DNA from: a virus
Virus record (IMG/VR): IMGVR_UViG_3300036766_000242
Location: 1 to 31,096 of that record
Strand: one strand, 5' to 3'
Length of the DNA: 31,096 nt
A program made the position numbers and the translations under genes. Below the pieces are notes generated by a model. The model was not told the DNA's origin. It was given only the letters and a program-made list of their open reading frames with translations, and did no database searches. Within the stretch, counting starts at the first letter, position 1; every line of letters begins with the position of its first letter. Positions 1-31,096 of this stretch are shown one piece after another.

Positions 1-2787
1 TAAATTCCGGTCTACGTAAAAACTCATGAAATCCATTGTGAGCGGGAACGTCACGGCGCCGCCCGCCGTGTTGCAGGAAACAACACCATGACCTACTGTT
101 CGCCCTGCCCCCGTGGGAATATTGTCGGTTAGAGTGTCCGTCCAAAGCGTGGCCCCTACCTCGTTAAATAGACTAAAGGTAACGAGCGTCGCCGATGAAT
201 TAACGACGATTTTGGCGTGATACCAGGTTGTGGCCCCGACACAGGTATAGGTGCTAACGGTTTGGCTGGAAACGCCATTATTGTAGGTCATCCCCACCAA
301 ATTTATGCTGGAAATTTTAATCATAACAGCATCTGTGGGAGCAACTTGGGTAGTGGTATCGTGCCACCCCAGATAGGCAAGACCGGCAGTGGAAAGGTCG
401 GTCTGAAAAACGAAATCCGTGGTTTCACCGCCTGAAATTAAAAAAGCAGTCCCATCGGTCATATAACGCCAGCCAGAGTTAGCACCAAGGCCGTTTCGCA
501 AACCGATAACGCCAATATGATTCGTTGTTCCACTTCCGTTGGACAACGCTCCGGTCGTGCCAAAAGCGGCTCCTAACCATGGGTACATTCCAACTTGAGA
601 CGATAAAAAATCTGTGGAGGCAGGCAGAACCCTGGCCGACTGATTGGTATAGATAATGTTTCCGACGGAGACGTTGCTGGAGGCGGTGACGGTTCCAGAA
701 AAAGAAGCCGTTGATCCAGAAACACCGCCAGTTGCTGAAACGGTAGCCACCACCACGCCGGCGGTGTTTTTGAATTGAAAACCGTAGGCATCACTGGCTA
801 ATCTAAAAACAACATTGGTACCGTCATAGGAAGCATAGTAGCCGGCCTTCGTGTAGGTTTCTGCGTTTATGATGTTCGGATACATAGTCCCAGCGTAAAC
901 GTTTTTAGTGATCACAATCGAGGACGAGTAAACCTGAAAATTGTTGCCGTAAAAGGTAGACGTTCCACTTGTGTAGAGATAGTTTGTTTTTATCGAATGA
1001 GTCCCGACATCAACATTATTTACGGCTCCCGTATATGGCAGGGAGGTATCTGTCAGCGCAATTGTTCCCGACGCATTCGGCCAGTAAACCGTCCTATCGG
1101 CAGATAAAAGATAGGTGTTGTGATACACGCCAAGTTCAGTGGTCGGATCGACAAAAACCACCTGTCCATTGTCAGCCACTTCTGGAGAACCGCTCCTGGC
1201 TCCTGGTAAGAGGATGATATAACTTCCGTCAGTCTCGCCGGTTCCGCCTTGGGTTCCAGAGATATTTATGTTCGGTGCGTTCTCCCCCACTCCGGGAGTG
1301 GTGGCGTAAAGACTGTTTCCTCGAAGGATCCCATTTAAAGGTAGAGTTATGTTACCGGCATAAAATTCACCGTTAACCGTACCGCTTGCAAAATTGACTG
1401 GAGAGGTCGAAGTGATGGTGCCGGTGAAAGTAGCGGAGGAACCATATATGGGGCCGGTAGAAGTCAGACTTCCGCTGACAGTTAGATTCCCGAAAACATC
1501 GAGACCCCAAAGATGTGTATGACCGTAATTTGAGGTTGTCCCATTTGTCCCAATCGAGAATAAAAGGGCGCGATTCGGCATGAAGACATTTAAAGGACAA
1601 ACCGTCTGATTCGGGCCAGGCATGATGTTAATGCTGTTGGTTAAAATTGACCCTGTGCTGGTGATGGGATTGGGCATGAAATCGCCTTCGGTTTGACCCA
1701 CCCCGCCAGGATAATCGGCTGTCTGTTGAAAAACACTCCCGTTGATCGTTGACCATCCTGCTGACCGAGTGGTATAGGTTGAAACGGCAATAACGGGACC
1801 AACAGTAATCGTTCCGACTGTGACTTGATTAGAAAAGGTGGCAGATGAACCGGTAACAGGGCCATTAAAATTTAATCCGGTCGACGTCCAATCCATCGAC
1901 GTACCGTTCGAGAATGTGATCGAGGATTCCTGGAGTGAAAATCCCTTATTCCCAGAATTAAAATCAATTTTGGCTTTGTCGCTTGCGGTGGCCGAAAATT
2001 TCATTCTCTCGACTGGTGTCAAGGTCGGAGCGGTGGATACATATTGAGAGAAGTAACCCCAGTTATATTGTCCGGTATACGGAGTGTTGCCTGACTGGCC
2101 AAAAACTAATTGGACAAGATCGGAAGTTTGACCATAAACATCCTGCCCCATCCTGATCCCCGCTGACCACGGAGGTATATATTCATGGGTATATACATGT
2201 AGAAAATTGTCTTGAGTATTAAATAGCAATCTTGAATTTGCCCCGTCGGAATTAACATCAAGAGCAGTTGAAAAATTTCCCGTTGAAGCCGAAAATCCAT
2301 AGGGAAAAGACCACGATCGGGTAATCCCATTTAGTAAACCGCCATCCCCACCGTAACCAAATGCAATCGAATTGTGGGTGTTATAATTCAGGAGGAGGGA
2401 ATTTTCGCCGGCACAGGTTATTAAAGGGTATCCGTTGTCATCCGTACAAATAGAGTCCAACCCGGAACCGTGCAACCAAGTGCCGTAATACGCTGACGGA
2501 CGTAACGAAAAGATCCCTCCGTTAAACGGGGTAACGTCGGCATTAACCATCACAGTAGATCCTGATAAGCCATAAGGGAAACTGGCCGTTGCGGTGGCAG
2601 GATATATTTCAGAACCGCCGCCTCCGCCACTAAAAGGCGAGGTGGAAGTCATCACCGTCCCATCTCGGAAGGTAACGGTGGTCACATGGACATTCTTGGG
2701 AATCGGGTATCCCGGCGCAACGTCGCCAAACGCCACGCCGAGAAACCCAATTAAAAAAAATCCCGCGATGAATAGCCCTTTTTTCAT
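1..2787 (-). CDS. Giant fibre/adhesin-like protein with Sec signal peptide, 3' truncated
   Basis: The frame is open from ATG 2787 to the left edge: 929 codons without a stop, so the C-terminus is missing. It begins 'MKKGLFIAGFFLIGFLGVAF' and 'GDVAPG', a Sec signal peptide. The mature part is Ser/Thr/Gly/Asn-rich and beta-like, with recurring 'GSSATFSNQVTVG', 'GSSATFTGTITS' and 'GSTASFSGTVTA' phrases, a pattern of trimeric fibre proteins. From about residue 700 to the edge ('IIYTNQSARVLPASTDFLSS', later 'WYHAKIVVNSSATLVTFSLF') it resembles a lectin-like jelly-roll, such as phage fibre tips. It overlaps the preceding gene as ATGA. A receptor-binding or display role is likely, but the secretion signal is unexplained. 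Confidence 0.85.
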   Translation of the reverse strand, partial: MKKGLFIAGFFLIGFLGVAFGDVAPGYPIPKNVHVTTVTFRDGTVMTSTSPFSGGGGGSEIYPATATASFPYGLSGSTVMVNADVTPFNGGIFSLRPSAYYGTWLHGSGLDSICTDDNGYPLITCAGENSLLLNYNTHNSIAFGYGGDGGLLNGITRSWSFPYGFSASTGNFSTALDVNSDGANSRLLFNTQDNFLHVYTHEYIPPWSAGIRMGQDVYGQTSDLVQLVFGQSGNTPYTGQYNWGYFSQYVSTAPTLTPVERMKFSATASDKAKIDFNSGNKGFSLQESSITFSNGTSMDWTSTGLNFNGPVTGSSATFSNQVTVGTITVGPVIAVSTYTTRSAGWSTINGSVFQQTADYPGGVGQTEGDFMPNPITSTGSILTNSINIMPGPNQTVCPLNVFMPNRALLFSIGTNGTTSNYGHTHLWGLDVFGNLTVSGSLTSTGPIYGSSATFTGTITSTSPVNFASGTVNGEFYAGNITLPLNGILRGNSLYATTPGVGENAPNINISGTQGGTGETDGSYIILLPGARSGSPEVADNGQVVFVDPTTELGVYHNTYLLSADRTVYWPNASGTIALTDTSLPYTGAVNNVDVGTHSIKTNYLYTSGTSTFYGNNFQVYSSSIVITKNVYAGTMYPNIINAETYTKAGYYASYDGTNVVFRLASDAYGFQFKNTAGVVVATVSATGGVSGSTASFSGTVTASSNVSVGNIIYTNQSARVLPASTDFLSSQVGMYPWLGAAFGTTGALSNGSGTTNHIGVIGLRNGLGANSGWRYMTDGTAFLISGGETTDFVFQTDLSTAGLAYLGWHDTTTQVAPTDAVMIKISSINLVGMTYNNGVSSQTVSTYTCVGATTWYHAKIVVNSSATLVTFSLFNEVGATLWTDTLTDNIPTGAGRTVGHGVVSCNTAGGAVTFPLTMDFMSFYVDRNL

Positions 2788-3215
2788 TTCAATACAGGAA
2801 TCCCCACTTGCGGTATAAGGTCGGACGGCTTCATGGAGTAATCCAAGGCTCCGTACCTTACGCCATGTTCTTTGAACGCCTTGCGTTTGAACTCTATTTC
2901 TGTTTCGTGGCCCTGAAAGGTGTCGAAGATGTCCACGGCTGTATTCAGCCTCAAGTAGAACCGCGACACCGAATAAACGAGGCCGGTTGGCCCCACCATG
3001 AACGGCCAAGACTTGTCGGTGAAGTAACTCGTTGAACCGAGAAGCTTCCCGATGTTGTCTCGCTTTATAAGCTCAAGATTGTGCTGGTTTATCTTTTGGA
3101 CATCCAACGCCTTCAGGTTCTCATAAGCCTCGTCTTGGACTTCCTCGCGCGTCATGGACTGATGTTTTGGGACGATCAAGACAGACCGCTTTAATACCTC
3201 TTGAGTTGGCTTCAT
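2784..3215 (-). CDS. Hypothetical protein between capsid block and fibre
   Basis: A 143-residue protein from ATG 3215, which overlaps the preceding stop by 4 bases; longer readings in this frame start inside the previous gene without support. It contains 'MKPTQEVLKRSVLIVPKHQS', 'NIGKLLGSTSYFTDKSWPFM' and 'PSDLIPQVGIPVLK'. Position after the capsid and before the fibre-like gene would suit a head-tail connector or fibre partner, but no family is recognised. Its stop overlaps the fibre start by 4 bases. Confidence 0.7.
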   Translation of the reverse strand: MKPTQEVLKRSVLIVPKHQSMTREEVQDEAYENLKALDVQKINQHNLELIKRDNIGKLLGSTSYFTDKSWPFMVGPTGLVYSVSRFYLRLNTAVDIFDTFQGHETEIEFKRKAFKEHGVRYGALDYSMKPSDLIPQVGIPVLK

Positions 3216-4927
3216 AGTTTGGCTTTCCCTAACCCTGAAACCTTGACCACGATTCCACCGGCTGTCGGAGGCGAAATGACAATCCTCAAATACCGGAAAA
3301 ACACATCCCCGATATTCCACATTTTCGAATCCGCCGTATACGGAGAAGCGAAGCTGATAAGACACTCTGACGCATTGGCCGACGTAAACGAACCAAGGGA
3401 AGTCATGGAGCTTATATAAAGGCTCACATATTTAACCCCGTCGTTTGAACCGGTGGCCGTTATCGTCGGAGTCCCGGCGATTGGCATGGGAGTAAGGGTG
3501 AAAACACCGCCGCCCGCGCTTGTGCTGAGGGATATGGCAGTTCCCGCCACGGCACCCGTTGAAGTCAACGCCAGCTTGAAATGAGTGGCGTCAGTGTAGA
3601 TGGCGTAATAGGTCACTTCGCCAACCAAAGGAGACGGCGGGATATAAGTGTTCGTCGCGAAAAGAACCCTCATCCCCGTTGTGAACGTGTGCGAGCTTGT
3701 AATCGTGTTCGTCATTGAGGAGAAAGCCGTCTCCAGCCCTCCGTCGAATTGACGGTGAGAGAACGTGAGTGCCACGGTTGAAGAAAACATGGAAAAGCCA
3801 TTCCCATTATTTCCAGAAACCGTTGCCGTCGCTGTCACGACGCCAGCCGCCGACCATGTTGAATTTATAATTGCGGAAAGCGTGGCGTTAGCCATTATCG
3901 CGTCGCTGATGGCTTTGGCTGTGACGGCGGCACTTGTCAGCGCGTTGAAGTCAACTGCGTTTTTGAGAGTAACGCCCGCGATGGTGATTGTCTCATCTTG
4001 TTTCCCGCCGGAAAACTTCGCGCCTCCAACCGCCAGAACATTTGTGCTTGAAGTCAGGGTATAGTCGTTACAGAACGTTCCAGAAGATTTGCACGTCAGG
4101 GTAACAACGTTGGCTGATACGGTGGCGTTGATTGGAAGACTTGTCGTGTTCGTCGCGCTGACGATGGCCGCATTAATGTCGGCGGCGGTCAGATTGGCAG
4201 TTGTTTTGACGTTCCAGTCTATTCCGTTTACAAACCGTTTTCCGAGAACGGAAACATAATCGCCGGTCTTAACTCCGTCATATCCGCCCGAAAAGTTGAA
4301 ATGGGCGACCGTCAAGACGGTGGGAGTTGAAGAATTGAGAGAGTACCCGTTGTAGAGCGTTCCGGCAACTGTGGAAGTCGTGAAAACAACTGTTGAACCG
4401 GAAACGACGGCATAGGAAGCCTTTAATTCCGGCCATTGGGCCGTTATAAACTCGGACAAGGATTTGGCCGCGCCCGTGGTTGTGGTTGTTCGGAACCAGT
4501 CAACTCCTTCCTGAGCGATTCGCTGTCCGCCGTTTAAGCTCAGAGTTGCCCCTGCCAAGCCCGTCACCGATCCAATGGTGACGTAATTTGTAGCCGCCAC
4601 GGGCGTCAAATAATCTATGGCCGCCACGGTAATCGTATTGGAACCCTGCGCGCCCTGCAATCCGGCGTATGACGTGACGGTTATTGAACCTGTCGACTTG
4701 CGCCCGTCAGTGACATTGATGGCCGGTGCCGTGATGCTTGAATAAGAAATCTGAAGTGAAAGGTTGTCGATTTGGCTTCCGACCAAATCCAGATAGTAAG
4801 TGTTGTTATATGCCAACCCCGACTCATTTACGAGGTTGCCTTGATAGGTAATCTGTTCCGAAAAGGCCAGCCCCAATGAGGCCAGCAATAACGCGGAAGC
4901 CATCAAGGATTGTTTTAAAAGTTTCAT
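3212..4927 (-). CDS. Large repeat protein with Sec signal peptide
   Basis: A 571-residue protein; the start at ATG 4927 is set by a GGAGG site 5 bases upstream. It starts 'MKLLKQSLMASALLLASLGL' and 'AFSEQ', a clear Sec signal peptide with an Ala-x-Ser type cleavage point. The mature part is Ser/Thr/Ala/Gly-rich and beta-strand-like, with three related segments of roughly 85-110 residues, each ending in an 'F.GG.D' or 'FDGG' motif and containing a 'V..V....G.DW' or 'G.DF' element. I do not recognise the fold. It directly follows the capsid gene and is coupled (ATGA) to the next gene. A Sec signal in a virion gene block is unexpected. Confidence 0.8.
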   Translation of the reverse strand: MKLLKQSLMASALLLASLGLAFSEQITYQGNLVNESGLAYNNTYYLDLVGSQIDNLSLQISYSSITAPAINVTDGRKSTGSITVTSYAGLQGAQGSNTITVAAIDYLTPVAATNYVTIGSVTGLAGATLSLNGGQRIAQEGVDWFRTTTTTGAAKSLSEFITAQWPELKASYAVVSGSTVVFTTSTVAGTLYNGYSLNSSTPTVLTVAHFNFSGGYDGVKTGDYVSVLGKRFVNGIDWNVKTTANLTAADINAAIVSATNTTSLPINATVSANVVTLTCKSSGTFCNDYTLTSSTNVLAVGGAKFSGGKQDETITIAGVTLKNAVDFNALTSAAVTAKAISDAIMANATLSAIINSTWSAAGVVTATATVSGNNGNGFSMFSSTVALTFSHRQFDGGLETAFSSMTNTITSSHTFTTGMRVLFATNTYIPPSPLVGEVTYYAIYTDATHFKLALTSTGAVAGTAISLSTSAGGGVFTLTPMPIAGTPTITATGSNDGVKYVSLYISSMTSLGSFTSANASECLISFASPYTADSKMWNIGDVFFRYLRIVISPPTAGGIVVKVSGLGKAKL

Positions 4928-4965
4928 GTTATCCTCCATTGGTGCTCGCCCAAAAATTTGGAAGG

Positions 4966-4998
4966 GCTTGTTTTCCCCGTGTGGGGTTTTTCACAAGC
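4966..4998 (-). other. Nested hairpin between capsid and the next gene
   Basis: GCTTGT (4966-4971) pairs with ACAAGC (4993-4998), enclosing a CCCC-GTGT-GGGG hairpin (4975-4986). No T run follows on the minus strand. It could stabilise the capsid mRNA end or act as a partial terminator. Confidence 0.4.
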
Positions 4999-5019
4999 TC
5001 TTATGGTTCTCAAATTACT

Positions 5020-6261
5020 TTACGATGTTGCTGATCCGTCGTCGCAAAGACCCCAGAACCGAGGATCGATCCAGTCGCAAGCCCAGAACTGCTTGGACTT
5101 GAACCGCCATTCCCCGTTGCTGAAGCTCATCCCAGAATTCGGGACTTCCTGCACGACTTCAAGACCGGACGCCACCTGAAATACCATTCCCTTATGCGCC
5201 ATGCCGATAGCATAGGCGGTGTCAGGAAGGTAACGGGAGCAGACAGGTCGGTAAAGTCCCTTCATCACGTTTTCGGCGAAGGTCGTTCCGAGTCCAGAAC
5301 CGACTTCGGTTCCAGATCGAACGGTGCTGATGGCCGAAGTGGACGGATACCATGTGCTGTTCAGGAGTATGTCAGCCACGAAGCGAAGTGCGCCGCCATG
5401 AAACAGCGTGTCGCAGTTCACAACCAGACGGTTTCCAGCCATGTCCTTCTGTTTGAACAGAAGGGTATCCATGTTCTGAAGTGTCTGTTGGTTGAATCTC
5501 TTGTAAGCGGACAGGATATTCGCTCCGCCTCCGGTGAAGGAAGTTGACCACGGCCACGTCGCACTTCCCTCGTTGGAGGGCTGTGTGGACGAGACAGGGA
5601 TGACATCCTCAAACCAAGCCGTTCCACCCGAAGGTGAAATAAACTTGGCGGCCTGATAAGCGTCTTGGTAGATCGCCATGTTCGGCCCGATGTCTTGGAT
5701 TCTTTCCATCACTTGAGCGGTTTGATCCCACTTCACCATTTCTTCGGGGACAGACGCAATCCCAGCGTACTTCTCGTTCATTAGCTGGATGTCCATTGGC
5801 CCGATGAGCTTGGTTTCTTTCACGGATTCTCCCGGCTGTACCTTGCGGGGCATCCCGCCACGGTGCATAGGAGCATACGGCTCAACCGCGTGGCTTGAAG
5901 GAACAATCATCGCGATCTGGTCGTAGACGGTTTCCGTCAACTGATACCAGTTATTCGCGTTGTTGTTGATGAGAGCGCGGAACAGGGACGCGAATCCCGA
6001 CTCCGGTGCCGTCTCACGCATTTTTCCTTCATGCACAAGTCTGTGACAAGTCTCTTGGAATTTCTTGAAGCTAAAGAGCGGGTTCGCTTCGAGGTTAAAG
6101 CTCTCATGAGCCATATCCACGTTGTACCGTTCTTTTATCTCCGAGTTGAAAGCCTTGAGGCTTGCCTCGTTCATCTTCCGCATGATTGTTTTATTTCGAG
6201 CAGTTACCCTATCCATTGATTCGGTATAGGTTTTAATCTGCTCTTTAGTTTGAAAGTTCAT
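5020..6261 (-). CDS. Major capsid protein
   Basis: A 413-residue protein located after the decoration gene. Features fitting a HK97-fold capsid: a long helical N-terminus ('KEQIKTYTESMDRVTARNKT'), 'TETVYDQIAMIVPSSHAVEP', a central beta region, 'AVEPYAPMHRGGMPRKVQPG' and a late 'GLEVVQEVPNSGMSFSNGEW' with 'DPRFWGLCDD' at the end. It forms the icosahedral shell. The long N-terminus may be a delta-type scaffold region. A GGAGG site is 8 bases before the ATG. It is probably the most strongly expressed gene here. Confidence 0.8.
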   Translation of the reverse strand: MNFQTKEQIKTYTESMDRVTARNKTIMRKMNEASLKAFNSEIKERYNVDMAHESFNLEANPLFSFKKFQETCHRLVHEGKMRETAPESGFASLFRALINNNANNWYQLTETVYDQIAMIVPSSHAVEPYAPMHRGGMPRKVQPGESVKETKLIGPMDIQLMNEKYAGIASVPEEMVKWDQTAQVMERIQDIGPNMAIYQDAYQAAKFISPSGGTAWFEDVIPVSSTQPSNEGSATWPWSTSFTGGGANILSAYKRFNQQTLQNMDTLLFKQKDMAGNRLVVNCDTLFHGGALRFVADILLNSTWYPSTSAISTVRSGTEVGSGLGTTFAENVMKGLYRPVCSRYLPDTAYAIGMAHKGMVFQVASGLEVVQEVPNSGMSFSNGEWRFKSKQFWACDWIDPRFWGLCDDGSATS

Positions 6262-6285
6262 GTTAATTTTCCTCCTTAAAGCAGA

Positions 6286-6747
6286 TTAGGCAACGTCCGC
6301 AGTAGGCCATTTCGGAGCCAACTGCACTCCGATCCAGCTCTGCGTAGTTCCCGACACCGAGGTTTGACCGGCCCCCAGCTTGCAGTATCCAACGATATAT
6401 GAACCCGCAACTGTCGTTATGGTTTGAGCGTCTGCGCCGAAATAAACGGCTGTCCCTTCGTAATAAGTCTCCGCCGTTGTGGTATTCAAACGGACGACAC
6501 CTTTCTCGACGACGGGAAGACGATCAAAATACTTCTTCTTCCCGTATACGTTGAGGTAGCTTCCGTTTTCCGCCATCCCTGCCAGATATGCGGCATGGGC
6601 GTCTGAATCCAACGATTTGATGACATGGGCGGACGAGTCGAAGTAAACCAAGTCGCCCCCGTTGATTTCGTATGTCCCATCCACTAAGATCGGATAATCA
6701 TTGGAAGGGGTATACTTCATAATCACATTGTCTTGTTGGGTTGTCAT
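6286..6747 (-). CDS. Capsid decoration / head-stabilising-like protein
   Basis: A 153-residue protein between protease-scaffold and major capsid genes, the usual place of a head decoration protein. It has beta-rich repeats with Gly and Tyr: 'DGTYEINGGDLVYFD', 'VVRLNTTTAETYYEGTAVYF' and 'AGSYIVGYCKLGAGQ'. A GGGGAGG site precedes its ATG. Such proteins bind the outside of the expanded capsid; this call depends on position and composition. Confidence 0.6.
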   Translation of the reverse strand: MTTQQDNVIMKYTPSNDYPILVDGTYEINGGDLVYFDSSAHVIKSLDSDAHAAYLAGMAENGSYLNVYGKKKYFDRLPVVEKGVVRLNTTTAETYYEGTAVYFGADAQTITTVAGSYIVGYCKLGAGQTSVSGTTQSWIGVQLAPKWPTADVA

Positions 6748-6763
6748 GACTATTTACCTCCCC

Positions 6764-7411
6764 TTAGATTACGGCCAAGTCGGCGAACTCGGCGGTGTTA
6801 TCCGCCCTGCTTCCGCTTCCCGCTTCGTGAAACTTGGAGCCGTGTCCAGCAGAAACATCTGAACCGACTGATTCCAAAATCTTTTTGGAAAGATACTGGG
6901 CCAGTCTTTTCGTCTCGGCGATTTTCGCTTTCGCTTCTCTGAAAGGCATAGCCAAGAGAGCGGGCATATCGAACGCTTCTTTCGTTATGCCGGATTCTCC
7001 CACCAATGCTTTAATCGCGAGCCGTCTGCTTTCTTGCTCATCTTCGTCGTCTTTGATTGCGGCCTTGCCGGTTTTCCGCACAACCTTCAACGTCTTGATC
7101 GTGTGGGAATCACCGTCGCCAGCACCATCGTCACCGTCGGAAGCGTCTTCATCCTCGGCCTTATGGGTGAGATCCAAATCACCCTCGGCTTCTGATTCGT
7201 CTTCACCTTCAGACTCATCTTCGGACTCAGACTCGTCCTCGTCTTCGCATTTTTCACGCGAGCGGCGGGACGCTTCTTCGGCGAACTTCTTCAGAAGCGA
7301 ATCAATCGCTGTCTGCGCTTCGGAGATTTTTTTCGTGCGCAGATCAGAATCTTTTTCGCTCTGAGCTTCCTTAAGGGCCGATTTAGCGGCCCCAAGTTGC
7401 TTTACGATCAT
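6764..7411 (-). CDS. Nested scaffold protein from internal start
   Basis: Inside the protease gene, in the same frame, an AAGGAGG sequence (minus strand, 7420-7426) lies 8 bases before ATG 7411. The resulting 215-residue product, 'MIVKQLGAAKSALKEAQSEK' onward, is the charged helical domain with the acidic stretch and no protease motifs. Nested scaffold genes with their own starts are known in lambda (Nu3 within C). The extra ribosome binding site in mid-gene is the evidence. Confidence 0.65.
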   Translation of the reverse strand: MIVKQLGAAKSALKEAQSEKDSDLRTKKISEAQTAIDSLLKKFAEEASRRSREKCEDEDESESEDESEGEDESEAEGDLDLTHKAEDEDASDGDDGAGDGDSHTIKTLKVVRKTGKAAIKDDEDEQESRRLAIKALVGESGITKEAFDMPALLAMPFREAKAKIAETKRLAQYLSKKILESVGSDVSAGHGSKFHEAGSGSRADNTAEFADLAVI

Positions 7412-8146
7412 AATCCTAACCTCCTTATGTTTACTTTGTGACCCAGCCATGCTCTCGACCAGATCGACAAACTTTCCGCCGCGTGCCGGTAGCGTCACCA
7501 TGTCACACGACCTTGCTTCATCAAACTTCAAAACGTAGTGGACGGTCATGGGCTGTCCGTCAATCACCATTTCGCGCTCCTCGGATTCACCGGCGGCGTT
7601 CACCGAGAGTCCAACGTATTCCCTTTCCAGCATGGGGAACTCACTCTTGTAATGGATGGCCGTCTTCGCCTTGTTAAAAGCGTTCCAACCTTCTGACGAC
7701 AAGTCAAAGTGAAGTTCGCCAACGCACGCCATCTTCCCGCCGACGGTTTCAACTCGCAAATTCTTATAATAGCCGACGGTCTTTTCAACCTCACCCTCCG
7801 GCCTGTCCTCCTCTTGGGAATAACTTAAATGGTTCAGCATACACGGCGCGCCCTCAAAGGCTTTCGGCATGGAGTTGACGGCTTCCGGCCCGTAATAGTT
7901 CATGTCGTGAGTATTGCCAAGCCCTTCGGTCAGCAAAACAACCTTCACGATGGAGCCTTCCAGAAGCGGCCTGATTGAATCAATCGCGCCGGTGGCGTCA
8001 GCGGCCTCCCAAATGCGCCGCGACTCGTTTTTCTTCTTTCCCCGATAAAGCGGAGCACCGGTGGACGCGGGCATTGACTCGTCAGCGTCCTCATCCTTTT
8101 TCTTTTTCTTCAACGCTTCCAAAAACCTCTGGTCTTGCCTGTTCAT
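6764..8146 (-). CDS. Prohead protease with C-terminal scaffold-like domain
   Basis: A 460-residue protein. The N-terminal domain (about 55-250) has a prohead serine protease pattern: 'EGLGNTHDMNYYGPEAV', 'FEGAPCMLNHLSY' (His in the active-site-type position) and 'YVGLSVNAAGE' with the candidate Ser. From about residue 250 comes a highly charged helical part with a very acidic stretch (300-350, mostly Glu, Asp, Ser) and a helical C-terminus, like phage scaffold proteins. Thus protease and scaffold are fused in one frame, as in lambda C/Nu3. An internal ATG at 7411 has its own ribosome binding site and probably makes the scaffold alone. It precedes the decoration and capsid genes. Confidence 0.8.
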   Translation of the reverse strand: MNRQDQRFLEALKKKKKDEDADESMPASTGAPLYRGKKKNESRRIWEAADATGAIDSIRPLLEGSIVKVVLLTEGLGNTHDMNYYGPEAVNSMPKAFEGAPCMLNHLSYSQEEDRPEGEVEKTVGYYKNLRVETVGGKMACVGELHFDLSSEGWNAFNKAKTAIHYKSEFPMLEREYVGLSVNAAGESEEREMVIDGQPMTVHYVLKFDEARSCDMVTLPARGGKFVDLVESMAGSQSKHKEVRIMIVKQLGAAKSALKEAQSEKDSDLRTKKISEAQTAIDSLLKKFAEEASRRSREKCEDEDESESEDESEGEDESEAEGDLDLTHKAEDEDASDGDDGAGDGDSHTIKTLKVVRKTGKAAIKDDEDEQESRRLAIKALVGESGITKEAFDMPALLAMPFREAKAKIAETKRLAQYLSKKILESVGSDVSAGHGSKFHEAGSGSRADNTAEFADLAVI

Positions 8147-8316
8147 TCCTTTATCCTCCTAAGCTCGGAAAGGTCTTCCTTGTGCGTCCAATGAAGAACC
8201 GTCGGATCGCCCTTGTGAATCTCAACGTGAATACTGGCGAACTTTTCCTGTTTCGCTTTCCTGTATGTGTCGACGAGCTTTTTCTCGTCGGCTGATAAAA
8301 CTTCAGGCGACGGCAA
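8143..8316 (-). CDS. Small charged protein (TTG start)
   Basis: A 57-residue protein if read from TTG 8316, which has a GAGAGGGGG sequence 6 bases upstream; another TTG at 8340 gives 65 residues but has a weaker site. It reads 'SADEKKLVDTYRKAKQEKFA' and then 'SIHVEIHKGDPTVLHWTHKE'. Its stop overlaps the start of the protease gene by 4 bases. The coding nature is supported by this tight coupling and by codon-like composition, less by the start. Confidence 0.6.
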   Translation of the reverse strand: MPSPEVLSADEKKLVDTYRKAKQEKFASIHVEIHKGDPTVLHWTHKEDLSELRRIKE

Positions 8317-8800
8317 GGTGCGCCCCCTCTCGTTTCCCAATCTTTAGGACAACAACGTCTTGCATGGTGATTATGTGCTCCTTGAATTCCAAATCTGCGA
8401 ACGGTATCGCCTTGTGCGCGGCGAAGTTGTCAATTCGCTCAATAAGCTCCTGCGCCCACTTCTCTATCTCCGGGTTGTTCTCCATCGCCCGCGAAATTTC
8501 AAGCGCAATATGGCCGACGTATTCCCTGAAGTCACTTTTCTGCGTCAACGCCCGCTTTTCTCTGAGCATGAAAATCGGCGAGAACGTCACATGGGAAGTG
8601 AACGTCTCCACTTCTCCGCCGGACACGTTCCACGGCGAGAAAGACATCCCCTCAACGGGAAAGCTTTTCTCGTTCACGCAGACATAAACCAGTCGCTTGA
8701 CCAAGCCCATGATGAGCGAGGCGAGCTGGTCGTTCGTGCAAATCTTCTCAAGAAGATTCCGATTCTTGTCGGCCAAGTGGTTAAAAACGTTCCTGACCAT
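8303..8800 (-). CDS. Hypothetical protein
   Basis: A 165-residue protein starting at ATG 8800, placed by a GGAGGG site; the longer frame upstream has no good start. It contains mostly helical segments, with 'FNHLADKNRNLLEKICTNDQ' near the start, a hydrophobic middle ('LASLIMGLVKRLVYVCVNEK') and 'EIEKWAQELIERIDNFAAHK' later. No family is recognised. It lies between the lipobox protein and the protease in the head operon. Confidence 0.7.
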   Translation of the reverse strand: MVRNVFNHLADKNRNLLEKICTNDQLASLIMGLVKRLVYVCVNEKSFPVEGMSFSPWNVSGGEVETFTSHVTFSPIFMLREKRALTQKSDFREYVGHIALEISRAMENNPEIEKWAQELIERIDNFAAHKAIPFADLEFKEHIITMQDVVVLKIGKREGAHLAVA

Positions 8801-8801
8801 A

Positions 8802-9206
8802 TTATTTTTCCCTCCGCAGGTCTGTCTCAAAGATTTTATCAACGTCGATTTTTTCGTATTCCTTGCCCTCAAGGATAAAGAATCCTGTCCTCGCAAGGGC
8901 GACGCGCCCATTTATCAGGTCAAAAAACTCGCCGTCCGAAACCATGAATCGGTACACGTTCGCATAGTCGTAGGCGTCAACCTGTCCAGCGAAATAAGCC
9001 GCCTTCGCGGTTTTCTTGGCCTCTCCGATGGTGACGCAGGAACTCAGTAATAAAATCATCGGGAATAAAAACCACAAGAATAAATCCTTGGCACGAACGC
9101 CCTCATGGAACTCGCAGGAGTGGCCGCAATACCGGCAGACAATCGGGTAGGTCAAATGCCGACCGAATTCCCCGCACCTGCAATTTTTATACAAGCACCG
9201 GTTCAC
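8802..9206 (-). CDS. Zinc-ribbon plus membrane-anchor or lipobox protein
   Basis: A 134-residue protein that starts at GTG 9206, set by a GGAGG site 6 bases upstream. Residues 1-35 have paired cysteines ('CLYKNCRCGEF', 'CRYCGHSCEF'), then comes a hydrophobic stretch 'LFLWFLFPMILLLSSCV' at about 43-60 that ends like a lipobox (Leu-Ser-Ser-Cys). The remainder is a small soluble domain ('YFAGQVDAYDYANVYRFMVS'). Placement of a zinc motif before a lipobox is odd: a classic lipoprotein signal should be at the very N-terminus. It may be a membrane protein of unknown role, perhaps in superinfection exclusion. Confidence 0.6.
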   Translation of the reverse strand: MNRCLYKNCRCGEFGRHLTYPIVCRYCGHSCEFHEGVRAKDLFLWFLFPMILLLSSCVTIGEAKKTAKAAYFAGQVDAYDYANVYRFMVSDGEFFDLINGRVALARTGFFILEGKEYEKIDVDKIFETDLRREK

Positions 9207-9504
9207 GCTTTTCCTCCTTCGTTGCAATTTCTTTTTCCTTTAGCAACGCGGCGAAGTGATTGCCGCAAACATATTTACCGTCGAGCTTCCTTAAAGGCGC
9301 AGTTTCCTCGCAGTAAAAACAATGGTTGATATTATGCTTATGAAGCCAGTTTCGCACCATGCCCCGCGCCAACGTCAGCGCATACGCTTGAACCGACTTC
9401 GCCTGATACGAGTCTTTCTTCTCCATCAGTTTTTTAAAGTTCCGTTCAAACTGCGCCTGTTCCCTTTTCTCAAACCATTCCTCCAACTTTGAAAACAACC
9501 TCAT
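9187..9504 (-). CDS. Zinc-binding protein, head block
   Basis: A 105-residue protein with an N-terminal charged coiled-coil-like helix ('KLEEWFEKREQAQFERNFKK' region) and a zinc motif 'INHCFYCEETAP...YVCGNHF' (Cys-x2-Cys ... Cys-x2-His). Its start overlaps the MuF-like gene by 4 bases and its end overlaps the next gene by 20. The role is unknown; several small zinc proteins surround the portal-to-scaffold region. Confidence 0.7.
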   Translation of the reverse strand: MRLFSKLEEWFEKREQAQFERNFKKLMEKKDSYQAKSVQAYALTLARGMVRNWLHKHNINHCFYCEETAPLRKLDGKYVCGNHFAALLKEKEIATKEEKREPVLV

Positions 9505-10493
9505 TTGACTCCTCCCATTATCGAATGTGACTGGCCTTCAACCCAATCTGCGAAGTCGACTATCATTTTTCCCATCACGTTACCTTCTGTGTCTCGAATC
9601 ACCATTGAATTCGGCACAAGCCCGCGCACCTGCATTTCACGCGCGAGAGCTTGGTCATCCGGTGACCCGCTCCTCAAAAGCTTGGCATATGATTCCGGCA
9701 CAATCTCCCAGAAACAATGGCAATTCGGGTGAAGCGGTATATCTCCGTCTGCCTCGTCAACTGTCAAGCCGTCATTCAAATCACATTCATCACAAACATT
9801 CAAATCGCCGCGTGTTCTCCACACTTCCGTCTGAACCAGATCATCGTTCATCTGGGCGATCTCGTCTTCGCCTTCAGCCATGTTTCGCACCGCCTCATAC
9901 TCAAAAATGCGGACTAGTGAATCGTAAATCGAGTACGCAGGGGAACCGGCCTTGGTTGCGTCCGTCTCGTCCATAGCCGACTGAATGTCGCCGTCGTTTA
10001 TGGCGTTCAGGGCCAGATTGTTCATCAGGGACGAGGAGTAGGCGTCACACCACAAGCTCCAACGTTGATCCCAGTCCGCGTATGTCCTAAGGCGCACCGC
10101 CTCGGTCATAACAATCGGCGGCAACTTTATCTTCCGGCTGTGCGGCGTAATCTGGTCTAAGAGCCAGCCATGCCGAAGGATACTTGCTGTGCGAATGTGT
10201 TTAAACGCGAACCTCATTTGGTACGTCGAGTCGGCATGGAACGCTTCCATCGTTGACCGTATCTTCATGCGAAGCTGGTCACCAATGCCGGACATCCTCA
10301 GCAGGGGCAACGACCAGCTCCCACGCGGAGCCACCGCCCTATACGAGTCGAATATGGCGCGCTGAAGCTCACGGTTGGCCGACGCCCATGTTTTCGCCAG
10401 CTTCTTTATGTGGCGAACGCTGAGGTCAGTCAACGCTCGATGGGTTTCATCGTGCAATCTTTTTGCCGTCCCTGATTGTGTCGGATAAGCCAT
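9501..10493 (-). CDS. MuF/SPP1 gp7-like minor head protein
   Basis: A 330-residue protein following the portal, as is usual for this family. The diagnostic segment near residues 230-270 is 'WRTRGDLNVCDECDLNDGL' (Cys-x2-Cys) and then 'IPLHPNCHCFWEIVPE' (His-Pro-Asn-Cys-His-Cys), the Mu F domain. The N-terminal part is helical. Such proteins are present in a few copies inside heads and take part in head assembly or are ejected with DNA. No toxin domain is fused here. Confidence 0.85.
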   Translation of the reverse strand: MAYPTQSGTAKRLHDETHRALTDLSVRHIKKLAKTWASANRELQRAIFDSYRAVAPRGSWSLPLLRMSGIGDQLRMKIRSTMEAFHADSTYQMRFAFKHIRTASILRHGWLLDQITPHSRKIKLPPIVMTEAVRLRTYADWDQRWSLWCDAYSSSLMNNLALNAINDGDIQSAMDETDATKAGSPAYSIYDSLVRIFEYEAVRNMAEGEDEIAQMNDDLVQTEVWRTRGDLNVCDECDLNDGLTVDEADGDIPLHPNCHCFWEIVPESYAKLLRSGSPDDQALAREMQVRGLVPNSMVIRDTEGNVMGKMIVDFADWVEGQSHSIMGGVK

Positions 10494-10648
10494 TATTTTT
10501 TCTTTGCCAATTCTGCCTTCGATTTCCGTCGGACATCTTGACCGTGGGCGTTCTTGTAAGACTGGTTGTCGACAATGCGCCCTTCTGCGTCTCGCTTCAG
10601 ATACCGTTTCTTTCCGGTACTTGTTTTGTAAGTGCTTCGCGCCCTCAT
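10493..10648 (-). CDS. Small highly basic protein
   Basis: A 51-residue protein, 'MRARSTYKTSTGKKRYLKRD' then 'QSYKNAHGQDVRRKSKAELA' and a Lys-rich end. About a third of its residues are Lys or Arg. A GGGGTG site lies before the ATG at 10648; the stop overlaps the MuF start as TAATG. The charge suggests binding to DNA or to the acidic scaffold region, which is inference. Confidence 0.7.
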   Translation of the reverse strand: MRARSTYKTSTGKKRYLKRDAEGRIVDNQSYKNAHGQDVRRKSKAELAKKK

Positions 10649-10649
10649 G

Positions 10650-10832
10650 TTACACCCCCTGTTTGACTTTCAAATTTTCATCCAAGCCGAGTTTCTCTGC
10701 CGGAATGAACCCGCCGCACCTCAAGCAGACCATTCCCTGATTTCCCGCCGCCTGAATCACCATCGTTCCTTCGCATGGCTGGTTCGGGCATTTAACCTTC
10801 GCCACGCTTTCTTGTTTTTCCATTTCAGTCAT
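10650..10832 (-). CDS. Small zinc-ribbon protein in the head block
   Basis: A 60-residue protein with two Cys pairs, 'VKCPNQPCEG' (Cys-x4-Cys) and 'MVCLRCGGF' (Cys-x2-Cys), forming a likely zinc ribbon. An AGGAGG site precedes the ATG. It lies between portal and MuF-like genes. The ribbon could bind nucleic acid or help assembly; the role is unknown. Confidence 0.7.
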   Translation of the reverse strand: MTEMEKQESVAKVKCPNQPCEGTMVIQAAGNQGMVCLRCGGFIPAEKLGLDENLKVKQGV

Positions 10833-10841
10833 TTCACCCTC

Positions 10842-12821
10842 CTATAAGGTTTTTAATTGTGAAGCCAAATCCACTTTACCGTCGCCGTGAATGTCGGAGC
10901 CGCCCTCATCGTCGACACCACTGTCCGCGCCGAAGCGTCCCGCCGGAGGAAGCACGTCTCCCACTTGGTCGAAGCCTGCGTTGTGGTCGTCGGCAATCTT
11001 GTACTGTTCCGACTCGAAGTCGAACGAGGTGATGTTCAACTCCTTCGCGGCCATTTCAGCGCACGTTCGCTTCGAGAGCCAGCCCTGCGCCTCGCATTGT
11101 TGTAAATTTTTAATCGTTTCGCTCGTTGTATCTTTGGTCACGGACGGGAACAGAAACTCCACGTCTCCCGGTTCAAACGGGAGGCCATTCTGGGCCATAA
11201 CCTCGGAGAAGATTTCCGTCATTATGCTTTCCCAGACGGCCTGCATATCTTCGATGACTTTGGTGAAAGGTTCAGCCGAAGTGAGCGCGGCGGCGCGAGA
11301 ACCGCCACCGGTATTTGAAACGTTAAAAAACTCTTTTGGAATTCCCATCGCGGTCGCTATGAAAGAGAGCAGGCTGTTCGCAACCGAATCTCCTCCGGTG
11401 CTGGTTCCAGTCCCACTTATGGCGGGCATAGGTGTTCTCGTAACGGATTCATTGTGAACCTCAACACTTCCGGGGGGCGGCATACTGGCATACTGCGCGG
11501 CGTAAGCCGAAGCGTCTGCCGCGTTGCCCTTGATGGTCACGTCCCACACGAAACAAGAAAGGAGCCACTCACGCACCACTTGAGCGTTGTAAAGGTCTTT
11601 TACACGCTTAAGCCAACCGAGGATTGGAAAGAGTACGGAGCGGCCCCGCTTCTCGTTGGAGACGCAATTAAACTTCCAGTGAAGAACCTTGAACGCCGGA
11701 ATCTGTTTCAAAACGTATTCAGTCGCAGGCACGTCCTCGGCTCCCGGTTCACCCGGAACTTGATAGCCGGTAAACATCTGGTACTGAGAGGCGTACTGCT
11801 GATAAAAATAATACTTGTCGTCGACGTTCTCAGGGTTGGTGATAATGTCCCAGATGGTCGACGGGTCAATCGTGCGCCAGACTTCCTTGTCCAGCATGAA
11901 CTCGCCGTAAATTAAACTTTCCTTCGACCAGAACTGGCAAACGTTCTCGATGAGCTTATACTTTCTGTCGGTTTCCTCCCATGCGTTCTTCTGCGTCTCG
12001 TCGTCAATCCTGACTTCAAAGCGTCGACCGAAAGCGTAACGGACTAGAAGGTTGATGATTTGTTTTCCAAGCGGGTTATGGTTCCAATGCTCAAAGGCGA
12101 GCGCGTGTTGCCTGAGCATATCGTAAAGATAAAGTTGACGGAAGAACGGGCCGCCCATGATGGGCGTGTATTCGGTGTACTGGTTCGGGTCGTAGTTCGT
12201 GTCGTTCATGTCGGTCAGGAAAGACGCGTCCAGAAACCCATCTTCAACCAGCTTCCTCGCAACTTCAATCTTTTTGCGTTTGGTTTCCTTGGCCTTCTCA
12301 AGCTTCTTCGGGAACGCCTGCTCAATGGCCTCGGCCTTTTTAATCAGGTCGCGGTACGCTTCTGTTCCTTTGACTCGGCGTATGCGGTAAAACTTTTTCC
12401 ATTGGCCTTCAATCGACTCAAGCGTTTTCGGGTCGCGAACAATCTTTCCGAACTCGTCGTAGTGCGCTTCAAACACAAAAGCTTCGGCGATGGAAATTTT
12501 CTTTCCCTTGAACGGGTTGTTCGATGGGAGCTTGCTGTGGTCTGCGCCCGCCCGGATTGCCTCATGGAACGCGATGACGGGATTCATCACCGGCTCGTTG
12601 AACTTGTCGACCACTTCATCGGGGTCGTATTTATCAGCATGGATAAGTTCCGCGTAAGCCTTGGCAACGTTGGCGGGAATCTTCATCATATCGCCGATTG
12701 TTTTCTCGCGCGAAACGGCCAGCCGCAGAAAGCGCATAAGCACAAGGAACCGTCGCCATACGCTGACGTTCTTTGAGGCCAGTTCTTTCATCATGTCTTT
12801 GAGGATTCTGAATTTGCTCAT
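10842..12821 (-). CDS. Portal protein with long N-terminal extension
   Basis: A 659-residue protein placed by position and by portal-like features: 'LGKQIINLLVRYAFGRRFEV', 'SKESLIYGEFMLDKEVW', a wing region, 'FKVLHWKFNCVSNEKRGRSV' with the 'RG.S.L...L.W.K' pattern typical of portal stems, 'MGIPKEFFNVSNTGGGS' and an acidic tail. The portal forms the dodecameric vertex for DNA passage and head-tail joining. The first 210 or so residues, rich in Lys and Glu and helical, come before the segment where related portals usually begin and are unexplained. The start overlaps the preceding gene as TAATG. Confidence 0.8.
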   Translation of the reverse strand: MSKFRILKDMMKELASKNVSVWRRFLVLMRFLRLAVSREKTIGDMMKIPANVAKAYAELIHADKYDPDEVVDKFNEPVMNPVIAFHEAIRAGADHSKLPSNNPFKGKKISIAEAFVFEAHYDEFGKIVRDPKTLESIEGQWKKFYRIRRVKGTEAYRDLIKKAEAIEQAFPKKLEKAKETKRKKIEVARKLVEDGFLDASFLTDMNDTNYDPNQYTEYTPIMGGPFFRQLYLYDMLRQHALAFEHWNHNPLGKQIINLLVRYAFGRRFEVRIDDETQKNAWEETDRKYKLIENVCQFWSKESLIYGEFMLDKEVWRTIDPSTIWDIITNPENVDDKYYFYQQYASQYQMFTGYQVPGEPGAEDVPATEYVLKQIPAFKVLHWKFNCVSNEKRGRSVLFPILGWLKRVKDLYNAQVVREWLLSCFVWDVTIKGNAADASAYAAQYASMPPPGSVEVHNESVTRTPMPAISGTGTSTGGDSVANSLLSFIATAMGIPKEFFNVSNTGGGSRAAALTSAEPFTKVIEDMQAVWESIMTEIFSEVMAQNGLPFEPGDVEFLFPSVTKDTTSETIKNLQQCEAQGWLSKRTCAEMAAKELNITSFDFESEQYKIADDHNAGFDQVGDVLPPAGRFGADSGVDDEGGSDIHGDGKVDLASQLKTL

Positions 12822-13132
12822 TAGTTTGCTCCGCTTAAAATAAGTTCGCCTGCGTCCAAGCCGCCCGGAATCCTGCCTGACTTCGCCAGAAATTCCTGCT
12901 TGGAAGCAAACTTTATGAAGTTCGCGTTGTCAAAAGTTTCCAAGACGTTTGGCTTGATGACGACCATGACATTACCAAATTGTTTTCTCCAAGACCCCTG
13001 CATGGGGTTCAGATTGTAGCCGTTGTCGGCCAGCCAGACGCCGTTGTCGATTGTCGTGTTGCTCAGGCATACATCACTCTCTCTCATTCGCAAGTAATAC
13101 GCAACGTGATTTCTTTTTTCAACCAAGTTCAT
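12821..13132 (-). CDS. Hypothetical protein between terminase and portal
   Basis: A 103-residue protein, start at 13132 chosen because it forms an ATGA junction with the terminase; a GTG two codons earlier is the alternative. It contains 'RESDVCLSNTTIDNGVWLAD' and ends with 'GRIPGGLDAGELILSGAN'. The fold is not recognised. Small proteins between terminase and portal may be head-assembly or DNA-binding factors, but nothing here shows which. Confidence 0.7.
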   Translation of the reverse strand: MNLVEKRNHVAYYLRMRESDVCLSNTTIDNGVWLADNGYNLNPMQGSWRKQFGNVMVVIKPNVLETFDNANFIKFASKQEFLAKSGRIPGGLDAGELILSGAN

Positions 13133-14541
13133 AACCACGACGGCCCCCTTGAATTTAAAAGGTTCCCACGGCTTGAGATCATGAACGGCTCAGGGATTCC
13201 GCCCAGCGCGCCATAGCAGGCGATACAGTAGGCGTCTGCGATGTCGGGCGAGTGTCCCAGCCGTTCTTTCATGTCATCCTTCGGCTCAACTTCAATTTGT
13301 CCGGCGGAGTTGATGGTGTATTTGGGAATCACCAGCTCGTCACGGAACTGGCTGTCCTTCGGCAAGGAAACGGGGCCAGCCTGCATTTCAGGGCGGGGGT
13401 CAAGTGACTCGCGGGCCATCCACCATAACTGCGAGCGCAGGTTTTTAAATTTAGGTTTGTTTGTTTTGCTATCGATGACGTCTGACTTCTCCGAGACGTT
13501 TATTTCATGCACCGGCAAGCCCAGCTCGTTCAGCCGGTCGTACACGCCCGCGCCAATGCCGATAGAGTCAATGCCAATCCACACCGCGCCCATCTCTGCG
13601 TAAAGCTGTCCAATGCGCCCGCATACTTTCATCGTGTCGTTCCCGTAGAGGATGATGGGCGGCAAACCGATCCGGCCTTTGATGGGGAAAATCACCGTTC
13701 TGTCGTCGCCGAACCGCGCCACATCAACCCCTAAATAGACATCGCCCGACAACCCGCTTATGCGCGACATGGCAAGGTCAACCCATTCGGCAGGGATAAG
13801 CGTGTCGATAGCGTCGGAGTCATCCCAAGAGTTTCCGACGAAGCGATTGTAAAGTTTTGGGCTTTGGATTTCCAGCACCTTCAGGGAACCAAGGAAGTCG
13901 GGAGCCAGCACGTCCGCGTTCTCCCATGTGGACATTTCGTAAAGCTCGACGGCTTCTTCGGGCGTCTTTATGTCCGCGAAGTATTCGGGGTGTTCCGTCA
14001 TGGCCTTCCGAATGGACTCAACCAGCCCGCCCATTTTCCACATTCTCCATATCCAATTGTGGCCGTTTGTGTTGGCGGCGATGAAGCCTGACCGAACGCA
14101 ATTTTTCCGTCGGAGACGACCAAACAGTTTCAAATACTGTTCTTCCGTCTCAAATTCTTCGGCTTGCTCAATGGCAAACCAGCCGAGGTTCATGTTTTGG
14201 ATGTTGTTCAGTTCTTCGAGGTGGAGAAAAAATATGCGCGATCCGTTTGGATAAACCACGTCGCGGCGGGAGGACACTTCAATTCCGGTAAGGTTCTGGA
14301 AGTCAATCAGGGTGGAGGTTTTTAAATCTTCAGCTTCTTTTCTAAAAATGATCCCAAGATTGCCCGGATACTCCTCGGACAACCGGTTCGCCCGCAGAAT
14401 CATCGCCATTGACTTTCCCGTTCCCCATCCTCCGACGAAGGCGGGGTAACGTGCGTCTGTGTAGACATATCCGTCTTGCGGAGCTTTCAACTCAATGACT
14501 GTATCCTTGCTTTCGGCGGTGGGGAGCATTTCAACAATCAT
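13129..14541 (-). CDS. terL: Terminase large subunit
   Basis: A 470-residue ATPase-nuclease with Walker A 'GGWGTGKS' (37-44), Walker B 'WFAIEQAEEF' (121-130), and the C-terminal RNase H-fold nuclease with 'GVDVARFGDDRT' (Asp273), 'GIDSIGIGAGV' (Asp325) and 'GHSPDIADAYC' (Asp433, Asp436). Length and motif order are normal. It pumps DNA into the prohead through the portal and cuts concatemers. The unusual Gln in 'IEQAEEF' replaces the common Glu of the DE pair, with acidic residues on both sides. The stop overlaps the next start (ATGA). Confidence 0.95.
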   Translation of the reverse strand: MIVEMLPTAESKDTVIELKAPQDGYVYTDARYPAFVGGWGTGKSMAMILRANRLSEEYPGNLGIIFRKEAEDLKTSTLIDFQNLTGIEVSSRRDVVYPNGSRIFFLHLEELNNIQNMNLGWFAIEQAEEFETEEQYLKLFGRLRRKNCVRSGFIAANTNGHNWIWRMWKMGGLVESIRKAMTEHPEYFADIKTPEEAVELYEMSTWENADVLAPDFLGSLKVLEIQSPKLYNRFVGNSWDDSDAIDTLIPAEWVDLAMSRISGLSGDVYLGVDVARFGDDRTVIFPIKGRIGLPPIILYGNDTMKVCGRIGQLYAEMGAVWIGIDSIGIGAGVYDRLNELGLPVHEINVSEKSDVIDSKTNKPKFKNLRSQLWWMARESLDPRPEMQAGPVSLPKDSQFRDELVIPKYTINSAGQIEVEPKDDMKERLGHSPDIADAYCIACYGALGGIPEPFMISSRGNLLNSRGPSWL

Positions 14542-14912
14542 TTGGGTTCCGCCTTTGGCTTGGCCCGTTGGATTATCAGACGCCCGCCAATCCCAATTTC
14601 GCCGGAATGTTCAGTCTTTTTCTTTTCGGCAAACTCATCCGGCAATCTGCGCTCAAGCAACCATTCCGAGGCGCGGTAGTCATTCCCGCCGCCCACCTTG
14701 CGCGGTGCCGCCGCCAGCCTGATGACCGAGAGGTGAATTTTCTTGAAATTAATCCACGCGCGATCCACGGCGTCAGAAAAGTCCGGTCGTTCCTTTAACC
14801 AAGTATAGAAAGTTTCTTTTGAGATTCCTGCGGCTCTTGCGCTGTCTTCTCTTGTTAGTCCAAGTTCGATGTTGTCGCAAATGTCTTTGACAGTATCAGG
14901 AGTGTACTTCAT
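14538..14912 (-). CDS. terS: Terminase small subunit
   Basis: A 124-residue protein that begins with a helix-turn-helix like that of phage terminase small subunits: 'GLTREDSARAAGISKETFYT' (residues about 18-37) followed by 'WLKERPDFSDAVDRA'. The rest is helical and ends in a basic tail. The protein binds the packaging site on phage DNA and directs the large subunit. Its gene overlaps the large-subunit gene by 4 bases (ATGA). The weak ribosome binding site (GGTGTAAAGC) is unusual in this phage. It is the first gene after the terminator at 14958-14996. Confidence 0.85.
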   Translation of the reverse strand: MKYTPDTVKDICDNIELGLTREDSARAAGISKETFYTWLKERPDFSDAVDRAWINFKKIHLSVIRLAAAPRKVGGGNDYRASEWLLERRLPDEFAEKKKTEHSGEIGIGGRLIIQRAKPKAEPK

Positions 14913-14957
14913 GCTTTACACCACACTGGTCTTGAATGGCGGGGGTGTGGCATAAAT

Positions 14958-14996
14958 AAAAAAAGCCAAGTCCGTTCCGAAGAACAAACGAGGCTT
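14958..14996 (-). terminator. Intrinsic terminator with UUCG loop before the terminase genes
   Basis: On the minus strand a stem (14982-14996 with 14963-14977, 13 pairs including two G-T, with a 2-base mismatch in the middle) is capped by a UUCG tetraloop and followed by seven T (14958-14964). This is a strong rho-independent terminator. It lies between the promoter at 15037-15064 and the terminase small subunit gene, so late transcription from that promoter needs readthrough or antitermination. Confidence 0.85.
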
Positions 14997-15019
14997 GATT
15001 TGTAAACTCTGCGCGAGTT

Positions 15020-15050
15020 AATCATGATTGTCCCCATTTTTATAGGACAA
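15020..15050. promoter_or_regulatory. Operator-like palindrome and inverted repeat at the promoter
   Basis: A 10-bp palindrome, AATCATGATT (15020-15029), lies at the expected start of transcription, and TTGTCC...GGACAA (15028-15033 with 15045-15050) flanks the -10 region. Either could be a regulator binding site; the repeat could also form an RNA hairpin only if transcription starts further upstream. Confidence 0.35.
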
Positions 15051-15064
15051 CCACAAAATGTCAA
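15037..15064 (-). promoter_or_regulatory. Strong-looking promoter before the late genes
   Basis: On the minus strand a perfect -35 TTGACA (15059-15064) is followed by TAAAAA at 16 bases (15037-15042), or TATAAA at 14 bases (15039-15044). Transcription would start near 15030 and meet the terminator at 14963-14996 after about 35-70 bases, before the terminase gene. This promoter-leader-terminator order resembles the late promoter of lambdoid phages. Confidence 0.55.
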
Positions 15065-15091
15065 GGCTTTGTTTTTCTTTTTTGCTTTCGT

Positions 15092-15265
15092 CTACCGCGC
15101 GCGCGTTCGAGTGAACCGGAAGTGGCCCTTTAAATTCTTAAGGCAATCAGGACAGACAAACATCCTTTCTTGCCAAAAGATTTTCCCGTTCTCGTCACTC
15201 CTTAACTGGATTGGTTTCAGGTCTTTCCTGAACTGGCCCGAATAAATGTGGACTTTCTTTTTCAC
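15092..15265 (-). CDS. Small zinc-knuckle-like basic protein
   Basis: A 57-residue protein that uses GTG at 15265 as start, set by a GGAGG site 8 bases upstream; the preceding frame stops just before. It reads 'MKKKVHIYSGQFRKDLKPIQ', then 'ERMFVCPDCLKNL' with a Cys-x2-Cys pair, then a basic Arg-rich end. Only one zinc pair is present, so metal binding would need a dimer or His ligands. It is the last gene before the late control region. Confidence 0.6.
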   Translation of the reverse strand: MKKKVHIYSGQFRKDLKPIQLRSDENGKIFWQERMFVCPDCLKNLKGHFRFTRTRAR

Positions 15266-15266
15266 C

Positions 15267-15359
15267 TTAACCTCCGCGCTTTGCTTTCATGCGTTGAAGA
15301 TTCGACTTGCTCAACCCCGGAAAGAGGGTTTCCTTTGGTGTCCGCCACGCGCCCATCAT
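15267..15359 (-). CDS. Possible small basic protein
   Basis: A 30-residue frame from ATG 15359, 'MMGAWRTPKETLFPGLSKSN' and a basic end. The frame continues upstream of the ATG into the 3' part of the methyltransferase gene and reads as plausible protein there ('GIRVRVFRRHESG'), so the true start could be a GTG further up or the gene could have been truncated when the methyltransferase arrived. No good ribosome binding site is seen. Confidence 0.4.
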   Translation of the reverse strand: MMGAWRTPKETLFPGLSKSNLQRMKAKRGG

Positions 15360-15400
15360 GCCGGATTCATGTCTTCTGAACACACGGACTCTGATTCCGG

Positions 15401-16510
15401 TTAAGCCTCGCCGACTTCTCTGCCTTTCTGTTGCGCCGCAAAACTTGAAATCGAGGCATGCTTGTATTGAGGGTCCCCTCGGAGAATGGCCACGATCTCC
15501 TTTGCAACGGGAAATGCGCCGACGGGAGGAACTGCGTTGCCTATTTGCCTCCGCACATCTGAAATTGATCCGAAAAAGATCATATCGTCTGGGAATCCGA
15601 AAAGCCTTGCTCTTTCCCTGTTGGTCAATGGCCGTGGTTCACCCCAGTGGTATCCCCATGTGCCCCCGCCACCTGCTGCGATGATGGTGGTAGATGGCTT
15701 GTCAGGATGGAGGCGCCGGTAAACATGAGAAATCATTCCTTTAACGTATAAAGGAGAATCGGGCGGAATGGCTGAAAAATTTTTCCCTGGAGGAATCATC
15801 GAAAGGAGGCTTTTTGTTTTTTCTGCAATTTTTTGATGTTCGTTGTTGTAGGGAACCTTTGCAACTCCCTTAAGTGCTTCTTTAGCAGTTACATGAACAT
15901 TGTGTGTTTTGGGAATTTGTTTAAATTTAAAACCCAGATCATTTCTTACGCCGATAAAGAGGACTCTTTCTCGGAGCTGTGCGGCTCCATAGTCAGCAAA
16001 ATTATATAGGTCATGAGAAATTTCGTATCCCAGCTGGTGAAAATCATTAATGATTTTTTTAATGGCAGCGCCACCTGCAATCGATAAAAGGCCTTTTACA
16101 TTTTCTCCGATAAATATTTTTGGTCTATTAATCTTTACGGCCTTTACCAAATAGCTATACAGGCTCCCGCGACTGCCTTTTAATCCTGGCCTTTTCCAAA
16201 TGACCGAAAAATCCTGACAAGGGAATCCACCTAAGATAATGTCGACCTTTTTGAGCTTTTCAAATTCTATTTTCTCGACAGGGGAGTTTATTATGTGGTC
16301 GCCTAGATAATGGCTGTAGGTTTGGCATGCCAGCGGATCGATATCATTCGCCCAAGAAATTTCGCAACCTGCGTTTTTAAACGCAAGATCCAAACCCCCG
16401 CAACCTGAAAAAAGCGATCCCACTTTAGGCCGGTTTGTAATAAGGTGGTTTGGAATTTTAGGAAAAGCTAGTTCAGAAATATTGGAATATGGGCTTTGTT
16501 TCATCGTCAT
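15401..16510 (-). CDS. DNA (cytosine-5) methyltransferase
   Basis: A 369-residue protein with the full set of C5-methyltransferase motifs in normal order: motif I 'GSLFSGCGGLDLAF' (31-44), motif IV 'GGFPCQDFSV' (catalytic Cys98), motif VI 'GENVKG' (135-140), motif VIII 'QLRERVLFIGVR' (178-189) and motif X 'RQIGNAVPPVGAF' (321-333). It transfers a methyl group to C5 of cytosine in a specific DNA sequence set by the region between VIII and X. No restriction enzyme is adjacent, so it is likely an orphan that protects phage DNA. Its DNA is visibly richer in A and T than its neighbours and it has no good ribosome binding site, which suggests recent acquisition. Confidence 0.95.
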   Translation of the reverse strand: MTMKQSPYSNISELAFPKIPNHLITNRPKVGSLFSGCGGLDLAFKNAGCEISWANDIDPLACQTYSHYLGDHIINSPVEKIEFEKLKKVDIILGGFPCQDFSVIWKRPGLKGSRGSLYSYLVKAVKINRPKIFIGENVKGLLSIAGGAAIKKIINDFHQLGYEISHDLYNFADYGAAQLRERVLFIGVRNDLGFKFKQIPKTHNVHVTAKEALKGVAKVPYNNEHQKIAEKTKSLLSMIPPGKNFSAIPPDSPLYVKGMISHVYRRLHPDKPSTTIIAAGGGGTWGYHWGEPRPLTNRERARLFGFPDDMIFFGSISDVRRQIGNAVPPVGAFPVAKEIVAILRGDPQYKHASISSFAAQQKGREVGEA

Positions 16511-16554
16511 ATTTCGAAAGTTATTCTACAAGAAATTGATTTGAAGTGCCGCTG

Positions 16555-16689
16555 TTATTCAGTTTTGGATAAGTAATTTGAAGTTAAATTCTCAAAGCCC
16601 AGTAATTCCAGCTTTTTCAATTCGTGTTCCTCCTCCATCCTGTCGAACCGATCCGTTATGAACATGAAGTCCCTTGGCATCATTTTCAT
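16555..16689 (-). CDS. Small charged hypothetical protein
   Basis: A 44-residue protein, 'MKMMPRDFMFITDRFDRMEE' followed by a Glu/Lys/Leu-rich helix and a polar end. The ATG at 16689 has a GGAGGAG site 5 bases upstream. It lies between the 51-residue gene and the methyltransferase. No family is recognised. Confidence 0.6.
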   Translation of the reverse strand: MKMMPRDFMFITDRFDRMEEEHELKKLELLGFENLTSNYLSKTE

Positions 16690-16705
16690 TTTTTCTCCTC
16701 CATTT

Positions 16706-16754
16706 GGCAAGGCTTTGGACTTGCCGCGCAGTTTAACGCGGGGTTTCCCCCGCG
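16706..16754 (-). other. Two hairpins between small genes
   Basis: A perfect 7-bp GC stem with a 4-base loop (16737-16743 with 16748-16754) and a 6-bp stem with an 8-base loop (16706-16711 with 16720-16725) lie in the gap between the 51- and 44-residue genes. Neither is followed by a T run on the minus strand, so they are probably mRNA structures and not terminators; the second abuts the ribosome binding site of the next gene. Confidence 0.5.
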
Positions 16755-16761
16755 CCCATCA

Positions 16762-16917
16762 CTATTCGGCGGGTTCTCCGTCGACGGTTTCTTGGCTGTC
16801 ACGCCATTCCCGAAACTTCTCGGCGATGAATTCCTGTGCTTCTTTCAGCGAGGAAAAGTAGACAGAAACGTTCCACCCCTTTTCCAGCTTCTCAACTTTC
16901 GCTTTGAACTGTGCCAT
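16762..16917 (-). CDS. Small hypothetical protein
   Basis: A 51-residue protein with a GGAGG site 6 bases before the ATG at 16917. It reads 'MAQFKAKVEKLEKGWNVSVY' and then a charged helix ('SLKEAQEFIAEKFREW'). The beta-hairpin-plus-helix form is common in small phage proteins, but no family is recognised. It ends with TAG before a hairpin-rich gap. Confidence 0.7.
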   Translation of the reverse strand: MAQFKAKVEKLEKGWNVSVYFSSLKEAQEFIAEKFREWRDSQETVDGEPAE

Positions 16918-16931
16918 TGTATTCCTCCATT

Positions 16932-17345
16932 TTATTTTCTTAGGCCACATCTTCTGGCCAAAATTGCGCGGCATTTCATACAGCAGACAACTCTCATCCC
17001 CATTTTTAGTGAATAGCGGTATTTTCTCAATTCCCTATTGAATGTCGAATCGCAAACAAAACATTCAAGCTCTACCTTCGGGGCCGTGGACATCCCCTTA
17101 TTCCAAGCTGGGAAATAATCCCTTTTCTTTCCAAGGTTATGTTTTCGGCTATGAGTTCCACGTTCCATCACCTCAAGATTACACGCCCGATTGTCGAGTC
17201 TATTTCCGTTTATATGGTGGATAACCTCGATTGGGCTTAACTTTCTGTTAAGATATTTTTCCATGACAAGCCTGTGTTCAAGCATGCCCCAGCCATTCCT
17301 GAAATAAACCATCCGGTATCCTTTGTTTGTGACATATTTTCTCAT
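16932..17345 (-). CDS. HNH homing-type endonuclease
   Basis: A 137-residue protein starting at the ATG at 17345, placed by an AAGGAA site. It has the layout of free-standing phage HNH homing nucleases: a 'KGYRMVYFRNG' hairpin, 'LEHRLVMEKYLNRKLSPIEV', then 'IHHINGNRLDNRACNLEVM' with the HNH-core His pair and Asn, and 'GTHSRKH'. The C-terminal 50 residues carry a Cys-x2-Cys ('CFVCDSTF') and a later 'CCMKCR', a zinc element. It sits between unrelated genes, as a mobile gene would. No intron or interrupted flanking gene is visible. Confidence 0.85.
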   Translation of the reverse strand: MRKYVTNKGYRMVYFRNGWGMLEHRLVMEKYLNRKLSPIEVIHHINGNRLDNRACNLEVMERGTHSRKHNLGKKRDYFPAWNKGMSTAPKVELECFVCDSTFNRELRKYRYSLKMGMRVVCCMKCRAILARRCGLRK

Positions 17346-17346
17346 T

Positions 17347-17424
17347 TTAAATTCCTTCGGCCTGAGTTTGGACAGGCTCTGCTGGTTTAGTGAAGCGAGG
17401 GTTGCGCGTCCCCGCCCCACCCAT
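17347..17424 (-). CDS. Possible 25-residue peptide
   Basis: A short frame ('MGGAGTRNPRFTKPAEPVQT' then five residues) fills the gap between the amidotransferase and HNH genes. It has no clear ribosome binding site, and the stop runs into the HNH start region. Weak support; it may be only leader sequence. Confidence 0.25.
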   Translation of the reverse strand: MGGAGTRNPRFTKPAEPVQTQAEGI

Positions 17425-17432
17425 CACCGTTT

Positions 17433-18734
17433 TCACTCATTTGGAGGAGAGACAACGGCCAAATCTCTTTCCTCTTGAACTGAGGCCGTGTCCCTGTTCT
17501 TAAACGCAAACTTCTCGCACTCACACGAAACACCCTTCTCCATGACGTAGCACGCGTCCCAGCTATCATGGTATTCGGCTTCGTGGCCGCAAGTGCATAA
17601 GGCCAGATTGTCTGGAACCATCCTTGAGCCTTCCTCCAAAAGACCGGCGACACTCGATCCCTCCACTTCTGCAACCGGCAAGAGCTTCATGCAGGGGCAA
17701 TTTGTTATCCGACACGACATATTGTTACCGGGGAAGTGCGCGACTTCTGAATGGCCGCACTCACACAAGATAAGAGGTTCGGGGATTGGCTCCTCCCACA
17801 ACTCCATCTTGTTTGCTCTCGACTTTATTTCCTCCACCCGCTTGTCAACGAAGTCGTTGCAGGTGCAAAGAGTCGCGCCCGAATCTGTGTTCGGAACCTC
17901 AACTTTCTCCATGCACATCCACCCGCCCGTCGTGGTATTGACGGATTCATGCTTCTCCCCTATGTGGCCGCAAATACAAACCGCGTTATCAGAAGGCTTC
18001 GGAGACTTCTTGGCGTTACCAATCGCTCGGTTAACCCACTCGTACTCGCCTTTGTATCCGCCGTTGTAATAGCCGTAGAATTCGCTCTCGCTGGCATATG
18101 TGTATGCGAAGGATTTGTTTTCCGGCACCTGAACGGCCTTGATTATCTCGCCGCCGCCGATGGTGTAGATAAGCCCTTCGGTCAGAGACTTGATTTTCTC
18201 GCAACCGATTTCTTTCAGGAAGTCATCTTCGCTGGCGATATACATACCGCCCTTCTTCATGCCGCGAAACAACGGGTTTCCCTTCCGGTAGGCAAAGAGC
18301 TTGTTCCCATCAATCCAAACGAGGGCGATTGAGCCGACGTACTTGGAAAAGTCCTTTGCTTTTATGCCGTGGATAAGCGACTGGCTGTCAACGGCATACT
18401 TGCCGAACTCTTTGTAATTGTTGATGATACCGTTGTGCGCGAAGGCAATCCCCTCCATCAGAAACGGATGGGCGTTGGCTTGCGTGACCGCGCCCGTGGT
18501 TGCCGTCCGTGTGTGGCCGATAAGGGTACCCGATTGAGCCGCCCGATTGACGAACTCATGGAATTCTATCTCGAAGGCTGTTATCGGGTGCTTCGTCGTT
18601 TTCTCAACGCGGATTCCGCCGAGTTGGTACCACGCCAATCCTGCCGACTCTGTTCCTCGCTTGGCGTTAAGGCACCCCAGCGCGGCAATCATGCACGGGT
18701 TAAGCTTCCCGCTCCCTGCAAGTATGCCGCACAT
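17433..18734 (-). CDS. Class II glutamine amidotransferase with three C-terminal zinc motifs
   Basis: A 433-residue protein. Residues 1-230 form an Ntn-hydrolase glutaminase domain like GlmS or PurF: Cys2 as nucleophile after Met removal, 'GHTRTATTG' (73-81), 'NAHP' (87-90) and 'AHNGIINN' (99-106). This domain frees ammonia from glutamine. No sugar-isomerase or phosphoribosyl domain follows. Instead residues 253-410 hold three copies of a Cys-x-Cys-Gly-His...His...Cys...Cys-x-Cys unit (starting at Cys253, Cys324 and Cys380), likely small zinc-binding domains. It is coupled by TAATG to the amidoligase, so it probably supplies the nitrogen for amide formation while the zinc repeats bind a partner or target. 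I do not know of this exact fusion. Confidence 0.85.
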   Translation of the reverse strand: MCGILAGSGKLNPCMIAALGCLNAKRGTESAGLAWYQLGGIRVEKTTKHPITAFEIEFHEFVNRAAQSGTLIGHTRTATTGAVTQANAHPFLMEGIAFAHNGIINNYKEFGKYAVDSQSLIHGIKAKDFSKYVGSIALVWIDGNKLFAYRKGNPLFRGMKKGGMYIASEDDFLKEIGCEKIKSLTEGLIYTIGGGEIIKAVQVPENKSFAYTYASESEFYGYYNGGYKGEYEWVNRAIGNAKKSPKPSDNAVCICGHIGEKHESVNTTTGGWMCMEKVEVPNTDSGATLCTCNDFVDKRVEEIKSRANKMELWEEPIPEPLILCECGHSEVAHFPGNNMSCRITNCPCMKLLPVAEVEGSSVAGLLEEGSRMVPDNLALCTCGHEAEYHDSWDACYVMEKGVSCECEKFAFKNRDTASVQEERDLAVVSPPNE

Positions 18735-19840
18735 TAGAACGGCCCCCCGCCTGTAGTTGAACCGGAAGTAACCGGCTCATCCGAGGCGTCCGTTTCAGAA
18801 TGTTCCTCGTTACCCTCCGTAACTCTAACGAGATTCGGGTTGCCTAGGTTAATACCCTCTCCCTGCTCTCTCGCTTCCTCCATTTCTCTTTGCGCCCGCC
18901 GCCGATTGCGTTCTTCTCTGTGGTCTTGGCACTCGAAACAATGGCAACCACGAACCGGTATCCGTGGACTTCTATAACCGCCATAAACCGGATCGGGTTG
19001 CTGAACGTGGTATCGGTCGCGGAACGCCTGATTTTCTTCGTCGGTCATCAGAATTCTTCTTTCCGTGTCGTTGACGGCGGAAAGCCCGCCCGATATATCA
19101 GCCGGTCTAAGCAGGCCGACTTTCCGGGCAAGCTCAACGGCCAGCTGGACGCCTTCTCCGCCAGAATTGAGACGAACCCTTTTGACTTTTCTGAACGTCC
19201 TTCTTATCTCGCTGATTTCAACGTCCATTCTTGACGGGTCTTCAATCAAGAAGTACGCCCCCCTGCTCATTTCCATACACGCCGCTATCCACGCCATGAG
19301 GATAGAGAACCTTTTTGTGTCTCCCATGAGCCGGAACTCAACGGTGCGTATGCCGTTCGGCCTGAATATTTCAACAACGTTCAGCCATTGGTAACGGAGC
19401 GCGTTATCGCTTTTACAGTGATAGAATTTTGTTTTCATCGTCCCATCTTGAACGACGACTCCATCCCATTTTCTGCAATAACTATTTCCTCGGCGCGAGA
19501 TTGGAGCAGCGTCAAACGCTTCGTCCTCGACGTGGCGGGCCAAGGCGACAAGCCATGCGGCCCATAGGCGGGATTTTTCTTGATTGTTTCTTAAGGCAAG
19601 GTGGACATGAAAGCCGCAGGAATTGTCAACGGTCACGTCCCTAAAGGAAACAAGGCGGCGGAGAAGCATCAAACCCTTCTCCGGGTCGTCGACGACTCTT
19701 TCGCAGAGCCGGTACTCTAGTCCGTCCCCGTGGACGCTCCCGTCTGAACCAAGTATGATTCCTTCTGGAACATCATCGTCGCGAACCCCGCCGGTTGCCT
19801 CCAACTCCCACCCCATACTGAACTGTATATTCTCTGGCAT
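18734..19840 (-). CDS. Amidoligase, glutamine synthetase-like (COOH-NH2 ligase) family
   Basis: A 368-residue protein; the start at 19840 is chosen for its GGAGG site, although the frame continues to a GTG at 19942. Motifs of the GS-like amidoligase fold appear in order: 'GWELEATGG' (Glu12, Glu14), 'GSDGSVHGDGLEYRL' (residues 31-45), 'NSCGFHVHLAL' (Cys75-His80) and 'RTVEFRLMG' (165-173). These bind ATP, metal and substrate; the family joins a carboxylate to an amine. The C-terminal third is a separate, disordered-looking region with 'CHCFEC' (299-304) and a charged helix. The next gene encodes a glutamine amidotransferase with a TAATG junction, and Iyer and colleagues described such pairs. 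The substrate, perhaps cell-wall peptide or a protein, is unknown. Confidence 0.8.
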   Translation of the reverse strand: MPENIQFSMGWELEATGGVRDDDVPEGIILGSDGSVHGDGLEYRLCERVVDDPEKGLMLLRRLVSFRDVTVDNSCGFHVHLALRNNQEKSRLWAAWLVALARHVEDEAFDAAPISRRGNSYCRKWDGVVVQDGTMKTKFYHCKSDNALRYQWLNVVEIFRPNGIRTVEFRLMGDTKRFSILMAWIAACMEMSRGAYFLIEDPSRMDVEISEIRRTFRKVKRVRLNSGGEGVQLAVELARKVGLLRPADISGGLSAVNDTERRILMTDEENQAFRDRYHVQQPDPVYGGYRSPRIPVRGCHCFECQDHREERNRRRAQREMEEAREQGEGINLGNPNLVRVTEGNEEHSETDASDEPVTSGSTTGGGPF

Positions 19841-19934
19841 TTTTTCTTCCTCCAAGTTTTGCTCAGGAAGCGTGCCGAACAAGGAAAACAAGACTTCGCT
19901 TTGCCATGTCCGGCATCCCTCCAATTCTTCTCTC

Positions 19935-20264
19935 TCAGGCACCTATTAACTTAGGCTGTTCTTTTGCGGATAACGCCCTCCCGCGTATTTCCGGGTTCTG
20001 CAAATTCCATCGCCCATTTATAACGACGTACTTCGCGGAAACGACTTGAATCTTTCCGTGACGGCCCTTGTAAAGAGCGCACACCTTGTCTTTCTCAAGC
20101 AACTTGCAGACTGTCTTTATGGTCGAGCGTTTCAGCTTGACCCCGCTTCCTTTCTTTCTTTTCAGGCGTTCGATGACATCCTGTATACGGCTTTCGTCAA
20201 TGCCCGCGTCCGCCATCCGGCCTACCAGTTTGGCGATTGTCACTTTTGTTCTTACGTCACCCAT
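19935..20264 (-). CDS. Hypothetical basic protein
   Basis: This 109-residue protein has a GGAGG site before its ATG. The N-terminal half is helical and rich in Lys and Arg ('IQDVIERLKRKKGSGVKLKR'); the layout with 'STIKTVCKLLEKDKVCALYK' looks like a small winged-helix-type domain, but no family is recognised. It lies between the XRE regulator and the amidoligase in one operon and might be a second DNA-binding protein. Confidence 0.65.
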   Translation of the reverse strand: MGDVRTKVTIAKLVGRMADAGIDESRIQDVIERLKRKKGSGVKLKRSTIKTVCKLLEKDKVCALYKGRHGKIQVVSAKYVVINGRWNLQNPEIRGRALSAKEQPKLIGA

Positions 20265-20280
20265 TTTTTTCTCTCCTCCT

Positions 20281-20487
20281 TTACGGCTTGTTTGTTTTTA
20301 TCTCGCCCAAAAAATTCTGGACGAGCTTAAAAGTGGACGGATTCATCTTCACCTGACGGCCCCGAAGCCAGCTATTCAGGCTTGCCATTGTGACCCCGAT
20401 TTGATGGGCCACGTCCTCTTGAGAACAGCCTGACTTCTCAATAAAATCGTTCAGGGCTTTTTTCATTTCTTCTGTCATGTTCGGCAT
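20281..20487 (-). CDS. XRE-family helix-turn-helix regulator
   Basis: A 68-residue single-domain protein. 'SGCSQEDVAHQIGVTMASLN' followed by 'SWLRGRQVKMNPST' is the helix-turn-helix of the Cro/C1 family (residues about 19-50), with Gln23 and the turn Gly in normal positions. Cro-size proteins of this kind bind operators as dimers. It probably controls its own operon; the repeat at 20741-20770 is a candidate site. No larger CI-like repressor is seen, so whether this phage is temperate is unknown. Confidence 0.8.
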   Translation of the reverse strand: MPNMTEEMKKALNDFIEKSGCSQEDVAHQIGVTMASLNSWLRGRQVKMNPSTFKLVQNFLGEIKTNKP

Positions 20488-20609
20488 TATTTATCTTCCC
20501 CCTTGAAATTTTCAACTTCGCGAATGTAATCAACAACGGCTTCACTCCACCCGTCAATATGGTTCCACGCCCCGTAACCGACGCCGTTCTTGTTTGTGGA
20601 CACGTTCAC
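20487..20609 (-). CDS. Small hypothetical protein, possibly frameshifted with the preceding ORF
   Basis: About 40 residues from the GTG at 20609, reading 'NVSTNKNGVGYGAWNHIDGW' and then an acidic helix. The frame remains open further upstream (to near 20650) and there reads 'RTPRDTILHWVGKV', which looks coding; possible starts there are GTG (20618) or TTG (20627), neither with a good ribosome binding site. Together with the 21-residue ORF before it this could be one protein of about 60 residues split by a one-base change. Its stop codon overlaps the XRE start as TAATG. Confidence 0.45.
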   Translation of the reverse strand: MNVSTNKNGVGYGAWNHIDGWSEAVVDYIREVENFKGEDK

Positions 20610-20671
20610 CTTTCCCACCCAATGCAAGATGGTGTCTCTCGGCGTTCTTGCTCGAACTTAATTTTTTCCAT
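20606..20671 (-). CDS. First small ORF of the XRE operon
   Basis: A 21-residue peptide ('MEKIKFEQERRETPSCIGWE' plus one Arg) with a strong GGAGG site before its ATG. Its stop overlaps a GTG in another frame that opens the 20487-20609 peptide, so it may be a leader peptide coupled to it, or the N-terminal part of one protein broken by a frameshift. The latter is attractive because the second frame reads sensibly upstream of its GTG. Confidence 0.45.
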   Translation of the reverse strand: MEKIKFEQERRETPSCIGWER

Positions 20672-20706
20672 TTTAATTTTCCTCCAAGTTTTTGTTGCCT
20701 GAAATA

Positions 20707-20734
20707 AGTTTAACAATTTAAAAACCTTTTGCAA
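20707..20734 (-). promoter_or_regulatory. Promoter candidate for the XRE/amidoligase operon
   Basis: On the minus strand TTGCAA (20729-20734) and TAAACT (20707-20712) are 16 bases apart, each matching the sigma-70 consensus at four of six positions. They sit in an AT-rich gap upstream of the small ORFs and the XRE gene, next to the inverted repeat at 20741-20770. No other promoter is needed for this operon. Confidence 0.4.
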
Positions 20735-20740
20735 CATCCT

Positions 20741-20770
20741 TTTCAAAATAGTTTGCACCGAGTTTTGAAA
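20741..20770. promoter_or_regulatory. Operator-like inverted repeat upstream of XRE operon
   Basis: TTTCAAAA (20741-20748) and TTTTGAAA (20763-20770) form a perfect 8-bp inverted repeat with a 14-base spacer. It lies just upstream of a promoter candidate and about 250 bases before the XRE regulator gene, so it could be that protein's operator. The 237 bases between 20672 and 20908 hold no gene I can support. Confidence 0.4.
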
Positions 20771-20908
20771 GCATTTTTTAAAACGGATTCCTAAATTGAC
20801 CAAGGCTGGGTTTTGGGGTGCCAGCGTCCGCCGAACGACCCCATCGGCCCGCCTTGCCTAAATTTGAGGCCGTCCTTTTGAGCCTGTTTGGTTGTTTGGA
20901 ACCGAAAA

Positions 20909-22318
20909 TCACGAAATTGCTCCTTTTGGGATTTCCCAACCGGCGCGGCGATGTTCTCTTTTCAGGCCAAAAAACTTATAAACGACGTTTCCGTTGGCGT
21001 CTTTTTCCACCGGCCTGATTGCGCCTTGGAAATAAGTTAGCGGGCCGCGCTCGGCTGTGGGGTTGTTCCACGTCTCTTTGAGAATATCCGCCCATGTCAA
21101 ATGACGCCGGATATAAGCAATCTTTGGCCCCGCGCCAAAATTAATCATTTTGGAAGCCAGATAATCGTAAGCCCACGCGGGGACAATATCTTCAAGATGG
21201 ATTAGCTTACCTGTTCGCATGGATTCGACAAGCCGGTTCGTTGCTTGATTTTCCTGCCAATTTCCAAAGACCGGATCGGCTGGATTTATTCCGCAACAAC
21301 ACCCGAAGTCGTTAAGCTGTTTCCAAACCGGATCGCTCACGCCAACGTCCAGGCCGTTCTTTTTGGCGTAGTCGTGAATGTCGTGCATTATTTCTTCCGT
21401 CCATAAATAGCTGGGGCGTGTGCAGGCTTGAAGCTTGCCAAAACTCGAATAGATTTTTTTGAAGTCGCGGCCAGCAATTCGGTTCATCAGTTCCCACTTC
21501 CACTTTTTTTCTTTAGGCAGGGTCATCGGATAAAAACCAACCTCGTAACTGATGGCCTTGGCCCCCGCCTTCGCCGCCCGATCAATCAAGATTCGGTGTC
21601 CGCCGCCCTTATCCGTTATCCCCTGCATAATGGGCCGCATCCTCAAACTCGTTTTGACGCCATGAGAAGAAAGCCATTCCATCGCCTGAAAACGCTGGCT
21701 TGTGGAAGGCGCGAATCTTTCCACCTGCTTCGCCACCGCGTCATCGTTCGTGATAATGCTGAACGCCACCCAAAACAAATGAGGAGCTTGCATGATGGCC
21801 TTCTGGTAATCAGGGAGAAGAAAAATTCCGCTCTTTGTGGACATCCTTACCGGCTGGTTGTATTTGACGGCCAGATTAATAAACTTGAGGAGCCAGCCCT
21901 GATTCTGCTCAATGCTGTCCCCCGCGTCACAAAGCCCGCCGAGTTGAACCGGACAAGGATAACCGCTCGCGTTGCGCTTGTCGTACTTGAGGCTCTTTCG
22001 GAAGTGTTCGCCGTCTTTGCCGCCTTCCCCCGCAAATATCCGCTCAAGTTTGTTAAGGGAAGTTTGGCCGACGGTATCCTTTCCCTTAACCGCGCTATGG
22101 CCCAAAATGTTATCGCTGAAGCAATAGAGGCACTCATAAGCGCAGACCGAATGACTGTCAATCGTAACGGGAAGCGCGCAATCGAAACCATCGGCAGTAT
22201 TGCGTATCCCGTTATAGTCCCGCAACGGGGCGCGGACTTCTTTGCACTTTTGGGAATTGGGGCAATTCAGACTGAACGCCCGACATTCTCGGCAGACCTG
22301 CGCTTCCTCAAATCTCAT
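20909..22318 (-). CDS. Radical SAM enzyme (spore photoproduct lyase-like branch)
   Basis: This 469-residue protein has the radical SAM cluster motif 'CAYECLYCF' (Cys59-x3-Cys63-x2-Cys66), which binds the 4Fe-4S cluster that cleaves S-adenosylmethionine. The following 'GLCDAGDSIEQNQG' and 'PVRMSTKSG' (about 128-164) fit the strand pattern of the SPL/Rv2578c-like group. Four N-terminal cysteines (9, 12, 19, 25) and a late 'CCCG' (340-342) with Cys299 could bind another cluster or zinc. The last 100 residues are an extra domain. The substrate is unknown; a modified base in DNA or a tRNA is possible, given the ParB-like partner whose gene overlaps this one by 4 bases. Phage Gp37/Gp68 proteins (DUF5131) are an alternative relative, not excluded. 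The enzyme is the last gene before a regulatory gap. Confidence 0.85.
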   Translation of the reverse strand: MRFEEAQVCRECRAFSLNCPNSQKCKEVRAPLRDYNGIRNTADGFDCALPVTIDSHSVCAYECLYCFSDNILGHSAVKGKDTVGQTSLNKLERIFAGEGGKDGEHFRKSLKYDKRNASGYPCPVQLGGLCDAGDSIEQNQGWLLKFINLAVKYNQPVRMSTKSGIFLLPDYQKAIMQAPHLFWVAFSIITNDDAVAKQVERFAPSTSQRFQAMEWLSSHGVKTSLRMRPIMQGITDKGGGHRILIDRAAKAGAKAISYEVGFYPMTLPKEKKWKWELMNRIAGRDFKKIYSSFGKLQACTRPSYLWTEEIMHDIHDYAKKNGLDVGVSDPVWKQLNDFGCCCGINPADPVFGNWQENQATNRLVESMRTGKLIHLEDIVPAWAYDYLASKMINFGAGPKIAYIRRHLTWADILKETWNNPTAERGPLTYFQGAIRPVEKDANGNVVYKFFGLKREHRRAGWEIPKGAIS

Positions 22319-22911
22319 AGGATTTTTTTCTTGAAGTATTCGGGGTCGATTTCGTGCGGGGTTTTTAAGACGCCCAGCTGCATCAACTCGTCGGAAAAGG
22401 TTTTGAATGTGGCTTCATCATTGTAAAACTCCACATAAAAATAAAACTCATTCCCAAGAGATTTTTTCTTTTCGCTGTCCTCAAAGACGGGCCTCATCAT
22501 CGAGGCCAAATTGATGTTGAGGTTCTTTAAATCAATTTCGTCGAAACCGGTCAGGGTAACGTCCATGCCATTGTCCGACAAATCCTTGAAAACAGCTTCC
22601 AGCTTTGCGCTGTCCCATTCGCCCGAAATTTTGTTCAGGGCGATGTTGAGAGCCTTCTCTTTGTTCAGGTCTGGAATGTTCACCACGGAAACGTCAACCT
22701 CCCTTACGCCCTTTTCCCTTAGAACGGCAAGACGTTGATGGCCCCCGACAAGATTGCCCGTCGCCATATTCCAGACAAGCGGTTCAACCAAATCGAATTC
22801 TTCAATACTTCGTTTTATCTGCTCGTACTCAACGTCTCCGGGTTTCAGCTCTTTTCTCGGATTGTACGGAGAAGGATTTAGGTGTTCGATTGCGACCTTT
22901 CTGATTTCCAT
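22315..22911 (-). CDS. ParB/Srx-like nuclease-domain protein
   Basis: A 198-residue protein with the phage type of ParB/sulfiredoxin-like domain: 'HLNPSPYNPRKELKPGD' at the N-terminus, then 'FDLVEPLVWN' and the key loop 'NLVGGHQRLAVL' (GGHQR at 56-60), then 'ALNIALNKISGEWD'. In phages this form is often next to or fused with DNA methylases. The domain can bind or hydrolyse nucleotides; here a DNA-modification or nucleotide-handling role is more likely than plasmid partitioning. The last 60 residues are a separate region. The start at 22911 forms TAATG with the gene before it, and its end overlaps the radical SAM start by 4 bases, a sign that the two proteins act together. Confidence 0.85.
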   Translation of the reverse strand: MEIRKVAIEHLNPSPYNPRKELKPGDVEYEQIKRSIEEFDLVEPLVWNMATGNLVGGHQRLAVLREKGVREVDVSVVNIPDLNKEKALNIALNKISGEWDSAKLEAVFKDLSDNGMDVTLTGFDEIDLKNLNINLASMMRPVFEDSEKKKSLGNEFYFYVEFYNDEATFKTFSDELMQLGVLKTPHEIDPEYFKKKIL

Positions 22912-23264
22912 TACTGCTTCCACGGGTCTTTCAATGATCCCGCCTCCACAAGTTCCGCGCCCAATCCTTTAGCGACCGCTTCCTCAACGAGCTTCGCTGG
23001 AATCTCAAGGGCCACGCCAATCTTCCGGCAATTTTCCATCGCCAGAATAAAGTCATGGGCGTTCAGACCGGTTGCCTTGTCAGCCTTCAAGCCGGTTTCC
23101 ACCCTCCAAAACGGTCGACGCTCTAAAACCTTCTGTTTCGGCGTCCCGTTGATTGTCCAGTGAGCGACGGCCAGCCTTGTCAAGCCGCCTGATTTTTCAG
23201 TTTCTTCAATCGGCTCGATAACCTTGTATTCAAACGTCTTTGGTAGTTCGTATTTTTTAGCCAT
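22911..23264 (-). CDS. Hypothetical early protein
   Basis: A 117-residue protein in the early operon, with GGAGG upstream and a TAATG junction to the ParB-like gene. It contains 'VAHWTINGTPKQKVLERRPF' and 'KATGLNAHDFILAMENCRKI', then 'AKLVEEAVAKGLGAELVEAG'. The pattern suggests a mixed alpha-beta fold with a C-terminal amphipathic helix. I do not recognise the family. Direct junction with the ParB-like and radical SAM genes suggests it may work with them. Confidence 0.7.
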   Translation of the reverse strand: MAKKYELPKTFEYKVIEPIEETEKSGGLTRLAVAHWTINGTPKQKVLERRPFWRVETGLKADKATGLNAHDFILAMENCRKIGVALEIPAKLVEEAVAKGLGAELVEAGSLKDPWKQ

Positions 23265-23349
23265 TTATTTTCTCGGCCTCCTTTAAGTATTTTTGAATTG
23301 CTTTCCTGACTTCGTGGGGTTCAAGGTCTTGATTTAAAATCCAATCCAT
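23257..23349 (-). CDS. Small helical peptide in frame after amber codon
   Basis: A 30-residue reading frame beginning 'MDWILNQDLEPHEVRKAIQK', with its ATG 9 bases after the amber stop of the preceding peptide and in the same frame. An AGGA sequence 7 bases upstream could serve as ribosome binding site. The stop overlaps the start of the next gene. It may be a separate peptide or the C-terminal half of the 'SNLPPGV' protein made by readthrough or lost to an amber mutation. Confidence 0.5.
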   Translation of the reverse strand: MDWILNQDLEPHEVRKAIQKYLKEAEKING

Positions 23350-23358
23350 CACCTCGTC

Positions 23359-23430
23359 CTATTCTTGGTCTTCTGGGCGGTTTCCGGGTAACATGGATTC
23401 TGTTACTCCGGGCGGTAAATTGCTTGACAT
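23359..23430 (-). CDS. Very small 'SNLPPGVTESM' family peptide, ended by amber codon
   Basis: A 23-residue peptide, 'MSSNLPPGVTESMLPGNRPE' plus three residues, with a perfect GGAGG site 5 bases before the ATG. 'SNLPPGVT..M.PGNRPED' is a motif I recognise from small phage proteins of unknown function. The frame ends in TAG and then continues open, without a shift, into the 23257-23349 peptide; the two may be halves of one protein of about 54 residues interrupted by an amber codon. A short inverted repeat (ACCTG/CAGGT) lies just upstream of the ribosome binding site. Confidence 0.7.
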   Translation of the reverse strand: MSSNLPPGVTESMLPGNRPEDQE

Positions 23431-23456
23431 GATTTCCTCCTACCTGACCGAACAGG

Positions 23457-23645
23457 TCAAAAGATTTTTTCCAAATACCAAGGGCGGGGAACCGGCGCAG
23501 GGTAAATGACAGCCGGATAATTGATGATTACCTTTTGGTCGAAAAGTTCTCCTAAGACCCTAAACAACTTTTCAGCCGACTCAACCGAAAGGGGAATTTC
23601 CTTTCCGTCAATGTCCAGAACGATTTTTTTTATTTCAACCTTCAT
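23457..23645 (-). CDS. Small hypothetical protein with Pro/Tyr-rich tail
   Basis: A 62-residue protein; the start at 23645 is set by a GGAGG site 8 bases upstream, and the same frame has earlier ATG codons without such a site. It reads 'KIVLDIDGKEIPLSVESAEK' and then a helical part and a tail rich in Pro, Tyr and Val. The first part looks like a small beta hairpin plus helix common in phage early proteins. It overlaps the coiled-coil gene by 11 bases. Confidence 0.65.
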   Translation of the reverse strand: MKVEIKKIVLDIDGKEIPLSVESAEKLFRVLGELFDQKVIINYPAVIYPAPVPRPWYLEKIF

Positions 23646-24264
23646 GCGCCTCACCTCCATTTCCATTTGTGCGAATTGTCACGTCGGGCGTCTCGGTGAC
23701 CTTAACTCCCGGCCAGTTGAAGGCCATTTTCAAGTCCCGCGCCAGCCCATTTATCAGCTTCATGTTTGGAAGAATGGCCGTCTCTGGAATCCTGCCGTCG
23801 AGGACAGCTTGGCACAATTCCTTTATCGAAGTGACTTCCGCCACATATTCCATACGCAGGAAAACGCCCTCCACCTTGGAGCCATCGGGCAAAACCAATT
23901 CCACACCCGTATCGTCCCGCAGTTCTTCTTCTTGTCTGTGCAACGCCTTTCGGTAGGCCACCATGTAGTCACGGATGGCGGGCTTGAGGATTTCCACCCG
24001 CGCCCGTTCCAATGGTTGCGCCAGCTCCTTCTCCACCGCTTTGATTGATTTGTGCGCCACGAAAGCGTCGTGAACCGCCACCTCAATAAAACCCAGCCAG
24101 CGATCTTCTTTTTCCTTGATGACGCGATAAAAAGTAATCCCGTCTTTCAGGGCTTCCACGCTCGTTATCGCCTTCGCCTTCTCCGTTGCCAGCTGCGCGA
24201 GGGTGACGTGCTCCTTCCTCACCAACTGATACGGGTCTTTATTTTTCATTTTTTTTGTTCTCAT
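23635..24264 (-). CDS. Coiled-coil recombination-module protein, function unknown
   Basis: A 209-residue protein starting at the ATG at 24264, placed by an AAGGAG site. The middle (about residues 40-120) is a long heptad-like helix with alternating Glu, Lys, Leu and Ala, followed by 'DGSKVEGVFLRMEYVAEVTS', 'IKELCQAVLDGRIPETAILPN' in part, and 'MKLINGLARDLKMAFNWPGV' near the end. I associate this arrangement (coiled coil, then a 'tsikel..av.dGriP' segment, then 'iPGV'-like end) with phage proteins found next to annealing proteins and exonucleases. Their activity is not known to me. It could act as a nuclease-inhibitor-like or scaffold partner, but that is a guess. Confidence 0.6.
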   Translation of the reverse strand: MRTKKMKNKDPYQLVRKEHVTLAQLATEKAKAITSVEALKDGITFYRVIKEKEDRWLGFIEVAVHDAFVAHKSIKAVEKELAQPLERARVEILKPAIRDYMVAYRKALHRQEEELRDDTGVELVLPDGSKVEGVFLRMEYVAEVTSIKELCQAVLDGRIPETAILPNMKLINGLARDLKMAFNWPGVKVTETPDVTIRTNGNGGEAHEG

Positions 24265-24433
24265 TTTCAATGCTCCTTTCGTCGCGGATTCTAAGGAGAT
24301 TTGTTTTGATGATCTCCAACTCCGAAGAATCGAATTTCAGCTTGTTTATTAGTTGCTCCGAGTCCTTTCTACCGTCGAACCGCCCGATTTGTCCAATGAT
24401 TCCGAACAGTTCTTCTTTCGTCACTTCACCCAT
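24239..24433 (-). CDS. Small helical hypothetical protein
   Basis: A 64-residue, highly charged and probably all-helical protein with a GGGAGG ribosome binding site. The sequence 'KEELFGIIGQIGRFDGRKDS' is followed by a long Glu/Lys/Asn-rich helix. No family is recognised. It overlaps genes on both sides, as is usual in this operon. Confidence 0.65.
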   Translation of the reverse strand: MGEVTKEELFGIIGQIGRFDGRKDSEQLINKLKFDSSELEIIKTNLLRIRDERSIENENKKNEK

Positions 24434-24594
24434 TTTTTCTTCCTCCCTTCCCTTCTGGTTTTGTGTGTTAAGTGCCAGTCATAGGGAAGTTGAATCATTA
24501 ACCGAAATGGAACCCTGTTCCCGCCCAGCGAAAACACCCCTTCGGCTATTTTCCAATGGCCCCATATCTGCTTCTGTTTTTTTGGCTTTCCCAT
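24421..24594 (-). CDS. Small basic hypothetical protein
   Basis: A 57-residue protein starting at the ATG at 24594, chosen because a GGAGG site lies 6 bases before it; the frame upstream of it lacks such a site. It is rich in Lys and Arg at both ends with a hydrophobic, aromatic centre ('HWKIAEGVFSLGGNRVPFRL'). It overlaps the following gene by 13 bases. The charge could suit nucleic-acid binding, but no family is recognised. Confidence 0.65.
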   Translation of the reverse strand: MGKPKKQKQIWGHWKIAEGVFSLGGNRVPFRLMIQLPYDWHLTHKTRREGRKKKWVK

Positions 24595-24596
24595 TT

Positions 24597-25211
24597 TTAT
24601 CCTCCGTGATTCTTTTTCCAGTTGTAGATGGAAACTGCGCTGAACCAAACGTGGTAGTCCGCTTGCTCTGAAAATTCTTTTATCTTTGGTTTCCCGTTCA
24701 TCAAAGAAAGGCCGAACCGCCTTGCGGCGGATTGCTGGTTGAACTGTTCCCAAGGATTCATAAGCCAAGCGTAAGCCGCCGTTTGGATGGCGACCCAATT
24801 ACTGACGGCCCCCGATTTCGTGTCGACGATCCCGCACCGGCCATCAGGAAATTTTCCAGCGAGGTCAAGCCGCCCCGCAACGTTCCCAATGGTCGAATAC
24901 AGGTGGATTTCGCTTGAGTGCGACTTGAATCCGGTGTCGCGCTCAAAGTCTTGGTAAGCCTGAACATGGGGCAAAAGGCGCGGATCAAGTTCATTCCAAT
25001 CCAATTCCCCTTTTACATAAAGCTCAATCGCCTTGTGAACCGCCGTTCCATACCACCTGTCCAAATCGCATGACAGGGGCATTTCCGGGGTTATACCCGT
25101 CTTTCGCAGTATCTCCGTAACGTGGGAATACTCCACGCCGTCAACGAGGTACAGGTGAAGTTCGGGGTCGTATTCAAACCGATTGGGTTTATTTCGTATT
25201 AACTCAAGCAT
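24597..25211 (-). CDS. RecB/Cas4-like PD-(D/E)XK exonuclease
   Basis: A 204-residue protein with the motifs of the RecB/Cas4 nuclease branch: 'GTAVHKAIE' (His59), a Glu at 101 in 'SEIHLYS', 'VAGRLDLAG' (Asp116), 'GIVDTKSG' (Asp130-Thr-Lys132, the D/E-X-K core) and 'AIQTAAYAWL' (Gln143, the RecB-type helix). All catalytic positions are present. In phages, such enzymes resect linear DNA ends so that an annealing protein can load; the candidate partner lies three genes upstream. There is no C-terminal Cys cluster as in Cas4, so an iron-sulfur cluster is not predicted. Confidence 0.8.
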   Translation of the reverse strand: MLELIRNKPNRFEYDPELHLYLVDGVEYSHVTEILRKTGITPEMPLSCDLDRWYGTAVHKAIELYVKGELDWNELDPRLLPHVQAYQDFERDTGFKSHSSEIHLYSTIGNVAGRLDLAGKFPDGRCGIVDTKSGAVSNWVAIQTAAYAWLMNPWEQFNQQSAARRFGLSLMNGKPKIKEFSEQADYHVWFSAVSIYNWKKNHGG

Positions 25212-25413
25212 GATTCTCCTCTGGATTTTGGCAGACTGTCAGGTGGTTCACGAAGCTCTTGAACGTTCGCTCAACCAGCATTTCTCCCCTGTTGATTGCG
25301 TCGATGTTGGAAACGTCTTTGTATACGGCGGGGTCAGGATCAAGCGCGACAACCTTCCCCTCTTTCGTTGTTCCGAAAAGAACTTCTTTTCCACACGACT
25401 TGCATTTTCCCAT
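25204..25413 (-). CDS. Small zinc-ribbon protein
   Basis: A 69-residue protein that begins 'MGKCKSCGKEVLFGTTKEGK' and ends with 'VNHLTVCQNPEE', giving a Cys-x2-Cys plus His-x3-Cys zinc site. Small proteins of this form ('CKxCG.....TKxGK....D..P......H...C') are common in phage early regions; their role is not established. The start at 25413 follows a purine-rich site (AAGGGGGTG); the same frame continues upstream without a good start. It overlaps the exonuclease gene by 8 bases. Confidence 0.7.
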   Translation of the reverse strand: MGKCKSCGKEVLFGTTKEGKVVALDPDPAVYKDVSNIDAINRGEMLVERTFKSFVNHLTVCQNPEENHA

Positions 25414-25414
25414 T

Positions 25415-25603
25415 TTACACCCCCTTAAGAAACGCTCCTGCCGACACGAAGCCGTAAAGCCATTGGTCGAAATAATACGGCGTCTGGTTGGGGTCGAAAG
25501 GGTTTTCATCCTTCTTTCCGCCAGACATTTTCGCTTGATAACCCCGACTGTAAGCGGCCCAATGCGCCTCGTTGACAAACTTTATTCCCCTGTGCCAGAT
25601 CAT
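25415..25603 (-). CDS. Small RMF/CrpP-like protein
   Basis: This 62-residue protein has the pattern 'AYSRGYQAKMSGG...NPFD...YYFDQWLYGF': an Ala-Tyr-x2-Gly-Tyr helix, a Gly-Asn-Pro-Phe turn, and a Trp-x-x-Gly-Phe helix. This resembles the ribosome modulation factor fold and its phage and plasmid relatives (CrpP-like). In E. coli, RMF dimerises ribosomes; the function of phage relatives is largely unknown. Its ATG overlaps the stop of the annealing-protein gene by 4 bases (ATGA), so expression is coupled. The family call rests on pattern, not an alignment. Confidence 0.55.
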   Translation of the reverse strand: MIWHRGIKFVNEAHWAAYSRGYQAKMSGGKKDENPFDPNQTPYYFDQWLYGFVSAGAFLKGV

Positions 25604-26454
25604 TTTTTTGCCTCTGGCATGACGACATCTTTTTTGTTTTTCCGGTTGAAGATTTTTTCAACGTGAACCGTTCCGTCTTTCAGGCCGGTGTAAAGGCTGA
25701 CAATGCTGGTCAGAACTGAAGCGTCGTCAAGCCCTTCCATGTTCTCTGTGACGTAGGTTTCTATTTCTTCCGGCGTCACGCCGAAGTCCTTGATGATTGC
25801 GCCTTTTCCCTGAATGATTCGTGTCTTGACTGAATCGACAATCTTGTGTCCATGCTTCGGGGGATGGACAACCAAATCCTTCGCCATTTCAAAATAGCCT
25901 GTCTTGAGCCATTCGGGGAACATCAACAACTCAACGTTGCGCCGCGCCTTGGAAATGCCCGCCATGACCTGATTTCTCATCATGGTATCGTCCCATGCCT
26001 GCAAGCCTTGTCCGCCCCTTGGCTTATAGAACTTGGAAACGCGCCATTCGGTTCCTTTGATTATCAGGCTCTCAAAGTCGATAGCGATGGCGTGTGCGTA
26101 AAAGTTTGAACCGTCCTCCCTCGCCACGCGGCCATGAGAACCGCAATTCCCCCAATGGCGAGTCAATGCGCTGGAAGCTTTGATGGAAAGCCCTTCCACC
26201 ATGCGGGGCGTTCCGCCTTCTTTGTAGGGGATGGAGTAGTACGCCCGTTGCGCCAATCCGGGGACAGCTTCCAACTCCTTGAAAGCGTTTTTCTCGACGG
26301 ATGAGATTTGGCGCGGGTATCTGTGCGCGAAGTGAATCAGCGTGTCCAGCGTGCCTCCAAATGCGTCTTCGATTGATTGGTTTGGCGTCAAGTCCCTTAT
26401 TTCTTTTTCGTTTGGAACAATCACTCCCTCTCTCGGTATTTCATTGCCTAACAT
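25600..26454 (-). CDS. Putative single-strand annealing (recombination) protein
   Basis: A 284-residue protein starting at the ATG at 26454, placed by an AGGAGG site; an in-frame TTG 15 bases earlier lies in that site and is not the start. The stretch 'YYSIPYKEGGTPRMVEGLSI' followed by 'TRHWGNCGSHGRVA' and 'AHAIAIDFESL' matches the pattern of a phage family found in recombination modules: a Ser-Ile-Pro segment, then 'GxSI..A', then 'WGN', then an 'A.DFE' strand. I infer a RecT/Rad52/Sak-like annealing protein that pairs exonuclease-resected DNA. The RecB-type exonuclease three genes downstream supports this. An unrelated DNA-binding role remains possible, since annealing families are hard to tell apart by eye. 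Confidence 0.5.
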   Translation of the reverse strand: MLGNEIPREGVIVPNEKEIRDLTPNQSIEDAFGGTLDTLIHFAHRYPRQISSVEKNAFKELEAVPGLAQRAYYSIPYKEGGTPRMVEGLSIKASSALTRHWGNCGSHGRVAREDGSNFYAHAIAIDFESLIIKGTEWRVSKFYKPRGGQGLQAWDDTMMRNQVMAGISKARRNVELLMFPEWLKTGYFEMAKDLVVHPPKHGHKIVDSVKTRIIQGKGAIIKDFGVTPEEIETYVTENMEGLDDASVLTSIVSLYTGLKDGTVHVEKIFNRKNKKDVVMPEAKK

Positions 26455-26659
26455 TTTTTTCCTCCTCAAGAATTCCCTTTAGTATTTTCTTTATTTCCTC
26501 GTCGGTCATGCTGATACAGTCTGCCCTTCTCTTGTCGTCGAACCCAAAGCCGACGCAGATTTTCGCAATCACGTCACCGGCAAAAAAGCGCGGCCCGAAC
26601 ATTTCAGAAAAGACCATGCTCAGCCTCACAATGAATTCCCTGTCCGTCATCACAACCAT
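26441..26659 (-). CDS. Small hypothetical early protein
   Basis: A 72-residue protein preceded by an excellent AGGAGG ribosome binding site. An N-terminal helical part ('DREFIVRLSMVFSEMF') is followed by 'KICVGFGFDDKRRADCISM' and a highly charged C-terminal helix rich in Glu and Lys. No family is recognised. It overlaps the next gene by 14 bases, so the two are probably translationally coupled within the recombination block. Confidence 0.75.
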   Translation of the reverse strand: MVVMTDREFIVRLSMVFSEMFGPRFFAGDVIAKICVGFGFDDKRRADCISMTDEEIKKILKGILEEEKNVRQ

Positions 26660-26674
26660 TTTCTTCCTCCTATC

Positions 26675-27100
26675 TCAAAACAAATCGACGCGGCTCTGTT
26701 CAGCCTCAATTCGTGGGTCGCTTTCTATTTCCTCTGAAATTTTCCGCTTGCCCTTTTTCCCGAACTGGAACGTCAGGTTGATTTTACAGCTCTGAACCAA
26801 AGCGGTCACCTTTTCGTCAAACTCATGGACAGCCTCCACACGGCTTGTCGGCAAATCTCCACCCTTGGGAATCATGCCGCACGAACCGAACTGGCCTCGA
26901 AGAAAATCGTTGTGGATTGCCATAGCCGAATCATTGTCCGGTATCTGATATTCTGATTTTAAACTTCTAACGTTCAAAACTTTTTGAATCTCACTTGACG
27001 ACAGGCACCTTCCGAGGTTCCGCTCCTTCACCTGCAATTTCATCAACTGTTCGGAGCTTAATCGACAAACCTCCATAGTTCGGCATAGGTAATACTCCAT
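26675..27100 (-). CDS. Hypothetical early protein with duplicated start site
   Basis: About 141 residues from the ATG at 27100; starting at the duplicated ATG at 27139 gives 154 residues with an N-terminal 13-residue repeat. Both starts have the same GGGAGG ribosome binding site, because the 39-bp duplication covers it. I do not recognise the family. The N-terminal half contains helical stretches ('SSEQLMKLQVKERNLGR', 'SSSEIQKVLNV'); the middle has 'HNDFLRGQFGSCGMIPKGG' and the end is highly charged. It overlaps the end of the replication gene by 110 bases in another frame and ends 15 bases before the next start, so it belongs to the early operon. Its position suggests a role in replication or recombination, but nothing in the sequence shows it. 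Confidence 0.75.
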   Translation of the reverse strand: MEYYLCRTMEVCRLSSEQLMKLQVKERNLGRCLSSSEIQKVLNVRSLKSEYQIPDNDSAMAIHNDFLRGQFGSCGMIPKGGDLPTSRVEAVHEFDEKVTALVQSCKINLTFQFGKKGKRKISEEIESDPRIEAEQSRVDLF

Positions 27101-27923
27101 GATTCCGTCCTCCCATTTCCTGCATAGGTAATACTCCATGATTCCGTCCTCCCATTTCCTGCTTGTTTTTTTTCCATTCGGCGGCGTGGTTGCTGAAAAT
27201 TGTCTGGATGGTGATTGTGGCTTCTGGATTCCATGCGCGGATTTTCTCGACTGTATCCTGAACGCAATCGGCGGCGTCCTTCCAGTTCCCCATGAATCCG
27301 ATAAGCTCCTTGGCGGCGCGGGTGAACTTGGGAAAGAAGTTTTCGTCCCACTTCTTGTCGTCTTTATCAAACCCGCAGGCAATCTTGTATACGGTGATAA
27401 CTTTCTGAATGTCGGTCAGTGGCTTTGGAGGGGTGTTTTCGCTGGGCGAGGGGGGTAAGGGGGGTGATCTCTTGATCTGTTCATGATCTTCTATTGCTGT
27501 TGCCTTTGCCTTTGCCTTTGCCTTGTTCCCTAGGGAACCCTTCCCTAACCCTTCCATAACCCTTATGAAGGGGTTACCTAACACTTGTACGGCAATTTTT
27601 GTAAATCCGTGACACTCAATCAATTCCAATGCGGAGAATACCGCCTTCCCCCGACCAAGCTTAGGGCCATACTGAAAAGTCAAAAACTTTGGGATGAAGA
27701 AATAATCGCCCAATCTGAAGATTCGGCCTTTGAACTTTTCGGGGATTGAGTCGGCGTCGAGGGGGAAGCCAAGTTGGAATCCGGCGAGTTTGTTATTTAT
27801 CTTCCAGATTCCGGCATGATTACAGTTGTCGGTCAGGTAACCCCAAACCAGCTTCATATCTGGCGAGATTTCCATAAACCAAGGGTCGTTCCATTTTTCG
27901 CTGTCGGTGAATCTCTTAGCCAT
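26991..27923 (-). CDS. Phage replication initiator / replisome organizer-like protein
   Basis: This 310-residue protein opens with 'KRFTDSEKWNDPWF', then 'YLTDNCNHAGIW' (residues about 30-40), a signature of phage replication proteins whose N-terminal 110 residues form a winged-helix DNA-binding domain. A low-complexity linker follows (Lys-Ala repeat at 134-141, then a Pro/Ser-rich stretch at 153-168) and a C-terminal helical domain (about 170-255). Such proteins bind the phage origin and recruit host helicase; no helicase loader, primase or polymerase is seen nearby. It is the first gene of the early operon. A 13-residue duplication (255-267 and 268-280) near the C-terminus comes from a 39-bp tandem repeat, and the 3' end overlaps the next gene by 110 bases. 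Confidence 0.65.
   Translation of the reverse strand: MAKRFTDSEKWNDPWFMEISPDMKLVWGYLTDNCNHAGIWKINNKLAGFQLGFPLDADSIPEKFKGRIFRLGDYFFIPKFLTFQYGPKLGRGKAVFSALELIECHGFTKIAVQVLGNPFIRVMEGLGKGSLGNKAKAKAKATAIEDHEQIKRSPPLPPSPSENTPPKPLTDIQKVITVYKIACGFDKDDKKWDENFFPKFTRAAKELIGFMGNWKDAADCVQDTVEKIRAWNPEATITIQTIFSNHAAEWKKNKQEMGGRNHGVLPMQEMGGRNHGVLPMPNYGGLSIKLRTVDEIAGEGAEPRKVPVVK
27083..27160 (-). repeat. 39-bp perfect tandem duplication (two copies)
   Basis: Two identical 39-base units, 27083-27121 and 27122-27160, lie head to tail. Each unit contains, on the minus strand, a GGGAGG ribosome binding site and an ATG. The unit is in frame in both overlapping genes: it adds 13 residues to the replication protein and doubles the start site of the following gene (ATG at 27100 and at 27139). 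Confidence 0.95.
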
Positions 27924-27984
27924 AAATAAAATGGCCCCCGCTCCTGTATTCTTGGGAGAGCACCGAGCTGACGGGGCGTGAATT

Positions 27985-28015
27985 AAAAAAACCCTGACGG
28001 AAAACCGCCAAGGTT
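27985..28015 (-). terminator. Intrinsic terminator between promoter and replication gene
   Basis: On the minus strand an 11-bp stem (28005-28015 with 27990-28000, two G-T pairs) closes a TTTT loop and is followed by a run of seven T. This is a textbook rho-independent terminator. It sits about 60 bases upstream of the replication initiator gene and downstream of the possible promoter at 28101-28109, so it may stop lysis-operon readthrough, act as an attenuator, or both. Confidence 0.8.
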
Positions 28016-28100
28016 TTGAAATTGTTTTTGCGCCCTCCCTGTTTCATGGGTCAAATTAAAAATCTTTTACGAACAAAAGAAAAGGATTTTCTGAACTTTT

Positions 28101-28109
28101 TTTATACCA
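28101..28109 (-). promoter_or_regulatory. Possible extended -10 promoter for the early operon
   Basis: On the minus strand the sequence TGGTATAAA has the extended -10 form (TG-N-TATAAA). The -35 region 17 bases upstream is poor (3 of 6). It points toward the replication gene at 27923, with an intrinsic terminator in between. The surrounding stretch 27924-28205 (282 bases) holds no gene I can support. Confidence 0.35.
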
Positions 28110-28131
28110 TCTTTTTTCAGTCGGAAAAGTG

Positions 28132-28197
28132 GCCCCCTTGGAAAAATGACAAAACCAAGGGGGCGCGCCTGATTGCGCGGGAATGGGTGGCCCGCGC
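28132..28197 (-). other. Two GC-rich hairpins after the HNH gene
   Basis: A perfect 10-bp inverted repeat (28132-28141 with 28155-28164, 13-base loop) and a 7-bp GC repeat (28175-28181 with 28191-28197) lie just past the HNH stop codon. On the minus strand only a short T run follows, so they may be a weak terminator or an mRNA 3'-end stabiliser closing the lysis operon. Confidence 0.45.
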
Positions 28198-28205
28198 CTT
28201 GGAGA

Positions 28206-28541
28206 CTAAACCATTTTCGCAGACAGTCTTAATTTTTTTCTGTCTTCATTGTTTTTTATCCGATAATCGTCAAGGCAAAGCCGTTGAAGGTTACTCTTGG
28301 GACAGTTCAAGAGGGCAAGCCACGGGCCAAATTCTTCCCACCGATCCGGCTGTTTCCCAATCGGTTCTATGTGGTCGATTCGGATAACTTGGAATTCACC
28401 TTTGCACACATCGCACCCAAACCAATTCGGGCGAACTTTCCCTTCCCTTTTTACTTCCGCATAAACAACCGATTGACGCCAAATGTCGCGGGCGGCTGTC
28501 ACCATCTTGGCGATGTCGGAACGACGCTTACCCCTAGCCAT
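28206..28541 (-). CDS. HNH endonuclease
   Basis: This 111-residue protein has a zinc pair Cys43-x2-Cys46, the core 'IDHIEPIGK' (His57 as the general base of the beta-beta-alpha-metal fold), and 'SNLQRLCLDDYRIK' containing Asn84 and one later Cys (Cys89). A fourth cysteine in the usual place is replaced by Asp, so zinc binding may be atypical. Small HNH proteins near lysis or terminase genes in tailed phages often assist packaging; free-standing homing activity is the alternative. There is no clear ribosome binding site, and the start lies within the end of the holin gene, so translation is probably coupled. This is the last gene before the 28205-27924 control region. Confidence 0.75.
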   Translation of the reverse strand: MARGKRRSDIAKMVTAARDIWRQSVVYAEVKREGKVRPNWFGCDVCKGEFQVIRIDHIEPIGKQPDRWEEFGPWLALLNCPKSNLQRLCLDDYRIKNNEDRKKLRLSAKMV

Positions 28542-28848
28542 TTTTGGCTATATTGGACGCTTCAATTTTCGCGTTTTCAATCTGCTGTTTTATGGCTGGC
28601 AAAATGGCGGATTCGTGAACGTGGTGGAATACGAACGTGGAAGCGAACACAAGGCCGCTCGATATAATGGCTTCCAAGTATTTCCCGGCTCCGGGTAGGA
28701 GCGTGGGGTCTTTGAAAATATGTCCAAGAATCAACTGAACATTGTCAGCTGCTAAAAACCCAATCAGATGTCCGGCGATAAGGCCCGCCCCGACATATAC
28801 GAATTTCAGCATCAACTTACTGAGAAAGAACTCCTTAATTTTCCCCAT
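28534..28848 (-). CDS. Holin candidate (two transmembrane segments)
   Basis: This 104-residue protein has a basic N-terminus, a hydrophobic segment at about residues 13-35 ('FVYVGAGLIAGHLIGFLAA'), a polar loop, a second hydrophobic segment at about 58-78 ('AIISSGLVFASTFVF') and a charged C-terminal helix. Size, topology and position directly after two cell-wall hydrolase candidates fit a class II-like holin that lets the lysin cross the inner membrane. A GGAGG ribosome binding site precedes the ATG. Holins are diverse and cannot be recognised by sequence alone, so this is a topology-and-context call. The gene overlaps the HNH gene by 8 bases. Confidence 0.55.
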   Translation of the reverse strand: MGKIKEFFLSKLMLKFVYVGAGLIAGHLIGFLAADNVQLILGHIFKDPTLLPGAGKYLEAIISSGLVFASTFVFHHVHESAILPAIKQQIENAKIEASNIAKNG

Positions 28849-28857
28849 GACTTCCTC

Positions 28858-29475
28858 CTATGGAATTGAAATAAAATACTGTCCTTGTCCGTTATAATAA
28901 TTCACCAACTGCCAGTGAAAATTGTACCCCTCGGTTTTGAGCCATGTCAACTGAGTTGTCGGGTCTATCTGCCAAGGAACTTTCTTCAAGAAAGGTATCC
29001 CCGCGTGGATAACCAAATCCGACGTAAATTCGGTGCAGAATACGCCAGACTCATCGGGTTCGTTCCGCTTCTTTGTGAAAAAGCTTTTGGCGAATTGAAG
29101 GATACCCCCGATGGAATAATGACCGCCAACATCCACCGCCATTTCCGCGCTGTCGTTCATGGACTCAAGCTGTGCGATGGTAAGGTCAAGGTATCGAAAA
29201 ACCCAGCATTGAGTTGAGTCGCCGATATTCTTGATGATGGTGGGGTCGTCATGTCCGGGGCCGGTAATAAACAGGCCGTTTGATTCAACGATTTTCGGCG
29301 GGTCAATAACGTAAAATCCATGCGAGGCCAACTGCGGGCCTTCGTCAAAACGTTTCCTAAACCAATTCTGAAGCGTGGCAAAAAAGTTGTGAGCGCAAAT
29401 CAGGCCGATGTCTCCTGACTTCAAATTCGCCAAAAAAACCTCTTTGCTTACTGAAACCAATTCCTTGTTCCCCAT
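28858..29475 (-). CDS. Permuted papain-like (YiiX/NlpC-type) hydrolase
   Basis: A 205-residue protein with a good ribosome binding site. The order of motifs is that of circularly permuted papain-fold enzymes (YiiX, LRAT-like): 'SGDIGLICAHN' near residues 20-30, a catalytic-type His in 'ASHGFYVID' (His52), an acidic residue at Glu64, and then the Cys in 'GVFCTEFTSDL' (Cys147) at the start of a helix. Family members act on amide or ester bonds in cell-wall peptides or lipids. Its place between the lysin and the holin candidate suggests a role in lysis or envelope degradation, but this is inference from context. No signal peptide is seen. Confidence 0.6.
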   Translation of the reverse strand: MGNKELVSVSKEVFLANLKSGDIGLICAHNFFATLQNWFRKRFDEGPQLASHGFYVIDPPKIVESNGLFITGPGHDDPTIIKNIGDSTQCWVFRYLDLTIAQLESMNDSAEMAVDVGGHYSIGGILQFAKSFFTKKRNEPDESGVFCTEFTSDLVIHAGIPFLKKVPWQIDPTTQLTWLKTEGYNFHWQLVNYYNGQGQYFISIP

Positions 29476-29484
29476 GTCAGCCTC

Positions 29485-29967
29485 CTATTCTACCATCGAG
29501 CCGAGGACGAAATAGTCCGGCTCTGTTTGGAAGGCATAACTTACCTTTTTCCCTGCGAAAACGTCCTTCCCTACATTTACGAATTTTGGGACGAGTTTTC
29601 CAAATGTTCCTGATTGCTCCATGGTTCCGGGGCATAGAACGCAAACGTGCCCATGGCCGCCAAGATTCTTTTGTGCGGCCAGTACCACAGCACCACTGTT
29701 CGCATGGCATTGACCAACCATTCCGTCGACCTTAACCCATCCATTGTCGGGATTTACAACAAAATCGTAAATCGTGTTGGCCAGCTTATTGTGAAGCCCA
29801 GAATAGGATGCGACAGACTGAGCAACAAAATCAACGAACAGGTTGCAGAAGGTTTCACCGGTTGAAGTGGGTTGCCACATTCCCGGCCTTCCTCCCTTTT
29901 CTGGAAGTCCACGGTTGAATCCATCCATCAGCGAATTTATCAGCAGGACAATTTTATTTTGGTTCAT
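29485..29967 (-). CDS. Putative endolysin / murein hydrolase, CHAP-NlpC-like
   Basis: This 160-residue protein starts at an ATG with a GGAGGG ribosome binding site. It shows the layout of a papain-fold cysteine hydrolase: 'ETFCNLFVDFV' places a candidate nucleophile at Cys41 at the start of a helix, a helix with 'LANTIYDFV' follows, and 'GGHGHVCVLCPG' gives a candidate His (His105 or His107) on the strand after it. Phage lysins and tail-associated murein hydrolases of the CHAP/NlpC-P60 group share this order, and would cut peptidoglycan peptide stems or cross-bridges. No signal peptide or separate cell-wall-binding domain is visible, so release would need a holin. It sits between the tail gene and a second cysteine-hydrolase candidate. 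A virion-associated role cannot be excluded. Confidence 0.6.
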   Translation of the reverse strand: MNQNKIVLLINSLMDGFNRGLPEKGGRPGMWQPTSTGETFCNLFVDFVAQSVASYSGLHNKLANTIYDFVVNPDNGWVKVDGMVGQCHANSGAVVLAAQKNLGGHGHVCVLCPGTMEQSGTFGKLVPKFVNVGKDVFAGKKVSYAFQTEPDYFVLGSMVE

Positions 29968-29975
29968 ATTCCCTC

Positions 29976-31096
29976 CTATACGACAACTTTCAATAGCATT
30001 AAATTCGTTTCAATAGAACCGGAATCCATGCTTATTGAAAAATTATGGGTAACGCCGACAATGATATAGTCGTTATTCAATCCTGCCCCTGTGTCTATTA
30101 TTTTAACTCTGTCGCCAAGCTGAAGTGAATAGGCGGAATCTATGACACAGCTTGGAATATAATCCGTCGGGTCTTTATAATTTGAAACGATCTTATTGGC
30201 AACAGCCAACGCAAAAGCCGGGGAAACGATGTAGGGGTTTGAGATTTGGAGTGTCCTGGAACCGTATATGTTTATGGAATCTGAATCGGAGGACGACTGT
30301 GCCAGAAAATAATTTGAACCGCCAAACTTTTTACCTGTCAGCCTTAAGTCCGTAATCGTTCCTGTTCCGGTAACAACGATCTTAATTTTTGGCCTTGTCG
30401 GAGATATTCTGGAAATCGTATACGTTCCTGCTCCCCCTCCACCGAAAGTGATGGCGACCGCTGCCGGGCTTGCCCCGGACATTCTTGAAGTGTCCATCCC
30501 GCCTGAAATATAAATATCGTAATACAGGGTTTGCCCATTTGTTATTCCCAACGGGTTCCCGGCGGATATGATTGCCGGTGGCGTTCCCGTTGTTCCTTGC
30601 CATACGGTGTCAGCATCCGCTCCCGTTAAAATAAGAGGATTGGCAAGTATTGAAACGTCGTTCACTATTGAGGAATCTCCGCCAAGTTCATCTGTTAGTG
30701 TTTTCTGGAGGCCGAATAGGGCATCGGTGTCTTTGAATATAAAAGAAACCGACTGTGGCCATTTTGGGCTCCCTGCTGTTGTGAAATAGTTTAATTCAAT
30801 GTCGTTGATAACGGGCGTATTGAAATCGTTATATGTTCCGGAATCCTGCGGTGTCACCAGAACTGCCTTAAATTTTATATATCTCCTGACAGTGGAAGCG
30901 ATCTGGCCGAATAAATTAACAGCAACATAGGCATCGTAGGTAATATCATCGTCTGAGGTTGCGGTGAAAAAGTTTATGGAAGTATTCGGTGCGTAATACA
31001 CGGAGCCTTCAAGCAGACCAAGTGAGGCGACGCTGACAGACAAATCGAATCCATCCGATTCATAAACAGCCTGAGAAGATGAAATAGCGACCGTTC
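29976..31096 (-). CDS. Tail hub / baseplate-like protein, 5' truncated
   Basis: The frame is open to the right window edge, so the N-terminus is missing and about 373 residues are visible. The first 190 residues are beta-rich with Ser/Thr/Asp-rich stretches. The last 100 residues carry a pattern typical of phage tail hub or tip-attachment proteins: a Tyr-Gly-Ser segment, a helix with AxAxANKIV, then 'LQLGDRVKIID' and a closing 'GVTHNFS' beta hairpin. That end is the basis for the call; in known tails such proteins sit at the distal end and contact the fibres. The gene ends in TAG just before the ribosome binding site of the lysin gene, consistent with a late tail-then-lysis order. The N-terminal part is unassigned. 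An internal TTG (at 31043) should not be taken as the start, because the coding frame continues upstream of it. Confidence 0.6.
   Translation of the reverse strand, partial: TVAISSSQAVYESDGFDLSVSVASLGLLEGSVYYAPNTSINFFTATSDDDITYDAYVAVNLFGQIASTVRRYIKFKAVLVTPQDSGTYNDFNTPVINDIELNYFTTAGSPKWPQSVSFIFKDTDALFGLQKTLTDELGGDSSIVNDVSILANPLILTGADADTVWQGTTGTPPAIISAGNPLGITNGQTLYYDIYISGGMDTSRMSGASPAAVAITFGGGGAGTYTISRISPTRPKIKIVVTGTGTITDLRLTGKKFGGSNYFLAQSSSDSDSINIYGSRTLQISNPYIVSPAFALAVANKIVSNYKDPTDYIPSCVIDSAYSLQLGDRVKIIDTGAGLNNDYIIVGVTHNFSISMDSGSIETNLMLLKVVV

Follow-up and report, generated by a model that had tools for sequence, protein, structure and literature searches.

The window analysed here, a 31,096-bp linear virus record that is probably incomplete, carries an amidoligase gene and a class II glutamine amidotransferase (GAT) gene in a compact two-gene form that, judging from the sequences compared, is a distinct branch of an enzyme pair already known in phages. 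We put at roughly 60% the probability that the two proteins form a phage-encoded, two-component glutamine-dependent amide synthetase, in which ammonia from the GAT would be used by the amidoligase for amidation and Cys-rich tails would act in docking.

The amidoligase and GAT of the window

An earlier reading made from the sequence only had proposed an amidoligase paired with a class II glutaminase across a TAATG junction, and this description held up: both proteins scored above their Pfam cut-offs and the two genes share base 18734 (Table 1). The junction reads TTCTAATGTGC, with TAA and ATG overlapping by that base, and the one-base overlap suggests that translation of the two subunits is coupled. 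An alternative in-frame GTG start at 19942 would lengthen the amidoligase from 368 to 402 residues.

The amidoligase matched Amidoligase_2 (PF12224, E = 1.6e-6) with 28.6 bits where the cut-off is 22, which places it in the family as what is, by this score, a divergent member. Its motifs are ExE (E12, E14), DGS (33-35), G40/E42, HVH (78-80), Y150, N154 and EFR (168-170), residues that do not vary among six phage amidoligases and are kept in almost all of 38 relatives; among the latter, E12, E14, D33, S35, E42, H78, H80, N154, E168 and R170 hardly vary or do not vary at all. The glutamine synthetase (GS) fold has ExE, HxH and ExR as active-site motifs, and all three are present (E12/E14, H78/H80, E168/R170). 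Consistent with this, when the amidoligase core was modelled with AlphaFold, a Foldseek search with the model matched YbdK (E 6.3e-4, probability 1.00), glutamine synthetases aligned to the model with Z of about 10 (3.0-3.2 Å over about 175 residues), and GCS and PafA/Dop matched it as well, as expected of a GS-like fold.

The GAT matched GATase_4 (PF13230, E = 4e-10) and GATase_6 (PF13522, E = 5e-7), both above cut-off, and the four motifs listed in the sequence-only reading are all there: C2, GHTR (73-76), NAHP (87-90) and AHNG (99-102). The nucleophile and glutamine-binding residues of a class II enzyme (C2, R76, N101-G102, D116) are conserved. Most of residues 1-205 were modelled by AlphaFold with pLDDT >90, and the model has an Ntn-hydrolase fold, matching PurF (Z 24.5), GlmS (Z 24.4) and EgtC (Z 22.3). 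By sequence, the nearest solved structures are the GlmS and PurF glutaminases, GlmS being the best, with NAHP and HNG kept. While the window GAT has its fold and active-site motifs in common with the glutaminase domains of GlmS and PurF, it lacks their isomerase or phosphoribosyltransferase domain, and no Pfam domain above cut-off lies C-terminal to its glutaminase. The sequence-only reading had named active-site loss in relatives as grounds for abandoning the pair; no loss of a catalytic residue was seen in the amidoligase or the GAT, in the window or in the relatives compared.

Table 1. Features of the amidoligase/GAT locus (positions in the 31,096-bp window)
Feature	Position	Strand	Details
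Amidoligase_2 gene (GS-like COOH-NH2 ligase)	18734..19840	(-)	368 aa from ATG; Pfam, motifs, AlphaFold model
Short Cys-rich motif CHCFECQDH near amidoligase C-terminus	18920..18946	(-)	residues 299-307 of 368-aa form
Base common to amidoligase stop and GAT start (TAATG)	18734..18734	(-)	sequence
GAT gene (class II glutamine amidotransferase)	17433..18734	(-)	433 aa
GAT Ntn glutaminase domain, nucleophile Cys2	18120..18734	(-)	residues 1-205; PF13230, PF13522, model
GAT C-terminal Cys/His-rich tail	17433..18119	(-)	residues 206-433; three CxCGHxxxxH units
CxCGH unit 1	17847..17978	(-)	residues 253-296; CICGHIGEKH...C...CTC..F
CxCGH unit 2	17679..17765	(-)	residues 324-352; CECGHSEVAH...C...CPC
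CxCGH unit 3	17505..17597	(-)	residues 380-410; CTCGHEAEYH...C...CEC..F

A two-gene branch of a known phage cluster

Iyer and colleagues are said to have described, in 2009, a phage cluster made up of a COOH-NH2 ligase, Amidoligase_2, a class II GAT, an ATP-grasp enzyme and GGCT. We collected GAT relatives by scanning viral contigs with a three-sequence alignment, which gave 51 loci, and with a closer two-sequence alignment, which gave L061 (on the contig of L009), L062 and L063; scans of the viral contigs with single-protein queries returned no matches. L008 was discarded when it proved to be a GlmS of 607 aa, the best plasmid matches were likewise GlmS, and a scan of genome contigs returned partial matches only, to actinobacterial GATs. 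Among 50,697 phage records, 348 matched the GAT of L013.

An Amidoligase_2 gene lay within the fetched flank at 44 of 54 viral-contig GAT loci, often overlapping the GAT gene or 3 bases from it, in agreement with the earlier statement that such neighbours are known in phages. At 32 GAT loci both a COOH-NH2 ligase and an ATP-grasp gene were present as well, often with GGCT, as is seen in LUZ24, in crAss-like phages and in Escherichia phages. The cluster of LUZ24, phiEco32-type and crAss-like phages resembles the window in having homologous Amidoligase_2 and GAT genes in one orientation with catalytic motifs kept, and in having a GAT with no synthase domain; annotated GATs of the LUZ24 type take their name from GlmS, yet lack the length to hold its synthase part and gave no match to it in the regions compared. 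In the window no sugar or nucleotide domain comes after the glutaminase, as the sequence-only reading had noted; it had taken this as new, but the lack is usual in GATs of the LUZ24 type. What sets the window record and ten relatives apart from this cluster is that they have no COOH-NH2 ligase or ATP-grasp gene; the GAT tail of the window is also of a different type.

In the window and seven other loci, the amidoligase and GAT stand alone in the regions examined, and searches of the whole records of these eight found neither PF14395 nor ATP-grasp, with L015 as positive control. The same two families were not found in the whole records of Arthrobacter phages Ottawa and Waltz and of MW202789, while the controls L015 and L095 gave matches to both, so that the two-gene loci number 11. 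MW202789 is circular and the Ottawa and Waltz genomes were deposited as complete; the host of Ottawa is A. globiformis B-2979. The pair had been called self-contained, and indeed no other gene of the known cluster was found in the window record; as this is a linear fragment of 31 kb, the genome may have further genes of the cluster beyond its ends.

In a GAT tree from which the long-branch rows L052, L050 and L006 had been left out, the GATs of the 11 two-gene loci group together (support 91/97; 94% of bootstrap trees). An earlier tree that included these three rows gave a two-gene group that also took in L052, a locus with weak matches to COOH-NH2 ligase and ATP-grasp. The two-gene sequences cluster in the amidoligase tree too, but together with L052 and with crAss-like five-gene sequences, the latter adjoining the group of the window. 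Given the two trees, the GAT shows the two-gene form to be a real branch, and the amidoligase leaves its origin unsettled.

The closest relatives, L061 and L062 (both from IMG/VR), share the gene order of the window, with identities over the aligned part of 55-57% for the GAT and 38-42% for the amidoligase, but their GATs have short CxxC rather than CxCGH tails, and their amidoligases carry a large Cys cluster. Ottawa (gp65-66), Waltz (gp95-96) and MW202789 fall in the GAT-tree branch of the window and differ from it in other ways: Ottawa and Waltz have GGACT upstream and GATs with no Cys tail, and the amidoligase of MW202789 (L094:1814-3868) bears many Cys/His clusters in its long N-terminal half. 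The amidoligase at L012:2948-4999 has what, judged by eye, look like N-terminal pentapeptide-like repeats. GAT-like proteins starting MCAI (ACAI in the L056 open frame) were seen at L010, L011, L014 and L056 with no amidoligase in the flank examined.

Besides the amidoligase and GAT, no gene is common to the whole two-gene set in the regions fetched. GGCT/GGACT (PF06094) was not found in the window record and occurs in L095 and in three two-gene relatives, immediately upstream of the amidoligase in Waltz and Ottawa and elsewhere in the third record; it is not universal in the five-gene cluster either, as L015 was negative. Where present, these GGACT neighbours point to gamma-glutamyl chemistry.

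Cysteine-rich tails of the GAT and amidoligase

The three motifs of the glutaminase tail that had been read as zinc motifs proved to be real sequence features far beyond chance: CxCGHxxxxH occurs in the GAT exactly three times, starting at residues 253, 324 and 380, whereas two CxCGH turned up in none of 200,000 shuffles of residues 206-433, and a separate set of 200,000 tail shuffles gave one full CxCGHxxxxH in only 5 cases. Each unit has C-x-C-G-H-x4-H followed by CxC, and the three could be aligned with Troll4 gp43, LR745208 and an open reading frame of L061. From this pattern the units look zinc-finger-like, and they would most likely bind metal. The AlphaFold model stays below pLDDT 50 over almost the whole of residues 212-433, and we therefore claim no fold for the tail. 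A CDGSH iron-sulfur domain (PF09360) was rejected, the score being 20.3 bits against a cut-off of 29.5 and the CDGSH motif itself being absent. The units had no Pfam match above cut-off and matched PHROGs 6114, 24688 and 11944 weakly; a hit of unit 3 to a Vibrio phage D69 'protease' was dismissed, the annotated protein having no CxCGH motif.

The Cys/His pattern of each unit is that of an orphan phage module, CxCGHxxxxH...C...CxCxxF (e.g., mycobacteriophage Troll4 gp43), which is usually free-standing or fused to other domains, whereas in the window it forms a GAT tail. A DNA pattern scan of viral contigs found the module at 18 other loci, free-standing small proteins among them; since the pattern was restricted to one codon choice at the module start, these are a sample and not a census. 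In the sequence stretch available for each of the 18, no GAT or amidoligase was recognisable nearby. L078 has the module fused N-terminally to ASCH, and in L061 a CxCGH protein of 51 aa is encoded on its own, some 1.1 kb upstream of the amidoligase. At L074:3258-4391 the module is apparently inserted within a terminase-large-subunit-like protein, and L076:2-1606, a large open frame rich in Cys, has the CxCGH unit three times alongside several further motifs that resemble zinc ribbons.

This spread through many unrelated phage contexts, with no second case on the GATs examined, is what one would expect if the CxCGH tail were a mobile, functionally neutral addition that has no role in amidation. 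We regard that as improbable, because roughly half of the GATs examined have a paired-Cys tail of some type, in most cases close to the C-terminus, and such recurrence argues for a shared role. Specifically, when 56 GATs including that of the window were compared with shuffled tails, 31 had a paired-Cys module (shuffled mean 1.1, maximum 4) and 30 a strict CxxC...CxxC tail (shuffled mean 0.2), making zinc-like tails normal among these phage GATs. With the window excluded the count is 30 of 55, among them both closest relatives (L061 and L062), LUZ24 gp19 and the Erwinia phage Pecta GAT. The idea that zinc motifs on a glutaminase are new thus did not survive; the CxCGH tail, and likewise the triple array, is confined to the window GAT, and a CxCGH fusion to the glutaminase in other phages, which the sequence-only reading had proposed to look for, was found in none of the other 55. 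What is new, as far as these searches show, appears to be just the CxCGH type in triplicate.

The Cys modules also shift between subunits. The window has three units on the GAT and one short motif on the amidoligase, while L061 and L062 have several modules on the amidoligase, where a far larger Cys cluster occupies the region equivalent to CHCFECQDH, and one or two on the GAT.

Proposed mechanism and alternatives

As we picture the amide synthetase, the GAT would hydrolyse glutamine at Cys2 to glutamate and ammonia, as its fold and residues indicate, and the amidoligase, going by its fold and motifs, would activate a carboxylate with ATP for attack by ammonia or another amine to give an amide. 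The carboxylate would most likely be of glutamyl or peptide type, since the nearest folds are YbdK, GS, GCS and PafA/Dop and relatives have a gamma-glutamyl(amine) cyclotransferase neighbour. The Cys/His-rich tails, variable in type and carried by either subunit, would most likely bind metal and join the subunits or dock the substrate. In the two-gene branch, the pair would act with neither the COOH-NH2 ligase nor the ATP-grasp enzyme that the larger cluster has. A bolder version, which we hold only tentatively, is that of a stand-alone two-protein amide synthetase whose exchangeable metal-binding tails are adaptors that choose the macromolecular target, the triple CxCGH adaptor of the window being unique among its members.

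EgtA and EgtC act in ergothioneine synthesis, and PuuA and PuuD in putrescine use. The main rival to our reading is a make-and-break pair of this kind, in which a gamma-glutamyl amide would be made from glutamate and an amine by the amidoligase and hydrolysed later by the Ntn-fold partner, which would not act as an ammonia donor; the GS/GCS/YbdK-like ligase fold, the place of EgtC among the best GAT fold matches (Z 22.3) and GGACT neighbours in relatives, expected to act on gamma-glutamyl amines, all fit it. We nevertheless think it unlikely, as structural alignments place the GAT nearer to GlmS and PurF, whose glutaminases produce ammonia (25-28% identity), than to EgtC (15-16%), it retains NAHP, and the sequence search listed GlmS and PurF and not EgtC.

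The surroundings of the pair bear on its target, for which the sequence-only reading had offered the cell wall, a host protein or the virion as candidates. It is placed between regulatory/DNA-metabolism genes and the packaging module, and adjoins no lysis or envelope genes. An HNH endonuclease gene (16932-17420, minus strand) directly follows the window GAT; Rhizobium phage RHph_I3_11 has an HNH gene immediately after its GAT, and UFV-P2 has one between its amidoligase and GAT. Farther from the pair, before the terminase genes, comes a C5-cytosine DNA methylase (15401-16510, minus strand; PF00145, 1.6e-70). On the other side is a divergent radical SAM-like protein (20909-22318, minus strand), with a Radical_SAM match at E 0.0018, below cut-off, and a match to phrog_13321 (unknown function) at 4e-12; a gene for a ParB-like protein (22315-22923) adjoins it.

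Given these flanking genes, modification of a nucleotide or of DNA together with the radical SAM-like protein or the cytosine methylase could be imagined. This strikes us as very improbable: the radical SAM-like protein, which we rejected as a partner of the pair, had no match in seven two-gene relatives, and across the branch only the amidoligase and GAT are common in the regions fetched. An altered host cell wall or surface that blocks superinfection is a rival on target only, compatible with the chemistry we favour. A passage in PMC10580990 credits Iyer et al. 2009 with this prediction for phiEco32, as a suggestion, and the passage in PMC11318856 that repeats it words the role as fact, also citing the Iyer et al. 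2009 analysis. We found no experiment on such a target in the literature searched and, with no lysis or envelope genes adjoining the pair, consider it doubtful, less so than DNA modification.

Significance

In the literature searched we found no functional test of a phage amidoligase/GAT pair. Phage GATs of the window kind are widespread, and for these the two-gene branch is a more useful finding than the zinc tail, as it includes testable isolates: with two proteins only and isolated Arthrobacter phages among its members, both the chemistry and the target of the predicted amide synthetase are directly testable. Within it, the tails that change in type and in subunit mark the likely docking part.
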